Under the pieces are notes generated by a model. That model did no database searches. It had not been told where the DNA came from and worked only from the letters and a program-made list of their open reading frames with translations. DNA of 64,000 bases from Treponema sp. CETP13 (GTDB lineage Bacteria > Spirochaetota > Spirochaetia > Treponematales > Treponemataceae). Positions 1 to 64,000 of this stretch are shown piece after piece. Position numbers and translations under genes: made by a program. Position 1 is the stretch's first letter. Every line of letters starts with the position of its first letter. The DNA is taken from contig MLPZ01000003.1 in assembly GCA_001885315.1 (NCBI GenBank), positions 62,001-126,000 on the forward strand, given 5' to 3'.

Positions 1-77
1 GAACAGGAAACAAATAATCCTATTCCAAAACATATAAGAACTACATATAAATAACTATCTTTTATAATACGCTTCAT
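1..77 (-). CDS. start of a lipoprotein gene (partial, runs off the left edge)
   Basis: An open frame on the minus strand starts at the ATG complementary to 75-77 and continues to base 1 without a stop. Its 25 or so residues are a charged N-terminus (MKRIIKD), a hydrophobic stretch and FVSC, which looks like a lipobox, so the product should be an exported lipoprotein. Only the signal sequence is visible and no function can be given. It lies just downstream of the MBL hydrolase gene on the same strand (36 nt gap), so it may be in that operon. There is no strong Shine-Dalgarno, so the exact start is uncertain. Confidence 0.5.
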   Translation of the reverse strand, partial: MKRIIKDSYLYVVLICFGIGLFVSC

Positions 78-113
78 TATTTATACACCACTTCAACGTT
101 AATCAATATTTTA

Positions 114-779
114 TTAAAAGGCATAATTTCGTTGCTCACTACCTATACTTGTTGCACCTCCATGCCCAGGACGCACTTTAACAAAAGGTGGTAATAAGAG
201 CAATTTTTGAAGACTACATTGCATCTGGTAAGCATCTCCACCATGTAAATCAGTTCGACCACAAGATTGCAAAAACATGGTATCACCAGAAAACAGAGTT
301 GCTTGTTCTTGATTATATAAACAGACAGAGCCTGCACTATGACCAGGAGTATGTAACACTTTCCAACCAGGCATTAGAGCAATTTCCTTTTCATCTTCGA
401 GGAAAAAATCAGGCTTTGGTAATTCAGGATATTGTTCCTGCAGTTGTCTAACAATTTCACCAGCTCCCATCGCAAAAAAATCGGAATAATGTTCTTCATA
501 AGCATTTTTACCTAAGTAAAAACTATCATCTTTGTGAATCCCAATTTGAATGTCTGGAAAAGCATCTTTTAAAGCCGGAACTGCTCCGAGGTGATCAAAA
601 TGACCATGTGTAAGAACAATAGCAATCGGATTTAATTTTAACTTTTTTATTTGATCAAAAATTAAATCCGAATCACCACCAGGATCTACTATGACCAAAA
701 CTAATGTACCAGCAACTTTTACTGGTACAAAATAGGTGTTTACTTGAATAGGTCCTGTAACAATCGTTTCTATATTCAT
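114..779 (-). CDS. MBL-fold metal-dependent hydrolase (glyoxalase II-like)
   Basis: A 221-residue cytosolic metallo-beta-lactamase-fold hydrolase. The metal-binding motif THGHFDH lies near residue 60; a TPGHSAGS motif, an SGDTMF segment with the bridging Asp and a late RPGHG supply the other ligands, so the dinuclear metal site looks complete. The family includes glyoxalase II and many hydrolases of unknown substrate, and the short C-terminus lacks the long helical substrate domain of classical glyoxalase II, so the substrate is open. The start at 779 has an AAGGAT Shine-Dalgarno. It sits 14 nt after the RNA-binding protein gene at 794-1429 and is probably cotranscribed with it. Confidence 0.85.
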   Translation of the reverse strand: MNIETIVTGPIQVNTYFVPVKVAGTLVLVIVDPGGDSDLIFDQIKKLKLNPIAIVLTHGHFDHLGAVPALKDAFPDIQIGIHKDDSFYLGKNAYEEHYSDFFAMGAGEIVRQLQEQYPELPKPDFFLEDEKEIALMPGWKVLHTPGHSAGSVCLYNQEQATLFSGDTMFLQSCGRTDLHGGDAYQMQCSLQKLLLLPPFVKVRPGHGGATSIGSEQRNYAF

Positions 780-793
780 ATAATCCTTAAAAA

Positions 794-1429
794 TTAAAGA
801 TCTGCTGATTTATTAGACGCTAAAACTGTTGCATCCTGTTCGTCTTCTACTTTTTCACCTTTTTTTCGAGAAAAACTTACTGTTAGACGCCTATTACGAT
901 ATTCTAAATCATTAATAGTTTCTATTATTTTAGGAGCGTCCTCAGCATAAACTTGAACGAAGGAATAGTTGTCTAAAACCCGAATATCTCCAATTCTGTC
1001 TCGATCTATATGTACAGTATTAGCAATTAGCCCTACTAAATCACGTGGGTAAACACCTCTATTACGACCTACGCTAAAGAAAATAGTTTCTGAAACAGCA
1101 GGATCAATCACAATACGAGGTGACGGGGCTGGATTAGAAGCATTAAAATTCTTGCTATTTTCTTTCTTATTATTTCTGTCAAATTTTCTATTACTTTTTG
1201 CGTGATCGTTACGACGTAATCGTCCCCCTTTGTTTCCAGCTTGCAACATAGATTTAGCAAGATATGCAGAAACCCAAGCACGCAATGTGATTGGAACATT
1301 TTTTTGAAACAATTTTTTATAATTGCTTAAAATAATAGGGTCTTCTTCTGTTTTTACCTGGACAACTGCTTCTTTAAGCAATTCCACAAAACGTTCTTCT
1401 TGATACGAATCAATATTCGATGATGCCAT
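794..1429 (-). CDS. DbpA-type RNA-binding domain protein
   Basis: A 211-residue protein. The N-terminal third is helical and acidic, the middle (about 70-105) is a basic, Asn/Lys/Arg-rich linker, and residues about 108-195 match the RNA-binding domain found at the C-terminus of DbpA/CsdA DEAD-box helicases (SVGRNRGVYPRDLVGLI, then IGDIRVLDNYSFVQV). No helicase core is present, so this is a free-standing RNA-binding module, perhaps acting on rRNA or as a helicase partner; that role is inference. An AAGGAG Shine-Dalgarno supports the ATG at 1427-1429. First gene of a likely two-gene unit with the MBL hydrolase. Confidence 0.75.
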   Translation of the reverse strand: MASSNIDSYQEERFVELLKEAVVQVKTEEDPIILSNYKKLFQKNVPITLRAWVSAYLAKSMLQAGNKGGRLRRNDHAKSNRKFDRNNKKENSKNFNASNPAPSPRIVIDPAVSETIFFSVGRNRGVYPRDLVGLIANTVHIDRDRIGDIRVLDNYSFVQVYAEDAPKIIETINDLEYRNRRLTVSFSRKKGEKVEDEQDATVLASNKSADL

Positions 1430-1471
1430 AAAAAACTCCTTGGCCTCTTTGTTGTTTTGTGTCTTATAAAA

Positions 1472-2389
1472 TTAATAATTCGTAGATTTACTAGATAAAT
1501 CTGCGATAAAGTTACCGCTATTTTGCAGAAACCCGCTTCGTTTTAAAGCCGGGTAAAAGGAATCTGATATAGCTAAATTAGGCAATAATACATACCGAAT
1601 ACCAGAATCTATAAGCTTATCACAACAACGATCAAGCAAATTTTTCCCAATCCCAAGTCCTCTAAATTCTGGTAATACAAAAAAAGAAGTTATAAGTGCT
1701 GTTTGAACAGAATTTTCAGGATACGGTAATACAGCTAGTGCACCTGCAAAATCTTCACTTATTGAATGAGCAAGAATAACTATAGAAGAATCACTACTCT
1801 CCAATTTTCGTAAATTACACCAAAAATTGACAACTATTTTTCCTGTTTCGCCTTGATATCGTTCTAAAAGTTCATTTTCAATAAGCGAGATGCTCTCTTC
1901 TAACTTACCACAAGCACTTTTAGTTTTTTCAGTACTAAATGTAAAATAAGCAGGAAGAACATCTTCTATTTCTTCTGGAACATCACCTAACTTTTCTAAT
2001 CCCCAGGATTCTCGTAAATCATTATACCATCGATAGATTTCGCTTCTCATTTCTTTTTTTTTGAAAGAAAACCAAAGAAGTTCTATTTCAGGATAACGCT
2101 TTAAAACATTCTTATAATTACGAAAAACTCCCCTTCCGGCAAACAAAACAGCACGAAGCTCCTCTCGAGCAAGCGGATTATGAAGCAAAGACACAAAACG
2201 CTCCATAAGCTTAAACCCTTGAATCGAGCCCCATACAGGTAAACTGTAATAGCTAGTCTTATCTGAATTTTGAACATCTTCTTTTGCAACAGGAATACAA
2301 TGTATGGAATCAAAAACAAAACTCTTTTTCTGATCTTCCATAGCGAAAATTATCTGATTACAAATTTCCTCAGTCATTTCAAAATTCAT
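1472..2389 (-). CDS. GNAT-family N-acetyltransferase, long form
   Basis: A 305-residue protein whose C-terminal half (from about 200) is a GNAT acetyl-CoA-dependent acyltransferase domain: a beta strand FFVLPEF is followed by the pyrophosphate loop RGLGIGKNLL (motif A) and ends with SFYPALKRSGF, typical of motif B. The N-terminal 190 residues are not recognised; they may form a second degenerate GNAT lobe or a substrate domain. The substrate cannot be read from sequence. There is no Shine-Dalgarno at the ATG; a -10 box ends 8 nt upstream, so a nearly leaderless transcript is likely. Confidence 0.75.
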   Translation of the reverse strand: MNFEMTEEICNQIIFAMEDQKKSFVFDSIHCIPVAKEDVQNSDKTSYYSLPVWGSIQGFKLMERFVSLLHNPLAREELRAVLFAGRGVFRNYKNVLKRYPEIELLWFSFKKKEMRSEIYRWYNDLRESWGLEKLGDVPEEIEDVLPAYFTFSTEKTKSACGKLEESISLIENELLERYQGETGKIVVNFWCNLRKLESSDSSIVILAHSISEDFAGALAVLPYPENSVQTALITSFFVLPEFRGLGIGKNLLDRCCDKLIDSGIRYVLLPNLAISDSFYPALKRSGFLQNSGNFIADLSSKSTNY

Positions 2390-2397
2390 ATGCGCTT

Positions 2398-2426
2398 ATT
2401 ATACATAAAAAAAATTACTACGTACA
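2398..2426 (-). promoter_or_regulatory. promoter of the GNAT gene, nearly leaderless
   Basis: On the minus strand TGTACG (2421-2426) and TATAAT (2398-2403) are spaced by 17 bp. The -10 is perfect, the -35 poor. Only 8 nt separate the -10 box from the ATG of the acetyltransferase gene, leaving a predicted leader of 0-2 nt. Confidence 0.5.
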
Positions 2427-2457
2427 GATATACACCAATAAAATTTAAATTTCTCAG

Positions 2458-3042
2458 TTATTTTAATTCACTACGTGTAAAAATAGTTTTTGAAATTAAT
2501 CCATAGGCAACAGCTTCTTCTGCATTAAGCCAATAATCTCGTTCAGTATCCTTTGCTACATCCTCAATAGATTTTCCCGTTTCTTTAGAAATAAGCTTAT
2601 TAATCTTAGTGCGTATTTTTTCTATTTCTTGGGCATGTATTTGAATGTCTGTTGCAACACCTTTCATTCCACTTGATGGTTGATGAATAAGATAGTGGCT
2701 ATTTGGTAGCCCTAATCTATGTTCTTTATCGGAAGCAAGTAGAATAAGTGCACCAGCACTAGCTACAAGACCCATACCTATTGTATAAACTGGAGCATTA
2801 ATAAAACGCATCATATCTAATATTGCATATCCTGCATCTACATCTCCTCCAGGAGAATCGATAAACACATATATAGGTTTATCGCTTGCAGCTTCCATCA
2901 TTAAAAGTTGTTGTATTACTTTCTCTGCAAGAGCTTTGTTGACTTCTCCACTTAGAAGTATCTGTCGAGTTTCGAGAAACTTTTCATTTAATGGATTAGG
3001 CATATCCGGCTTTGTTTCTTCTTTTTCTTCATCATTTTGCAT
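2458..3042 (-). CDS. clpP: ATP-dependent Clp protease proteolytic subunit
   Basis: A 194-residue ClpP serine protease subunit, which forms a barrel of two heptamers and degrades proteins fed by Clp ATPases in the cytosol. The catalytic triad is visible: Ser95 (in VASAGA), His120 (in IHQPSSG) and Asp169 (in TERDYW), with the oxyanion-loop IDSPGGDV at 61-68. The N-terminus is acidic and unusual (about 15 Glu/Asp/Lys-rich residues). Spirochaetes usually carry two clpP genes; no clpX neighbours this one, which suggests the second paralogue lies elsewhere. The start is supported by AAGGAT. Confidence 0.9.
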   Translation of the reverse strand: MQNDEEKEETKPDMPNPLNEKFLETRQILLSGEVNKALAEKVIQQLLMMEAASDKPIYVFIDSPGGDVDAGYAILDMMRFINAPVYTIGMGLVASAGALILLASDKEHRLGLPNSHYLIHQPSSGMKGVATDIQIHAQEIEKIRTKINKLISKETGKSIEDVAKDTERDYWLNAEEAVAYGLISKTIFTRSELK

Positions 3043-3202
3043 AAAAAATCCTTATAAAACATATACAGTATTGTCATATACTCATATTACTTTTTACTTT
3101 AAAACTTAGTTATAATATTAGAAATAAGACATCAAAATTACAATAACCTCAATATACTAAATAACTCTTCAATATTCAAGTTTTGAATATTCCCCATACA
3201 CA

Positions 3203-3823
3203 CTATTCTACTAACTTCACTTTTTTCCATTTCTCTAATAGATTTTGCGGATTCTCGCCAACAATAATACTTGTAATAAGCTCTTCTGCTTGCATAAAAG
3301 TTTGTGAAAGTAAAATAGATTCGTCTTTTGTAAAAGAAGACAATACATACCCAGCGATATCTTGATTTTGCTCTTTTACTCCATTTGGACGGCCAATTCC
3401 AAAACGTAAGCGCCAAAAATCTGCAGTACCAAAACTAGATTTCATAGATCGCAACCCATTATGCCCTCCAAGACCTCCGCTCCATTTTAAACTTACAAAT
3501 CCTGGAGCTAGCTCCAATTCATCATGCACCACAAGAATATTTTCTGGTTTAATTTTATAAAACTTTGCACATTCACTAACACTTTGTCCCGAAAGATTCA
3601 TATATGTTTCTGGCCATAAAAAAAACACTTTATCTTTTGTTTTTATTCCATTTAAAAGCGTTGTACCTTTATCCAAAGAGGTAAAATGCCCTTGAAATTT
3701 TTTTTGCGTATTACAGGGTATTATCTGTAACGATTTAGCAAATTCCCACGCAACATTATGGCGTGTTCCATCATATTTTTTGCCATAATTACCAAGAAAA
3801 GCAATAAGTTGAATATTTTTCAT
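3203..3823 (-). CDS. pth: peptidyl-tRNA hydrolase
   Basis: A 206-residue Pth, which releases tRNA from prematurely dropped peptidyl-tRNA. Catalytic His22 lies in TRHNVAW, Asp101 in VVHDELEL, and the conserved Asn12, Asn75 and the GGLGGHNGLRS segment (116-126) that binds the CCA end are all present. The usual GNPG is GNYG here. It starts without a Shine-Dalgarno: the preceding bases are TTTGTC, directly after a -10 box, so it is probably translated from a leaderless mRNA. The 160 bp between it and clpP holds no gene that I can see. Confidence 0.92.
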   Translation of the reverse strand: MKNIQLIAFLGNYGKKYDGTRHNVAWEFAKSLQIIPCNTQKKFQGHFTSLDKGTTLLNGIKTKDKVFFLWPETYMNLSGQSVSECAKFYKIKPENILVVHDELELAPGFVSLKWSGGLGGHNGLRSMKSSFGTADFWRLRFGIGRPNGVKEQNQDIAGYVLSSFTKDESILLSQTFMQAEELITSIIVGENPQNLLEKWKKVKLVE

Positions 3824-3829
3824 GACAAA

Positions 3830-3858
3830 AGTATAGCAAAATTAGATAATACTGTCAC
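3830..3858 (-). promoter_or_regulatory. pth promoter giving a leaderless mRNA
   Basis: Minus strand: GTGACA (3853-3858), 17 bp spacer, TATACT (3830-3835) with an extended -10 TG one base upstream. Six bases separate TATACT from the pth ATG, so transcription should begin at or within one base of the start codon. Confidence 0.65.
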
Positions 3859-3939
3859 AACATATAGTTCACTTTTTATAGCTTCTCGCTGTCTTTGTAA
3901 TTTTCTATTTAATTTATTTTATAGATTGTATAGATTTCC

Positions 3940-3969
3940 TTGAAAATCTTTATCAAATTCTTCTATAAT
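3940..3969 (+). promoter_or_regulatory. ackA promoter
   Basis: TTGAAA (3940-3945) and TATAAT (3964-3969) are 18 bp apart. The predicted start near 3976 leaves a leader of about 60 nt, ending in an AAAGGAAG Shine-Dalgarno 9 nt before the ackA ATG. This contrasts with the leaderless promoters nearby. Confidence 0.6.
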
Positions 3970-4035
3970 GGGATAAGTATTGCTCGCCATACATAAATTG
4001 TATCTAAAGGCGATTTTCAAAGGAAGTATATTGAT

Positions 4036-5367
4036 ATGGTTATTTTAACATTGAATTGCGGTTCCTCTTCCGCAAAGTACCAAGTTTATGACTGGGACAA
4101 CAAAACAGTTCTCGCAAGTGGTGTTGTAGAACGTGTAACTCAAAAAGGCTCTGTTATTACTCACGAAGCCAAAGGTAAAAACGAATATGTAAAAGAAAGC
4201 CCTTGCCCAACTCACAAAGAAGCAATTGAACTAATAATTAATACTATTACTGATCCAAAAATTGGTGTTATTAGCGATATGAGTGTTATAGGAGCAGTCG
4301 GACATCGAGTTCTTCATGGTGGTGATCGATTTACAAAATCTGTAATCATTACTCCAGAAGTGTTAGACACTTTCCGTGCAGTTCAGGATTTAGGGCCTTT
4401 ACACAATCCGGCAAATATTATGGGTATAGAAGCTGCTGAAAAAGTATTACCAAATGTACCACACTGTGCAATTATTGATACAGCTTGGCACCAAACGATG
4501 CCAGCATCCTCTTTTATGTATGCAACTCCAAAAGAGTGGTACACAAAATATGCTGCTCGTCGCTATGGATTCCATGGAACTTCTTACGTTTATACTGCTA
4601 AACGGGCTTCAGTTTTATTAAACAAAAAACCAGAAGAAACAAATTTAATTATTGCTCATATTGGTAATGGAGCTTCAATGTGTGCAGTAAAAGACGGAAA
4701 ATGTTTTGATACATCTATGGGAATTACACCGCTAGAAGGCCTTGTCATGGGAACTCGCACAGGTGACATCGATCCCGCACTCATATTATACATTATGCGA
4801 AAAACAGGAATGAGCATAGATGAAATGGACACAACTATTAATAAGAAGTCAGGGTTACTAGGTATTACCGGTAAATACGCAGACAGACGGGATGTTGCAA
4901 AAGCAATGGAAGCAGGAGATACAGATGCAAAACTCGCTTTTGATATGGAAGTCTATCGATTAAAAAAATATTTTGGATCTTATATGGCTGCAATTGGACA
5001 ACCAGATGCTCTTGTTTTTACTGCAGGAGTTGGAGAATTTAGTCCTGCTATCCGTGAAGGCGCAGTCAAAGGGCTAGAATGGATGGGTGTTAAAATTGAT
5101 CCTAAAAAGAATGCTCTTGCACACACTCGAAATGCGGAAACTTGCATTAGTGCCGATGATTCAAAAGTAAAGATTTTTGTTATTCCGACTGACGAAGAAC
5201 TAGTAATGACAGAAGATGCCTATGCACTTATGAAAGGTACATATGATGTTCATACTAATTTTACATATTCCTTCCAGAGTAAAGATTACGTAAACAAAGC
5301 TCGAGCAGAAGGACTAAAAAAAGACCTTGAAAAACTGCCCGAACTTGCAAGTATATTAGCTAATTAA
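4036..5367 (+). CDS. ackA: acetate kinase
   Basis: A 443-residue acetate kinase, interconverting acetyl phosphate plus ADP with acetate plus ATP, the substrate-level phosphorylation step of fermentation. The ASKHA signature [10 protein letters not shown] is at the N-terminus, followed by [19 protein letters not shown] and the ATP-loop TRTGDIDPA, all expected catalytic segments. It is about 40 residues longer than typical 400-residue enzymes, with extra residues at the C-terminus (after [11 protein letters not shown]). No pta lies beside it. It has its own promoter and a good Shine-Dalgarno, and its stop overlaps by 4 nt the stop of the convergent DJ-1 family gene. Confidence 0.95.
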
Positions 5368-5981
5368 ACTAAACCTTCCATAATTACCATGCCGTCTTTA
5401 AGCTTTTCTGCTGTTTGACGGTCGGACAAAAGTTCAAGTAATTTTAAGCTAAATACAAAAGAGGCTCCTGGACCGTGACCGGTAAGCATATTGCCATCTA
5501 CAACTGCAGGGGCATCTTTATATATTCCTGCATCAGACATCCCTACGTCTGCATTTGGTGCATATTGTTCAAAATTATTTTGCATTCCAGGATAGCAAGT
5601 ATAATTTTTTTTCTTTAATAATCCTAATTTTGCAAAAACAATAACAGGAGCAGCACAGTTCGCAGCAATAATTTTATGAGCTTTATGCATTGCTAGCAAT
5701 ATTTTTGTGACAACAGAATTTTTTGCAAGATTCTGAGACCCAATCATTCCACCGGGACAAACAACTGCATCAGGTAATATACCACTTTCAATTTTTTTTA
5801 GAGCATCGTTTACTAACTGATCACAAGTAATAGCAATATTATGCGACCCAGTTATTATCCCTGAAGAACCCGAACAAGCAACTGTTTGCACATTCATATG
5901 TGCCCGACGTAAAACATCTACAGGAGCAAGAGCTTCTATCTCTTCACATCCATCAGCCATTAAAATAAGTATATATTTCAT
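5364..5981 (-). CDS. DJ-1/PfpI family protein
   Basis: A 205-residue DJ-1/ThiJ/PfpI protein. The nucleophile elbow AANCAAP places Cys109 in the position of human DJ-1 Cys106, and Glu16 (in CEEIEA) corresponds to its partner Glu18; [11 protein letters not shown] supplies the oxyanion region. Family members act in glyoxal detoxification, deglycation or as redox-sensitive chaperones, so a protective role is likely but the exact activity is not decided by sequence. The ATG has no Shine-Dalgarno and sits 7 nt after a -10 box. It diverges from the response-regulator gene with only 37 bp between start codons. Confidence 0.85.
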
Positions 5982-5983
5982 GC

Positions 5984-6017
5984 TTGTCAGTTTACAATGT
6001 TTGAAGTAAACTGTATA
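5984..6017. promoter_or_regulatory. overlapping divergent promoters with an 8-bp dyad
   Basis: Plus strand: TTGTCA (5984-5989), 17 bp, TAAACT (6007-6012), then 6 nt to the ATG at 6019. Minus strand: TATACA (6012-6017 complement), 17 bp, TAAACT (5989-5994 complement), then 7 nt to the ATG of the DJ-1 gene. Both -10 boxes lie in the arms of a perfect inverted repeat, CAGTTTAC (5988-5995) and GTAAACTG (6006-6013), with a 10-bp centre. Two polymerases could not bind at once, and both transcripts would be leaderless. Confidence 0.55.
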
Positions 6018-6018
6018 T

Positions 6019-7275
6019 ATGAAAGAAGTTTTGATAATTGATGAACCGCCTCTATTTAGAGAATTTTTAAAAAATAAGCTTTCTACAGAAGGAGTAAACG
6101 TTGAGTTTGCTACAGGATCTAGGGATGCTTTTACAAAAATAGTTAATCTTTTTCCAGATCTAATTATTATAGATACCTTAAATGATTATGATGCACTTAC
6201 AGATTTATTAAAACAAAAAAAAGAAAATCCTAATGCAAAAACTATTCCAATTATTTTAACAGGACCTGTCCTAACAAAAGATCAAGTTCAAGAACTCCCT
6301 TATTATAATATTACAAAATATTTTAATAAGCCTATTAAATTTGATATCTTCTTTGAATCGATTGGTCGTATTTTAAAAATACCATTATCAATAGATACTA
6401 CACAGTGTATTATGGATGTTCATCTTAATGACAATATTATATTTATCGAAATTGCACAGGGATTAAATCGTGAAAAATTAGCTCTTTTAAAATATAAAAT
6501 ATCAGAGTTGCTAGATTTTAACAAACTGACATCTCCAAAAGTAATACTCATGCTTACAAACCTAACCCTTAGCTTTATTGATGGTGCAAATCTTGAATTA
6601 TTACTAGACAATGTTATTGCAGATGAAAGAATATTAAAACGTAATGTTAAAATTTTATCTCTAGATAACTTTACAAAAGAACTTGTTGATGGACATGTTC
6701 AATACAAAGGGATTGAAGTTACACAAAATTTAGCTGCCGTCTTAGCTTCTCTTATTCAAGGTGATTCGTCAGATATTACAGAAGTTATCAGCGATAAAAT
6801 TCTTACATCAACAGACGATGTTGATGAAGGTTCAATTCAAATGAAGTTTTATTCTGAGAATGGGCTTCCAGATAATGATACGTCAGAAAATTCTTCAAAA
6901 GGCCCTAAAAAAACCCTTATTGCAATTGTAGATGATGAAGCTGTAACTCGAACTTTATTATTAAATACTTTTAAACAAATAAATGCAGACTGTGAAGTTT
7001 TTGAAACAGGTACCGATTTTTTACGTGCCATAAATACAAAGAGATATGATTTAGTTGTATTAGATATTTATATGCCAGGAATCTCAGGTTTTGATATCTT
7101 AAAACGTTTAAAACTACAAAAAAATTCTTCACCAGTTCTAGTATATTCACAAGCAACACAACGCGAAACTGTAATTCAAGCTTTAACTATGGGAGCCAAA
7201 AGTTATCTAGCAAAACCTCTCAAACCAAATGAGATTATTAAAAAGGCTGTCGAAATTATGAATTCAAAAATTTAA
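6019..7275 (+). CDS. response regulator with two REC domains around an unassigned middle domain
   Basis: A 418-residue signalling protein with no DNA-binding domain. Residues 1-120 form a receiver-like domain (acidic pair Asp8/Glu9, possible phosphoacceptor Asp52, Lys in FNKPIKF), though the usual MPxxxG after the Asp is missing. Residues about 125-265 form an alpha/beta domain that could be STAS-like, not firmly assigned. Residues 297-418 form a canonical receiver with Asp349 in VVLDIYMPG and Lys in LAKPLKP. It precedes the hybrid kinase gene by 9 nt and is probably its cognate partner. The ATG has no Shine-Dalgarno and lies 6 nt after a -10 box. Confidence 0.8.
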   Translation: MKEVLIIDEPPLFREFLKNKLSTEGVNVEFATGSRDAFTKIVNLFPDLIIIDTLNDYDALTDLLKQKKENPNAKTIPIILTGPVLTKDQVQELPYYNITKYFNKPIKFDIFFESIGRILKIPLSIDTTQCIMDVHLNDNIIFIEIAQGLNREKLALLKYKISELLDFNKLTSPKVILMLTNLTLSFIDGANLELLLDNVIADERILKRNVKILSLDNFTKELVDGHVQYKGIEVTQNLAAVLASLIQGDSSDITEVISDKILTSTDDVDEGSIQMKFYSENGLPDNDTSENSSKGPKKTLIAIVDDEAVTRTLLLNTFKQINADCEVFETGTDFLRAINTKRYDLVVLDIYMPGISGFDILKRLKLQKNSSPVLVYSQATQRETVIQALTMGAKSYLAKPLKPNEIIKKAVEIMNSKI

Positions 7276-7284
7276 CAATACACT

Positions 7285-9294
7285 ATGAATACATTATCTA
7301 ACAACCAACTAATAGATTCTCATTTTTTAGCTACCACGATACACGAAATACGTACTCCAATACAAACGATTCTTGGAACAATTGAGCTTTTCCAAGAAAC
7401 ACCAATGAATGCAGAACAATTAGAATATGTTAGACAATTACAATTTAGTGCAGAAGTTTTACTTACTCTTTCGAACGATATTTTGGATATTTCTAAAATT
7501 GCATCAGGTCAATTCACAATTGAAAAAATTCCATTTGAAATAGTTCCTATAACTGAACAAATTTTTGATCTTGTTTGTATAGAAGCCTATAATAAAAACT
7601 TAGAATTAATTACAGATTTAGATTACTCAATGCCGTGTACAATTCTAGGAGATCCAACTAGAATCCAGCAAGTATTATTAAACCTAATAAAAAATGCAGT
7701 TAAATTTACAAAACAAGGTTACATAAGATTAGCTGTTCATACTCGAATGAACAATTCTTTATTACTTTTTGAAATCCAAGACTCTGGAATTGGCATTTCT
7801 GATGAAAAAAAACAAAAAATTTTTGCCGACTATGTACAAGCAAATGCGTCTACAAGTCGTCAGTTTGGAGGAACAGGATTAGGGTTAACCATTTGTAGAA
7901 ACTTAGTACACCTAATGGGTGGTAAAATTGGAGTAAAAGATAATCCTCATGGAGGTTCAGTTTTTTGGTTTACTATACCTCTCGAAACCCGCGAAAACAC
8001 AAAAGTTGAAACTTTAAAAGAAAAACATGAAAAAACAATTCCTGCAGATATAAAAATTTTACTTGTTGACGATTCTACCTATGCGTTAAAAAGTTTACAA
8101 AAAAAATTATTTATTCTAGGAAGCCGTAGTGTAGACATATCAACTAGTGGCCCACAAGCAATTACAAAAATAGAAGCCTCGATAAAAAACAAAACTCCTT
8201 ATGATATTGTTATGATTGATATGAAAATGCCAAAAATGGATGGATGGAGATTGGCTTCAACTCTAGAAAACAAAAAATTAATAAACAACACAAAGTTATA
8301 TCTAATTATTCCCGAAGGGCAACTAGGCAGCGAAGCAAAAATGAAAAAGCTCGGTTGGTTTAATGGCTATATTTACAAACCCATAAAAATTAATACTTTG
8401 TCTGATTTATTACATATCCATTTGAACACTCCAATGGATCTTGAAAATATCACAGATACAGCGGAATGCATATCTAAAAAGGATAACAGATTACAAGAAT
8501 TACCGTATGATCATAATTTAAAAATGCTAATAGCCGAAGACCATCCAATTAACAGAAAACTTTTAGCAACTTTCTTATTTCAATTGCATGCAATTGTTTT
8601 TACCGCCTCCAATGGGGAAGAAGCAGTTGATGATATTTTGCGTCATCCCGATATCGATCTAATTTTTATGGATGTTGAAATGCCTGTAAAAAATGGGATA
8701 GAAGCAACGAAAGCACTTCGAAATTCTGGTTACAAAGGAATAATCATTGCTTGCACGGCAAACAGCGATGAACATTATTTTAATGAATATTTGCAAAACG
8801 GGATGAATGATGTACTTGTAAAACCTTTTAAACGGAATCAAGTGTATTCAATTCTAAAAAAATGGCAACACACTTTTGAGACTTCAAAAATAATTTCTAG
8901 TCCTCAAGAGGCCTCTAATCCAAAAATCGATATAAATTCAGTGTGTTCATCTTCTTTTTGGGATATTCTTGACATGCTAGATACAACACAAAATGACATA
9001 CAGCTTACTACGCAACTTATAGAGCAATATATCGAGCAATTTAAGCAATTACAAAAAGATGCCGAAGACGCCGTTAAATATGGTGACACAAAACAATTGC
9101 AATTAGTAGCGCATACCATAAAAGGAAGTTCTGCAACATTATCGATTAATAGTATTGCAAATTCAGCAAAATTATGTGAAGATTCTGCTCGTAACGGAGA
9201 TTTGAAAACCGCTATAAAACATCTAAAAATTATAAATTCGACCTATAGCCAATTTTACATAATTGCGCAACAAAAACTAAAAGATTGGAAGTAA
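7285..9294 (+). CDS. soluble hybrid histidine kinase (HisKA-HATPase-REC-REC-HPt)
   Basis: A 669-residue kinase with a complete internal phosphorelay and no membrane segment or sensor domain: the phosphoacceptor His20 lies in IHEIRTP almost at the N-terminus. The ATPase has NLIKNAVKF, DSGIGIS and GTGLGLTI boxes. Two receivers follow, with Asp312 (MIDMKMPKMDG) and Asp463 (FMDVEMP), and a C-terminal HPt domain with His610 (AHTIKGSS). The input must come from a partner protein or an upstream receiver, possibly the REC protein encoded just before it. No Shine-Dalgarno is visible (AACAATACACT before the ATG), so translation may depend on coupling. Confidence 0.92.
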   Translation: MNTLSNNQLIDSHFLATTIHEIRTPIQTILGTIELFQETPMNAEQLEYVRQLQFSAEVLLTLSNDILDISKIASGQFTIEKIPFEIVPITEQIFDLVCIEAYNKNLELITDLDYSMPCTILGDPTRIQQVLLNLIKNAVKFTKQGYIRLAVHTRMNNSLLLFEIQDSGIGISDEKKQKIFADYVQANASTSRQFGGTGLGLTICRNLVHLMGGKIGVKDNPHGGSVFWFTIPLETRENTKVETLKEKHEKTIPADIKILLVDDSTYALKSLQKKLFILGSRSVDISTSGPQAITKIEASIKNKTPYDIVMIDMKMPKMDGWRLASTLENKKLINNTKLYLIIPEGQLGSEAKMKKLGWFNGYIYKPIKINTLSDLLHIHLNTPMDLENITDTAECISKKDNRLQELPYDHNLKMLIAEDHPINRKLLATFLFQLHAIVFTASNGEEAVDDILRHPDIDLIFMDVEMPVKNGIEATKALRNSGYKGIIIACTANSDEHYFNEYLQNGMNDVLVKPFKRNQVYSILKKWQHTFETSKIISSPQEASNPKIDINSVCSSSFWDILDMLDTTQNDIQLTTQLIEQYIEQFKQLQKDAEDAVKYGDTKQLQLVAHTIKGSSATLSINSIANSAKLCEDSARNGDLKTAIKHLKIINSTYSQFYIIAQQKLKDWK

Positions 9295-9296
9295 CT

Positions 9297-10145
9297 ATGC
9301 TTTGCAAAACAAATTATCATACTCATTCAACATGGTGCGATGGGAAAGCTTCTCTCGAATCAATGGTACTGGCTGCTATTAAAAATGGATTACAAATTTT
9401 GGGATTTAGTTCACATACAATGTATCCATTTGGCTCCAATTGGCACTTGCAACCAGAAAACACGCAGGCTTATTGCAAAGAAGTTCACACCTTAAAAGAA
9501 AAATACAAAGATAAAATAGAAATACTTTTGGGATTTGAGGCCGATTACATTCCTCCTGTTTCTTTCCCAACAAAAAAAAGATATGCACAATTTAATCCAG
9601 ATTTTCTAATAGGCTCAGTTCATTACATTAGTGATGAAAACAAAAAAAAATGCTGTTTTACTATAGATGGCAACTGTGATGAAATTAAGACGGGGATACA
9701 AACTTGTTTTAACGGAAACGCAAAGAAGGCTGTTCAAGTCTACTATGCTACACAGCGAGACATGATAGCTCTGAGTGGATTTGATATCATTGGACACTTA
9801 GATGTTATTAGAAAACGAAATGATGTTTTAAAATTTTTTGACGAAACAGACTTATGGTATAAACGAGAAATAAAAGCTACGGCTCAGGCACTTGCAAAAA
9901 GCAATCTAATTGCAGAAATAAATACCGGAGGAATGGCAAGGGCAGGATTAAAAACTCCGTATCCATCTGCAGAATTTTTAAAACTCCTTAATCACTATGA
10001 TATACCAATCATGATTAATTCTGATGCACATAAACCCGAAGGAATTAATGCTCAATTTAAATTTGCAGAACAATACGCCAAAGATGCAGGATATAAAGAA
10101 GTTCAATATTTACAAAACGGCACATGGAAAAGCGCCGTTTTGTAA
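9297..10145 (+). CDS. PHP-domain phosphatase, histidinol-phosphatase-like
   Basis: A 282-residue PHP-fold phosphoesterase (HisJ/HisK class). Metal-ligand motifs are visible: NYHTHSTWCDG at the N-terminus, GFEADY, IGSVHYI, DIIGHLDVI and INSDAHKPEG near the end. In the family it dephosphorylates histidinol phosphate, but no his genes are near and another PHP gene lies at 32133-32951, so a different phosphoester is possible. I chose ATG 9297, 2 nt after the kinase stop, preceded by GGAAG; a longer frame from a TTG at 9285 would overlap the kinase. Third gene of the signalling operon. Confidence 0.8.
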   Translation: MLCKTNYHTHSTWCDGKASLESMVLAAIKNGLQILGFSSHTMYPFGSNWHLQPENTQAYCKEVHTLKEKYKDKIEILLGFEADYIPPVSFPTKKRYAQFNPDFLIGSVHYISDENKKKCCFTIDGNCDEIKTGIQTCFNGNAKKAVQVYYATQRDMIALSGFDIIGHLDVIRKRNDVLKFFDETDLWYKREIKATAQALAKSNLIAEINTGGMARAGLKTPYPSAEFLKLLNHYDIPIMINSDAHKPEGINAQFKFAEQYAKDAGYKEVQYLQNGTWKSAVL

Positions 10146-10153
10146 ATATCTTA

Positions 10154-10507
10154 TCATCGACGTCGTTCAGAATGAGATTGACATTCAACACACTTAAGGG
10201 CATAAGGTAAAGCCTTAAGACGTTCTTCTGGTATTTTTTTCCCACAGCTTATGCAAAGGCCATATTTGTTTTGATTAATTCGAGACAAAGCATTATCAAT
10301 CAAAGTAATTCGATTCATGTTTTTTGAACCGATTGCATCTAATAATTTTCTATCTATATCGTCAGAAGCTAAGTCTATTGAATCTTGACCTTCGCCTCCT
10401 TCTAGCAATTTTTCAAAATCTGAATTCGTCGAGGCTAAATGCTCAAGTATTTCTTTTTTTTGTGCTAATAGTTTTTCTTTCATTTCTTGAGTAAAATCTT
10501 TTCCCAT
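10154..10507 (-). CDS. DksA/TraR-type zinc-finger protein
   Basis: A 117-residue protein with an N-terminal coiled-coil region and a C-terminal C4 zinc finger (Cys85, Cys88, Cys106, Cys109; CISCGKKIPEERL). This is the architecture of DksA/TraR proteins, which enter the RNA polymerase secondary channel and modulate initiation with ppGpp. The coiled-coil tip carries SDDIDRK. I chose the start at MGKDF, which has AGGAGC 6 nt upstream, over a longer frame starting 19 codons earlier. It is convergent with the PHP phosphatase gene with 8 nt between them. Confidence 0.85.
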   Translation of the reverse strand: MGKDFTQEMKEKLLAQKKEILEHLASTNSDFEKLLEGGEGQDSIDLASDDIDRKLLDAIGSKNMNRITLIDNALSRINQNKYGLCISCGKKIPEERLKALPYALKCVECQSHSERRR

Positions 10508-10548
10508 TTTTTGCTCCTGTTTTAAATAACTATGCCAATTATAGAAGG

Positions 10549-10577
10549 TTGACAACATATTCATTAAATCATAAAAT
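10549..10577 (+). promoter_or_regulatory. infA promoter
   Basis: TTGACA (10549-10554), perfect to consensus, 17 bp, TAAAAT (10572-10577). The predicted start near 10584 gives a leader of about 95 nt before infA that begins with the self-complementary GTGTTTAAAAACAC (10582-10595). Confidence 0.6.
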
Positions 10578-10679
10578 TATGGTGTTTAAAAACACAAATG
10601 CTTTTGTATATTATTTTTAAACTTTATTCAAGTAACGTAGCCCTTTTTAAGGCTATTTTCACATTTTTTTGGAGGAATC

Positions 10680-10898
10680 GTGGCTAAAGAAGAAGCGATT
10701 GAAGTAGAAGGTATTGTTAAAGAAGCTTTACCAAACACAATGTTTCGAGTGGAATTACAAAACGCACATGTAATTCTAGCTCATTTATCAGGTAAAATGC
10801 GTAAACACTATATTAGAATTGTTCCAGGGGACAAAGTAAAAGTTGCTTTATCACCGTATGATTTAAATCGAGGAAGAATTATTTTTAGAGAACGATAA
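10680..10898 (+). CDS. infA: translation initiation factor IF-1
   Basis: A 72-residue OB-fold protein matching IF-1 over its whole length: [12 protein letters not shown] at the start, [24 protein letters not shown] and the C-terminal [11 protein letters not shown]-1 binds the ribosomal A site during initiation. It starts at a GTG, supported by a strong GGAGG 5 nt upstream. It stands alone rather than in the ribosomal protein operon, has a consensus promoter and its own terminator, so it is a monocistronic unit. Confidence 0.97.
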
Positions 10899-10920
10899 AT
10901 AGTAGATATTTCACTATTAC

Positions 10921-10971
10921 AAAAAAGAGGCTATTGCAAAGAAAAAATTTTAACTTTGCAGTACCTCTTTT
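10921..10971 (+). terminator. intrinsic terminator after infA
   Basis: AAAAGAGG at 10923-10930 pairs with CCTCTTTT at 10964-10971, and TTGCAAAG (10934-10941) with CTTTGCAG (10954-10961, one G-T pair); a single C is bulged. A run of T closes it on the plus strand and a run of A opens it, so it may also act on the minus strand, where the DnaJ-domain gene converges. It contains the 13-mer GGCTATTGCAAAG (10929-10941), found again at 22455-22467. Confidence 0.8.
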
Positions 10972-11021
10972 GTATTTTAAATAATCGAACGCTTGCAACT
11001 ATATTTTAGTTACAAAACATT

Positions 11022-11579
11022 TTAATTTTTATTTGGTTTAACTAAGACTCTGATAGCTTGTAGAAAGCTTGTAGCACCCCGAAAAATACCTAAAAGACAT
11101 AAAATAGGTCCAATTGGAAGCAATATCCACGACCATCGTAAAAAGTAAAGACTTCCAACTAATACAAGCAAACTCTTAATTAAAGACCATAAGGCTTCTT
11201 TTTTAGTTGTTGGTTCTTTGTCCCAGTTTTTATTACTATAAGAATAAGATTGTCGATATTGCTGTCTTTGTGCATTAGTTTGTTGTTGATACCAGTTCCA
11301 GAAGTCATCGCCGTATGGATTTTGTCCAGATGAATTATATGAGTTTTCTTGACTTGAGGCATATCCGGTGGTAGATCCATAGCGATCATATTCGGCACGT
11401 TTTTTTTCATCACTCAAAACAGCATATGCAGCATTAACTTCTTTAAACTTCTCTTCTGCAACTGTGCTACCAGGATTTCTATCGGGATGGTATTTAAAGG
11501 CCGCATCACGGTATGCTTTTTTTATTTCATTTTCGCTAGCAGACTTTTCTACTCCGAGGGTTTTATACAAATCATCCAT
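11022..11579 (-). CDS. DnaJ-domain membrane protein
   Basis: A 185-residue protein with an N-terminal J domain (residues 3-68) carrying the HPD motif at 31-33, which stimulates DnaK ATPase. A Gln/Asn/Ser/Tyr-rich linker (70-120) follows, then a hydrophobic region with two likely membrane helices (about 130-172). It lacks the Gly/Phe region, zinc finger and client-binding domains of true DnaJ, so it probably recruits DnaK to the inner membrane; the client is unknown. The ATG has no Shine-Dalgarno and is 6 nt from a -10 box. Confidence 0.8.
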
Positions 11580-11585
11580 ACATAT

Positions 11586-11614
11586 AAAATACTGTAAAGC
11601 ATTATAAATGACAA
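11586..11614 (-). promoter_or_regulatory. promoter of the DnaJ-domain gene, leaderless
   Basis: Minus strand: TTGTCA (11609-11614), 17 bp, TATTTT (11586-11591), then 6 nt to the ATG. The -35 hexamer is identical to that of the response-regulator gene at 6019. Confidence 0.55.
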
Positions 11615-11641
11615 GAAAAAAAAACTGTAATTTAGGTATAT

Positions 11642-12196
11642 TTATTTAATAATTACCCAAGTACTGCCTTTTCCCCCCTCTGATCGAGGTGAAAATCCAG
11701 AAGCTCCTAAACGAGGATCTTTTTCTATGTATGTTCTCACCATCTCAATAAGAACAGGAGCTTCCTTAGAATGATTGCCCTTACCATGCACAATAAGAAC
11801 CTTTTGTAAGCCTCTACTTTTGCACTCTCTAATAAATCTATCTAGATGAGACCACGCTTGATCACGAGAAAGACCATGTAAATCAATTTTATCTTCTGGA
11901 GGTAAATTTTGAAAATACGAAATATCTTCTCGAATCTCACTCTCACTTTCGATAGCTGCGTCTTTATCTATAACAGGATGCTGTTGTAACCAGACTTCTT
12001 GCTCATTTAACTTTTGTTTGTTTGCAGCCATCATTTCTTGTTCAATTGATGCCGACTCACTTAACTTTGTTTTTGTGGTTGGCGCTACTTTTTTATCTCG
12101 CCACGCTCCACCATCTTGTCTTTTTTCAGAACTACTTTTTTTAGATTGTGATTTTTCACTTTCTTCCCATTGGGCTAAAATTTCGCCAAAATCCAT
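11642..12196 (-). CDS. Smr-domain protein
   Basis: A 184-residue protein. Residues 1-100 are charged and low in complexity; residues 101-184 form an Smr domain with both family motifs, DLHG (105-108) and HGKG (137-140), ending in GSTWVIIK. Smr domains, also found at the C-terminus of MutS2, bind or cut branched DNA or RNA and act in ribosome rescue; a role in nucleic-acid or ribosome quality control is inferred. It lies 7 nt after the batD-like gene with an AGGTG Shine-Dalgarno, so it appears to be the last gene of the moxR-bat operon. Confidence 0.85.
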
Positions 12197-12203
12197 AATG
12201 CAC

Positions 12204-13544
12204 CTACTTTACATCAATACATTCTTTACACGGAATCCAACCTCTTCGGTTATCCGATAATTGAACTAAATACCAGTTACCACTTTTACGTTTAACTCTT
12301 ACAATCGTCCCACTATCTATTAAGCCTCTAGAACTTGCGTCTAATTCAGGTATCGTTTGTAATTTTGTTTGATAACAAACAGCTCTACGTTTAGAGACTG
12401 TAATACTTAACAAACATACTCCAATAAAGCATATTATAGCAAGTAGTAAAAAGCGTATTTTTTGCTTTTTACGCAAACAAAATAAAACTATACTAATCAA
12501 AATACATAAAAGGGCACACACAGCAAGACCATTTCTAAAACCTTGTACTATATGCAACCTTATAACTTCTTTATCTACAATGTTTTGTACTAGTTCTATT
12601 TTTTTATCAGGCTCTATTACAGTAGCTTTACTACTTTCTTCGACATTGGCTAAACCGTCGTCTTCTTCATAAAAATTTAGCTCAGAATCTTTTATAGATG
12701 TCTCAGCACTAGCTAAAACCTTTATTTTTAATGGTTCAGATATAATATTACGATGCTCACCTGTTAAAGATACGATTGCTACTTGTACAGATGGAACAGA
12801 AAGTGATCCCTCTTCTAGCCCCACAAAACTATATTCTGCAATTGCAATCGGGTTTCCTAAAGAATTATTTACAATATATGGCAAAGTTTGTTTTGTTTGA
12901 ACAAGAGAAAAAAGAGAATCTGTATTTAAATTGTTTTTTATAGCAATCACTTCACCACAATTTTGCACCATTAATTGTACAGACACTTTTTCCCCTATCA
13001 TAACACTTTGAGGCGCATAAAAAAAAGCAAGCGGAGTTACCATTGCAGGATTTATTTCTATTGTAATTTGAGGAAATGTAAACCATGTTTTGTCTGTTTG
13101 AATTTTATCTAGTGTAAAAGGAATTTTTGGTAAATCCCATTCTCCAGGATGATCAAATTCTAGAACAAGCGTAAAACGAGTTCCAGGGGAACCATTAACT
13201 GTAGCCACAGTTTTATTAAATTCAAGTATAGAAACCCCGTCTCCTAACGAGGGGACTTCTGTTTGAATTCGAGAAGGTGTAATTTGTGAGAGCTCAATAA
13301 TAAAAGTACGTGTAAGAGCATAGGAATCTGTTTCTATCTCTATAAATTGTAAATCTGATAATTCAATCCCCATGATTTGTAATAAATCAATACTCTTTTC
13401 ACTGTCTTGTGCAAAGAGTGGAAATATACAAAAAATCATACATAAAAATATCAGATTCCGTATAAAGGTAATTAAATAGAATTTAAATCTTTTTAATAAT
13501 CGAGGACACCACTGTTGTCTTGAACCTGTTGATTGTTTTTCCAT
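12204..13544 (-). CDS. BatD-like exported protein with C-terminal SH3 domain
   Basis: A 446-residue protein with a long N-terminal region leading to a signal segment (FLCMIFCIFPLFAQ), a beta-rich periplasmic part of Bat family type, a transmembrane helix near 340-360, a second hydrophobic segment near 370-390 and a C-terminal bacterial SH3-like domain (VRVKRKSGNWYLVQL, then GRRGWI-like RRGWIPC). It therefore combines features of BatD and the SH3 part of BatE. The ATG at 13544 overlaps batB by 52 nt, but a GAGG 7 nt upstream supports it. Probably works with BatA/BatB at the inner membrane. Confidence 0.65.
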   Translation of the reverse strand: MEKQSTGSRQQWCPRLLKRFKFYLITFIRNLIFLCMIFCIFPLFAQDSEKSIDLLQIMGIELSDLQFIEIETDSYALTRTFIIELSQITPSRIQTEVPSLGDGVSILEFNKTVATVNGSPGTRFTLVLEFDHPGEWDLPKIPFTLDKIQTDKTWFTFPQITIEINPAMVTPLAFFYAPQSVMIGEKVSVQLMVQNCGEVIAIKNNLNTDSLFSLVQTKQTLPYIVNNSLGNPIAIAEYSFVGLEEGSLSVPSVQVAIVSLTGEHRNIISEPLKIKVLASAETSIKDSELNFYEEDDGLANVEESSKATVIEPDKKIELVQNIVDKEVIRLHIVQGFRNGLAVCALLCILISIVLFCLRKKQKIRFLLLAIICFIGVCLLSITVSKRRAVCYQTKLQTIPELDASSRGLIDSGTIVRVKRKSGNWYLVQLSDNRRGWIPCKECIDVK

Positions 13545-15190
13545 TGTTTTTCCTCATTTTCTTGTACAACCGAAAATACAGAATCCGCTTTTTGAGAAAA
13601 GGATTCCGTATTGTTTATTTCGATGAGTTCTTGTTTACCTAAACGAGATTGCTCTTCTACCGTTTTAATTGCAAGTTCATAGTTAATTTTTGCTTTTACA
13701 CTAGAACTATCGATTCTCAATGCATTTTTAAAAGCTTCAGCTGCAAGCTTAGTTTTGTTATTTTCAAATTGAATAATACCTATATCATACCAAGTATTAA
13801 AAAGGACTTCTTTGGATGCATTCGTATCTATTTCTTGAAATTTTTTTAAAGCTGCCTCACTTTCCTGCTGCATTAAATAAGCTGTTGCTAAACCATACAA
13901 ACTATATTGCTCAAGCGTTTTATCATCCCTTTCTTTTGCATCTTCTAATGCAGAGAAAAAAGTTGCAGTAGCATTATCATAATCGTAATGCGCCCATTGA
14001 TATTTTCCTCGTAAAATGGTTGCAGCATTCTTTACAGATTGGGAGCACCCTGTTTCCAAAAAGGGAACGATGATACAAATTAAAAGCAAAAATGTCTTTG
14101 TTGTAAAAGATGTTTTTTTGTGCTGTTCTACTTTAGAAGTTTTTGCAAACTTGGGAGGCAAAGTATACTGAAACTCTGCAAACATAACCCCCAAAAAAAC
14201 AAAAACCACAGCAAGCAGTAGAAAAAATCCATGGCGTTCTATTGGAACCATTCTTAAATTCGTAACAACTTTTGTCGAACCTTCTACATTTGATACAGCA
14301 CTATAATGCAAAGTATCTATAACATCGCTTACAACATGGGAGCTTGATCCAGAAAGATACGTGCAATTAGCAGTTTGTTCGGCAACATCTAAAAGTCGAG
14401 ATTCTCGAAGTGCAGTTTTCACACTTGTTTTGCCATCTCCTGCTATTACGGAAGTTTCGTTTGTCGACCCAAAACCTATTAAGACCACCTGTATTCCATA
14501 GGAAGAAGCCTTTTTAACAGCTTGAACCAAAGAATTATCAGTTTCGTCGCCATCTGTACAAACCATAATAACAGAATTATGAGCAGATTGGGGTGGAAAA
14601 GCTGAAATTGCAGTCTCTATTCCTTGTGCAATACTCGAGCCAGGTGCAGAAACTAAATTTGGTGAAAGAACACTAACTAGATTTTCTAAAGCATAATAAT
14701 CATCTGTAAGAGGAATCCCTAAAACACCATCCCCTTTAGCAAGGACACCCCCAACAGTTGTTTCTGGGATCTTTTTTAAAAGTTGGACTACAAATTGCTT
14801 AGATGCTTCTAAACGAGAAACTTCTGCACCTCTAGATAATCTTTGAGGTAACTCCGCATCTAAAGCTACATCTTCGGCTAACATGCTGTAGGAAATATCA
14901 AAAACAAACATTACAGAAGTGCCACTTTTTATAACCTCTATTGGTTTTTCACCCCAGGTAGGCCCAGCAAGAGCAATAACAACACAAGCCCATGCTAGCG
15001 CCCAACAAATAAATCTACCCATCATTCTTTTGCTAATAGATAATTTTCCCACTCTTGCAACGTTTATTTCATTGTAAAAGTTAAACAAAAATGCTATATC
15101 TTTTTTTATACGGAATCTTACAAACACTGCAACCGGAATAAGCAAAAGAAGAAGAAAAAGAACTGCACTATTCTGAAAATTTATATTCAT
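13493..15190 (-). CDS. batB: BatB-BatC fusion: von Willebrand A domain plus TPR
   Basis: A 565-residue inner-membrane protein. Two membrane helices at about 8-26 and 58-76 precede a vWA domain with the MIDAS motif DISYS (98-102). A third helix at about 315-335 ends the BatB part; after another hydrophobic segment (about 365-385) there is a TPR region (about 395-510) resembling the separate BatC protein of other bacteria, then a low-complexity acidic tail. Bat proteins with MoxR are linked to aerotolerance and envelope stress; their biochemical role is not settled. It is 11 nt after batA. Confidence 0.8.
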   Translation of the reverse strand: MNINFQNSAVLFLLLLLIPVAVFVRFRIKKDIAFLFNFYNEINVARVGKLSISKRMMGRFICWALAWACVVIALAGPTWGEKPIEVIKSGTSVMFVFDISYSMLAEDVALDAELPQRLSRGAEVSRLEASKQFVVQLLKKIPETTVGGVLAKGDGVLGIPLTDDYYALENLVSVLSPNLVSAPGSSIAQGIETAISAFPPQSAHNSVIMVCTDGDETDNSLVQAVKKASSYGIQVVLIGFGSTNETSVIAGDGKTSVKTALRESRLLDVAEQTANCTYLSGSSSHVVSDVIDTLHYSAVSNVEGSTKVVTNLRMVPIERHGFFLLLAVVFVFLGVMFAEFQYTLPPKFAKTSKVEQHKKTSFTTKTFLLLICIIVPFLETGCSQSVKNAATILRGKYQWAHYDYDNATATFFSALEDAKERDDKTLEQYSLYGLATAYLMQQESEAALKKFQEIDTNASKEVLFNTWYDIGIIQFENNKTKLAAEAFKNALRIDSSSVKAKINYELAIKTVEEQSRLGKQELIEINNTESFSQKADSVFSVVQENEEKQWKNNQQVQDNSGVLDY

Positions 15191-15201
15191 TTAATTAGTC
15201 C

Positions 15202-16206
15202 TTATATAAATTGTCGCATAAACACACGACGAATAATCCATGCAATCGAAAATAAAACAATTGTTAAAAGCAAGACATTAAAATAATAACTTTTTTGCGT
15301 CTGTTTTATTTTATACGTTTGAAAAGTGCTGCTCGCTTTAGAAGCAGTTTCTAAGGCTTGCTGTAAAGATTGTATTGATTGCACTGAAAAATAATCACCA
15401 TTACCATCAAAAGCTATTGTTTTTAATATAGTATCATCAAAACTCGAGTCTAAATATCCAGAATAGATTTCTCCAGTTTCTGGATCTGTATATTTAACAG
15501 GAACGGATCCCGTAGTCCCAATACCCGTAACAAAAATTCGTATGTTATTTTCTGTAGCCAGTTTTGCAGCAGTTAAAGGATGAATTGCCCCTGCGTTATT
15601 TTCACCATCTGTAAGTAAAACTATAGTTTTTGAAGGACTAGGACTAGAAACTAAGTGATATACTGCAGTAGCTAGACCTGTTCCAATTGCAGATCCATCT
15701 CCTAACTGTCCTATAGAGAGGGACTCAAGCTGAGTAATAAACACTTGATGATCCATTGTTGGAGGAACAAGTAATGCTGCTTCTAAACCATTTGCGACAA
15801 GACCATAACTTATACCATCGTCTTTTGATACAAGATAACTTATAGTTTTTTTAGCCGCATCTAAACGAGTTCCATCGCCAATATCCATAGCTGCCATCGA
15901 AGGGCTTGCATCTATAACAAATACAATTTCCGCTCCTCTTGTTGTGTATTTTTTTTGAGACTCAATCACAACAGGATCTGCAATGGCACAAACCAAAAGA
16001 ATATAAGAACTAATACATAAAATGTTGACTATTACAGATGCAATAATTAAAGGGAAGCTTTGCCATTCAAAAGAACGCCCCTTCCAATCTGCTAGTGTAA
16101 GATCATACGAAGGACGAACAAATATTTTTGCACGACGCAAAATATACAAGAGAATTGGTAACAAAAACAAAAAAAATGCACTGGGATGATTAAAGCTCAT
16201 TGTCAT
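15202..16206 (-). CDS. batA: BatA: von Willebrand A domain membrane protein
   Basis: A 334-residue protein with membrane helices at about 9-23 and 52-76, a vWA domain from about 92 to 290 with the metal-ion-dependent adhesion site DASPS (99-103) and a TDGENN segment, and a C-terminal helix (about 308-326). This is the standard BatA/BatB layout with the vWA domain on the periplasmic side. It overlaps the upstream DUF4381-like gene by 17 nt. Its neighbour encodes a second vWA protein, and such pairs are thought to form a complex. Confidence 0.85.
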   Translation of the reverse strand: MTMSFNHPSAFFLFLLPILLYILRRAKIFVRPSYDLTLADWKGRSFEWQSFPLIIASVIVNILCISSYILLVCAIADPVVIESQKKYTTRGAEIVFVIDASPSMAAMDIGDGTRLDAAKKTISYLVSKDDGISYGLVANGLEAALLVPPTMDHQVFITQLESLSIGQLGDGSAIGTGLATAVYHLVSSPSPSKTIVLLTDGENNAGAIHPLTAAKLATENNIRIFVTGIGTTGSVPVKYTDPETGEIYSGYLDSSFDDTILKTIAFDGNGDYFSVQSIQSLQQALETASKASSTFQTYKIKQTQKSYYFNVLLLTIVLFSIAWIIRRVFMRQFI

Positions 16207-17275
16207 CCTCCTGTTTTTCTAAATAAGCAAAAGCTTCAAATATTTTCTTTACTATCTCAGAAAAATCATCGGTATACTCTTTTTCATCCAAACCCGAAAA
16301 TTTTATATAATCAAGCCGAAGACAAATAGTTTGTAGTGATTCTATTGCATTAGTCGCATTATCAGAAAGCAACCCTGCCATTTTAGTATTAAGGGTTGTA
16401 TATAGTTTAGAAGTTTCAACCGAAGAAAATTGAACATCAAATCTATTTTGCAAATAACGTCTAATTTCATCGGTCACTCCTGAAGCAAAATTCTTAATCC
16501 CAATTTGAGATATGTTTTTCTCAAGTTTAGTAAGCGTTTTTAAAGCAGTCCGATAATTTTTATTTAAAAAAATTCTATACATAAAGAGGTTTATAAACTT
16601 TGACACAGATTTAAATCGTGCTATAGCCAAGATAATTAAAAATAGAAGAACAACTCCCAAAACTAAAAGCGCATAAATAATCCAAGTTGTTCCTGGAATA
16701 ACTACAGGCCCTACTGGAGACTGTAAAGATTTTTTTTGTGTTTTTTCTATAATTGAACTTATTGTAAACGCTGGTAAATCAATCATTAAAGGAGAAACAT
16801 CTTCTACCTGAGAGAAAGGTAAAATAAAAACATTCATAATATCAAAAGAAGGAATATCAACAGGACCTGGTGTCCATGGAATTATTTTCATGACAATTTC
16901 GTAAGTACCTTTTTTTTCTGCATCATTAAAACCTCCCGAAGGACAGACTAACATAGCAGATTGTATATCACATAGATTTGTAACTAGATTTGCTTCTACA
17001 CTTCCAGCAGTCCATGCTAAATCCACAAAATCATTTCCATTAACAAATACTGTTTGTTTACTTTTGCAAAGATTTTTATTAGACACAAAAGTATATCTAA
17101 TTTCAGCTGTATCACCAACAAAAACTTCAGAAGGAATTAACACTATTGGTTTAGTAGCATCTGCAATAACATATTCGGCCTCTACAAGAGTATTTTCTGA
17201 TTGAGCAAAAACTACCCCAAGAGAAACCTGAAACAACTCAAACAGAATAAAACTATAAAAGACAAGTTTTTTCAC
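16190..17275 (-). CDS. exported single-pass protein, DUF4381/BatD-like
   Basis: A 361-residue protein: signal peptide (residues 1-24, ending VFAQ), a beta-rich periplasmic domain to about 190, one transmembrane helix (about 197-220) and a cytoplasmic helical domain that includes KNYRTALKTLTKLEKNI and EIRRYLQNRF. The position between DUF58 and batA and this layout fit the DUF4381 or oxygen-tolerance-type proteins of moxR operons; the assignment is by layout more than by motif. Its stop and start overlap neighbours by 17 and 4 nt, which indicates translational coupling. Confidence 0.65.
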   Translation of the reverse strand: MKKLVFYSFILFELFQVSLGVVFAQSENTLVEAEYVIADATKPIVLIPSEVFVGDTAEIRYTFVSNKNLCKSKQTVFVNGNDFVDLAWTAGSVEANLVTNLCDIQSAMLVCPSGGFNDAEKKGTYEIVMKIIPWTPGPVDIPSFDIMNVFILPFSQVEDVSPLMIDLPAFTISSIIEKTQKKSLQSPVGPVVIPGTTWIIYALLVLGVVLLFLIILAIARFKSVSKFINLFMYRIFLNKNYRTALKTLTKLEKNISQIGIKNFASGVTDEIRRYLQNRFDVQFSSVETSKLYTTLNTKMAGLLSDNATNAIESLQTICLRLDYIKFSGLDEKEYTDDFSEIVKKIFEAFAYLEKQEDDNEL

Positions 17276-18168
17276 CGAAAAACCTCACGATGAGAAAAAA
17301 ACTGAATAAGTTCTGTTGTCACATTACATCCATTTTTTAAAACCAATGGAGTCACACCACGTTGTCTGCAAGTCATTTTCCAATATCTATCAAATTCAAT
17401 ACCATATTTTTTCCATTCTTGCCTAAATGTATGAGACGAAGTAGGTAATTTCATCGATATTTTATTTTCTGGATCCACAACAGGTAAAACTCCTATAGAC
17501 GGTAACTCTATATCTGTTTGATCTGAAATTCTAACGGCTACAACATCATGAAGACTCCCGAGTTGAGCAAGCTCTTTTTCATACCCACCACAGCGAAAAT
17601 CTGAAAAGATCATTACGAGAGAACGATTTTTTAATCTTTTCGCAGCGCCTCTAATTGCCAAAGAAAGTAATGTTCCTGGCATAGTTTGATCTGGAACAGC
17701 GTCAATCTTATACAAAAGTCTCATGGCAGCATCACGGCCCATTTTAGGAACACTTGCATATTCTACACTCCCACCGAACACAACCCCTCCTATAGGGCTG
17801 GCATTGTGTTGTGCAGCGAGGAGTACCAAAGAGGCCGCTTCTGTAGCTGTTTTAAGACGAGAACTATTATGTTTTTTCCCTGAGCCCAATTGCATAGATA
17901 AGGACCGATCTACTATTAAAAACACAATGAGTTCTCTCTCTTCTTCATATAATTTTATATAAGGTTTTCCCATTCGAGCAGTTACATTCCAATCAATGCT
18001 TCGAACATCATCCCCATATAAATAGTTTCGAACACCATCAAATTCGATTCCACGTCCAGAATATATAGATTTATACATACCAGATTTCATTGCATCAACA
18101 AGATTTAAACCTGCAAAATTAAGAGCAATCGCTTTTTTGGTAAGAACATCTCTATCATGAATTAGCAT
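17272..18168 (-). CDS. DUF58 protein of the MoxR cluster
   Basis: A 298-residue soluble DUF58 protein. The family signature GRGIEFDGVRNYLYGDDVRS followed by IDWNVTARMGKPYIKLYEEE is near residues 38-77, and a degenerate vWA fold follows with DRSLSMQLGSG resembling a MIDAS (DxSxS). DUF58 proteins always accompany MoxR ATPases and are thought to be adaptors or substrates of them. It overlaps moxR by 1 nt and the next gene by 4 nt. Confidence 0.9.
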   Translation of the reverse strand: MLIHDRDVLTKKAIALNFAGLNLVDAMKSGMYKSIYSGRGIEFDGVRNYLYGDDVRSIDWNVTARMGKPYIKLYEEERELIVFLIVDRSLSMQLGSGKKHNSSRLKTATEAASLVLLAAQHNASPIGGVVFGGSVEYASVPKMGRDAAMRLLYKIDAVPDQTMPGTLLSLAIRGAAKRLKNRSLVMIFSDFRCGGYEKELAQLGSLHDVVAVRISDQTDIELPSIGVLPVVDPENKISMKLPTSSHTFRQEWKKYGIEFDRYWKMTCRQRGVTPLVLKNGCNVTTELIQFFSHREVFR

Positions 18169-19178
18169 TACGGGACCGGCATTAAAGCTAAAATTTTCTT
18201 AATAAGATCATCTGCAGTAATTCCATCTGCTGTCGCCTCATAGGATAGCACAATTCGATGGCGCAATACACTTTGAGCAACAGCCTTTACATCCTCTGTA
18301 ATTACATAATCTCTTCCTGCAAATAGAGCTTGTACCTTAGCACACTTAAAAAGTGCAATTCCACCCCGAGGAGAAACACCAAACGAAATATATTTTAAAA
18401 AATCAAGTTTTTGTTTCCCAAAATTTTGTCCAGAACGAGAAAAGGCAGCTTGTGTTTGATCCGAAGTCGACTGTCTTGTTACCGAAATAATTGAAACAAT
18501 ATATGAAACTATTTTATCTTCTACATGAACAGAGTCTAATAGACCTTTAAACTTATTAAAGTCTGCAGCAGAAAAAACAGTATTTACGGCTGTTAAAGCT
18601 GCTAAACCAGCGGTTTTTACAATAGACATTTCTTCTTTAGCTGTAGGATATTTGACATGAATTTTTAATAAAAACCTATCCAATTCTGCTTCTGGAAGAT
18701 TATAGGTACCTTCCTGCTCTATTGGATTTTGAGTTGCTAATACAAAAAAAGGATTGGGCAAAGGATATGTTTTTTCCCCTATTGTTACTTGTTTTTCTGC
18801 CATCGCCTCAAGTAAAGCCGATTGAACTTTTGCAGGAGCTCTATTTATTTCGTCTGCCAATAAAATATTGGTAAAAACAGGCCCCTTTCTAACAGAGAAA
18901 GATTGTGATTGTTGCTCATATATAAGCGTTCCTGTAACATCAGCAGGCAATAAATCTGGTGTAAACTGGATTCGCTTAAAACTAAGGCCTGAAATATCTG
19001 CAAACGTTTTTACAATAAGAGTTTTTGCTAGCCCTGGAACTCCTTCTAAAAGAACATGCCCATCACAAATTAGGGCTGTCAAGATTCCATCTACAACGTT
19101 TGTTTGCCCAACAACACGTTTAGCGGTTTCATTTCTGCATTTTTCTACAATATCCTTACACCAAATAAAATCAGACAT
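18168..19178 (-). CDS. moxR: MoxR-family AAA+ ATPase
   Basis: A 336-residue AAA+ chaperone-like ATPase: Walker A GVPGLAKT (46-53), Walker B LLADE (106-110, Asp109/Glu110), sensor 1 ATQNP and the arginine-finger region DRFLLKI. MoxR proteins remodel vWA-domain partners, and three such partners are encoded immediately downstream (DUF58, BatA, BatB). First gene of the operon, with GGAGAT before its ATG. The promoter region is shared with the divergent aminotransferase gene. Confidence 0.93.
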   Translation of the reverse strand: MSDFIWCKDIVEKCRNETAKRVVGQTNVVDGILTALICDGHVLLEGVPGLAKTLIVKTFADISGLSFKRIQFTPDLLPADVTGTLIYEQQSQSFSVRKGPVFTNILLADEINRAPAKVQSALLEAMAEKQVTIGEKTYPLPNPFFVLATQNPIEQEGTYNLPEAELDRFLLKIHVKYPTAKEEMSIVKTAGLAALTAVNTVFSAADFNKFKGLLDSVHVEDKIVSYIVSIISVTRQSTSDQTQAAFSRSGQNFGKQKLDFLKYISFGVSPRGGIALFKCAKVQALFAGRDYVITEDVKAVAQSVLRHRIVLSYEATADGITADDLIKKILALMPVP

Positions 19179-19217
19179 AGATTGTTTTATCTCCTATAAA
19201 ACTTATTTTTTACATAG

Positions 19218-19245
19218 ATATACATTTTTTTGCATAATTATACAA
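19218..19245 (-). promoter_or_regulatory. moxR operon promoter (candidate)
   Basis: Minus strand TTGTAT and TATATC about 16 bp apart lie roughly 40 nt upstream of the moxR ATG, leaving room for a leader with the GGAGAT Shine-Dalgarno. The -35 and -10 each match consensus at four positions. Confidence 0.4.
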
Positions 19246-19252
19246 AAACCGG

Positions 19253-19281
19253 TTGCGCATTTAAGTTATTTTTTGTACTAT
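19253..19281 (+). promoter_or_regulatory. aminotransferase promoter, nearly leaderless
   Basis: TTGCGC (19253-19258), 17 bp, TACTAT (19276-19281), then ACATTATC and the ATG at 19290. The predicted leader is 0-2 nt and there is no Shine-Dalgarno. Confidence 0.5.
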
Positions 19282-19289
19282 ACATTATC

Positions 19290-20588
19290 ATGATACATGT
19301 TTTAGCACAAGAATTAAATAGCGTTCTCGCTGGTACAAGCGTTGGTTTTCTGCTTTCAGATCTCGGAAACAGAATGTATTTTCCAAAAGGAATTATAGCT
19401 CAAAGCGGAGAAGCAAAAAAATATGGCAAAAAAGCTAACGCAACTATTGGTGTTACTTTACAAAAAGGTAAGCCTCTTATGCTTCCAGCAATTCAAGAAC
19501 AAGCTCCCCAACTACAACCACAGCAACTTGTTGCTTATTCTCCAACCGCAGGTAATTTAGAATTACGTACAATGTGGCAAGAAGAAATGATACAAAAAAA
19601 TCCAAGTTTAGCAACAAAAAAGTTTTCTCTTCCTGTTGTTGTTCCTGGTTTAACAGCTGGAATCTCTTATCTTTGTGATTTGTTTCTTTCCACTGATGAT
19701 GTACTCTTAGCAGCTAACCCTTCATGGGATAATTACGCACTCATAACTAATGCACGAAGAAATGCAGAAATGCAACAATTTAGCATGTTCTCCGATGGTG
19801 GATTTAATATAAAAGCTTTTAAAGCTGCAATGCATAAAGAAGGAAAAAAAGGAATTGTTCGTGTTCTATTAAACTTTCCACAAAATCCTTCTGGCTATTC
19901 GCCTACAACAGAAGAAGCTAAAGCAATATGCCAAATTATAAAAGAAACTGCCGAAGAAGGTGCCCATGTAATGGTATGGTGTGATGATGCATATTTTGGG
20001 CTCAATTACGAAGATTCAATAGAAAAACAATCATTATTTGCATACCTTTGTGATATACATGAACACGTTGTTGCAGTTAAAATTGATGGTCCTACAAAAG
20101 AAGATTTTGTATGGGGTTTTCGCTGTGGATTTTTAACGTTTGGAGGTAAAGGCCTAAACGATGAACATTATGAAGCACTTATAAAAAAACTCATGGGATG
20201 TATTAGATCTTCTGTATCATGTTGTGCAACGCCAAGCCAAAGCATGATGCTAAATGCTATGAAAAATCCAGACATACAAACACAAAAAAAAGCATATCGT
20301 AAATTACTTGAAACTCGCTATCATGCTGTACGAGATATTATAAAAGAATATAAAGATAATCCAAATCTTACACCACTTCCATTTAACTCTGGATACTTTA
20401 TGAGTTTTCATTGTAATACAATGAGTGCTGAAACTTTGCGACAATCTTTATTACATGATTTTCAAATTGGAACAATTGCAATAGATAACGAAACACTTCG
20501 TGTAGCTTTTTCAAGTTTAGACATAGAACAAATACGAGTTGTTTATTCTGCAATTTATAAAGCTGCTGACGGGCTGGCAAATGCGTAG
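19290..20588 (+). CDS. PLP-dependent aminotransferase class I/II
   Basis: A 432-residue fold-type I aminotransferase. Visible features are NFPQNPSGYSPT (substrate-side Asn), WCDDAYFGLNYED with the PLP-pyridine Asp, the Schiff-base Lys in DGPTKEDFVWGFRCG, and LRVAFSSL near the C-terminus with the carboxylate-binding Arg. The family transaminates aspartate, aromatic or branched amino acids; substrate not resolved. I chose ATG 19290; a longer frame from a TTG at 19230 would run through the promoter. It overlaps the downstream lipoprotein gene by 8 nt. Confidence 0.85.
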   Translation: MIHVLAQELNSVLAGTSVGFLLSDLGNRMYFPKGIIAQSGEAKKYGKKANATIGVTLQKGKPLMLPAIQEQAPQLQPQQLVAYSPTAGNLELRTMWQEEMIQKNPSLATKKFSLPVVVPGLTAGISYLCDLFLSTDDVLLAANPSWDNYALITNARRNAEMQQFSMFSDGGFNIKAFKAAMHKEGKKGIVRVLLNFPQNPSGYSPTTEEAKAICQIIKETAEEGAHVMVWCDDAYFGLNYEDSIEKQSLFAYLCDIHEHVVAVKIDGPTKEDFVWGFRCGFLTFGGKGLNDEHYEALIKKLMGCIRSSVSCCATPSQSMMLNAMKNPDIQTQKKAYRKLLETRYHAVRDIIKEYKDNPNLTPLPFNSGYFMSFHCNTMSAETLRQSLLHDFQIGTIAIDNETLRVAFSSLDIEQIRVVYSAIYKAADGLANA

Positions 20589-21858
20589 AGAGACGGCTGT
20601 AATTACAATAGCAGGTATTATTAGTCTTGCTATTGTATTAGTAATGTGTATTTTTGGATGTAATATAAATTACACAAACGCAGTAATCATATGGACTAAT
20701 AAGCCTGAAATTGCAACCTATGCCGAATTGTTTAATGCAAGCCAAAATAAAGTAAAAGCCGTTGTAGTATATAAAGAAAATCCTGTAAATGCATTCCCTC
20801 CTACTGAAGTCGAACAAGTTCCTGATTTGGTCATAAGTACCGGACTCAAAAATGAAAAAGTACGCCGAAATTTTGTACCTTGTGACTATCTTTTTACAAA
20901 TCAACTTATCAATAAATATATATTTTATCCGCAAATCTTAAATTTAGGGAATGTTGACAATAAACAGTATCTTTTACCGGTAAGTTTTAATCTTCCTGCT
21001 GTAGTTTTTTCAACAGAAAATGAAGACCTTATTCAAGATGACTATGTTCTTTCACCAAGTCAGATAAGAGACACCGCAGCAAAATTTAATGTTTTAAAAT
21101 CAGAAAACCAATACACAAAAATGGGATTTGCACCAAGTTGGAATACTGAATTTATTTATCAAATGCTAAAACTAAACGGAGCAAATTTTGCAGAGAGTTC
21201 TAATATTTTTTCGTGGGAAAAACAAGCTATAGAACAAACAGTTACATACTTACGTGATTGGACTACAACCTATAATAGTTCTACAACGGCAGAAAATGAT
21301 TATAAATTTAAATATCTTTACACTCCTGATTTAGATTGGATATCATCAAAGCGTTGTTTATTTGCTTACATTACGAGCAATAGGCTTTTTCAAGTTCCTA
21401 CTCAAAAATTAAACACTATTGATTATAGGTGGATAGGTAAAAATAACGAAATCTGTATTGATGATGATATAGTCTCTATGGGAATGTATAAATACTCAAA
21501 AAATCTTGCAGCTGCTGAACATTTTATTGTTTGGTTTATGAATGAAGATAATCAAAAAAAAATGCTGCAATGGAAAGAAGAATTAAATCTATACAGTAAA
21601 ACTTTTGGTATTGTAGATGGATTTTCTTCGCTTCAAAGTGTGAATGAGCGAGTGTATCCTATATTTTATCCTAATTTGTTTGGAAACTTACCTATTGCAG
21701 ATACATTAAAAACTCCTAATATATTACCTGCAAAATGGGATAGTATAAAAGAAAGAGTTCTTATACCGTATATGCAAGAAGCTATTAATACAGATAACAC
21801 AGAAACAAAAGATACTATCGAAAGTTTATTGAGCCTTTGGGAAAAACAATTTTTTTAA
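20581..21858 (+). CDS. extracellular solute-binding lipoprotein, family 1-like
   Basis: A 425-residue lipoprotein. Its signal peptide ends in a lipobox (IFGC, Cys at about residue 27). The mature part begins with a strand and NKPEIATYAELFNASQ, like family 1 carbohydrate-binding proteins of ABC importers, and has aromatic-rich segments such as WNTEFIYQMLKLNGANF and FIVWFMNEDNQKKML. No permease or ATPase genes adjoin, so the transporter must be elsewhere or the protein acts alone. Start at ATG 20581, overlapping the aminotransferase by 8 nt. Confidence 0.75.
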   Translation: MRRETAVITIAGIISLAIVLVMCIFGCNINYTNAVIIWTNKPEIATYAELFNASQNKVKAVVVYKENPVNAFPPTEVEQVPDLVISTGLKNEKVRRNFVPCDYLFTNQLINKYIFYPQILNLGNVDNKQYLLPVSFNLPAVVFSTENEDLIQDDYVLSPSQIRDTAAKFNVLKSENQYTKMGFAPSWNTEFIYQMLKLNGANFAESSNIFSWEKQAIEQTVTYLRDWTTTYNSSTTAENDYKFKYLYTPDLDWISSKRCLFAYITSNRLFQVPTQKLNTIDYRWIGKNNEICIDDDIVSMGMYKYSKNLAAAEHFIVWFMNEDNQKKMLQWKEELNLYSKTFGIVDGFSSLQSVNERVYPIFYPNLFGNLPIADTLKTPNILPAKWDSIKERVLIPYMQEAINTDNTETKDTIESLLSLWEKQFF

Positions 21859-21987
21859 CCAAAAGAATCTTTTTTTTAACATACTTTTACTATTTTATTT
21901 CTTTTAACTAATATTCCTTTTTAATTTACCGATGAATTTATTGGACTACATTAATTTAGTTCAAATGTAAATTTGGAGGTTACTAAA

Positions 21988-22389
21988 ATGGTAAATCATA
22001 TACACACTTTAAATCCAAATACATACTCTCATTTTATACAAGGTGGAATAGCAAACGGGAAACTCGTTGTTCCAGTTGCTCCTGCAAATGTGATATACTC
22101 GCAACTAAAACACATTTCAGGGATTTCAACAAAATCGTCAACCAATGATGGCGTTAGCATTAGCAAAGTACGCATCCTTAACACTCTTATAGACCGATTA
22201 GTTACTATGAACCAAAAGCTGCCAAAAACTGATAACCCTATGGAACTCTCTGAAAATCAAGTAGATGCCCTCATAAAAGATTATCAACAAAAAATTAAAA
22301 ATACTGTAGCAGTTGCACAAGCTAATCCATATTCACTAAGTGGCGGCACACCACCATCTACAGGAAGTTTATTTACACTTGCAGCCTAA
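21988..22389 (+). CDS. hypothetical small protein, Thr/Ser-rich tail
   Basis: A 133-residue protein that I do not recognise. It has no signal peptide or membrane helix. The start MVNHIHTLNPNTYSHF is preceded by a strong GGAGG 8 nt upstream (a TTG 15 nt further up is inside the Shine-Dalgarno and is not used). A predicted helix around 65-105 (ILNTLIDRLVTMNQKL, then QVDALIKDYQQKIKN) is followed by a Gly/Ser/Thr/Pro tail. It is monocistronic with its own terminator. Function unknown. Confidence 0.65.
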   Translation: MVNHIHTLNPNTYSHFIQGGIANGKLVVPVAPANVIYSQLKHISGISTKSSTNDGVSISKVRILNTLIDRLVTMNQKLPKTDNPMELSENQVDALIKDYQQKIKNTVAVAQANPYSLSGGTPPSTGSLFTLAA

Positions 22390-22413
22390 TATTAAAAAAA
22401 GTATATTTTAGCC

Positions 22414-22474
22414 TAAAAAAAGCTATTACAAAGCCCGTTCTTAAAAAGAATAGACTTTGCAATAGCCTTTTTTT
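22414..22474. terminator. bidirectional intrinsic terminator
   Basis: A long hairpin: AAAAAAAGCTATTACAAAG (22415-22433) pairs with CTTTGCAATAGCCTTTTTTT (22455-22474), with an inner TTCTT/AAGAA stem in the loop. The T run ends the plus-strand gene; the A run at the left serves the convergent antiporter gene. Bases 22455-22467 are the exact reverse complement of GGCTATTGCAAAG in the infA terminator. Confidence 0.8.
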
Positions 22475-22498
22475 ATTATAATAGTTTACGAAGCTGTT

Positions 22499-24601
22499 CT
22501 ATTTAGAATTATTGCATACAGAATCTAAAATATCGACAACTTGTTGAGGCTCTGTAGCATTGATTACAGAGTTTAATACTTTTTCACTTCTAAGAGCCCC
22601 ACTAATTGCAGCTAATGTTTGTAAATGAGGTGAAGCATTCTTTTTAGGAGAAGCCACCATAACAAATAAGTTAGAGCGATTTCCATCAGGAGCTCCAAAT
22701 TCGATTCCTGCTTTACTAATTCCAATTGCAATACAAATTGAATCTACTCCATTTGTTTTGGCATGAGGAATTGCTAAGCCTCGTTCTAGTCCTGTAGTCA
22801 TGATGCTTTCACGCTCTTTTATATCTTCAAGAACTCTCTTACTATTGTGAACTTTTCTTGAATTACTTAATAACGTAACCATTTCAGTTAAAACTTCATC
22901 TTTTGTTGTCGCTTTTAAATCACATGAAACAGTATCTTTTGAAAGTATTTTTACAGTTGCTCGGTCAAAACGACTGCAAGTAGTGTCCATACAAGCTTTA
23001 AGTTTTTCACTATCATGTAAGGATTCTAAAGAACGTATAGATTTATTAAGACGAAGAATTACTTCGTACATGGAAGCTTTAACAAAACCCATATCTTCTT
23101 CTGCCGTTTGAATACTTACAATACTTTCATTTTCGGTAATAGAAAGAGATACATCACCCTTACGAGCTTGTGATAGGCCATCATTAATATTCATCATTTG
23201 AACATAAAAACCTTCTCCACGAAGATCTTTTAATAGCATATCTATAACTAAATCTGCTATCTCATCATCATTAAAATCCCAAACGAACTCTTGAGCAGAA
23301 GAAGTCTTAACATCTTTACGAGTTCCACGACCTTTCATTCGTAAAAAAATATTAAGAAGTGGAGGAGCTACTAATGTAGTGACAAGAGTCATCATAATTA
23401 CAACCCCAAAGAGTTGCTGTGCATCATATGGACACCCAGGTATTTTTAATGCAAAAATACCACTGGTCATACCAATACCAGCAATTATAAGAGCAACCTC
23501 ACCTCGAGGAATCATACCAGCGCCAATACGCAGCGCTCCTTTTGAATTAAAACCAAAAGCAAGAGCGGGGCCACCACAACCTATGATTTTAGCCAAAACA
23601 GCAATTACTGTATAAATAGCACCAAAAATAAGGACTTCTTTATTCATAAGTGCCCCTACATTAACCATCATACCAGAAACAGCAAAAAATACAGGAACAA
23701 AAAGTTCATAAATACCATGAATACGTTCTTGGATAACAGGAGCAATATCTGTACTTGAAAGAGCAAGCCCCATTGTATATGCACCTATAATCATTGCAAG
23801 ACCTTGTTTTTCGAAAACACCTGCTAAAAAGAGAGCAACTCCAAGAGCACAGATAGAAAAATCGAAAGAACTACCAAATAATTTAACAAATCCAGCTATT
23901 TTTTTTGAAAAAATAATACAAAGAGCAGTTACAACAAGCCAAATTGAAAAAGCTTTAACAGCTATAACTCCAATAGCCCCACCAGATAAAGAACTTCCAC
24001 CACTCATAGCAGATACAATCCCCATAACAATAGCCAAAAGAACGATACCAAGAACATCATCAAAGACTGCAGCTGCAAGAATTGTTACACCCTCTGGGGA
24101 ATCCATTTTCTTTTCATCTGAAAGAATACGAGCTGTAATTCCTACCGAAGTAGCAGTAGACATAATACCAAAGAAAAGAGATGGAATATCCATGAATCCT
24201 GTATGCATCATTAACATTGCAGATACATCTCCAAGAATAAATGAGACAGCAACTCCACCAAAACCTATAATACCACCAGAAAATGAATATTTTAGAAACA
24301 ATTTAAGATCGGTTTCTAGACCAGAAGCAAACAAAAGAATTATAGAAGCAATTGTTGATATTGAATACAGTTCAGGACTTACCGTTGAACCTGGATGAAC
24401 AAGAAATAACCCATTAGGGAAACCTGGAAGTGGTAAACCACCCAATGCAAAAGGACCAATAACAATACCGGCAATTAACTCACCTAAAACAGATGGAATA
24501 CCAATTTTTTTAGCTAATTTACCAAAAACACGTACAGCAAAAATAATAACTGCTAGTTGTAAGACTAACCCAGTCATTACCTCAGTAATAGATTCTTCCA
24601 T
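22499..24601 (-). CDS. CPA2 cation/proton antiporter fused to a PTS EIIA-like domain
   Basis: A 700-residue protein. The first 400 or so residues form a KefB/NapA-type antiporter with about 12-13 membrane helices (GELIAGIVIGPFALGG, ATSVGITARIL, FDDVLGIVLLA). A cytosolic linker follows, then from about 550 an EIIA domain of the fructose/Ntr type with the phosphorylatable His in GLAIPHAKT. The usual RCK/TrkA-N regulatory domain is absent, so phosphorylation state of the EIIA may gate ion exchange; that is inference. I chose MEESITEVM with ACGAGG upstream rather than a start 26 codons earlier. Confidence 0.88.
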   Translation of the reverse strand: MEESITEVMTGLVLQLAVIIFAVRVFGKLAKKIGIPSVLGELIAGIVIGPFALGGLPLPGFPNGLFLVHPGSTVSPELYSISTIASIILLFASGLETDLKLFLKYSFSGGIIGFGGVAVSFILGDVSAMLMMHTGFMDIPSLFFGIMSTATSVGITARILSDEKKMDSPEGVTILAAAVFDDVLGIVLLAIVMGIVSAMSGGSSLSGGAIGVIAVKAFSIWLVVTALCIIFSKKIAGFVKLFGSSFDFSICALGVALFLAGVFEKQGLAMIIGAYTMGLALSSTDIAPVIQERIHGIYELFVPVFFAVSGMMVNVGALMNKEVLIFGAIYTVIAVLAKIIGCGGPALAFGFNSKGALRIGAGMIPRGEVALIIAGIGMTSGIFALKIPGCPYDAQQLFGVVIMMTLVTTLVAPPLLNIFLRMKGRGTRKDVKTSSAQEFVWDFNDDEIADLVIDMLLKDLRGEGFYVQMMNINDGLSQARKGDVSLSITENESIVSIQTAEEDMGFVKASMYEVILRLNKSIRSLESLHDSEKLKACMDTTCSRFDRATVKILSKDTVSCDLKATTKDEVLTEMVTLLSNSRKVHNSKRVLEDIKERESIMTTGLERGLAIPHAKTNGVDSICIAIGISKAGIEFGAPDGNRSNLFVMVASPKKNASPHLQTLAAISGALRSEKVLNSVINATEPQQVVDILDSVCNNSK

Positions 24602-24802
24602 GAAAAAAACCTCGTAATATATAAAACTTATCTCAAGAGAATGCTCACAAAAAACTGCAAGCTTTGTGATAGCTTGCATATCTTACTGTTTTTTGTTAAT
24701 CGTTACAAGGAATTTCATTTTTTTTCTAAGACAATGAATAAATTTTAGAAATCTAACTAATGAGATTAATTTAATTTAATTTTTTTTAGTTAAATAAAAA
24801 AA

Positions 24803-24834
24803 CTCCATTTCTAACATAAAATGAAGAAATGGAG
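24803..24834 (-). terminator. intrinsic terminator of pckG
   Basis: Perfect 10-bp stem CTCCATTTCT (24803-24812) and AGAAATGGAG (24825-24834), 12-nt loop. On the minus strand it is followed by TTTTTTTA, as expected of a Rho-independent terminator. Confidence 0.85.
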
Positions 24835-24871
24835 CCCTGTTAGTAAAAACTTGGTTAAACCCCTAACAGGG
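24835..24871 (-). terminator. second hairpin directly upstream of the pckG terminator
   Basis: Perfect 9-bp stem CCCTGTTAG (24835-24843) and CTAACAGGG (24863-24871), adjoining the terminator stem without a gap. It has no T run of its own, so it may protect the 3' end of the abundant pckG mRNA or aid termination. Confidence 0.6.
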
Positions 24872-24894
24872 TTTCAAAATAAACATTTTGAGTC

Positions 24895-26793
24895 TTAAAG
24901 ACCTTTATACTCACCTGGTTTAATTTCGTTACCATATTTAGCTTTAACAGCTTCAAGTTCTTTAACTTTTGCATCCCAGTAATTATTGATTTCTGCAGGA
25001 ACGTTAGGATCTTTTTCTGCAAAGAATTTCTTTGTTCTAACAATTTTGTCAATAATAGCCTGAGTTCTGAAAGTGAACATATATGTGTATGTTTCTTTAG
25101 AGAATTCTTCTTTAGGAAGATATTCTTTAAATAATTTTGCAATATCTTCGTATAGTGGAATTTTACCAGTAGGTGTGTCAATTGCTTCATATTCGCCATA
25201 AACACGACCTTCTGCCCAATGCAACCAAACTTTTTTAGCAAGTTTAGAAGTAAGGAATTCACCTTTAGGTCCTTTAAGGAAGTAATTGGTAGAGAAGATT
25301 TTTGGGCAATCTTTAACACCTTCACCAAATTTAATGTTGTTCATTGTGTACTGTCCAAGAGGATATGAAACAAAGTCCATACATGCCATTGGTGATGGTT
25401 TTAGAACACCTTCTGCACCTAATGTTTGTGCAGTTGTCTCTGATTCCAAAGTACAAGCTTTAAGAAGAATACCATCTCTCCATGTAGCTGATTCTTCACA
25501 AGGAACTGAAATAGATGAGTCTCGTCCACCATATAAAATACCTTGAACTTTTACACCAGTTTTTGATTCAAAACCTTCTTTATCATAGTTGTCTAAGTAG
25601 CTTAAGCGCATTGTGTAACGAGAATTTGCATGTGCAAGTTTAACTTCGTTACCGTTAGCATCTTTATCACCTTCTTTCCAAGCACCATGATGATTTTTAC
25701 CAGATTTAGGAGTATCCATACCCATTCCAAGCCAATAAGGTTTGTTATCAGGACCTGTAAGTACATTAGAAAAAATAATTTCTTGGTTTTTCATTAAGTT
25801 TGCAAAAATAACAGGATCATCTTCTGCATTTACATCTTTAATAATACCAAAGATACCTTGCTCGAAGTTTACACCACGGAATTCACCATCAATATTTCGG
25901 AAATAAGTAATATCATCACCAACGATTTTTTCACCTGGAATCATAGCAGTTGATGTTTTACCACAACCTGATGGATATGCACCAGCAAAATAAGTTTTAC
26001 GACCTTCGTTTTTGCCTGTTCCCATACAAGCCATTAAGAACATATGTTCACATAACCAGCCTTCTTTTCCAGCTTTGTTGATAGAAAGACGCATTGAATG
26101 TTTTTTCATACCAAGAGAGTTACCTGCATATTGGTTATTTGTTGAATAAACAATATTATTCTGGCAATCCATGTAAATTCGTCGTTTATCAACGTTTTTA
26201 GAACAGCCAAGTTCATCAAGTTCTCCAGCTGTATGAACAAATCGGAAGAAATCTTGAGAGTTGTTTTTCTTAATATATTCATAACCTGGACGGTATAAAA
26301 TAGTTTCTGAATGGCAAACATAAGCCGAATCAGTCATCTGAATACAAGGAACAGTAAATATAGAATCTGTAGGACCTTCTGTAAAACATTTTACATAAGC
26401 TTCTTTTCCAGCCATTCCATTTTTAGCATAACTCATTACTTCTTTATATCCTTCATCATAAGGAAGTGAGTTCATTGCTTTCATTGATTCAAGGTTTTCT
26501 GGATATACAATATAGCGTGTATTAACTTTATCACGAGCCTGATCACCATATCCATCATAATGAATAGTCTGTTCAGAGTTTGCAAGTTTTGATTCTTCAC
26601 CATTTTTAATAGCAGCTGCTTTTACATACTCTTCTGATTCGGTACTATCGTCACAAACATAAATTGTTTTAGGATTACAATGTTCGGCAAATTCACCAAC
26701 AAATTCCATTACTTTTTCATTCTTGAGAGCTGTTAATCTTGTCCAGCTTTCATCAGTCATTTTGCCTTTCAGCAAATTGTCATACTTACTCAT
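24895..26793 (-). CDS. pckG: phosphoenolpyruvate carboxykinase (GTP)
   Basis: A 632-residue GTP-type PEPCK, interconverting oxaloacetate plus GTP with PEP plus CO2; in fermenters that form succinate it often runs toward oxaloacetate. The P-loop GAYPSGCGKTSTAMIPG includes the reactive Cys typical of GTP enzymes; KIVGDDITYF provides a metal Asp, GVNFEQGIFGI, and YGGRDSSISVPC contains the catalytic Arg. Full length. AAGGAG precedes the ATG. Single-gene unit with a double hairpin at its 3' end. Confidence 0.96.
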   Translation of the reverse strand: MSKYDNLLKGKMTDESWTRLTALKNEKVMEFVGEFAEHCNPKTIYVCDDSTESEEYVKAAAIKNGEESKLANSEQTIHYDGYGDQARDKVNTRYIVYPENLESMKAMNSLPYDEGYKEVMSYAKNGMAGKEAYVKCFTEGPTDSIFTVPCIQMTDSAYVCHSETILYRPGYEYIKKNNSQDFFRFVHTAGELDELGCSKNVDKRRIYMDCQNNIVYSTNNQYAGNSLGMKKHSMRLSINKAGKEGWLCEHMFLMACMGTGKNEGRKTYFAGAYPSGCGKTSTAMIPGEKIVGDDITYFRNIDGEFRGVNFEQGIFGIIKDVNAEDDPVIFANLMKNQEIIFSNVLTGPDNKPYWLGMGMDTPKSGKNHHGAWKEGDKDANGNEVKLAHANSRYTMRLSYLDNYDKEGFESKTGVKVQGILYGGRDSSISVPCEESATWRDGILLKACTLESETTAQTLGAEGVLKPSPMACMDFVSYPLGQYTMNNIKFGEGVKDCPKIFSTNYFLKGPKGEFLTSKLAKKVWLHWAEGRVYGEYEAIDTPTGKIPLYEDIAKLFKEYLPKEEFSKETYTYMFTFRTQAIIDKIVRTKKFFAEKDPNVPAEINNYWDAKVKELEAVKAKYGNEIKPGEYKGL

Positions 26794-26828
26794 AGTTACT
26801 CCTTGAAATATATCGATAACTTATCCTT

Positions 26829-26857
26829 AAAGTACTATTTTTATCGAAAAAAATCAA
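26829..26857 (-). promoter_or_regulatory. pckG promoter (candidate)
   Basis: Minus strand TTGATT (26852-26857), 17 bp, TACTTT (26829-26834). The leader would be about 28 nt and contains the AAGGAG Shine-Dalgarno. Confidence 0.45.
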
Positions 26858-26932
26858 GTCTATAGTAAAGTTTTCACCCTTATGTCAAAATTTTCTAATG
26901 GATTACAGAATTTATTATAAATTTATAAAACC

Positions 26933-26961
26933 TTGCTTGGGTTAGAAAAAATTGTTATAAT
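26933..26961 (+). promoter_or_regulatory. promoter of the cNMP-domain gene, leaderless
   Basis: TTGCTT (26933-26938), 17 bp, TATAAT (26956-26961) with an extended -10 TG at 26953-26954. Seven nt after TATAAT comes the ATG at 26969, so the transcript should begin at the start codon. Confidence 0.7.
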
Positions 26962-26968
26962 TTTATTC

Positions 26969-28360
26969 ATGGCAACTAATGAAAAAAGGGATTCTACGAA
27001 ATCATCTCCCATCACAATTGTACAAGTTATTGTGTTAACTGTTTTATATTTTATTGAAAACAACCTATATCCCTACGCATTAGCATGTTCGTTTGGTCTA
27101 TTATATTCTGCAATTCCCCTTATTCTTCTTTTGTTGATGATATTATTAAGAATTTTACAAAACGCTCCCGATTTTATTATTCAAATTGAAAATTTTGTTG
27201 GCAATTATTTTGATACAACCTCTTTTCAAGATACTGTTTCCAATTTCTTTTCAAGCATGAGTTCTTCAAACATTTTTTTTGAAATCTTTATTGGACTTTG
27301 TATTCTTTGGCTTGCACGTAGATTTTTTATTACCACAATGGGCTGTGTTCACCGTATTTTTCATACTCAATCAACTCAACAACCATTATGGATTCAAGCA
27401 GTAGCTTCTATTTTTGAAATCGTATTTGTTCTTATTTTAGCCCTTCTTATTTTTGCAACAAGCATACTACATTCAACAATAGATACATCATTTGTTGTAA
27501 CATATTTTCCAAAATTACATCAAATTCTTTCTCCTATTTCAACAAGTCTATTCCCACTCATAGTAGTATATTTTGTCATTGCGATTGCCTATAAATTTGG
27601 ATCTGGAACATATCCCAAATGGAGCCATTGCCTTATAGCAGCTGCAGCTTGTATAGCTTTGTTTTTAGCACTACAGTTATTTTTTTCCATTACTCTAAAT
27701 GTAGACAGGTATAACCTTATTTATGGTATTCTTGCCAAAATTATCATCGCACTTTTTGAACTATCCTTCTTTTTCACATTTTTTTTGTTTTTTGCACAAA
27801 TGCTTTTCATAGTTCAGTTTTTCGATTACTTATTATTGGCAGAATTGTACCTTATGCCAGAACATAATGATGCGACAATTTTAGGAGGAATACATCGAAT
27901 TGTTTTTATTAATCCGGCACGATTTGTAACACAAAAAAAAGATTTACATAAGACGGTTACAAAACCTAAAAACACAGAAAATTTTATAGAAAATATTTTT
28001 TCACTTACATCTGGATCGTATATTCCCGAAACAGAATATTATGAAAAAGGTGATATTATATATAACGAAGGCGACAACATAAAAGATATTTTTTATATTG
28101 TAAAAGGAACCGTCGAATTATTTAAAACAAATAATGTTCTTATAAAAGAAAGAGGAAGTTCTTTCGGCGAAATCGGTTACTTATTAGACCAACCGCAAGA
28201 ACATACAGCACAAGCAAAAACAGAAACTGTCGTCCTTCGAATTAGTGAAAGAGCGTTCTCTGAATTACTAACAAAAAATCCACAAACAGCAACAAAAGCA
28301 CTCTCTCTTGTTTCTAAAAGATTTGGAGAATTCTATCCGGGCTTACGAACTCTTACTTAA
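26969..28360 (+). CDS. integral membrane protein with C-terminal cyclic-nucleotide-binding domain
   Basis: A 463-residue protein. About six or seven hydrophobic helices fill residues 15-305 (for example IVQVIVLTVLYFIENN and FELSFFFTFFLFFAQML). Residues about 340-455 form a Crp-type cyclic-nucleotide-binding fold: YEKGDIIYNEGDNIKDIFYIV, then the phosphate-binding cassette-like RGSSFGEIGYLLDQPQEHTA. The cassette keeps FGE but not a clear RxA, so nucleotide binding is uncertain. No pore signature is seen, so it may be a membrane sensor. ATG 26969 is leaderless; a TTG at 26933 lies inside the -35 box. Confidence 0.75.
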   Translation: MATNEKRDSTKSSPITIVQVIVLTVLYFIENNLYPYALACSFGLLYSAIPLILLLLMILLRILQNAPDFIIQIENFVGNYFDTTSFQDTVSNFFSSMSSSNIFFEIFIGLCILWLARRFFITTMGCVHRIFHTQSTQQPLWIQAVASIFEIVFVLILALLIFATSILHSTIDTSFVVTYFPKLHQILSPISTSLFPLIVVYFVIAIAYKFGSGTYPKWSHCLIAAAACIALFLALQLFFSITLNVDRYNLIYGILAKIIIALFELSFFFTFFLFFAQMLFIVQFFDYLLLAELYLMPEHNDATILGGIHRIVFINPARFVTQKKDLHKTVTKPKNTENFIENIFSLTSGSYIPETEYYEKGDIIYNEGDNIKDIFYIVKGTVELFKTNNVLIKERGSSFGEIGYLLDQPQEHTAQAKTETVVLRISERAFSELLTKNPQTATKALSLVSKRFGEFYPGLRTLT

Positions 28361-28432
28361 TTTCTCATAAAACACTTTAAATAGCTGGTAAAATTTGTTA
28401 AACTGCCCAGTAACGTTCTATTAGGAGAAAAC

Positions 28433-30055
28433 ATGAAAAAATACGTCTTTATTACAGGCGGTGTAGTATCAGGTTTAGGAAAAGGTATTGCAGCAGCATC
28501 ATTAGGTCTTATACTAAAAACACGCGGATTAAAAGTTATTAATCAAAAATTTGATCCATATTTAAATATAGATCCAGGTACACTTAACCCTTTTGAACAC
28601 GGAGAAGTTTTTGTTACCGATGATGGTGCTGAAACAGACTTAGATTTAGGACATTATGAGAGATTTACAGACGAAAATCTTTCTCAAAGTAGTAACACCA
28701 CTGCAGGTCGTGTATACCTTTCTGTATTAAATACAGAACGCGAAGGCGGATTTCATGGTCATACGGTACAAGTTATCCCGAATATTACAGATGAAATAAA
28801 ACGACGTATGTTGCTTTCTTCTACAGAAACTGACGCTGATGTCATAATTACAGAAATAGGTGGAACCGTAGGTGATATAGAATCTTTACCATTCATAGAA
28901 GCAATTCGAGAGATTAAATATGAAGTTGGAATCGAAAATTGCTGTTACATTCACCTTACCCTTATGCCATATATAAAAAAAGCACATGAAATGAAAACTA
29001 AACCAACTCAGCATTCTGTAAAAGATTTGCAAGGTCTTGGAATTCAACCAAATGTTATTATGCTTAGAACAGAACGAGAAGCAGATGAAATAACTCGCGA
29101 AAAACTTGCTCTTTTTTGTAATGTACCATCAGAGGCTATTATTCAAAATTTAAACGCAAAGTCTATCTATGAAGTTCCTTTAATGATGGAAAAAGAAAAA
29201 CTTGGCACAGCCGTTTGTGCAGCGCTTGGAATTCCTGAAAAACAAACAAACCTAAAAGAATGGGCAGCAATGGTTGATCGAATGTATCATCCTCAACACA
29301 AATTAAAAATTGCACTTGTTGGTAAATATATTCAGTTACAAGATGCTTATCTTTCTGTTGTTGAATCATTAAATCATGCAGGGATTTATCATAATACTGA
29401 AATTAATATAGATTGGGTCGATGCAGAATCACTTACCTCTGTTGAAAAAACTTATGAGATGTTAAACGAGGCAGATGGAATTATTGTTCCTGGAGGATTT
29501 GGCGATCGTGGCATAGAAGGTATGATTTTCGCTTGCCAATTTGCGCGAGAAAATAAAGTCCCTTATTTTGGAATTTGTCTTGGCATGCAGATTTGCGTAA
29601 TTGAATACGCAAGGCATGTTTTAAAACTTTCTGATGCTAATTCAACTGAATTTAATAAAGAAACATCTAACCCAGTTATCTCACTCATGGATGACCAAGA
29701 AGGAGTTCCTTTAGGTGGGACATTACGATTAGGGAAATATCAATGTAAATTGACCAATGGCTCTCTGGCTCAAAAAGCGTATGGTGAAGAACTTATATGG
29801 GAACGACACAGACATCGCTGGGAATTTAACAATAAATACCGAGATCTTTTTGATAAAAGTGATTTAAATATTGTTGGAATTAATCCGGAACGAGATTTAG
29901 TAGAAATCGTTGAATTAGATGCATCTACAGGGCATCCTTGGATGTGTGGCGGTCAATTTCATCCCGAATTTAAGAGCCGACCTATGCGTCCTCACCCTCT
30001 TTTTAGAGAATTTATTGGGGCAAGTTTAAAAAATAAACAAAAAAAGGATATATAA
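28433..30055 (+). CDS. pyrG: CTP synthase
   Basis: A 540-residue CTP synthase making CTP from UTP, ATP and glutamine. The N-terminal synthetase domain begins YVFITGGVVSGLGKGI (P-loop) and contains DPYLNIDPGT and GGTVGDIESLPF; the C-terminal glutaminase has GGFGDRGIEG, the nucleophile Cys in GICLGMQ, and His/Glu in GGQFHPEF. Full length. AGGAGA precedes the ATG. Its stop codon overlaps the guaA ATG by one base, so the two glutamine-dependent nucleotide enzymes are translationally coupled. Confidence 0.97.
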   Translation: MKKYVFITGGVVSGLGKGIAAASLGLILKTRGLKVINQKFDPYLNIDPGTLNPFEHGEVFVTDDGAETDLDLGHYERFTDENLSQSSNTTAGRVYLSVLNTEREGGFHGHTVQVIPNITDEIKRRMLLSSTETDADVIITEIGGTVGDIESLPFIEAIREIKYEVGIENCCYIHLTLMPYIKKAHEMKTKPTQHSVKDLQGLGIQPNVIMLRTEREADEITREKLALFCNVPSEAIIQNLNAKSIYEVPLMMEKEKLGTAVCAALGIPEKQTNLKEWAAMVDRMYHPQHKLKIALVGKYIQLQDAYLSVVESLNHAGIYHNTEINIDWVDAESLTSVEKTYEMLNEADGIIVPGGFGDRGIEGMIFACQFARENKVPYFGICLGMQICVIEYARHVLKLSDANSTEFNKETSNPVISLMDDQEGVPLGGTLRLGKYQCKLTNGSLAQKAYGEELIWERHRHRWEFNNKYRDLFDKSDLNIVGINPERDLVEIVELDASTGHPWMCGGQFHPEFKSRPMRPHPLFREFIGASLKNKQKKDI

Positions 30056-31926
30056 TGCGTAATTCTATTGCTGTACTCGATTTTGGAAGCCAATATGCGC
30101 ACCTTATTGCGAAACGCTTTCGTATGCTTGGATATTGGTCCGAAATTGTTCTCCCATCTGCCGACATTTCTGAATTAGAAAACGCAAAAGGAATAGTATT
30201 TTCAGGAGGTCCTTCTTCTGTATATGCTGAGAATGTCCCTGAATTTAATTCAGCTATTTTAAACCTCGATATACCTATTCTTGGTCTTTGTTATGGACAT
30301 CAATTAATGGCAAAAGAACTTGGTGGAAAAGTTGGAAAAGCTGAAATTGGAGAATTTGGTATTGCAACATTGCATGCTCAAAAATCTTCCAAAAATAAAA
30401 ATAAACAGCAAAAAACTTATTGCCCTCTTTTTGAAAATATTGCTATGCCAACACAAGTTTGGATGAGCCACCAAGATGCAGTTCTCGAGTTAGCTCCAGG
30501 ATTTGAATGCGCAGGATACACAAAAGATTGCCCATTCGCTGCAGTACAAAACCTACAAACAAAACGTTTTGGTTTGCAGTGCCATATAGAAGTAAAAGAT
30601 ACTCCTGAAGGCAATCAAATACTCGAAAATTTTGCTAATTTTTGTGAAATGCAAAAAAACTGGAGCCAAGATACAGTCTTAGAAACAATTTTAAACTCAA
30701 TTAAAGATGCAGCAAATACAGAAAACAAAAAAAATGTATTGCTCTTTCTTTCTGGCGGGGTTGATTCAACAGTTGCATTTGCACTTTTAAATAAAGCTCT
30801 TGGACAAGAGAGAGTTTTAGGACTACACATAGACAATGGTTTTATGCGTAAAAATGAAAGTAAAAAAATAGAAGAAAAATATAAATCTTTTGGGTTTACA
30901 AACTTTATAGTAGAAGATGCCAGTGAAAGTTTTTTAAAAGCCGTCTATCACTTAACAGATCCTCAAGAAAAAAGAATGGCTGTTGGAGAAAACTTTATCA
31001 CCGTCCGAGATTCTGTTGTAAAACGTCTTAATCTAGATGAAGACAAATGGCTACTCGCACAAGGAACTTTATACCCAGATATTATCGAAAGTGGTGGAAG
31101 TAAAAATGCACAGGTTATTAAGACCCATCATAACAGAGTAGAAGGTATACAAAAATTGATAAGTAAGGGTCTTATAATAGAACCCTTAAAAGACTTATAC
31201 AAAGATGAAGTGCGTTTGATTGGTAAAAACCTTGGATTAAGTGATGATCTAGTAATGCGTCATCCATTTCCAGGCCCTGGACTTTCTATAAATGTATTGT
31301 GTACAGATGGAAAACTTAGCGATGACGAAAAAACAGAACTTTTTACAGCAAAAAAAACACTTTCTGCTGTAAATGACAAAATAGATGTTCTTCCTGTAAA
31401 ATCTGTAGGAGTACAAGGTGATTTCCGTACATATCGATTCCCAGCTGTTTTACATGGTTTAGATAACGAAGACATAGAATCTCTTCCTTCACCTAAAAAA
31501 TGGAAAGAACTTGAATCTTTTTCTTCTGAGATAACCAATAATATCGAAAATGTAAATCGTACAATTCTCTGTCTATTTGAAAAATGTCCTAGTACGTCCA
31601 AATTACAAGCTGGCTATTGCGAAAAATCACGTCTCGATCAGACTAGAGAATGTGATGCAATAGTTTTAGATGAATTATACAAATCTGGGTGGTATCATAA
31701 AATCTTTCAGCATCTTACAATTAATTTACCTTTTGCAAGTTGCAAAGAACATTGTTCGATTGTTTTACGTCCTGTCATTTCTGAAGATGTAATGACTGCA
31801 CGCTTTGCTCCGTTAGATAAAAAAGTGTTGAAAAACATTGTTAAACGAATTTACAGTTTAGACTTCGTCGATTCACTTTATTATGATATTACAAACAAGC
31901 CACCTGCAACTTTTGGTTGGGAATAG
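30055..31926 (+). CDS. guaA: GMP synthase, long form
   Basis: A 623-residue glutamine-hydrolysing GMP synthase. The class I glutaminase has the nucleophile in GLCYGHQL and FGLQCHIEV; the ATP pyrophosphatase has the P-loop LSGGVDST; the C-terminus ends in the family signature TNKPPATFGWE. It is about 100 residues longer than the usual bacterial enzyme; the extra sequence lies in the C-terminal dimerisation domain after VQGDFRTYRF, as in the long GMP synthases of animals. AAAGGA precedes the ATG. Downstream partner of pyrG. Confidence 0.94.
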   Translation: MRNSIAVLDFGSQYAHLIAKRFRMLGYWSEIVLPSADISELENAKGIVFSGGPSSVYAENVPEFNSAILNLDIPILGLCYGHQLMAKELGGKVGKAEIGEFGIATLHAQKSSKNKNKQQKTYCPLFENIAMPTQVWMSHQDAVLELAPGFECAGYTKDCPFAAVQNLQTKRFGLQCHIEVKDTPEGNQILENFANFCEMQKNWSQDTVLETILNSIKDAANTENKKNVLLFLSGGVDSTVAFALLNKALGQERVLGLHIDNGFMRKNESKKIEEKYKSFGFTNFIVEDASESFLKAVYHLTDPQEKRMAVGENFITVRDSVVKRLNLDEDKWLLAQGTLYPDIIESGGSKNAQVIKTHHNRVEGIQKLISKGLIIEPLKDLYKDEVRLIGKNLGLSDDLVMRHPFPGPGLSINVLCTDGKLSDDEKTELFTAKKTLSAVNDKIDVLPVKSVGVQGDFRTYRFPAVLHGLDNEDIESLPSPKKWKELESFSSEITNNIENVNRTILCLFEKCPSTSKLQAGYCEKSRLDQTRECDAIVLDELYKSGWYHKIFQHLTINLPFASCKEHCSIVLRPVISEDVMTARFAPLDKKVLKNIVKRIYSLDFVDSLYYDITNKPPATFGWE

Positions 31927-31929
31927 GGC

Positions 31930-31952
31930 GGAATATCATTACATGATATTCC
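31930..31952. repeat. perfect hairpin after guaA
   Basis: GGAATATCAT (31930-31939) and ATGATATTCC (31943-31952) form a 10-bp stem with a 3-nt loop. It lacks a T run, so it is not a classical terminator; it may stabilise the pyrG-guaA 3' end. Confidence 0.7.
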
Positions 31953-31954
31953 AC

Positions 31955-32080
31955 GACGGAAGCAAAGCTTCCGTCAGACAAAGAAGACATAACCTAATTA
32001 AATACTGTCATCAATTAGTTTCTGTCTAGCTATAGCTTCCGTCTAGCGAAGAAGACAAAACCTAATTAAATACTGCATCA
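31955..32080. repeat. imperfect 68-bp tandem repeat with an internal hairpin
   Basis: GACGGAAGC (31955-31963) and GCTTCCGTC (31967-31975) form a 9-bp stem with an AAA loop. From GCTTCCGTC onward the sequence 31967-32012 recurs at 32035-32080, exactly 68 bp later; 26 of 27 bases match over 31981-32007 and 32049-32075 (AAGAAGACA, then AACCTAATTAAATACTG). No reading frame fits. It fills most of the 206 bp between guaA and the convergent PHP gene. Confidence 0.75.
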
Positions 32081-32132
32081 GTGTGCTTTCGTCAGTCAAG
32101 CAAGTTCAACTCATAACAAAAGACTTATTAAA

Positions 32133-32951
32133 TTATTTTAAATTATTGAAAGGATTCTGAATACATTCAATTCCTAATTCTGTAGCAAAACCTCTAGCTT
32201 GTTTTGTATTTGAAAGCAAGCGTTCAGGAGCATGAGCGTCTGCATTAGCCATAAACGTAGCTCCTTTAGATTTAGCCAGTTCCCAAAACTCTAAAAATGG
32301 ATATTGGTATCGCAATCCGTTTTTGGTCATTTTTTGTGGTCGATTCATACCTTCACCATTGACTTCGAGTGGAACATTTGCATCAATTGCTGCATCGATA
32401 AGATCAGAAAAACACGCTTTTAAATCATCATCCCACTCATCGATACCAGCCATCGGTAAATCGGGATGGGCTAAAATATCAAAACAACCAGAACCAATGG
32501 CTTCTATTGTTTCGTCAAAGTATGTATGCAAATCAGTTCGATTATCACAGTTTGGAATATAAGCATGGTCACCATATTTATCTATAAACCAATGAGCTCC
32601 CAAAATAAGATATTGAGCCCCCCACTTTGCTTTTAATTCATCTTTATACCAAGATAAAAATTGAGGATCCCACTCGCACTCAAACCCCATATAGACAGGA
32701 AAAGGCGCATATTCTGCGGCAGCTTTTATATCAGCAACATATTCTGGTAATTGGTCACAACTCATTTTTACGCGAATCCAATTGTATTCTGTATCCCCAG
32801 GAAAGGGACAATGATCAGAAATACCTAACGCACTGAATGTATCTTTATTTGGATTATTTTCGCCAGCTTCCATTGCCGCTCTAATGTAATCAATCGGACG
32901 ACCTGTAGCATGATGGCACATCCAAGTATGTGTATGAAAATTAGTAAGCAT
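32133..32951 (-). CDS. PHP-domain phosphatase, histidinol-phosphatase-like
   Basis: A 272-residue PHP phosphoesterase, paralogous to the one at 9297-10145. Metal-ligand motifs: NFHTHTWMCHHA at the N-terminus, ISDHCPF, MGFECEWDP, ILGAHWFID, DILAHPDLP and ANADAHAPERL. Compared with the first copy it has an extra His in MCHHA. No histidine-biosynthesis genes are near. No Shine-Dalgarno is seen (CTGTCCCC before the ATG); a TATACT at 32960-32965 ends 8 nt upstream, so the mRNA is probably nearly leaderless. Confidence 0.8.
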   Translation of the reverse strand: MLTNFHTHTWMCHHATGRPIDYIRAAMEAGENNPNKDTFSALGISDHCPFPGDTEYNWIRVKMSCDQLPEYVADIKAAAEYAPFPVYMGFECEWDPQFLSWYKDELKAKWGAQYLILGAHWFIDKYGDHAYIPNCDNRTDLHTYFDETIEAIGSGCFDILAHPDLPMAGIDEWDDDLKACFSDLIDAAIDANVPLEVNGEGMNRPQKMTKNGLRYQYPFLEFWELAKSKGATFMANADAHAPERLLSNTKQARGFATELGIECIQNPFNNLK

Positions 32952-32993
32952 GGGGACAGAGTATAATATTAGCTTAAAACTTGCAAGTTAATC

Positions 32994-33749
32994 CTATTTT
33001 TCTAATAGAAATAATTCATCACTTGTAATTTCTCGAACATCTCCAGGAAGAAGCGATTTATCTAGTTCAAGATGACCAATAGCTGTTCGTTTTAAAAATG
33101 TTACTTTATTACCAACAGCAGCAAACATTCTCTTAACTTGATGGTATTTACCTTCATAGATTGTAAGATAACAGGAATTGTTATTTATCCAGTTTAATTG
33201 TGCAGGCAAAGCCTCAAAAGATTCCTCTATGCCATCTTGAGGAACAGAAAGTCCTGCAGAAAACTTGTTAACATATTCTAAAGCCAAACCGTCCTCGCCA
33301 TCTTCTTTTGTAACACTATCACGTAATTCTACATAATAAGTTTTCGAAATATGTTTTTTTGGAGAAATCATGTTATGAGTAAACACACCATCATCTGTTA
33401 AAAGAATTAGTCCCTCTGTATCAATGTCTAAGCGACCAACCAAATGGAGTTTACCAGATAAAAAGAGATTATAATAACGTTCCTCTAATAAATCAAAAAC
33501 AGTTTCGTGGAGACCATCTTTCGAAGAGCTTACAACATTTTGAGGTTTATTCATCATAAGATATATACCAGAATGAAGTTGTATATCTTTACCGTCTACT
33601 GATATCGTATCTTTTTTTTCGTCTATATGAGTATTAGCAGATTGGCAAATTTCACCATTTATAGTAACAACCCCAGTTCTAATAATTTTTTTCACATCTT
33701 TTCGAGTCCCAAAGCCCTCATGCGCAAGAATCTTATCTAATCGTTCCAT
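32994..33749 (-). CDS. pseudouridine synthase, RsuA/RluB family
   Basis: A 251-residue rRNA pseudouridine synthase. An S4 RNA-binding domain (ERLDKILAHEGFGTRKDVKK) is followed by the catalytic domain with the active-site Asp in GRLDIDTEGLILLTDDG and KTYYVEL further on. By sequence length and S4 domain it is of the RsuA/RluB/RluE group that modifies 16S or 23S rRNA; the site cannot be told. Its start follows the gltA stop at once (no spacer), so it is coupled to citrate synthase, an arrangement with no evident functional logic. Confidence 0.88.
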   Translation of the reverse strand: MERLDKILAHEGFGTRKDVKKIIRTGVVTINGEICQSANTHIDEKKDTISVDGKDIQLHSGIYLMMNKPQNVVSSSKDGLHETVFDLLEERYYNLFLSGKLHLVGRLDIDTEGLILLTDDGVFTHNMISPKKHISKTYYVELRDSVTKEDGEDGLALEYVNKFSAGLSVPQDGIEESFEALPAQLNWINNNSCYLTIYEGKYHQVKRMFAAVGNKVTFLKRTAIGHLELDKSLLPGDVREITSDELFLLEK

Positions 33750-35105
33750 TTATCTATCATCCATTAAAATATAATTACGTTCAGGGGCTACGTTTTTATA
33801 GGCTGGACGATAAATTCGTCCTCCCGATGCGATTTCCTCAATTCGATGAGCACTCCATCCAGCAATACGAGCAACAGCAAAAATAGGAGTAAAAAGCTCT
33901 CGTGGGATTCCAAGCATTGAATATACAAATCCTGAATAGAAGTCTACATTTGAACAAATTAGTTTTTTAGTTCCTTTTTCCTCATAAAAAACTTCTGGAG
34001 CCAGTTTTTCTATTGTTCTATATAATTCAAATTCTTCGATACATCCCTTATCTATTGCTAATAATTCTGCTTTATCCCGTAATAAAACAGCTCGAGGATC
34101 ACTTACCGTATAAACAGCATGCCCTTGTCCATAAATAAGCCCCGTTCCATTTCCTGCTTTTTTTTGAATAATTTTACGCAAATATTCCTTAACTTCTTTT
34201 TCATTTGACCAATCTTTTACATTTTTTTTGATTTCGTCCATCATTTCCATTACTTTTATATTTGCACCACCATGTCGATACCCCTTTAGAGAACCAACAG
34301 CGCCAGCAATAGCAGAATAAATATCTGTATCTGCAGAAGAAATAACATGGACTGTTAAGGAAGAGTTATTACCACCTCCATGCTCAGCATGGAGAATAAG
34401 AGCTAAATCAAGCGTATCAGCCTCCAAACGTGAATATTGTTTATCACGCCTTATAAGACGTAAAAGATTTTCAGCTGTACTCAGTTCAGGTTTCGGGTTA
34501 TGTATGTACATACTTTTTTCATCAAAATAACGACGTTTTGCTTGATAGCCATAAGCCACAAGAGTTGAAAAACGGGATATAAGCTCAACACACTGTCTAA
34601 GATTATTTGCAACTGAACGATCTTCGGGGTTGTTATCATATGAATAACTTGCAAGAACCCCACGTGCTAATTTATTCATAATATCTTTAGAAGGAGCTTT
34701 CATTATCATATCTTCAGTAAAAGAACCTGGAAGAGTTCGATTAACGCCTAGATACATTCTAAAAAGGGAAAGTTCATCGGCAGTAGGAAGTTCCCCAAAA
34801 AGTAATAGATAAATGGTTTGTTCAAATCCACTTTGAGAATGTTGATGTGCATCGGCAATTAAATCTTCTACGTTATAGCCACGATACAAGAGTCGACCAG
34901 GACATGGAACTTTTTTGCCATCGATCATATCATAACCAACAACATCACCAATTTGAGTGAGCCCTACAAGAACACCACGTCCATCTGAATAGCGAAGCCC
35001 ACACTTTACATCATATTTCTCATAGAGAGCTTGATCTACTGGATCATTTCGCTTAGCCAACTCTGCCAATGTAGCCATTAATTTTTCTTCTGAATATTCC
35101 ACCAT
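33750..35105 (-). CDS. gltA: citrate synthase
   Basis: A 451-residue citrate synthase family enzyme condensing acetyl-CoA with oxaloacetate. Catalytic residues are visible: His in LILHAEHGGGNNSS, His in LKGYRHGGANI, His in IYGQGHAVYT and Asp in SNVDFYSG. The N-terminal extension and the sequence around GRLLYRGYNVEDL suggest the type common in anaerobes. With pckG and ackA in this window it suggests a partial, biosynthetic TCA branch. An AGGAGC Shine-Dalgarno precedes the ATG. Confidence 0.93.
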   Translation of the reverse strand: MVEYSEEKLMATLAELAKRNDPVDQALYEKYDVKCGLRYSDGRGVLVGLTQIGDVVGYDMIDGKKVPCPGRLLYRGYNVEDLIADAHQHSQSGFEQTIYLLLFGELPTADELSLFRMYLGVNRTLPGSFTEDMIMKAPSKDIMNKLARGVLASYSYDNNPEDRSVANNLRQCVELISRFSTLVAYGYQAKRRYFDEKSMYIHNPKPELSTAENLLRLIRRDKQYSRLEADTLDLALILHAEHGGGNNSSLTVHVISSADTDIYSAIAGAVGSLKGYRHGGANIKVMEMMDEIKKNVKDWSNEKEVKEYLRKIIQKKAGNGTGLIYGQGHAVYTVSDPRAVLLRDKAELLAIDKGCIEEFELYRTIEKLAPEVFYEEKGTKKLICSNVDFYSGFVYSMLGIPRELFTPIFAVARIAGWSAHRIEEIASGGRIYRPAYKNVAPERNYILMDDR

Positions 35106-35210
35106 TTTAGGCTCCTGTTTTTTGTATTTTTATTCAAATATAAACATAATTTTTCATAAATATACATTTTTTTTATAAAAATAGCAATATGCCTTAACAA
35201 ATACTAATTT

Positions 35211-35239
35211 TTGACAGTTAAAATTAAATTTTATACTAT
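35211..35239 (+). promoter_or_regulatory. consensus promoter upstream of the tpx remnant
   Basis: TTGACA (35211-35216, perfect), 17 bp, TACTAT (35234-35239). It leaves a leader of about 80 nt ending in AGGAGG (35316-35321). The other bases between gltA and the remnant (35106-35325) are A/T-rich and show no gene. Confidence 0.55.
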
Positions 35240-35326
35240 TTAAATTAGACAAGCCTAATTTTTTTTTATTAACTAGTAGTCTTTCTTTAAGTACCTTTAT
35301 TATATAACCAAAAGTAGGAGGTTTAT

Positions 35327-35455
35327 ATGGCTAAAATAACTTTTAAAGGGAACCCAATATTAACGCAAGGCTATCTTCCAACAAAAAAACCTTTTTATTT
35401 ATTAATAATTCTTATATTGTTGTTACTAGAGAACGTTATAGATATAATACTATGA
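35327..35455 (+). pseudogene. tpx: thiol peroxidase remnant (first ~18 codons)
   Basis: Behind a consensus promoter and AGGAGG, an ATG opens a 42-codon frame that starts MAKITFKGNPILTQGYLP. This matches the N-terminus of Tpx thiol peroxidases (usually MAKITFKGNPVxTxGELP). After Pro18 the similarity stops and a Leu/Ile-rich stretch of unrelated origin follows, so the peroxidase domain with both catalytic Cys residues is gone. The frame ends in TGA overlapping a downstream ATG (35452). Most simply, a deletion joined codon 18 of tpx to the promoter region of the next gene. Confidence 0.6.
35420..35448 (+). promoter_or_regulatory. promoter of the EAL-domain pseudogene
   Basis: TTGTTA (35420-35425), 17 bp, TATAAT (35443-35448). 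Transcription would start near 35455, giving a short leader with an AGAGAG ahead of the ATG at 35470. It lies inside the frame fused to the tpx stub, which places the deletion junction just before it. Confidence 0.5.
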
Positions 35456-35469
35456 AAAGAGAGCTTTTT

Positions 35470-36220
35470 ATGAATTCTAATATCAAAAATGTAAATTCCT
35501 CAATTTATTCTGTAAAAATAAAAACGTTATTTCAACCCTTATACTCTGTCCAGAACAAGAAATATAATGGCGTAGAAGCTCTTTCAAGAGGGGATCTTAA
35601 CGGAGAATTTCTTGACGCAAAACATCTTTTTTCCCTTCCAAAAAATGAAAAAGAAAATCTTTATCTTAATCGACAGTGTATTAAGTCAGCTCTTTTAGCC
35701 TTTTCGCAGTTACCTACAACTGATAATCTTTCGCTTTTTATTAATTTCGATTCTACTTTAATTGATTGCCAAGATATTGTAATTGGTACTATGTTAAAAA
35801 CAGTTTATTGATCATGTAAAACTTGAAATCGCCACTATTGCCACCTTGCTTCAAGATAGTGATATAAATAACTGGGATTCTATTCTTTTTTCTAGAGCAA
35901 AGACTTATCATTATGCCCAATGCATTTATGTTCTAGATTCCCAGGGTATACAAATAACCGAAACTGCAATTTCTCAAAAGAAATCTCAGAAGCAGCATCT
36001 TTTATTTAACCCAGCAAAAAAGGGAACAGACCTTTCATTTAAATCTTATTTTGTTAGTCGCCAAGAAAAACAAAAATGGTTTATCTCAGAATCTTATATT
36101 TCAAATGCAACAGGAGATATTTGCCGGACAATTGTTCTTCTTTTTCATAAACAAAATTCATGCTATCTTTTGTGCCTTGATATTTCTTTAGAAAACCAAG
36201 ACACAACATTTATATTATAA
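35470..36220 (+). pseudogene. EAL-domain phosphodiesterase gene with internal deletion and frameshift
   Basis: The first frame (35470-35811) encodes the N-terminus of an EAL cyclic-di-GMP phosphodiesterase: TLFQPLYSVQNKKYNGVEALSRG has the EAL motif, and LSLFINFDSTLID is the next strand. It ends at a TGA soon after. The following sequence, read one frame over from about 35812 (FIDHVKLEIATIATLL, continuing to 36220), encodes the C-terminal ligand-binding-like domain seen after EAL in YkuI-type proteins. About 150 residues of the EAL barrel with most metal and substrate ligands are missing between them. The product cannot be active. Confidence 0.65.
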
Positions 36221-36238
36221 CAAATAAATTTTCTATGT

Positions 36239-37636
36239 TTAGTTTATCGTAACTTTATTAACATCTTCTGCTCCCGTTACAACAAACCACTGTTTAGTAT
36301 CACTCGTCCAGTACTTATCAATACATTTTTTTATATCAGCAGAGGTAACATTACGAATTTTATTAACTACAGTCAAATACCTTTCTGGATTATTATAGAG
36401 AAGTTTATTTCCTATCAATAAACTTGCAAGCCCCTGATTTGTTTCCGAAACACTAAATAGAGAATTAATATAAGAATTTTTATACTCCTCGATACGATCT
36501 TCTATAGTTGAATATTCATATTCCCCTGTTTTTGGATCTTTAGAATCAATTAACATACCAGAACGCAATAATTCTTCAGATTCATTTATCCAGGTAGTAA
36601 TATTTTCTAAATCGGATACTTTTATAGCATACAACATATTATAAGCTGCTTTCCCACTCATAGCTCCACTACCAATGCTATAACAAGCCCCATTTTTCTC
36701 GCGTACAATATTAAACAAAATATCTTTATACATATTTCCAGCCAAAATATTTGCATACAAATCTTTTGAATCATAATTTGGAGCTGGCAAAACACAAGCC
36801 ATATAACCAGATCCAGCTGCAATTTCATTTTCTATAATTATGGGGTTCCCTCCAATTTTCAATTCAGGTATGTTTGAAGGAACAAAAGAATTTTTAGCAG
36901 AAGGGATTGACCCAAACGCAATATTTAATTTTTGGACCAGTTTTTTAGAATCATAATTACCTACAACCGTAATAAAAATTCGAGATGAATCAAGTATTTT
37001 TGCATGCCAATCTTTCATTTCTTTGACAGTAATAGAATCTAGAGAATTTTTTGTTGGCTCAGAAGTTGTTTCATACGGATGATTCTTATATAGAGTTTCT
37101 TGAATACTTTTTAGTAACACCGAAGATGGATCTGTCTCTTTTTGTTGCAAAGATTGAGAATAGCCTTGCATAAGGGAGTTAAATTCTCTTTCAACAAAGG
37201 TAGGATGCAAAAAACCATCTACAAAAACAGGGAAAATATCATCAAAGTAATAATCAATACAATTTAAAGACAAAGTTGAACCAGATCGCCCCGCAGAACT
37301 AGTTAAACTAAATTGTTTTTCATATTCTAATTGAGACAATGTTTTATAATCATATTTTTCGGAACCATTTGTCATCATAGAAAACAAAGCATCCTCTAAA
37401 CCCGCCTGTTCTGGTTCTAGTAAAGGGGTACCCCCTGCAACAGTTATATTTAAACTTAAAACCTTATTCGAAGCATTTTTCTCAAAAATAACAGGAATCC
37501 CATTATCTAAAGTATAATATTTAACCTCTACTTGAGCATTCTCCACTGTATCTTTTGCAGAAACACAAGAGCCAAAGAGTATTGTTATAAATAGCAGCAC
37601 TATACTAAAAAATTTATGTTGTATACTTTTAATCAT
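36239..37636 (-). CDS. M16-family peptidase-like protein lacking the zinc motif
   Basis: A 465-residue exported protein with a signal segment ending near FGSC, possibly a lipoprotein. The fold is that of M16 (insulinase/pitrilysin) subunits: LDNGIPVIFEKNASNK and AGGTPLLEPEQAGLEDALFSM. The zinc motif HxxEH is replaced by LEDAL, so it should be catalytically dead, like the non-catalytic subunit of heterodimeric M16 peptidases. Its start overlaps the active partner by 8 nt, which fits a heterodimer made from one mRNA. Confidence 0.8.
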   Translation of the reverse strand: MIKSIQHKFFSIVLLFITILFGSCVSAKDTVENAQVEVKYYTLDNGIPVIFEKNASNKVLSLNITVAGGTPLLEPEQAGLEDALFSMMTNGSEKYDYKTLSQLEYEKQFSLTSSAGRSGSTLSLNCIDYYFDDIFPVFVDGFLHPTFVEREFNSLMQGYSQSLQQKETDPSSVLLKSIQETLYKNHPYETTSEPTKNSLDSITVKEMKDWHAKILDSSRIFITVVGNYDSKKLVQKLNIAFGSIPSAKNSFVPSNIPELKIGGNPIIIENEIAAGSGYMACVLPAPNYDSKDLYANILAGNMYKDILFNIVREKNGACYSIGSGAMSGKAAYNMLYAIKVSDLENITTWINESEELLRSGMLIDSKDPKTGEYEYSTIEDRIEEYKNSYINSLFSVSETNQGLASLLIGNKLLYNNPERYLTVVNKIRNVTSADIKKCIDKYWTSDTKQWFVVTGAEDVNKVTIN

Positions 37637-39155
37637 CGTTTGCTCCTTGTTCAGAATAATTAATCCCTACTTTTTTTACATACATAGAATCTTTCCACCA
37701 ATATGCATTTTCTTGTGTAATTGTTGTAAAACCCGCTTCTTTAAAGGATTCTTTTTGCACTTCATAAATATCTGGATTTACTAAGACTACAACAAGCGCA
37801 GGCTTGTCTTCTAGATATTTTTTTGCATAAGAAGCAACATCTTCTGCAGTAACGTTATTCATTTTGTCATTATAATTAAAATAGTAATCTCCCGAAGCTG
37901 AGATCCATGAAGCACGTAATCCACTTAAAAATCCCGAAGAGGTTTCGCGAGCATATACATCTGAATCTTTTAATTGCTGTTTTACAATTTTGTATTCCTC
38001 ACTCTTAAAATAATTTGGATTATTAGCAATTTGCTTTACGATACCTTGGAAAGTTTGTTCTAAATAGAGAGCTCTCTCTGCTAACGATTGTTCTGGCGAT
38101 GTCAGGATTGCATTAAAAGATATTTGACCACTCTCTCTTTGCGTATAAAAATTAATAGATGAAACATAGTCAGGAGAAGGCACTCCGAGCTCAGAATTAT
38201 TTATTATTGACTGCTTAACAATTCCATTAGGATTTGCAGAAATATTTCCAAGAATATCTGCAGCATATGTGCTTTCAATATCTGTTACAGTATCAGGGCC
38301 TCGGTATAATACTAAAACCTCACCAAGATCAGATGATAATTTTGAATATGGCATTACCATATATTTAGTTTGCTTAAAAGGAGTTTCAGATTGATACTCT
38401 CTATCTTTAGTCCATGGATCATTGGCTTTTGGCCAATCTCCATAGATTTTTTTAACCATTTTATATACTTCTTCATGATTTACATCCCCACCTACAAAAA
38501 GCGCAGCATTGTTTGGAACATAATATTTTTGCTGAATTTCACGAAGTTGCTTTACAGTAGCATTTTCTACATTTTTTACAGGGCCTGCAGGATCCAAACG
38601 CCAAGGAAACTTTGGAAATAAAAGCTTTGCAATCGCATTTCCCAAAATAGTTCCAGGATCACCGTATCCTCCAGAAATTTCTGAAATAACTACTTTTTTT
38701 TCATTTTCCAACTCTTTAGAATCTAAAAGAGGGTTTCTAATTGCAGACGACCAAAACTCAAGTCCTTTTTCTGTTAAATCAGAAGGAATCTTAAAAAAAT
38801 AATGAACACATTCAGATGATGTAGAACCATTCCAACCACTAACTCCTAAAGACTTAAGTCCCTTTTGAAAAGCAGCTGCTGTCGGATACTGTGAATTTCC
38901 TTTAAACATCATATGCTCATATAAATGAAACAAACCTGCATTTTCCACATCTTGCCCTATTCCACCGGCACGGACAGCTATTTCGATATACGTTAATGGG
39001 ACAGTATGGTTTTCCATTACAAATAATTCTAAGCCATTATCAAGTTTATAATTGTAAGCATTCTCGACTGAAGTTTCTTGCGCTGCTAACGTAAAAGTCG
39101 CTATAAACACTACAAATAAAATAGTTATGCGAGAAACTATACTAGTTTTTTTCAC
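37629..39155 (-). CDS. M16-family zinc peptidase, catalytic subunit
   Basis: A 508-residue exported M16 peptidase. After a signal peptide (ILFVVFIATFTLAAQ) the zinc motif HLYEH lies at residues 77-81, with the distal Glu in KKVVISEIS. Two M16 domains follow (the second, about 240-460, is the inactive type). I chose the GTG start at 39153-39155 because AAGGAGA lies 6 nt upstream; the frame extends 17 codons further without a ribosome site. It probably cleaves peptides in the periplasm or at the surface together with the downstream non-catalytic subunit. Confidence 0.87.
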   Translation of the reverse strand: MKKTSIVSRITILFVVFIATFTLAAQETSVENAYNYKLDNGLELFVMENHTVPLTYIEIAVRAGGIGQDVENAGLFHLYEHMMFKGNSQYPTAAAFQKGLKSLGVSGWNGSTSSECVHYFFKIPSDLTEKGLEFWSSAIRNPLLDSKELENEKKVVISEISGGYGDPGTILGNAIAKLLFPKFPWRLDPAGPVKNVENATVKQLREIQQKYYVPNNAALFVGGDVNHEEVYKMVKKIYGDWPKANDPWTKDREYQSETPFKQTKYMVMPYSKLSSDLGEVLVLYRGPDTVTDIESTYAADILGNISANPNGIVKQSIINNSELGVPSPDYVSSINFYTQRESGQISFNAILTSPEQSLAERALYLEQTFQGIVKQIANNPNYFKSEEYKIVKQQLKDSDVYARETSSGFLSGLRASWISASGDYYFNYNDKMNNVTAEDVASYAKKYLEDKPALVVVLVNPDIYEVQKESFKEAGFTTITQENAYWWKDSMYVKKVGINYSEQGANDD

Positions 39156-39289
39156 AGAAAATCTCCTTTCTATACTTTTATCTATACTTATAGAACATAC
39201 TACCATAAAAATAGTTAAATTTTTGAAGAGAAGTACTAAAAAATAATATCTTTTTTTTAGTACCTCCCTATCTTACGCAAATACGCTTA

Positions 39290-39319
39290 TTGTAAAAACA
39301 CTACTATTTGTGATAGTAT
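39290..39319 (+). promoter_or_regulatory. asnS promoter, nearly leaderless
   Basis: TTGTAA (39290-39295), 18 bp, TAGTAT (39314-39319) preceded by an extended -10 TG. Eight nt later is the asnS ATG (39328) with no Shine-Dalgarno. Confidence 0.5.
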
Positions 39320-39327
39320 CTAACACT

Positions 39328-40767
39328 ATGAAAACAACATTAATAAAAGATATTTTAGTCTCACAACCAGACGGAAAAACTGTCACTGTATGTGGATGGG
39401 TACGCACTAAACGCGACTCAAAAAACCTTGTATTCATTCAAGTAAATGACGGATCATGCTTTGCATCAATCCAACTTACTTATAATCGTGACGAAAATAC
39501 CAATGCAAATATAGAAAATGAACTAAAAAAAACAACGACCGGAGCTTCTGTAAAAGCAACGGGGAAACTTATCGAAAGCCAAGGCAAAGGGCAAGCTGTA
39601 GAAGTTACTCTCGATACTTTAGAGGTACTCGGTAAAGCTCCCGTAGACTCATATCCTTTACAAAAAAAAGGGCATACTTTTGAGTTTTTACGAGAAATTG
39701 CACACTTGCGACCTCGAACCAATGCAATTGGAGCTACAGCTCGTATGCGTAGTCAAATGGCATTTGCCGTTCACAGCTTTTTTAACGAAAACGGATTCCA
39801 GTACGTTAACACACCCATTATTACTGCAAGCGATGCAGAAGGTGCTGGTGAAATGTTTCAAGTTACAACACTTGATATGAAAGAAATTGCAAAAAAAGCT
39901 GTTGAAGCTGGCGCTAAAGGCATGGATCCTGCAAAGTCTGACAATCTTGTCGATTATAAAAAAGACTTTTTTAGTAAACCTGCTAACTTAACCGTTTCGG
40001 GTCAACTAGAAGCAGAAACATATGCAACAGCTCTTTCTCGGGTATATACTTTTGGACCTACTTTTAGAGCAGAAAACTCAAACACTCCTCGTCACCTTTG
40101 CGAATTTTGGATGATTGAACCAGAAATGGCTTTTTACGATTTGTATGATGACATGGACACTGCAGAAGCATTCTTAAAATACTTATTCCGTTGGGCACTC
40201 GAAAAATGTGCCGACGATATGGCATTTTTTAATCAACGTATTCAAAAGGGAATTATCGACACCCTTACTCACGTTGTAGAATCAAATTTTGTACGTATTT
40301 CTTATACAGACGCAATTAAAGAACTTGAAAAAAATAACGATAAGTTTGAATTTAAGGCCTATTGGGGTTGTGATTTACAAACAGAGCATGAGCGCTATTT
40401 AACTGAGCAAACATATAAAAAACCAGTAATGGTTTATAATTATCCAAAAGAAATTAAAGCTTTTTATATGAAAGCAAACCCAGATGGAAAAACAGTTGCG
40501 GCCGTTGATGTTCTTGTTCCAGGACTCGGTGAAATTATTGGTGGATCAGAGCGAGAAGCTGATTACGATACACTTTTAGCTCGTATTAATGAACTCGGAT
40601 TAGATCCTGCCTCGTATGAATGGTACTTAGACTTACGAAAATTTGGTTCCGTTCCTCATTCAGGATTTGGACTTGGTTTCGAGCGTCTGATTCAATATGT
40701 AACAGGTATGGCTAATATTCGTGATGTAATTCCTTTCCCACGATGGCCTAAAAACGCAGAATTTTAA
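39328..40767 (+). CDS. asnS: asparaginyl-tRNA synthetase
   Basis: A 479-residue class IIb aminoacyl-tRNA synthetase. An N-terminal OB-fold anticodon domain ([21 protein letters not shown]) is followed by the catalytic domain with motif 2 ([24 protein letters not shown]) and motif 3 ([13 protein letters not shown]); the insert [13 protein letters not shown] is typical of AsnRS rather than AspRS. I chose the start MKTTLIKD, where no Shine-Dalgarno exists. The stop overlaps the uvrB ATG by one base. Confidence 0.95.
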
Positions 40768-42761
40768 TGAGACCATTTAAAGTTGAGTCTCCATTTGAGC
40801 CCAGCGGAGATCAGCCACAAGCAATTCAAAAACTTGTAGCTGGTCTTAAAGCAGGCGACAGATTTCAAACTCTAAAAGGGGTTACCGGTTCGGGTAAAAC
40901 CTTTACAATGGCAAAAATTATCGAGCAATATCAAAAACCAACGCTCATAATTAGCCACAATAAAACTTTGAGCGCCCAGCTCTATAGAGAATTTAAAACT
41001 TTTTTTCCTAATAACGCTGTCGAATATTTTGTTTCCTATTACGATTACTACCAACCAGAAGCCTACGTTCCATCCCGTGATTTATACATAGAAAAAGATG
41101 CCTCTATAAACGATGAAGTTGACCGACTTAGATTGAGCGCAACGTATTCTTTAATGGAAAGACACGATGTCATTGTTATTGCAACAGTTTCGTGCATTTA
41201 TGGATTAGGAATGCCAGAAATCTATCGAGATTTAGCAATTCATATAAATAAAGGGCAAGAATTACGACCAGATAGATTTGCATCGCAACTTGTAAAACTA
41301 CAATACAGTAGAAACGATGCAGTCCTCGAAAGAGGTTGTTTTAGAATACATGGTGATGTATTAGAAATTTGGCCTGCCTACATGGAAGTTTTTTACCGCA
41401 TAGAACTCGACTGGGAAGACATTAGACGAATAAGACGAATGGATCCGATTAGCGGTGAAACGTATGAAGATTTGGACGAGTTGAGCATATATCCCGCAAA
41501 ACACTTTGTTGTTACCGATGATATTTTACACAATGCAACCGATAAAATACGTGAAGAAATGGAAGAACAAGTAAAACGTTTCGAAATAGAAGGGAAACCT
41601 CTTGAAGCTGAGCGGATTAAAACTCGTACAACCTATGATCTTGAAATGATGGAAGAAATGGGATATTGCCCCGGAATTGAAAATTATTCGGGTCCTATTT
41701 CTGGCCGAAAAAAAGGTGAGCCACCAGCTACACTTTTACACTACTTTCCAGATGATTTTTTATGCATGATAGACGAAAGCCATGTTACGCTCTCTCAAAT
41801 TGGAGCTATGTACGAAGGCGACAAAAGCCGAAAAACAAACCTTGTAAACTTTGGATTTAGGCTTCCATCTGCTTTAGATAACAGGCCACTTAGATTTGCT
41901 GAATTTGAAAAAAAATTAAACCAAACAATTTTTGTTTCTGCAACACCACGAGAAGAAGAAATTAAGCGTAGTACACAAATAGTTGAACAAATGATACGCC
42001 CTACAGGTCTTTTAGACCCACTCATAGAAGTGCGTCCTTCCGAAGGCCAAATGGAAGACATTTATAAAGAAATAAAAGATCGAATTGCCAAAAATGAGCG
42101 AAGTCTCATACTTACATTAACAAAAAAAATGGCAGAAGACCTTTCTGATTATCTTGATGAATTACATCTTAAGGTAAAATATATTCATTCTGACATAGAA
42201 ACATTTGAGCGAGTCGAAATACTAAAAGGATTGCGTGCAGGTGAGTTTGATGTACTTGTTGGAATTAACCTTTTACGAGAAGGCATAGATTTACCAGAAG
42301 TTTCTTATATTGCTATTTTAGACGCCGATAAAATTGGATTCTTACGCTCTACAACAAGTCTTGTTCAGATTATAGGGCGTGCAGCTCGTAACGAAAACGG
42401 TCGTGTTGTTATGTATGCCGATAGAGAAAGTGACGCCATGAAAGTTGCGATTGCCGAAACAAATCGCCGTCGTCAAATACAAATAGCATACAACAAAGAA
42501 CACAATATTACCCCAAAAACTATAAAGAAAGCCGTCGATGACATTCTTGTACGCCAAAAACAGGAAGCAAAAGACACTATTGATGTAGAACTTTCGGTAG
42601 TAAAAGAGAAAACCAATTTATTTGACAAAAAAGCTCGCCATAAACTCCTAAAACTTATGGAACAGCAAATGAGCGAATACGCAGACCATCTACAATACGA
42701 AGAAGCCGCTGCCATTCGAGATGAGATCCTAGAAATTAGAGAAACATACGAAAAAAAATAG
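40767..42761 (+). CDS. uvrB: UvrABC system protein B
   Basis: A 664-residue UvrB, the damage-verifying helicase-like subunit of nucleotide excision repair. Walker A GVTGSGKT is at 38-45, the beta-hairpin region contains YYDYYQPEAYVP, Walker B CMIDESH, and motif VI GRAARNENGRVVMYAD; the C-terminal UVR motif that binds UvrC is in KLMEQQMSEYADHLQYEEAAAIRDEI. Full length. Coupled to asnS by a one-base stop/start overlap. Confidence 0.97.
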   Translation: MRPFKVESPFEPSGDQPQAIQKLVAGLKAGDRFQTLKGVTGSGKTFTMAKIIEQYQKPTLIISHNKTLSAQLYREFKTFFPNNAVEYFVSYYDYYQPEAYVPSRDLYIEKDASINDEVDRLRLSATYSLMERHDVIVIATVSCIYGLGMPEIYRDLAIHINKGQELRPDRFASQLVKLQYSRNDAVLERGCFRIHGDVLEIWPAYMEVFYRIELDWEDIRRIRRMDPISGETYEDLDELSIYPAKHFVVTDDILHNATDKIREEMEEQVKRFEIEGKPLEAERIKTRTTYDLEMMEEMGYCPGIENYSGPISGRKKGEPPATLLHYFPDDFLCMIDESHVTLSQIGAMYEGDKSRKTNLVNFGFRLPSALDNRPLRFAEFEKKLNQTIFVSATPREEEIKRSTQIVEQMIRPTGLLDPLIEVRPSEGQMEDIYKEIKDRIAKNERSLILTLTKKMAEDLSDYLDELHLKVKYIHSDIETFERVEILKGLRAGEFDVLVGINLLREGIDLPEVSYIAILDADKIGFLRSTTSLVQIIGRAARNENGRVVMYADRESDAMKVAIAETNRRRQIQIAYNKEHNITPKTIKKAVDDILVRQKQEAKDTIDVELSVVKEKTNLFDKKARHKLLKLMEQQMSEYADHLQYEEAAAIRDEILEIRETYEKK

Positions 42762-42767
42762 TTTAAA

Positions 42768-44081
42768 TCAAATATTCTTTTCTAACATCTTTGGCAAACA
42801 CGAAACAGCATACAATGGCAAATCAATAAGAGTTTCTGTTTTTTTATATGTTGCAGGAGAGAGGCGAAAAGACACTTTGGGCGAAAACATCGTGTTATAA
42901 GCAGCAAGACTTTTTGCCCTTAAGTTGATCGATGATTTTACTTCTACTGGTATGTTATTATTTTTGTAATCTAGCAAAAAGTCAATTTCGGACGTATGAC
43001 GCTCGTTTGAATAATAGTAAACTCGCAAGTCCTTATGCAATTTTAATTCTTGCAAAACAAATTGTTCGGCTATCGCACCCTTAAACTCTACAAAACTTTT
43101 ATTCGGCTGATTCACAGTATCTTCACCTATTCCTGCTAAACATGAAAGCAACCCAACATCAGAGAGAAAAAGCTTAAAGGCTTTGTTGTCTTTGTAAAAA
43201 TCTAACGGAATTTTAGGCGTTTTTACTCTAAACACTTGGTGAATTAAACCACAATCCTTGAGCCACATAAGTGCAACTTCATAATCCTTTGCCCTCGCTC
43301 CTTGTCGAACAAAACCATATACAAATTTTTTGTTTTCTTTTACGAGCTGATTAGAAATATTTTTGTAAACCTCATTTATTCTTGTTGATTCCGTAGCACT
43401 TGTATGTTTCGAAAAATCATTACTATAAGCATAAATAATTGTTTCTTGAATTTTTTTTACTAGTTCAAAATCTTTATGAATTATATAATTATTCACGACT
43501 TCTGGCATTCCACCAACATAATAATATCTTTGCAAATAATCGTTCAACTTTGAACTAACCAAATTTAGCATTTTAAAATCACAAGCATCAAGTACCTGAA
43601 CCAAACGAGTTTCGTTGTTTGCTAGTAAAAACTCTTTAAAAGACATTGGATATAAATGAAGCATATCAACTTTTCCGACAGGGAAAGATGTTCCTTTATG
43701 AAGGGCAATTCCTAAAAGTAAACCGGCACAAACAATATCATATTGAGGAGCTTCTTCACAAAAATATTTTAGGCTTGTTAATGATCTTGGACATTCTTGC
43801 ACTTCATCAAAAATCAACAAAGTTGAACTAGGTAAAATACTAACATTTTGTACAAGTTGTAAAGCTTGTACAATGCGATTTGGATTTAAATCATCATCAA
43901 AAATCGACTTGAGTGCTGTATTTCGCTCAAAATTTAAATATACTGTCGAATCATAGTATTGTTTGCCAAATTCCTTCATGAGCCACGTTTTACCAACTTG
44001 TCGAGCCCCACTAATAATCAAAGGTTTTTTATGTTTATTCTTCTTCCACATTTGCAATTCAGCAATAAACTCTCTGTACAT
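42768..44081 (-). CDS. AAA ATPase with DUF4143 domain
   Basis: A 437-residue ATPase of the AAA_14/DUF4143 type: P-loop ISGARQVGKTWLMKEFG, Walker B LLIFDEVQECP, a winged-helix-like middle and a C-terminal DUF4143 domain with the nuclease-like FKGAIAEQFVLQEL and EIDFLLDYKNNNIPVEVK (a D-ExK-like pattern). The sensor serine in the usual ITGSLLG is Leu here (VCAGLLLG). These proteins are widespread, variable between strains and of unknown role. It is convergent with uvrB and has its own promoter and a GAGGT Shine-Dalgarno. Confidence 0.88.
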   Translation of the reverse strand: MYREFIAELQMWKKNKHKKPLIISGARQVGKTWLMKEFGKQYYDSTVYLNFERNTALKSIFDDDLNPNRIVQALQLVQNVSILPSSTLLIFDEVQECPRSLTSLKYFCEEAPQYDIVCAGLLLGIALHKGTSFPVGKVDMLHLYPMSFKEFLLANNETRLVQVLDACDFKMLNLVSSKLNDYLQRYYYVGGMPEVVNNYIIHKDFELVKKIQETIIYAYSNDFSKHTSATESTRINEVYKNISNQLVKENKKFVYGFVRQGARAKDYEVALMWLKDCGLIHQVFRVKTPKIPLDFYKDNKAFKLFLSDVGLLSCLAGIGEDTVNQPNKSFVEFKGAIAEQFVLQELKLHKDLRVYYYSNERHTSEIDFLLDYKNNNIPVEVKSSINLRAKSLAAYNTMFSPKVSFRLSPATYKKTETLIDLPLYAVSCLPKMLEKNI

Positions 44082-44099
44082 TTTCTACCTCATACAGAT

Positions 44100-44128
44100 A
44101 TTATACTCCTAATATTACATAAACGCAA
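44100..44128 (-). promoter_or_regulatory. promoter of the AAA/DUF4143 gene
   Basis: Minus strand TTGCGT (44123-44128), 17 bp, TATAAT (44100-44105). The leader is about 12 nt and holds GAGGT 5-6 nt before the ATG. Confidence 0.65.
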
Positions 44129-44220
44129 TTATTTTACATTTTATTCATAGATAAAAGTGTTAGTTATCACATTTTTATCATACATAGATATGTAAGAATT
44201 TACATTTTTTACTTCTAGTC

Positions 44221-46056
44221 TTACTTGCTTTCATATTTTATTCCTAAAGTTAGAGAGCGAGATGGGGCATAATAACCATCGTCATGATACGAATAACGCT
44301 CATCTAAAAGGTTTTCGCCTTTTACATACACAGAAAAAGAGTTTGTAAAGTCGTAATTAATCCGACATGATAGCAATTGTACTGGATCATAGCTAATGGT
44401 ATTTGTATTGTTTTCGTACCGCATGCCAATATAATGGAATCCTGGCCCAAAGGTAAAATGCCCAAGCGTCATATACGTATACAGAGTCCATTCAAAATAC
44501 GGAACCCACATAATTTGGCAGCCGTCAGGAAGACTTGCACGTGTATAGGTGCCATTAAAATCATACGAAAAAAGATTATTCCAAGACTCAGTTGAACTTA
44601 CTTGTACGGTATAATAGGTGCCAGTTTCATCCATATTTTGAGTTGTACCATTTGTCCAATATATTTTGTCATAGTATTTAGAATAGCCTAACTCAATTCC
44701 AAGCCAGGTAAAATGTTTCCAATCAAACAAAACACCAAATCCATGTTCAGGATCCAAATCTTTGTTTCCGTTGTAATACTCACCATCCCAATACAACTGA
44801 TTAAACGTCGGCAGTGAAAACTGTCTATAAACAGAAAAACTAACATCTGCAGGTATAAAACTAAGCGTTGCGCGAGGTAAAAATGCAAACCACTCATTAC
44901 TGCCAGAATACACCATACCTGCGACCGTTGGCGCGAATAAAAACTTCTGCCCAAAATACCAATCATACGAACTTGCGATATAACTGTCTATGCGATATGC
45001 ATCGGATGAGTCGGAATAATCAAAATCTGACACAGTTGAAAAATGTAAGTTATCTTTGAAAGTAGCGGAAACAGAAAAACTTGTCTGATTTATATCTGTA
45101 TCGTTTTCTACCAAACCAGAATCTATGTATGAAATAAAATTTGTTTGATTTGTAAGAGATGTTTTTACGGTTCCCCATGTAGGAACAAATCGTACATATA
45201 CTGTATTGAATAAATTATATTCGTTTGATGTGCCCACATCTGAAGAACCCGAACCATAGGCTTTATTTTTATTGTACGAAAATTTCGTTGTTCCACCCAT
45301 TTTTCTCGTATCCGTTATGGGATAAGACCACGTAATAGAAGGTTTTACCATAAACGCATTATTATTCTCGTTAACGGTGTCATTGGGATATAAATATTCA
45401 TTTTGCGCACTTACCACATTAAGACCTAACTTGTAAAAAAAGGAACCAATATAATTGCTGTACCTTGCAGAAGTATTATAAGTGTCAAAAACATTACTTT
45501 CATATGACAGCACAGAAGCGTCTATGGTAAAATGCTCAGAACCAAACTGTGCTGTAGAGATTGAAATAACAGAACCAGCAAACTGAGATTGAGACAGAAG
45601 AGGTGTCGATGAAATTGTTATTGATTGAATTGATGCAACATCAATTGAGTTCCAATCAAATTCTCCGCTCGTTCCAAGATTTGCCAAAACGCCATCCACG
45701 TATACTTTTATACACGTGGATGTATAGCCTTTTATCGAAACATCCGAAGAAGAACCAACTCCGCCATTATTTAAAACGAGTACACCTTTTGCACTTAGAA
45801 ACGTCTGTAAACTCGTAGCACCAGTCTTTGTAATATCACTTGCAGTAAAGGTGACAGAACTGTTTTGTTTAGAGTAGATAGTAGTTTCTATAGTACCAAG
45901 GTCTATTTCATCCGCGAATGCAAAATGGCAAAGCATATTTGACAAAAAGAAAAAACACAGGATTGCACAAAGAGCCTTTTTTGTTGTAAAAAACCAATAA
46001 AGAACTCTTTGCACTGTACCTAATATAGTTTTATACATTTTAAGCTTAATTATCAT
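44221..46056 (-). CDS. TonB-dependent outer-membrane receptor, BtuB-like
   Basis: A 611-residue (or 605 from a second in-frame ATG) outer-membrane protein. A signal region (LCAILCFFFLSNMLCHFAFA) is followed by a TonB-like box region and a plug domain: TASDITKTGATSLQTFLS and SSDVSIKGYTSTCIKVYVDG, then a beta-barrel rich in alternating aromatic residues, ending ERYSYHDDGYYAPSRSLTL, the usual receptor C-terminal pattern. Plug sequence and the leader upstream suggest cobalamin or a similar corrinoid; this is inference. It overlaps the lipoprotein gene by 11 nt and is cotranscribed. No TonB/ExbBD genes are near. Confidence 0.82.
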   Translation of the reverse strand: MIIKLKMYKTILGTVQRVLYWFFTTKKALCAILCFFFLSNMLCHFAFADEIDLGTIETTIYSKQNSSVTFTASDITKTGATSLQTFLSAKGVLVLNNGGVGSSSDVSIKGYTSTCIKVYVDGVLANLGTSGEFDWNSIDVASIQSITISSTPLLSQSQFAGSVISISTAQFGSEHFTIDASVLSYESNVFDTYNTSARYSNYIGSFFYKLGLNVVSAQNEYLYPNDTVNENNNAFMVKPSITWSYPITDTRKMGGTTKFSYNKNKAYGSGSSDVGTSNEYNLFNTVYVRFVPTWGTVKTSLTNQTNFISYIDSGLVENDTDINQTSFSVSATFKDNLHFSTVSDFDYSDSSDAYRIDSYIASSYDWYFGQKFLFAPTVAGMVYSGSNEWFAFLPRATLSFIPADVSFSVYRQFSLPTFNQLYWDGEYYNGNKDLDPEHGFGVLFDWKHFTWLGIELGYSKYYDKIYWTNGTTQNMDETGTYYTVQVSSTESWNNLFSYDFNGTYTRASLPDGCQIMWVPYFEWTLYTYMTLGHFTFGPGFHYIGMRYENNTNTISYDPVQLLSCRINYDFTNSFSVYVKGENLLDERYSYHDDGYYAPSRSLTLGIKYESK

Positions 46057-46660
46057 CTAAAGTAGCATCAGAAGAATAAGTATACGTCCCCATATCATAC
46101 GGAAGATACGCTAGCCCATAAAGCTCTGAGTCAAAACAGGTAACTAGAGAACCGTTATCAAAAGTTTTGCAGTATTCTGAAAATTTTATTTCAACACTGC
46201 TAACAAACTCAAACATAACCGGAACATAGCAATCTCTATCGTTATCATCTTCCGAAGTATAGGTTTCCTGTGTATAAGAAGGATAGGAGTAAGCATAAGC
46301 ATTTTCATGATAATCTGCTTCGATTAATCCCATATAAACCGTGTCTCCATCTGTGTTAGAGTCTTTAGCATATGCTACAATATATCCAGATGTAGTTGTT
46401 CCAGAATAATCAATGTTCTCATAAGTATACGAATACTTATATTCATAATAGACAGCAGAATCTTTTTCTGAAAGTGTAAGGCTATCGCCAGCAGTAGTGC
46501 TATACGTGTTACCAATATAATCACTAAAAAGATTAGCAATTGCTTCTGAATCATCAATAATCGTTACATCAGAAGAATTAGAATCAAAACTACATGATAC
46601 TAATAAAAAACAACCAACAAAAAAAGAAACAATAAGAGTCATTAGGCATGACTTTTTCAT
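46046..46660 (-). CDS. hypothetical lipoprotein ahead of the TonB receptor
   Basis: A 204-residue lipoprotein: signal peptide with lipobox LVSC (Cys near residue 23), then an acidic, Tyr/Ser/Thr/Asp-rich mature protein with no recognised domain. The start MKKSC has GGAGGT nearby (46667-46672); a longer frame runs 41 codons upstream through the leader terminator and is not real. Because it is the first gene under the riboswitch-like leader and overlaps the receptor gene, it may be a surface or periplasmic partner that binds the same ligand, as lipoproteins do in SusCD-type pairs. Confidence 0.75.
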   Translation of the reverse strand: MKKSCLMTLIVSFFVGCFLLVSCSFDSNSSDVTIIDDSEAIANLFSDYIGNTYSTTAGDSLTLSEKDSAVYYEYKYSYTYENIDYSGTTTSGYIVAYAKDSNTDGDTVYMGLIEADYHENAYAYSYPSYTQETYTSEDDNDRDCYVPVMFEFVSSVEIKFSEYCKTFDNGSLVTCFDSELYGLAYLPYDMGTYTYSSDATLDDN

Positions 46661-46693
46661 AAAAATACCTCCAGAAGCAGGGCGTGTACTTCT

Positions 46694-46722
46694 AAAAAAA
46701 TAAACTTCCACACAAGAAGTTT
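46694..46722 (-). terminator. leader terminator before the lipoprotein-receptor operon
   Basis: On the minus strand AAACTTC and GAAGTTT (7 bp, 7-nt loop TTGTGTG) are followed by ATTTTTTT. It lies between the folded leader domain (46733-46800) and the Shine-Dalgarno at 46667-46672, where an attenuator should be. Confidence 0.75.
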
Positions 46723-46732
46723 TTATAAATAA

Positions 46733-46800
46733 TTTTATGGTAATAGGACTTTTATACCTCTTCACTCCAAGCCGGGACTGCAACCCGATTCCCCATAAAA
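46733..46800 (-). promoter_or_regulatory. riboswitch-like leader, possibly cobalamin class II
   Basis: On the minus strand a 68-nt domain is closed by a perfect 8-bp stem TTTTATGG/CCATAAAA. Inside are GGAA, a hairpin CGGG-TTGCAGT-CCCG (46773-46787) with a 7-nt loop, a 13-nt segment, and AGG-loop-CCT ahead of ATTACCAT. The order and sizes (P3 closing stem, GGAA junction, 7-nt loop P4, short P6, then the 3' strand of P3) resemble class-II cobalamin riboswitches, but the sequence is divergent. The downstream BtuB-like receptor supports the idea. The structure is seen directly; the ligand is inferred. Confidence 0.5.
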
Positions 46801-46961
46801 CTATCTTTTTACAATAATGTCGTTAGTATAAACACTAAACCATCTTTTTTACTAGTACCTAAAGTTTTAACGAGACTTAAATAAAATTTTAGCTATAAAA
46901 AGGATAATATATTATTCTTTTTTGCTGTTTTAAGCATAAATAGCTCATATATTATCTTTTA

Positions 46962-46990
46962 TTGACGGCAAAAAATAAAAGAGTTATACT
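46962..46990 (+). promoter_or_regulatory. hipBA promoter, leaderless
   Basis: TTGACG (46962-46967), 17 bp, TATACT (46985-46990), then ATATAT and the hipB ATG at 46997. It is one of the clearest leaderless promoters in the window. Confidence 0.7.
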
Positions 46991-46996
46991 ATATAT

Positions 46997-47278
46997 ATGA
47001 TTGATATAGATTCACTTGTAAAGACTGTTCCCGAAATACAGAAAACCGTAGCAAATAATTTTAAAATGCGGCGAAAAGAACACAAAATCACTCAGCTAAC
47101 ATTAGCAGAAAAAGCAGGAGTAAGTCTTCCTAGCTTAAAACGCTTTGAACAAACAGGCGAAATATCATTCAAAAACTTACTAAAAATTTCACAAACTTTG
47201 GGATATGAAAAAGAATTACTTTCGCTTTTTTCAAAGCCATATTATACAAACATAGAGGACTTACTTCGTGACTCATAA
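46997..47278 (+). CDS. hipB: HipB-like XRE-family antitoxin
   Basis: A 93-residue protein with a Cro/C1-type helix-turn-helix (about residues 20-75: MRRKEHKITQLTLAEKAGVS then LKRFEQTGEISFKNLLKI). Position directly ahead of hipA and an 11-nt overlap identify it as the antitoxin and autorepressor of a type II toxin-antitoxin pair. The promoter gives no 5' leader, so any operator must overlap or precede the start codon; the A/T-rich alternating sequence around 46985-47005 is a candidate. Confidence 0.85.
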   Translation: MIDIDSLVKTVPEIQKTVANNFKMRRKEHKITQLTLAEKAGVSLPSLKRFEQTGEISFKNLLKISQTLGYEKELLSLFSKPYYTNIEDLLRDS

Positions 47279-48395
47279 CAAACTTACCGTCCGCTACCAT
47301 GACAAAACGGTAGGAACACTCGTTTATTCAGATCATCGAACAAGCTTTCAGTATGCACAAACATGGATTGAAAACGGATTTTCGATTAGTCCATTGTCAT
47401 TGCCACTTAATAATAGCATTTTTACACCTGAAATTGACCCCTTTGGTGGCATTTTTGGTATTTTTAATGATAGTTTACCCGACGGTTGGGGACGACTGCT
47501 AATAGACCGCATGCTAATAAAAAACAATATTGATCCTCATTCTATAACCATGCTTGATCGTTTGGCAATCGCCGGGACATCTGGCATGGGAGCCTTAGAA
47601 TATTACCCAGAAGAACATTTTACATTCAAACATGATATTGATTTAAACCTTGATAAAATTTCACAGCAATGTAAGCTTGTTTTACAAGATAAGCCAAGTG
47701 ACAATTTAGATTATTTGTTTCGAAATGGCGGTTCATCAGGAGGAGCTCGCCCTAAGATTTTTAAAAAAATTGATAACGAAGAATGGATTATTAAATTTCC
47801 ATCATCACAAGATTCTTTAAATATTGGATTGCAAGAATATGAATATTCAAAATGCGCTCAAAAATGTGGCATAAATGTACCCAACGTTCGTTTATTTGAT
47901 TCTGCAAACTGTGCAGGTTATTTTGGAATACAACGCTTTGACCGCATAAAAACTACAAAAGTACACATGGCATCTGCTTCTGCTTTGCTCGAAACATCGC
48001 ATCGATTACCAAATCTAGATTACATTCAATTATTAAAATTAACAAAGTTTTTATGCAAAAGTGAAGCTGAACTCAAAAAATTGTTTGCGCTCATGTGTTT
48101 TAATGTATTTGCACACAATAGAGATGACCATAGTAAAAATTTCACTTTTTTATACATAGCTGATGCAGAAAACAAACAAAAAGGCTGGCATCTCTCCCCT
48201 GCCTATGATTTAACCTATAGCAACTCAATACAGGGAGAACAGGCCACGACAATTGCTGGTGAAGGTAAAAATCCCACTTTAGAAAATATATTGACAGTTG
48301 CAAAAACTATTGGACTTTCAGCATCATATGCAAAAACCACGGCTCAAAATATTCAAGAAATTGTAATGGCTGATTTAGCAAAATACTTACAATAA
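47268..48395 (+). CDS. hipA: HipA-like serine/threonine kinase toxin
   Basis: A 375-residue HipA-family kinase. The N-terminal Couple_hipA region (LTVRYHDKTVGTLVYSDHRTSF) is followed by the activation-loop-like GGSSGGARPKIF, WIIKFPSSQD with the ATP-binding Lys, the catalytic loop AHNRDDHSKNF and metal-binding PAYDLTYS. Known HipA toxins phosphorylate glutamyl- or tryptophanyl-tRNA synthetase and cause dormancy. It is shorter than the 440-residue E. coli protein. It starts at a GTG that overlaps hipB by 11 nt, with GAGG upstream. Confidence 0.9.
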   Translation: MTHNKLTVRYHDKTVGTLVYSDHRTSFQYAQTWIENGFSISPLSLPLNNSIFTPEIDPFGGIFGIFNDSLPDGWGRLLIDRMLIKNNIDPHSITMLDRLAIAGTSGMGALEYYPEEHFTFKHDIDLNLDKISQQCKLVLQDKPSDNLDYLFRNGGSSGGARPKIFKKIDNEEWIIKFPSSQDSLNIGLQEYEYSKCAQKCGINVPNVRLFDSANCAGYFGIQRFDRIKTTKVHMASASALLETSHRLPNLDYIQLLKLTKFLCKSEAELKKLFALMCFNVFAHNRDDHSKNFTFLYIADAENKQKGWHLSPAYDLTYSNSIQGEQATTIAGEGKNPTLENILTVAKTIGLSASYAKTTAQNIQEIVMADLAKYLQ

Positions 48396-48399
48396 AATT

Positions 48400-48565
48400 T
48401 TACCTTTGCTTCCAGCATTTTTTAAGGAGTTCAGTCGAAAGGTCACATACTCTTTGGTAGGCTTCTGTATATCCGGTAATTTGAGAAGGAAACTGTAAGG
48501 TACTCTTTAGATGTATCATTAAAAGTGTATGTAAAGTTTTGTAAATCTGCTATAGTAAATTCCAA
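48400..48565 (-). pseudogene. frameshifted small ORF
   Basis: An AGGAGC lies 5 nt before a TTG at 48563-48565. The frame reads EFTIADLQNFTYTFNDTSKEYLT and stops at a TGA (48443-48445). Shifting frame near 48482 lets it continue as QFPSQITGYTEAYQRVCDLS and on to KKCWKQR, with a stop at 48400-48402. Two adjoining protein-like halves in different frames suggest a small gene broken by a one- or two-base change. No family recognised. Confidence 0.35.
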
Positions 48566-48611
48566 TTTGAGCTCCTAGTAATAATAAAAATCTATACTAA
48601 CTGAAAAGAAC

Positions 48612-49055
48612 TTACAAGACAGCTTCCTTGCCGTGTCCAAATTCTTCCAGCGCTTTTACAGCACGTTCAGCATCAACAGCAGGCACAAATATATGATCAT
48701 GATAAAAAGCTGCAACAACATTTGCGCTAATCTGAGCTTCGGTAAGTTTTGCTGAAACTGCTGCCGTTAATCCAACTGCATTTAAGCTAGAATGAACTTT
48801 AAGCGTGATATATTTAAACACTTCACCAACTTCTAGTTGTGTTTTATGTTGTTGGTTGTACTCAATCACGTTTTGTTTTAGCACTATAAGAGAAAGCCCT
48901 TCTTGTTCTTTATATACCATAAGAGGCTCTAATATTTTATACGCTCCTAAATCAGTTGCAGTCGCATCAATCACTGTCAAAAAAACATAGACCTCTGAAT
49001 GCAAGATTGGAGACATGTTTTGTAATAATGTTTCTAAGTTTGTTTCACCATTCAT
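48612..49055 (-). CDS. ACT-domain protein
   Basis: A 147-residue cytosolic protein with two ACT-like halves; the C-terminal one (HSSLNAVGLTAAVSAKLTEA to AVDAERAVKALEEFG) is a clear ACT regulatory fold of the type in small stand-alone proteins that bind amino acids. No enzyme domain is attached. The partner is unknown. No Shine-Dalgarno: a -10 box TAAAAT with an extended TG (49061-49066) ends 5 nt before the ATG. Confidence 0.75.
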   Translation of the reverse strand: MNGETNLETLLQNMSPILHSEVYVFLTVIDATATDLGAYKILEPLMVYKEQEGLSLIVLKQNVIEYNQQHKTQLEVGEVFKYITLKVHSSLNAVGLTAAVSAKLTEAQISANVVAAFYHDHIFVPAVDAERAVKALEEFGHGKEAVL

Positions 49056-49060
49056 ACTTT

Positions 49061-49069
49061 ATTTTAGCA
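49061..49069 (-). promoter_or_regulatory. extended -10 promoter of the ACT-domain gene, leaderless
   Basis: Minus strand TGC-TAAAAT (-10 at 49061-49066) ends 5 nt before the ATG. The -35 position (TATTAT) is weak, which an extended -10 can offset. Confidence 0.4.
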
Positions 49070-49095
49070 TATAAAATAGAACAATAATACTACAT

Positions 49096-49250
49096 TTATT
49101 CTATCTCATTTTCTTTAAAAGCTGGTTGCTCGTCATTTACTGAAAGGATTTTATCACCCAAATTTATCCCATCGCAAAGAGGTTTTCCCTCTATATTTTT
49201 CTTTCTTCCTCTATAAAAGCATGCGAGTTTTTAACTACAAATACTTTTTT
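49096..49250 (-). pseudogene. decayed PDZ-domain fragment, paralogous to the aspartic protease tail
   Basis: The minus strand reads IEGKPLCDGINLGDKILSVN and ends with a TAA at 49096-49098. This nearly repeats FEGKPLCEGLNLGDKILSVN of the protease encoded at 50159-51526. Upstream, in another frame, VVKNSHAFIEEERK resembles its DKDGAFVNGLMY region, so a frameshift separates the two parts. Nothing of the protease lobes remains. It appears to be the relic of a second copy of that gene. Confidence 0.6.
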
Positions 49251-49299
49251 TGTTCATCTATCCTGACCCCTTGTGTTGAAAATCTAATTATGAGTAATA

Positions 49300-49749
49300 T
49301 TACAAAACAATAAGCAGTATTGCGATAATAACAACTGCAAGAAAAACACCCGCTGTTATTTTTGCTTTTAGTAACACTTGAGTTGTGTCGTTTTCAACTA
49401 TATATTTTTCAGGATGTTTTTCTAATTCCTTAGGAAAATTAAAACAAATAATCACATGATGAATACTTACAATTATAAGCAACACACTAAGAATGGCATT
49501 ATCATTACCATATTTTGTCACAATGGAATTTTCATTGATGTAAAATAAATTAAGTATGAAAGTACCAATGCTTAAAAATATTAAAATTATTCCTAAAAGT
49601 TTAGTTACTTTACATATAATTTCCGATTTTTTGGCATTTTTATATTTTGTTATATTAGATCTTGCAGTTTGAAAAAACAGTATATAAAATCCATAAGAAA
49701 ATAAAAAGAGTGCTAAAACACAAAACCATTCGAAATCTGTAACATTCAT
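49300..49749 (-). CDS. hypothetical membrane protein, four helices
   Basis: A 149-residue protein with about four transmembrane helices (residues about 8-28, 48-68, 85-105 and 128-149), the last at the very C-terminus (VFLAVVIIAILLIVL). No family recognised. AAGGAT precedes the ATG. It follows the small membrane protein at 49793-50095 and the aspartic protease on the same strand, so all three may be one unit, interrupted by the hairpin at 50121-50154. Confidence 0.6.
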   Translation of the reverse strand: MNVTDFEWFCVLALFLFSYGFYILFFQTARSNITKYKNAKKSEIICKVTKLLGIILIFLSIGTFILNLFYINENSIVTKYGNDNAILSVLLIIVSIHHVIICFNFPKELEKHPEKYIVENDTTQVLLKAKITAGVFLAVVIIAILLIVL

Positions 49750-49792
49750 AAAATCCTTCTATCAAACGCATCTACTATTTGTATCTGTCAAA

Positions 49793-50095
49793 TTATTCTA
49801 ACTTTTTCTGTAAAAGTCGTGTTGTATTTAAACAAAAACCAAAAATAAAAATAAATATCAAAAATACACCTAAATACAAATATATACATTTATATATATC
49901 GATAATATATGATAAAAAAGGCCACAAAATACTAATAATTAAAAACACTTTCCATAGCACACTAAAAACATGGATTTTATTATCTAAATTTTTTATATTT
50001 TTGAGTGTCTTTATTTTTTTGTATCCAATAAATGATACAACCCCTAAAATTATTATACAAATCATTATAAAACTAAATAACTTTTCAAACATCAT
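49793..50095 (-). CDS. hypothetical small membrane protein
   Basis: A 101-residue (or 100) protein with about three hydrophobic helices (FSFIMICIIILGVVSFIGY; VFSVLWKVFLIISILWPFLSYI; YLGVFLIFIFIFGFCL) and a basic C-terminus. It is very A/T- and Ile/Phe-rich. A GAGGAT lies 7 nt before the ATG. No family recognised; it lies between the aspartic protease and another membrane protein. Confidence 0.55.
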   Translation of the reverse strand: MMFEKLFSFIMICIIILGVVSFIGYKKIKTLKNIKNLDNKIHVFSVLWKVFLIISILWPFLSYIIDIYKCIYLYLGVFLIFIFIFGFCLNTTRLLQKKLE

Positions 50096-50120
50096 ATACA
50101 ATCCTCTCTATATAAGTTTT

Positions 50121-50154
50121 AAAAGGTACCAATATATTAATAGAGGTACCTTTT
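50121..50154 (-). terminator. hairpin after the aspartic protease gene
   Basis: A perfect 10-bp stem AAAAGGTACC (50121-50130) and GGTACCTTTT (50145-50154). On the minus strand the stem ends in TTTT followed by AAAAC, a short T run, so termination may be partial and allow read-through to the small membrane proteins. Confidence 0.6.
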
Positions 50155-50158
50155 ATTT

Positions 50159-51526
50159 TTATTTACTTAAAACAGAATTAATAACTGCTTGTGTATGATC
50201 AAGTCCGTTATCTATAAAATAAGACAATGGTGCGTATACAAGATGTACAGTTATAGGGTTTTCTTCAGAAGACCTACTTACTACGATATCGAATGAATCT
50301 GGCAATGTTTCTGGAGTAGTGGTTGTTTCCGATTTTTTATTTTCTGTTATGGGATTTTCATTCACTGAGACGCCATTCACTGAAAGGATTTTATCCCCCA
50401 AATTTAGTCCTTCGCAAAGAGGTTTTCCCTCAAAATACATCAAACCATTTACAAAAGCACCATCCTTGTCTTTTGCTAAAGAAAACCCAAGAATTTTTAT
50501 CCCTTTCATAGCAACATCACTAAAGGTTTTCTTTTGAGCATTTATAGGTCGAGGATTGAGCCACATATTTTGATCTTCACAATTAACGTATATATCAAAA
50601 TGGCGTAAAACTTGCATTCCAACAAGGTTCTCATTACATACAGAGTCTGTATAGATAAATATATCTTGGAATTTTGTATCATAAAATTCACAATTATTTA
50701 ACATAGAATAGGTATAATTATACCCATCATAAAATGTAGATTTTAACTCATATTGGATATGTTTTATTATTTTGTTATACGAATATTCTTTTATAATACT
50801 GGTATATGCTCCAGTATCGAATTTTACCTTTACCACATTGTTTTCTGGTAATTTTAAATTGCCATGTAAAAGACCATTGGCAGCATCATCTAAAATAAGA
50901 TTTATTTCTGCCCCTTGTGGTTCATAGGTTGTATCATCGTAAATTTCGAGTACATTATCTGCAACAGAAAGCCGAAATGCACATTTTTTTAGTATATTCA
51001 TACCAATAAGCCCCGCTATAGGTCTACCATCAACTGTACAGCCAAAATCAAGATTATCTGTCGAAAACAAACCTACATTTTCTACCTCAAAAGCAGCTGT
51101 TTTTAATAAATCATAATAGATCAAAGGGCACATAATATTTCGATTCCCATAAGCAAAAAGTATATTTGACCTATATCCACTAGCTCGACTCCCATCAAGA
51201 AGTTTAAGAATATCTGAATCAATGAAACTATCAGAACTTCCCGTATCAATAAGAAAAATAAAAGACTGTTTCAAGTTCCCATTTTGAAGTGTCACTTCTA
51301 GACACGGTCGGCCTTGTTTGTCTATTATTAACGGTAATTTTGTATGTTTTTTAAAAACAAAATCTCCCATTTTATCCATAAGTTGGTAATCATACATGGT
51401 TCGAAGTTTTGTTTGCTGTGTAGTGCTTGATTGTTTTACAGCTTTATTACTTGTGCAACTTATAATGTTTAAGCCCACAAAACTTAGCAATAAGCAAAGA
51501 AATGTTAGTTTTACATTTTTTTTCAT
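50159..51526 (-). CDS. two-lobed retropepsin-like aspartic protease lipoprotein with PDZ domain
   Basis: A 455-residue lipoprotein (lipobox IISC, Cys24). It contains two aspartic-protease motifs, DTG at 94-96 (FLIDTGSSDSFID) and DTG at 237-239 (KFDTGAYTSI), each with a later hydrophobic-Gly strand (LIGMNILKKCAFRL; LVGMQVLRHFDIYV). The two lobes could form a pepsin-like active site in one chain, unlike the usual single-lobe bacterial retropepsin. A PDZ domain follows (about 350-430, GKPLCEGLNLGDKILSVNG). It probably acts in the periplasm or on the outer membrane. Substrate unknown. AAGGG precedes the ATG. Confidence 0.8.
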   Translation of the reverse strand: MKKNVKLTFLCLLLSFVGLNIISCTSNKAVKQSSTTQQTKLRTMYDYQLMDKMGDFVFKKHTKLPLIIDKQGRPCLEVTLQNGNLKQSFIFLIDTGSSDSFIDSDILKLLDGSRASGYRSNILFAYGNRNIMCPLIYYDLLKTAAFEVENVGLFSTDNLDFGCTVDGRPIAGLIGMNILKKCAFRLSVADNVLEIYDDTTYEPQGAEINLILDDAANGLLHGNLKLPENNVVKVKFDTGAYTSIIKEYSYNKIIKHIQYELKSTFYDGYNYTYSMLNNCEFYDTKFQDIFIYTDSVCNENLVGMQVLRHFDIYVNCEDQNMWLNPRPINAQKKTFSDVAMKGIKILGFSLAKDKDGAFVNGLMYFEGKPLCEGLNLGDKILSVNGVSVNENPITENKKSETTTTPETLPDSFDIVVSRSSEENPITVHLVYAPLSYFIDNGLDHTQAVINSVLSK

Positions 51527-51671
51527 AATTTTTCCCTTTTTTAATGTTTATTCCCTTATAACTATATTTTATAACTTCAAATTAAGATAATCAACTCAAA
51601 TAGCAACAACTCCTTTACAGAGTACTTCATAGCCATTAAACTACTTAAAGACCTTTTATTTGGAGTACAAA

Positions 51672-52856
51672 ATGTTTTCATTACTTGAAAAAATTTTTAT
51701 AAAAAATCGCAAAAACACCACATCTGAAAAAAAGCAAATAAATTCAGAGACAAGACAACTTTATGGAATAGTAAGTGGCGCTCTTGGTATTTTTTTAAAT
51801 ATAATGCTATTTGCAGGGAAACTAATTGCAGGACTTATTGCAAAATCAGTTGCTATTACAGCTGATGCTTTTAACAACCTCTCAGATGCAGGATCGTCTC
51901 TTATTACCATATTAGGATTTAAGCTTGCTGCAAAAAAACCAGATGCAGAACATCCTTTTGGACATGGTCGTATCGAATATGTTTCTGGCCTTATTGTTGC
52001 AATGCTTATTATTTTAATGGGATTTGAATTAGCTCATACTTCTATAGATTCAATTATACATCCTAAACCCGTTGAATCATCTCTCCTCGTAATTGTTATT
52101 CTCTGCATTGCTATTCTTGTCAAATTTTATATGTATTTTTATAATCACATGGTTGCTAAAAAAATAAATTCCGCTGCAATAGAAGCCACTGCAAAAGACA
52201 GCTTAGGAGACACTCTTTCTACTCTTTTAGTTTTGGCATCAATCGCAGAAAGTAATTTTACTCCTTTTCCATTTGATGGATGGGCAGGATTAATTGTTGC
52301 AATAATAATTTTAAAAGCCGGTTTTGATGCAGCAAAGGACACTATAGAACCGTTATTAGGAGAAGCTCCCAAAAAAGAATTTGTAAAAAAAATTGAACAA
52401 AATGTTATAAAGTACAAATACGTTGTTGGGGTTCATGATATAATTGTTCATGATTATGGGCCTGGAAGACTTATGATTTCGCTACATGCAGAAGTACCTG
52501 GCGACCATGACATTTTCATTTTACATGATATGATTGATAATATCGAAAAAGACCTAGAACACGAGTTTAAATGTTCTGCTGTTATTCATTTAGACCCAGT
52601 TGAAACTAATAATGCAAAATTGAATGCTTTACGAGCTGTTATCGCCGAAGAAGTGAAAAAAATAGACAAATCTATAACTATTCATGATTTTAGAATGGTT
52701 CCGGGAACAACACATACAAATATTATTTTTGATGCAATAAAACCAAGAACTCTAAAAATGAGCACAGAAGAATTTCAGAAAACAATTGTAAATTGCATAC
52801 ATTCGAGCCATCCTAAATATTATCCGGTTGTTACAATTGATCAAGAATACGTTTAA
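51672..52856 (+). CDS. cation diffusion facilitator transporter
   Basis: A 394-residue CDF metal/proton antiporter, likely exporting Zn, Fe, Mn or similar. Six helices with metal-site motifs ITADAFNNLSDAGSS (helix 2) and EATAKDSLGDTLST (helix 5), the PFGHGRIEYVSG loop, and a C-terminal ZT_dimer domain with VGVHDIIVHDYGPG and HAEVPGDHDIF. The length suggests a double or extended cytosolic tail (extra about 80 residues after HLDPVET). I chose ATG 51672 with GGAG upstream. Confidence 0.92.
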   Translation: MFSLLEKIFIKNRKNTTSEKKQINSETRQLYGIVSGALGIFLNIMLFAGKLIAGLIAKSVAITADAFNNLSDAGSSLITILGFKLAAKKPDAEHPFGHGRIEYVSGLIVAMLIILMGFELAHTSIDSIIHPKPVESSLLVIVILCIAILVKFYMYFYNHMVAKKINSAAIEATAKDSLGDTLSTLLVLASIAESNFTPFPFDGWAGLIVAIIILKAGFDAAKDTIEPLLGEAPKKEFVKKIEQNVIKYKYVVGVHDIIVHDYGPGRLMISLHAEVPGDHDIFILHDMIDNIEKDLEHEFKCSAVIHLDPVETNNAKLNALRAVIAEEVKKIDKSITIHDFRMVPGTTHTNIIFDAIKPRTLKMSTEEFQKTIVNCIHSSHPKYYPVVTIDQEYV

Positions 52857-52880
52857 TATATTTATAAGATCATAAATTAA

Positions 52881-53867
52881 CTAGTTTTCGCCATATTCAA
52901 ACCTAAAAGGTTTGCCAATAGGTTCATACTCACAAGCCTCAGCTGAATAGTCAAAGATTACGAGATTATCATCGTAATCTTTTGTGCTAGAATATAAAAT
53001 TCCGTTAATTCCATTCACTTGACAACTATCTGCAATGTAACGAGATAATAAATATTCTGGATTCCAGTTGCCTTCACGTTTTCGGTCAATTGGAATATTA
53101 AGAAGTTCCTCATGCATAATACCAGCAGCCAACAAAGGATAATTAACTTTGTCTTTATCTGAATTTACAACACGCAAATCAATAATATTAGGAAGTTTTA
53201 TTATATGAAATTGTTCTATCCAGCAAAAAAAACTATCACAATTTATTTCTTTAAAACAAGTATTTTTTGTTGACGAAAGATAGAAATGACTTTGCCCAGC
53301 ATGATTGTATCTGCGTTCGTTTATACGAACTTCATCCGGTGGAGGTGGTAGCAAATCCTTTAAGTAGAACATTTTTACACCTTCTGGTTCTCGCCCGCGA
53401 AACCATATTTCATCTTTTATAGTAATAGTTTTAATTTTCTGTAAATCTGTAATAATTTGTTGTCCAGTCTTGTGATAGGCTCCCAAAAAGGGATAACGCT
53501 CTAGATACTGACAAAATTTATTTAATTCAGGATAAATAGTGTTATTTATCGAATAGATTCGCTCTTGAATGAGCTTTTCCATTCGCATTTCACTCTTTGA
53601 CTTTTCACCAACCATGGTAAATTCATCAAGTCTTCTCCCACAATTAGGACAACAAGCTTCATTATAAATACTATCATGAAATTCTTTAGGAATCCCTAAT
53701 TCAGAGATAAAATCGCTAAATTGGATGGGAGAACCATAGACCCATGTTGATTTTTTTTTAGTTTTCGCATCCCGTGGTTGACAATGTTGACAAGAAACAA
53801 GTTTTTCTGCCATCAGTTTTTTAAATTTTTGAGGCATATTTATATTGGTTAAAAAGCTAAAGTTCAT
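52881..53867 (-). CDS. RES-domain protein with zinc-ribbon N-terminus
   Basis: A 328-residue protein. The C-terminal half matches the RES fold: WFRGRE, then RRYNHAGQSHFYLSSTKNTC with the following Glu, and GINGILYSS further on. RES-domain toxins degrade NAD+. The N-terminus has a CxxC pair (Cys26, Cys29) and a CCPNC cluster (72-76), a probable zinc ribbon, leading into a helical HEPN/RES-type N-terminal domain. No Xre antitoxin gene adjoins, unlike typical RES-Xre pairs. The ATG lies 9 nt after a -10 box, leaving at most a 2-3 nt leader. Confidence 0.75.
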   Translation of the reverse strand: MNFSFLTNINMPQKFKKLMAEKLVSCQHCQPRDAKTKKKSTWVYGSPIQFSDFISELGIPKEFHDSIYNEACCPNCGRRLDEFTMVGEKSKSEMRMEKLIQERIYSINNTIYPELNKFCQYLERYPFLGAYHKTGQQIITDLQKIKTITIKDEIWFRGREPEGVKMFYLKDLLPPPPDEVRINERRYNHAGQSHFYLSSTKNTCFKEINCDSFFCWIEQFHIIKLPNIIDLRVVNSDKDKVNYPLLAAGIMHEELLNIPIDRKREGNWNPEYLLSRYIADSCQVNGINGILYSSTKDYDDNLVIFDYSAEACEYEPIGKPFRFEYGEN

Positions 53868-53876
53868 AGTACCTGT

Positions 53877-53905
53877 AGTATAAAACCAAAAGAATGAAGT
53901 GTCAC
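53877..53905 (-). promoter_or_regulatory. promoter of the RES-domain gene, nearly leaderless
   Basis: Minus strand GTGACA (53900-53905), 17 bp, TATACT (53877-53882); both hexamers and the spacing equal those of pth. Nine nt separate TATACT from the ATG. Confidence 0.55.
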
Positions 53906-53916
53906 GAATAAAATTT

Positions 53917-53948
53917 AAAAAAGGTGCTGCGGAGGAAACACAGCACCT
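53917..53948 (-). terminator. terminator of the sugar importer operon
   Basis: Minus strand AGGTGCTG and CAGCACCT (8-bp perfect stem, 53922-53929 with 53941-53948), 11-nt loop, then TTTTTT. It lies 23 nt after the gguB stop. Confidence 0.85.
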
Positions 53949-53970
53949 AAAAATTGGAAATTATGAAAAG

Positions 53971-55164
53971 CTAACTAGTTTTTTTTCGTTTTGAAAGTAC
54001 GTCAAATACAACTGCAGCTAATAAAACCAGTCCTTTTACAGCTTTTTGCCAGTTAGAATCTACACCAAGTATAGACATACCATTATTTAATACACCCATA
54101 AGAATAGCACCAATAACGGCACCACCTACAGTTCCTGTTCCACCATAAGCAGAAGCTCCACCAATAAAACAAGATCCGATTGCATCAAGTTCATACATAT
54201 TTCCAGCAGTAGGAGCTGCAGAATTAAATCGAGCAACACAAACTAAACCAGCAATAGCACTTAAAAAGCCCATATTGGTATATGCAAACATCATTACATT
54301 ATCGGTATTTATACCTGACAATTTAGCAGCCTTTGCATTTCCACCTAATGCATATAGATAGCGTCCAGGTACCGTATGTTGTGTATAATAACTATAAATA
54401 AATACAATTACAGCAAGCCAAATTAAAATAACAGGGATACCTTTATCTCGACCTAAAAGACTTCCAAGCCATAAAATGACAGCACTAATTACTACTATAC
54501 GTGCAATAAATGAAGTTAAAGATGATATCTCATAACCATGTTGTTTTTTTCTTAAACGACCACGAATTTCATTTAATATAAATATTGCACAACAAATTAT
54601 CGCTATAATGAAAGTAAAAGCAAATATCATACCTTCATTTCCTTTATAAGAAACATTAGGTAAATAACTAGAAAACAATGCTAAATAGTTTTCTGGTAGC
54701 GGAGAAATAGTCATACCATTAAGAACAATAAGACCAGCACCTCGCCATAAAAGCATACCTGCAAGTGTTACAATAAAAGGTGGAATATGAATATATGCAA
54801 TCCAAAAACCATGGAATGCTCCTATAAGCACACCAACTAGTAAACAAACTAAAATTGCAAAATAAACATTTACACCCATGTTTACAATAAGAACACCGGC
54901 AACAGCTCCAACAAAACACACAATTGAACCTACAGAAAGGTCAATATTACCACCTGTCAAAATACATAACAACATACCAGTAGCAAGTATAATAATATAC
55001 GAGTTTTGATTAATAAGATTTGTAATATTTCGAGGATTAAATAAAGAACCTCGACCTGCAGCCAAAATTAAAACTTGAAACAGCAACATTACTGCAACAA
55101 GCGCAATTAACATTGTATTTTTCTTTAGCACTCTTTTAATATTAATAGCTGAAGAAGTTGCCAT
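53971..55164 (-). CDS. gguB: multiple-sugar ABC transporter permease
   Basis: A 397-residue inner-membrane permease of the ribose/xylose/multiple-monosaccharide family. About 10 helices; the signature TGGNIDLSVGSIVCFVGAVAG is near residue 70, and FIGGASAYGGTGTVGGAVIGA near the C-terminus is the conserved cytoplasmic loop. The position after a GguA-type ATPase and the 397-residue length support GguB. It starts 2 nt after the gguA stop. Confidence 0.88.
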   Translation of the reverse strand: MATSSAINIKRVLKKNTMLIALVAVMLLFQVLILAAGRGSLFNPRNITNLINQNSYIIILATGMLLCILTGGNIDLSVGSIVCFVGAVAGVLIVNMGVNVYFAILVCLLVGVLIGAFHGFWIAYIHIPPFIVTLAGMLLWRGAGLIVLNGMTISPLPENYLALFSSYLPNVSYKGNEGMIFAFTFIIAIICCAIFILNEIRGRLRKKQHGYEISSLTSFIARIVVISAVILWLGSLLGRDKGIPVILIWLAVIVFIYSYYTQHTVPGRYLYALGGNAKAAKLSGINTDNVMMFAYTNMGFLSAIAGLVCVARFNSAAPTAGNMYELDAIGSCFIGGASAYGGTGTVGGAVIGAILMGVLNNGMSILGVDSNWQKAVKGLVLLAAVVFDVLSKRKKTS

Positions 55165-55166
55165 TT

Positions 55167-56699
55167 TTACGCTCCCTTACCAGAATTTATTATACAAGAC
55201 ATTATTGTTTCTTGGGTTGCATCTTTACCAGATTGCTCACCCACCATTTTACCTTCACTCATAATATAGATACGATCACACATCCCTAAAATCTCTGGCA
55301 TTTCAGAAGAAATAAAGATTACGGATTTACCTTGTTTTACCATTTCATTAATAACACAATAGATTTCATATTTTGCACCAACATCAATACCACGTGTAGG
55401 TTCGTCCAAAATCAGAATATCTGGTTCTGTGAAAAGCCATTTTCCTAATAAAACTTTTTGTTGATTACCACCAGAAAGGTTATTTACAGATTCTAGTACA
55501 CTTGAACATTTTGTATGCATATCTTTTGACATTTTTTTTGCATAGTTAAGTTCTAAGCCTGGATCTAAAATATTATGATGAGAAATTTTAGAAGGTTTGG
55601 CAGAAGATATATTTCGACAAATAGTTTCTGTCAAAATAAGTCCATTACCCTTACGGTCTTCTGTTACATATGCAAATCCAGCATCAATGGCAGATTTAGG
55701 ATTATGGAAAGAAACTTCTTTACCATTTATAAGAATCTTACCAGAAATATTACTTCCATAAGATTTTCCAAACAAACTCATTGCTAATTCAGTTCGCCCA
55801 GCACCCATAAGGCCACTAATTCCAAGAACTTCACCTTTGTGGAGTTTTATATTTACATTGTCACAAACTTTAATGCCGTCAAATACAGGATGGTCAACAC
55901 ACCAATTTTTGACTTCAAAAACAACGTCTCCAATTTTGGACTCACGTTTAGGAAAACGATCTGTTAAATTTCGTCCTACCATACCTGTAATAATAGTATC
56001 TTCGTCAAACTTAGATTTATCTTCTAATGTTTCTACTACCCCACCATCACGAATAATCGTAATAGTATCAGCAACATAAGATATTTCATTTAATTTATGT
56101 GAAATAATTATTGAAGTCATTCCCTCTTTCTTAAATTGTAATAGCAGATCAAGCAACTGCTTTGACTCTGCATCATTTAAGGAAGCCGTAGGTTCATCCA
56201 ATATAAGAAGTTTTACTTGTTTACCAAGAGCTTTGGCTATTTCTACAAGTTGTTGCTTACCAATACCAATATCTTTAATTAAAGTGTGGGAAGATTCTTT
56301 TAATCCAACCATCTTTAAAAGTTCATCAGCACGAGCAAAAGTTGCATCCCAGTCTAATTTTGCATGTGTTCCTTGTTCGTTACCAAGAAACATATTTTCA
56401 CCAATAGTCAAAAGAGGAACCAATGCTAATTCTTGATGAATAATTACAATACCTTTTTTTTCGCTATCTTTAATGTTTTGAAATTTACAAATCTCATTGT
56501 TATAAAGAATTTCACCATCGTATGAGCCATAAGGATGCACACCCGACAAAACTTTCATAAGAGTTGATTTCCCAGCTCCATTTTCACCTACAAGAGCATG
56601 TATTTCACCCTCTTCAACTTTAAAGCTAACATCATCCAAAGCCTTTACGCCGGGGAAAACCTTGGTTATATGTTTCATTTCCAACAGGGTCTTTGCCAA
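55167..56699 (-). CDS. gguA: multiple-sugar ABC transporter ATP-binding protein
   Basis: A 510-residue protein with two ABC domains in tandem. The first has Walker [24 protein letters not shown] in place of the full signature and [10 protein letters not shown]; the second has [15 protein letters not shown] and [17 protein letters not shown], with a degenerate Walker A (GLMGAGRTE). The stretch [15 protein letters not shown] and [20 protein letters not shown] is characteristic of GguA (multiple monosaccharide import). It energises gguB with ChvE-type binding protein. Confidence 0.9.
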
Positions 56700-56742
56700 T
56701 TGAAACCTCCCAATATTTAGTAAAGCCGAACGAATCCGACAG

Positions 56743-56782
56743 AAAAAAGGCGGTAAGTATGAATAAACTCCATACCCACCGC
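56743..56782 (-). terminator. attenuating terminator between chvE and gguA
   Basis: Minus strand: GCGGT-GG-GTATG pairs with CATAC-TT-ACCGC (a stem with one 2x2 internal loop) and is followed by CTTTTTTC. Placed between the binding-protein gene and the ATPase gene, it should lower expression of the membrane components relative to the abundant binding protein. Confidence 0.8.
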
Positions 56783-56795
56783 ATGTTTCATTTGC

Positions 56796-57875
56796 TTATT
56801 TAAGCTGATCTTCTGAATAATATCCAGTGTCAATTAAAAGTTCTTTATAATTGTCAACTGTTCCAAATACTGGTTCACAAAGATATGAAGGGATAACACC
56901 TGTTCCATTATCATATGTTTCACGGTCATTAATAGGAGGTTCTGAACCTTTCATAAGAGCATCAACCATTTCTACAACTTTAGAAGCTAATGTTCGTGTA
57001 TCTTTAAATACTGACATAGCTTGTGTTCCATCAATCATGTGTTTTACAGAAGTTACATCACAATCTTGACCTGTAACTAAAGGAAAGTTTTCTGCTGTAT
57101 AGCCTGCTGCTAAAAGAGCATTTGTAATACCAATAGCAACTGAATCATTAGAAGAATAAACTGCATCCAGTTTTGTTCCTTCTGGGCCATATCCGTTTGA
57201 AGAAATTAAGTTTTCCATACGTTTTTGTGCTTCTTCTGTTGACCAGTTAAGAGTAGCACACTGAGCTTTTGAAGTCTGTCCTGAACGAACAACAATAACA
57301 CCACTGTCAAAGTAAGGATTAAGAACATCCATTGCACCACCAAAGAAGAAGTTTATGTTATTATCATCAGGTGAACCTGTGAAAAGTTCCATATAAACAG
57401 GATCTGAAGAATCACGATCTTTAAGATTAAGAGCATCTACAAGATATTCACCCTGAATAGTTCCTACTTTATAGTTATCAAAAGTAGCATAATATGAAAT
57501 AGCAGAAGAGTTCATAATAAGACGATCATAAGCAATAACAGGAACACCATCTTCTTTAGCAACATCTAATACAGATTTAAGAGCAGAACCGTCAATAGAA
57601 GCAATAACAAGAGCATCACAACCAGCAGTAAGCATGTTCTCAACCTGAGAAACTTGCATTGCAATATCATTATTTGCATACTGTAGGTCAACAGCATAAC
57701 CTGCTTTTTCTAATTCGGCCTTCATATTTGCACCATCTTGGTTCCAACGTTGAAGGTCTTTCGTAGGCATAGCTACACCTATTTTTGCCTTACCTGAGTC
57801 TTCTTTACTACCACCAGCAAAGATCATGGTTGTAGCCAAAAGTGCTACTGCCAATACTGAAATGATTTTTTTCAT
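56796..57875 (-). CDS. chvE: multiple-sugar ABC transporter substrate-binding protein, ChvE-like
   Basis: A 359-residue periplasmic binding protein. Signal peptide MKKIISVLAVALLATTMIFA, followed by GGSKEDSG where many relatives have a lipobox Cys, so this one is probably soluble or cut by signal peptidase I. Ligand motifs: PTKDLQRWNQDG at the start, YDRLIMNSSAISYYATFDN, TGQDCDVTSVKHMI and SVFKDTRTLA, as in ChvE-type proteins that bind glucose, galactose, xylose and arabinose. AGGAGG precedes the ATG. First gene of the transport operon and the expected target of the regulator upstream. Confidence 0.87.
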   Translation of the reverse strand: MKKIISVLAVALLATTMIFAGGSKEDSGKAKIGVAMPTKDLQRWNQDGANMKAELEKAGYAVDLQYANNDIAMQVSQVENMLTAGCDALVIASIDGSALKSVLDVAKEDGVPVIAYDRLIMNSSAISYYATFDNYKVGTIQGEYLVDALNLKDRDSSDPVYMELFTGSPDDNNINFFFGGAMDVLNPYFDSGVIVVRSGQTSKAQCATLNWSTEEAQKRMENLISSNGYGPEGTKLDAVYSSNDSVAIGITNALLAAGYTAENFPLVTGQDCDVTSVKHMIDGTQAMSVFKDTRTLASKVVEMVDALMKGSEPPINDRETYDNGTGVIPSYLCEPVFGTVDNYKELLIDTGYYSEDQLK

Positions 57876-58062
57876 AAGAAAATCCTCCTAAGATTTAATT
57901 AATGCGGAAATGACCGCTCTTTCTATTTAAGAGTATATCTGCAAAAAGAAAACTTAAACGAGGAAAAATCTATACTTTATTGTTAAATTCTAGTAAAAGA
58001 AGAGCTGTTTTTTATAATCCATGCACTTTCATCTGGAATATTTTGTGGTTAAAAAAATCCAG

Positions 58063-59139
58063 TTAGCGATAAATTTCACCACGAGTATGAAATCCACTGT
58101 CAATTATGATTTCGTCAATATTATCTTTTGTAACAGCCTTAGGTTCCAACCAAAATACAGGTACATCACGATATCCGTTATTTATCGTTGCCGACGAACC
58201 AACTATATCTACAGGATCCTCACCCTTAGCAATGCGAACAGCAAATTCAGCAGCCATACGGGCAAGATCATTAATAGGCTTATAAACCGTTACAAGCTGT
58301 TTACCTTCTAGAATGTTTTGACAAGCAGCTATATCTGCATCTTGTCCACCAACAGCAATATCACAACCAGGACAAAACTCACTTAAAGCACGAATGACAC
58401 TATCAGCAACGGCATCGTTTCCACAAATAACAGCATCTGGAATATTTCCTTTCTGTAATTCATCTGCCATTTTTTGGTATGATAAATCATAATTCCAACC
58501 ATCTGTATAATAAGTAAGCGCTATTTTAATAGGAAGATTTTGCAAAACTTTATTATTACCTTCTTTCATAAGATACATATTGTAATCTTCTTGAGGCCCA
58601 TAAATTGCAAAATAAGTACCTGTTGGTTTTTTCTTTATAAGCTCTTCACATATTAGTTCTCCAACACGTTCTGTATCTACCGTCATATACATACTAATAT
58701 CAGCATTTAAAATAAGCCTATCATATGAAATAATAGGAATGCCAGCGACAACAGCCTCGTGTATACTATCCGTTAGTGAATCTGCTTTTTTGGCTACAAT
58801 GACAAGAACATCAACTTTTTTTTGAATTAAATACCTAATCTGTCTATTTTGTTCTTCTATACTATTTCCAGAATTTTGAACAATAACCTCTGCACCCAGT
58901 TCCTTTGCCGTATTTAAGAACACATCACAATCTCTTAACCACCGCTCAATTGCCAACGTATCTATCGAAAAGCCTATATTTATTTTAGGAGAAGCCTTTA
59001 ATTGGATTTGTTGTGTTTGAGATATGTTTTTTTTCACTTGAGAATCTTTTTTAGAACAACTACAAAATAATAAAACAAAACAAACAAGAATAAAATATTT
59101 CACAATATTTTTGTTACGTTTTAACTTTTTTCTATTCAT
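58063..59139 (-). CDS. xylose-binding-like lipoprotein, XylFII-type sensor candidate
   Basis: A 358-residue lipoprotein (lipobox FCSC near residue 28). It matches the XylF/ChvE fold: YDRLILNADISMYMTVDTE, VGGQDADIAACQNIL, TVYKPINDLA and the C-terminal NNGYRDVPVFWLEP, which is closer to the D-xylose-binding XylF than the chvE neighbour is. Encoded just after a YesN/YesM pair and with no permease of its own, it resembles XylFII, the sugar-binding co-sensor of clostridial LytS/YesN systems. Xylose as ligand is a good guess only. Confidence 0.78.
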   Translation of the reverse strand: MNRKKLKRNKNIVKYFILVCFVLLFCSCSKKDSQVKKNISQTQQIQLKASPKINIGFSIDTLAIERWLRDCDVFLNTAKELGAEVIVQNSGNSIEEQNRQIRYLIQKKVDVLVIVAKKADSLTDSIHEAVVAGIPIISYDRLILNADISMYMTVDTERVGELICEELIKKKPTGTYFAIYGPQEDYNMYLMKEGNNKVLQNLPIKIALTYYTDGWNYDLSYQKMADELQKGNIPDAVICGNDAVADSVIRALSEFCPGCDIAVGGQDADIAACQNILEGKQLVTVYKPINDLARMAAEFAVRIAKGEDPVDIVGSSATINNGYRDVPVFWLEPKAVTKDNIDEIIIDSGFHTRGEIYR

Positions 59140-59160
59140 ACTAAAAAACTCCTCTAGTTA

Positions 59161-60738
59161 TTATAAAAGCGAATTACGATATTCGGTAGGGGTCATATTA
59201 AATTTTTTTCTAAATATTTTACTAAAATAATTTTGATCATTGTACCCAATAGCATGACTAATTTCTTTTATACTCAAACTTTGGTTTGCCAGTAAGGTAC
59301 GGCCTTCTTCTAATCGTAACGAAGTAATATAGCTAATAAAGTTTTCACCGGTAACATCCTTAAAAAGTTTACTTAAATAATAAGGACTGACAGCAACTAA
59401 ATCTGCCATCTGTTCTAAGGTTATTACCTCTGAAAGATGATCATGTATATATTCACACGTTCTTTTTATAAGAGGATTTTCTTTGCGAGATACTATTTCT
59501 TTTACAGCAACAACACATTCTGAAAAACGCTGCTGAACAAATTTTTCAATCTCGTCACGGTCATTTGTCGAACTTAAAATACTAAACACAGTATTAAAAG
59601 CATTATTCTTATAATTGCAATCTAGTCGGGTGACAATGCCACGAGCTTCTATCATAAGTTCGAAAAGAGCATTTTTTGCGCGGTTTATATCACCATCTTC
59701 TCTATTAAATAATTTTTTGCAATACATAGAGATCTTGGACCTAACCTCAGAAACATCTCCTGCTTGTAGACGACTTAAAATTTCGACCTGTGTAGCGCCG
59801 CCATATTCATCAATCTTTCCATCTTCTTCTATGCCAAAAGCAAAAACGATTCCACCCCCCATAGGAGTTCTGTCAAGAGCCAATAACGCTTCATTATAAT
59901 TTACAGATGCAAAATTTAAATCTGAGCCTTCAGAACTTACCCCAAGACGAATATCTGATTCAAATTTAAATGCTAACTTTGAATATAATGGCTGCATTAG
60001 ATCTGTAATACTTTTGCGCATATTTTGAGTGCTTTGCATATCTACAATATCTGTAGAAAGAGGTATAAAAATTGTAATGCGATTTAGGATAAACGAGCCT
60101 AAAATGCAATCTGTATAACTCGAAAAAACATCATGTAATTTTAAATATGTATCATACCGTTTCTCTTTAGCCAAACGAGGAAACTCAATACAACAAAAAA
60201 ACCATTTTTTAGCTGTAATTTTAAAATAATCAAGATAATCTTGTAATTCAGTTCCCGTACCACTCCCAAATACACATGAATAGATAAAATCACTTTCTAC
60301 AATCGAAGAAACAAAATTTAACTTTTCACGCATTTCAATATCGCCTGCCATTTTACCACGATTTTCAATTAACAAAGACACAGCAGAATGAACCGTTTCT
60401 ATAATAAGCTTACGATTCACAGGTTTTGTCAAATATTTAAACGCGCCTAATTCAATAGCTTGTTGTGCATACTTAAAACGATCGAACGCACTCAAAATAA
60501 TTATCACAATTTCTGGATTACATTTTTTTATCTCATTAATAGCTTCTAATCCATTAAGACCTGGCATATTTATGTCCATGAACATTATGTCTATTTTTTG
60601 CGTACGCGAAATAGAAACCGCCTCAGAACCAGAAAGAGATGTTATAAGTCTAAATTGATTTGGAAAGTTTTTTTCTATTATAAACTTAAGAGAGTCTATT
60701 ACAATTTGTTCATCATCTGTTAACAAAATATTATACAT
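59161..60738 (-). CDS. YesN-type response regulator, AraC family
   Basis: A 525-residue cytosolic regulator. Receiver domain 1-120 with Asp55 (MFMDINMPG), acidic pair Asp8/Asp9 and Lys in YLTKPVN; a middle domain (about 125-405) that probably mediates dimerisation; C-terminal AraC helix-turn-helix pair (about 425-525): ITLEQMADLVAVSPYYLSKL and IKEISHAIGYNDQNYFSKIF. It should bind DNA upstream of chvE and activate the sugar importer. Overlaps the kinase gene by 8 nt. The kinase and RR are the YesM/YesN (or LytS/YesN) type seen in sugar regulation. Confidence 0.9.
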   Translation of the reverse strand: MYNILLTDDEQIVIDSLKFIIEKNFPNQFRLITSLSGSEAVSISRTQKIDIMFMDINMPGLNGLEAINEIKKCNPEIVIIILSAFDRFKYAQQAIELGAFKYLTKPVNRKLIIETVHSAVSLLIENRGKMAGDIEMREKLNFVSSIVESDFIYSCVFGSGTGTELQDYLDYFKITAKKWFFCCIEFPRLAKEKRYDTYLKLHDVFSSYTDCILGSFILNRITIFIPLSTDIVDMQSTQNMRKSITDLMQPLYSKLAFKFESDIRLGVSSEGSDLNFASVNYNEALLALDRTPMGGGIVFAFGIEEDGKIDEYGGATQVEILSRLQAGDVSEVRSKISMYCKKLFNREDGDINRAKNALFELMIEARGIVTRLDCNYKNNAFNTVFSILSSTNDRDEIEKFVQQRFSECVVAVKEIVSRKENPLIKRTCEYIHDHLSEVITLEQMADLVAVSPYYLSKLFKDVTGENFISYITSLRLEEGRTLLANQSLSIKEISHAIGYNDQNYFSKIFRKKFNMTPTEYRNSLL

Positions 60739-62185
60739 TTGGAATCCTAATTATAAAGAGAGTACCTTGCCCCTCTGGGTTTTCTTGAATATCAAAAACA
60801 TTATCACTACGAAAATAAAGACGTAATCGGTTAAGTACATTAGAAAGCCCTATCCCTTGATTTTGATCATATAGGATATGTTTTCTTTGCGCTTCTGGTA
60901 TTCCACATCCATTATCTGAAATAAGTATTTTAATACAATCGGTACATTTTTTTATCTCTATTTTGACAATTCCACCTTTTGCCACATCTCGCAACCCATG
61001 TTTTAGACAATTTTCTACAAGCGGTTGTAAAATCATACTTGGCATAGGACAATCACACGTTGCAGGATCTTCTTTTATTTCAAATTTGAACCGAGCACCA
61101 AACCTTACCTTCATAATGTAAATATACTTATCTAAAATTTGTAATTCATCTTTTATTGTTGAATCCTGATCTATTTGTTGAATATTGTATCGATAAAAAT
61201 CAGCTGTTTGTTCTAAAAAATAACAGGTTTTGTCAGCCGATTCCATCATTGCAAGTTGAGCTCCTGTATTAAGGGTATTAAATAAAAAATGAGGATTTAT
61301 TTGCCCTTGCAAAGCTCTTAACTGAGCATCCTTATACAGCGCTGTCATTTCTATTTCTCGCTCTCTCAGTTCATTTTCGTGAATAGCTTTTTCCCAAATT
61401 GTATCAATATATTCTCGTATACTAATTATCATTCTATTAAAAGCTCTACAAATATTACCAATTTCATCATATGTATCACGCTCAAAAAGAGGAACATCAA
61501 AATCTCTTTCTGCAACACGATGTGCTACTTCAGAAATCTCTACCAAAGGTTCTGTTATATTTCTAACTACAATATAAGCAAAACTAAGAACAAGTAGTGA
61601 AACACAAATTATTAAAATAACACTATTTCTATTTGCAGCCGCAATTTTTTGTCTGTTATTTTCGTACACTTCTGCATTCTGAGTAAAATACATCATATTT
61701 AACTTTTCTAAGGCCGAACTTAAGACGCCATAGCATCCAACAGCTGCCTCAAAATTTTCATTAGTGCTTGTGAGGTTGTTTGCCCGTTTTGCAGAAACTG
61801 TAAGATTTGTATAATACAATAAAGATTCAACTAAACGCCGTACTTTATATTCTTGCATTTGGATCCTATCTAGAGAAGGTTTTAGAGCAAAAGACATTTC
61901 TTTTGATTCTGTTTTTGCCTTAAACTGATAGTACGAATCGATAGCTTCAAAAGTACGATATTGCACATATTCTTCCATTGCCTTTTCTGTACCAGTAAGT
62001 AAAGTTCCATAATCTTGGAGTTCAATATTTGTAATATATGAATTACCCACAGAATTTAACGAAATATTTACCATTCTGGTAATATATATCATTATTGTGC
62101 TCATAAGAATAATTCCCATGAATATCGTAAGAAGAAGTCGACTGCGAATACTGGTATTATTTAATCTTTTAGAAAGAACACTCAT
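60731..62185 (-). CDS. YesM-type sensor histidine kinase
   Basis: A 484-residue membrane kinase. Helix 1 at about 17-38, an all-helical periplasmic domain (39-187), helix 2 at 188-206, HAMP (207-260), then a His_kinase domain with phosphoacceptor His299 in QINPHFLFNTLN and an ATPase with LQPLVENCLKHG and SDNGCGIP. The N-terminal periplasmic domain is a helical bundle and does not look like a direct sugar-binding fold, which supports sensing through a periplasmic binding protein. Overlaps both neighbours (8 and 4 nt), so the three genes are coupled. Confidence 0.9.
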   Translation of the reverse strand: MSVLSKRLNNTSIRSRLLLTIFMGIILMSTIMIYITRMVNISLNSVGNSYITNIELQDYGTLLTGTEKAMEEYVQYRTFEAIDSYYQFKAKTESKEMSFALKPSLDRIQMQEYKVRRLVESLLYYTNLTVSAKRANNLTSTNENFEAAVGCYGVLSSALEKLNMMYFTQNAEVYENNRQKIAAANRNSVILIICVSLLVLSFAYIVVRNITEPLVEISEVAHRVAERDFDVPLFERDTYDEIGNICRAFNRMIISIREYIDTIWEKAIHENELREREIEMTALYKDAQLRALQGQINPHFLFNTLNTGAQLAMMESADKTCYFLEQTADFYRYNIQQIDQDSTIKDELQILDKYIYIMKVRFGARFKFEIKEDPATCDCPMPSMILQPLVENCLKHGLRDVAKGGIVKIEIKKCTDCIKILISDNGCGIPEAQRKHILYDQNQGIGLSNVLNRLRLYFRSDNVFDIQENPEGQGTLFIIRIPNV

Positions 62186-63168
62186 TCTTTTTTCCCATTC
62201 AAAATGCTAATATCTGACATGATATAGCTATTTGCCGACCCTTGTGTTTTATATTCAAACAATTCATCCATGGCAGTCCGCCCAATATTATACGGATTAA
62301 AAGAAAGTGCAATAGCAACAATTCCCTTATCAAGATAATCTTGAAGTTGTCCATCTTCTTGAACCCCAATTATTCCAATTTTTCCGGCTTTATTAATATC
62401 TGTAACAGCCTCTGCAGTACGAATCGTAATTTCTTGTGACAAACAGACAATCACATCTATATCTTTAAGAGAAACCATTTTTTGGCGCAAAGTAGTATCT
62501 ATCGACACATTTTCAGCAAGGTCAATCTCAAAAACCGAAAGCGAAATAGTATTAAGCTCAGAAATTTTATTTTGCAAACTATTCATTAAACTACTATACG
62601 TGGGATCATTTTTTTCATAAGGATTAATAACTAAACAAGAGCCTTCCCCATTTAAATAATCTTCTATTTCTCGCGCAAAAATACGCCCCATCTCGTAATA
62701 TCCTGTTCCTATATATGACAACTGAGGTAAATTTGCATCATAATAACCAACAGAAATAAGAGGTATCTTTTCTCCATACGGACTAACTGGTGGAATAATA
62801 TTTGTATCATAACTATTTACATATGCAATAATGCCATCTACAGATTCATACCCACCAAAATTTAACAAGGTTTGCAAAGGAACATCTTCTGCCTTAGAAG
62901 CTGGGACAAGCAAATCGACAACAGCATTGTACAAAGAACCTTTAGAAAAAGCTCCTTTATACACTTCTTTTAAAAAAGAAGCATTTTTATACGACCCTAC
63001 GACAAGAACATGATAATCGCGTGAACTAGTAGTGTTGGAGTCTTTAGATTTTGTTTCTGTTATAAGCGAAAAAGTGTTTACCAAAACAAAAATACAAACA
63101 GCAACAAGTATTAGGCAAAAAAATTGCATAAATCGTTTTAAAATCACTGATTTTTTATTTTTTTTCAT
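62182..63168 (-). CDS. membrane-anchored periplasmic sugar-binding protein, co-sensor candidate
   Basis: A 328-residue protein with an uncleaved-looking N-terminal helix (about 12-35: FFCLILVAVCIFVLVN) and a LacI/ribose-binding type periplasmic domain: YHVLVVGSYKNASFLKEV, YVNSYDTNIIPPVSPYG, ISVGYYD, IDVIVCLSQEITIRTAEAV and ALSFNPYNIGRTAMDEL. It is distantly related to the lipoprotein at 58063 and to ChvE. A 4-nt overlap with the kinase gene suggests a stoichiometric complex. Ligand unknown. Confidence 0.78.
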   Translation of the reverse strand: MKKNKKSVILKRFMQFFCLILVAVCIFVLVNTFSLITETKSKDSNTTSSRDYHVLVVGSYKNASFLKEVYKGAFSKGSLYNAVVDLLVPASKAEDVPLQTLLNFGGYESVDGIIAYVNSYDTNIIPPVSPYGEKIPLISVGYYDANLPQLSYIGTGYYEMGRIFAREIEDYLNGEGSCLVINPYEKNDPTYSSLMNSLQNKISELNTISLSVFEIDLAENVSIDTTLRQKMVSLKDIDVIVCLSQEITIRTAEAVTDINKAGKIGIIGVQEDGQLQDYLDKGIVAIALSFNPYNIGRTAMDELFEYKTQGSANSYIMSDISILNGKKE

Positions 63169-63171
63169 AAG

Positions 63172-64000
63172 CTATATTTTTTTAGAAAACCCAGTACTAA
63201 GTCTTGTAAAATAGTTTCCGAGTTTTCCTTTAAGATATGCTATGGCAGCATCACCTGTACAGTGAGCAGAATACAACTGAATTCCTGCAAATTCCGATGA
63301 ATCATCAGTAATAGCATTTGCAAGTTCATTCATATTAGTGATATCTTCTGCAGCTATTGTTTCGCCTAAAGCCCACGGAAAATGAAACCCACCAATATAT
63401 GCTACAATTTTTCCTCTACCAACCTCAGGAACTGTTTTTTTTACTATTGAAATTGTATTTAAGACACCATTGTGACTGCATGAATTAAAAATAACAAATT
63501 TTCCATCACCATTCTTACACACAAGAGCACATTCATGATTAAAAAAATCTCGATGCATCCCGTCTTCATTAGAACAACGTTCAAAAAGAGTTTTATTTTT
63601 ATACGGACACCCAAATTGCATTTCCCCTGATAAAACAGAAGATCCAACAGGAACAAGCCACACACCCTCACACAAAGAATATACACCCGTTCCGTATAAT
63701 AATCGCAATCTATCTTTATATTGATTATCTAGATAAAAACCTATTTTTCGCTCTTTCTCGCTAGGAGCACAATGAGTAGTACTTAAATAATCACTCTTAC
63801 CATTCCAATATGTATACAAAGGGGATTGAGAATTTATCGTGCAAAACGTATTTAGCCCACCAACATGATCGTAATGAGCATGAGAACAAACAACAGAATC
63901 TATAGAAGTAAGATCAATCCCAAGCACTTTTGCATTTTCTGCAAACAGTTTATTTTGTCCTGCATCAAGCAAAATGCGATGATCATTATATTCAATAAAA
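63172..64000 (-). CDS. MBL-fold hydrolase (partial, runs off the right edge)
   Basis: The frame stays open to base 64000 on the minus strand, reading IEYNDHRILLDAGQNKLF, so the apparent start at 63972 is only a TTG inside the gene. The metal motif CSHAHYDHVGG and VFNSCSHNGVLN identify the MBL subgroup that includes dihydropterin-aminobenzene-phosphate synthase-like proteins; HCTGDAAIAYL supplies a late His. The stop lies 3 nt before the sugar-binding co-sensor gene, so it is the first known gene of the same transcript. Its link to sugar sensing is unclear. Confidence 0.8.
   Translation of the reverse strand, partial: FIEYNDHRILLDAGQNKLFAENAKVLGIDLTSIDSVVCSHAHYDHVGGLNTFCTINSQSPLYTYWNGKSDYLSTTHCAPSEKERKIGFYLDNQYKDRLRLLYGTGVYSLCEGVWLVPVGSSVLSGEMQFGCPYKNKTLFERCSNEDGMHRDFFNHECALVCKNGDGKFVIFNSCSHNGVLNTISIVKKTVPEVGRGKIVAYIGGFHFPWALGETIAAEDITNMNELANAITDDSSEFAGIQLYSAHCTGDAAIAYLKGKLGNYFTRLSTGFSKKI

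Follow-up and report, generated by a model that had tools for sequence, protein, structure and literature searches.

The described systems closest to the locus studied here are the compact cobalamin riboswitches. The AdoCbl-II family (RF01689, also called AdoCbl-variant) has been described from marine sequences (PMC2864571). A UCU in J6/3 marks class IIb (PMC11260477), and the L5 loop of cobalamin riboswitches is described by conserved cytidines, with the consensus UCCCG (PMC10653944, PMC11260477). In E. coli btuB and in env8HyCbl, the L5-L13 contact controls the hairpin that contains the Shine-Dalgarno (SD) sequence (PMC10653944). We analyzed the leader of a lipoprotein-receptor operon in the window, the whole 64,000-nucleotide stretch of Treponema sp. 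CETP13 DNA under study. Judging from sequence comparison, this leader is very probably a lineage-specific version of a class-II cobalamin riboswitch that acts as a translational OFF switch and would control corrinoid uptake.

The full element lies on the minus strand, as do all parts given below, and spans from about 46814 down to the start codon at 46660, which differs slightly from the extent of 46667-46830 given in the preliminary description. Its aptamer domain (46723-46814) is a class-II cobalamin riboswitch variant consisting of a P1/P3 arm, P4, P5 and P6. The strands TTTTATGG (46800-46793) and CCATAAAA (46740-46733) pair and enclose 68 nt, and both the sequence and the fold confirm the 68-nt domain with 8-nt closing strands that had been described. 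They correspond to P3, whose 5′ strand UUUUAUGG (46793-46800) and partner CCAUAAAA (46733-46740) are also supported by covariation (helix 1 of alignment A6, see below). P1 (UUGUAAA at 46808-46814 with UUUAUAA at 46723-46729) is a proposed helix, read from the sequence alone. The J3/4 junction GGAAU (46788-46792) carries the class-II GGAA motif. P4 (46773-46787; A6 helix 2) is CGGG/CCCG closed by the 7-nt loop UUGCAGU, the hairpin that had been noticed before. A small hairpin does follow it, as had also been reported, but there are in fact two: P5 (CUU/AAG around GGAGUG, 46760-46771), whose loop L5 (46763-46768) provides the aptamer side of the kissing loop, and P6 (AGG/CCU, 3 bp, around the 9-nt loop UAUAAAAGU, 46745-46759; A6 helix 4). 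The domain is without the P7-P12 extension, as expected for class II. J6/3 reads AUUA (46741-46744) in alignments A2 and A4, where the nearest relatives have AAUG and the substitutions are confined to the window copy. In class II riboswitches, J6/3 and J3/4 line the ligand pocket. The resemblance to class II in the order of elements (GGAA in J3/4, 7-nt L4, short P6) is thus borne out, and so is the departure from the class-II consensus at conserved positions, namely in L4 and J6/3.

In the Rfam scan of the whole window, the leader found no match at the gathering thresholds, and the search of a 361-nt piece missed it as well. When a 94-nt piece was searched in isolation, the top family was AdoCbl-II at 46730-46803 (21.9 bits, E 0.0027), which is below the RF01689 gathering score of 36.5 bits. 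The alignment nevertheless runs end to end and follows the order of P1-P3, P4, P5 and a short P6. RF00174, the class I Cobalamin family, had no match in the whole genome of the host. The orthologous leader L045 exceeds the AdoCbl-II gathering score with 45.9 bits, so Rfam already covers part of the group through L045-like members, and two near relatives score 29.9 (L048, also listed as L082) and 22.2 bits (L089). RF01689 matches below about 20 bits are mostly chance or class-I elements. A covariance model, R2, built on eight leaders from other Treponemataceae with the window left out, scored the window leader at 54.9 bits (E 2.6e-11, 46726-46808) as its sole match in the 2.5-Mb genome. Among the 394 genomes of the order that were searched, R2 matches were restricted to Treponemataceae.

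The folding energy of the leader (z -1.75; matched by 8 of 200 shuffled sequences) is by itself weak evidence for structure. Covariation is more telling: P3, P4, P5 and P6 all covary in A6. Because the 28 members of A6 (27 distinct) were fitted to the model, this alignment is biased towards the structure, yet its paired cells (86.7% versus 58.9% shuffled and at most 44.1% slid), double-change cells (137 versus 45 and at most 42) and covariation score (0.683 versus 0.189 and at most 0.142) lie far above the slid control, which retains relatedness. P4 is paired in 94% of cells with double changes at all five pairs of the aligned helix, and P6 in 98.8% with double changes from C-G to A-U and from G-C to U-A. 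The inner pairs of P5 vary across members (U-A/A-U and C-G/U-A/G-C/A-U), and all four Watson-Crick forms of the inner pair are seen among relatives. The outcome that would have spoken against the element, stems without covariation across homologous leaders, was therefore not observed, and the covariation together with the leave-one-out model shows that the leader is structured far beyond chance.

No clear kissing partner had been recognized in the preliminary description. However, L5 (GGAGUG) pairs with L13 (UACACGCCCUG, 46678-46688), the loop of a hairpin lying some 80 nt downstream. When L5 positions are counted 1-6 and those of L13 from U1 to G11, the five pairs in the window are G1-C9, G2-C8, G4-C5, U5-A4 and G6-C3, and A3 stands opposite G6-C7. 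The L5 loops of relatives (GAAAUG, GACGCG and others) differ in sequence, and at the same five positions they give GA.AUG/CAU..UC, GA.GUG/CAC..UC, GA.GCG/CGC..UC and GG.GAG/CUC..CC, among other combinations. Over 12 unique loop combinations, chosen by eye, 59 of the 60 pairs are Watson-Crick and one is G-U, whereas permutation of the loops, which ignores relatedness, gives a mean of 44.7 (p ~1e-5). Since the loops had been picked by eye and relatedness was ignored, we ran an automated test that looks for a loop complementary to the leader's own L5 inside a hairpin of at least 4 bp. A cognate partner was present in 25 of 41 candidate leaders, a set that includes some false, other-type or duplicate entries, versus a non-cognate partner in 11 of 550 trials. 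Two loci found later each have five of five kissing pairs. A second possible pairing in the window, between the loop UGUGU of the middle hairpin described below and ACACG of L13, is absent from relatives and was dropped. Both loops of this required contact have changed their sequence, and this is why the standard RNA database misses the leader.

Downstream of the aptamer, the middle hairpin AAACUUC...GAAGUUU (46702-46722) is capped by GUGU. It is followed by a U-tract (46694-46700) and P13, the stem AGAAG/CUUCU around L13, which together form the putative expression platform (46673-46700). The SD sequence GGAGG (46668-46672) can pair with the U-tract; the GGAGGT that had been noted after the hairpin and U-run is indeed present, with the ATG at 46660. 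In all 13 folded leaders, the SD sequence lies at the base of P13 on its 3′ side and is paired with a U-rich stretch 5′ of P13 in the predicted fold, with pairing probabilities of 0.68-0.99 (0.86 in the window).

The middle hairpin occupies the position of a GUAU-capped hairpin that is conserved in relatives. A GUAU loop directly on at least four pairs occurs in 13 of 38 leaders versus 0.43 in mononucleotide shuffles; the next commonest tetraloop occurs five times. The GUAU-capped hairpin lies mostly 51-61 nt ahead of the start codon, and the tip of the window's middle hairpin is 53 nt from the ATG, although the window's own entry among the 13 is a GUAU overlapping the SD sequence and not this hairpin. 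A GUAU-capped hairpin between aptamer and P13 is kept in B12 leaders of Treponemataceae, at ten loci including L048 and L049 and at others; class-I-like leaders (L117 and L127) are among those that have it. GUAU appears not to be a widespread feature: among the hairpins of the loci retrieved, it is not one of the common tetraloops, and TTTYGTATRAAA shows no enrichment in the window (12 versus 9.5 expected).

The middle hairpin had been described as a true intrinsic terminator. However, its 7-bp core stem has two G-C pairs and a folding energy of -6.2 kcal/mol, which is not the G+C-rich stem followed by a U-run expected of such a terminator, and the terminator scan called none in the leader region. 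Because the hairpin takes the place of the GUAU-capped hairpin and is not called as a terminator, we read the U-tract as the likely anti-SD arm, and for the hairpin, a structural role within the expression platform is more likely than terminator activity. Some termination is possible on account of the U-run 3′ of the hairpin. We also considered that the same aptamer might act by transcriptional control, with the ligand favoring the middle hairpin and its U-run as a terminator and P13 being secondary. An A and seven U directly follow the hairpin, the corresponding hairpin of L049 is stronger and has a U-rich tail, and the arms ACUUC/GAAGU of the hairpin and AGAAG/CUUCU of P13 could exchange partners. 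This exchange is seen in the window only, however, and beyond the weakness of the hairpin, there is no U-run after it in L048 and L069 and no hairpin at all in L045, whereas P13 and the SD sequence are kept; the kissing partner, moreover, sits in the SD hairpin. Transcriptional control is therefore unlikely.

Two further explanations concern the aptamer itself. The deviating J6/3 (AUUA) and L4 sequences would fit a scaffold of cobalamin type that has come to bind a different ligand, be it a corrinoid precursor, another tetrapyrrole or some other compound, and the preliminary description had left the choice between a divergent cobalamin element and a different aptamer. The receptor encoded by the operon is BtuB-like, however, and some relatives sharing the L5/L13 system score above the RF01689 cut-off, which makes such a switch quite improbable; together with AdoCbl-II as top family, the orthologous L045, the covariation and the kissing loop, these points support the divergent cobalamin element. 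The low Rfam score and the J6/3 substitutions, which occur in the window copy only, could also be taken as signs of a degenerate, non-functional riboswitch or of a leader without ligand control. Nonetheless, the window copy retains every core helix and each of the five kissing pairs, which would be unexpected without selection, and we consider degeneration very unlikely.

The first gene of the operon (46046-46660) encodes a 204-aa lipoprotein without a Pfam family, with a cysteine after MKKSCLMTLIVSFFVGCFLLVSC. A longer frame from TTG at 46783, in frame with the lipoprotein, was rejected in favor of the start at 46660 indicated by the SD sequence and the signal peptide. The second gene (44221-46056), which overlaps the first by a few bases, encodes a 611-aa BtuB-like TonB-dependent receptor with a Pfam Plug domain. 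Its best NCBIfam model is TIGR01779 (TonB-B12; E 2e-15, below the cut-off of that model), and the profile of the receptor family matched BtuB chains in the PDB at 1e-10 and the colicin I receptor at 1e-5. The predicted structure of the lipoprotein has a pLDDT of 42, and used as a query, this protein found matches in five genomes including its own, four of them weak. By homology, the operon probably serves B12 uptake. The host encodes a MetH-type corrinoid enzyme. A MetH-like protein of the same genome (L136, contig C9) aligned to a 1182-position model no further than about position 850 and may be without the reactivation domain. Divergent from the riboswitch operon, genes for a HipB-like regulator and a HipA-like kinase lie at 46997-48395 on the plus strand.

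DNA similarity searches with the leader gave only chance matches in its own genome and 39 others; therefore, the receptor was used to find homologous leaders. Its relatives in other Treponema genomes are 30-34% identical, and three of them (L049, L048 and L045) have a leader of the window type. These leaders share GGGAA, the hairpin with the 7-nt loop, C-N-N-[GGAGUG or GAAAUG]-N-N, GGUA and AGUCC.AAUGCC, and an SD-adjacent hairpin with the loop UACA[CU]GC[CU]CUG. Two other relatives have a compact class-II-like element with a possible kissing pair between L5 CUAUU and an AAUAG loop overlapping the SD sequence, and one of the two (L047) scores 25.7 bits with RF01689. The L048 operon continues into BtuF-like and BtuC-like genes; these score below the equivalog cut-offs, so that by these scores alone a siderophore role would be compatible. 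The link of the leaders to corrinoid uptake or metabolism genes is thus one of homology, through the BtuB-like receptor and the BtuF/BtuC-like genes. Across Treponemataceae, the elements precede genes for small lipoproteins, TonB receptors, periplasmic binding proteins of the BtuF kind and CbiK-like proteins, as named from their sequences. Of 274 genomes, 17 passed the RF01689 cut-off, and 61 had a match to the lineage-specific model at E 0.001, a count that includes some ordinary class I/II switches. Elsewhere in the phylum, the elements seen mostly have an ordinary L5 (GCCCG, GCACG). In the literature searched, no publication on such elements in Treponema turned up.

Several other arrangements were observed in the same searches. 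A second AdoCbl-II element (L045:7438-7522, minus strand) lies 2.5 kb from the first in L045 and precedes a small lipoprotein gene facing the receptor gene. At six loci, elements before BtuF-like genes have an ordinary L5 of the CCCGCC type and, close to the start codon, a conserved UUCACGAUGUAUGG in place of the SD hairpin. In a family of AT-rich spirochaetes, which we take to be perhaps Brachyspira, class-II elements with an ordinary L5, observed at eight loci, precede small lipoproteins and, in L174, a MetE-like gene. A lipoprotein family of 169-213 aa without a Pfam match, with the C-terminal motif EFTxxNGYF, was found behind B12 riboswitches at twelve loci. Its predicted fold is beta-rich (pLDDT 88); Foldseek found nothing significant, with T. 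pallidum Tp0751 and lipocalins as weakly similar structures. The lipoprotein of the window is only about 15% identical to this family.

We suggest a putative mechanism for the leader as a translational OFF switch. When corrinoid is abundant, the ligand would occupy the junction and favor the L5-L13 kissing pair. This contact would lock P13 and its extension, in which the U-tract pairs with the SD sequence, and the sequestration of GGAGG would keep the lipoprotein and, through coupling, the BtuB-like receptor from being translated. Under corrinoid scarcity, P13 would open and the uptake proteins would be made. Ligand binding could be changed or lost in the window copy, since its L5 is without the UCCCG consensus and its J6/3 differs even from the nearest relatives. 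We also entertain, as a doubtful extension, that the Treponemataceae elements form a distinct class-II subgroup with a rewired L5-L13 interface (a purine-rich L5 with an internal loop facing a pyrimidine-rich L13) and a GUAU hairpin at a fixed distance, and that the window copy, with its altered J6/3, may have a changed corrinoid preference.

It is through the kissing loop that corrinoid binding acts on gene expression, and descriptions of the aptamer side of this loop usually give conserved cytidines. In the natural family seen here, the L5-L13 contact is retained while both sides change sequence in step, including an internal loop, and this provides a ready set of L5-L13 pairs to test whether identity or only complementarity matters. 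The difference between 17 and 61 genomes given above indicates that B12 regulation in Treponema is undercounted by Rfam. The small B12-controlled lipoproteins are candidate corrinoid-uptake proteins.

Compared with the known systems, the leader resembles AdoCbl-II in its four-helix core order, GGGAA J3/4, 7-nt L4 and short P6 without further extension, but differs in J6/3 and in having GGAGUG in place of a CC-containing L5, and it scores below the family cut-off. Bacteroides BtuB-BtuG loci (PMC10404256) likewise have genes for an outer-membrane B12 receptor and a lipoprotein behind a B12 riboswitch; for BtuG and BtuH, the likeness is one of gene layout, the lipoprotein of the window being a protein of about 200 aa outside any Pfam family. 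The class I riboswitch of E. coli btuB also governs a BtuB-type receptor through a kissing loop that stabilizes the SD hairpin (PMC10653944), but it has a large P6 extension, whereas P6 of the window has 3 bp. With class IIa/IIb (the env8HyCbl type and the ppe2 variant of M. tuberculosis, PMC11260477), the leader shares the GGAA of J3/4, the compact aptamer, the L5-L13 kissing loop general to cobalamin riboswitches and an SD hairpin as expression platform. It differs from them in pairing a purine-rich L5 with a pyrimidine-rich L13, where conserved cytidines are usual in L5, and from class IIb in having AUUA instead of UCU in J6/3. In view of the RF01689 score, the L5 loop and J6/3, we therefore file the leader as a class-II variant rather than as AdoCbl-II or class IIb.
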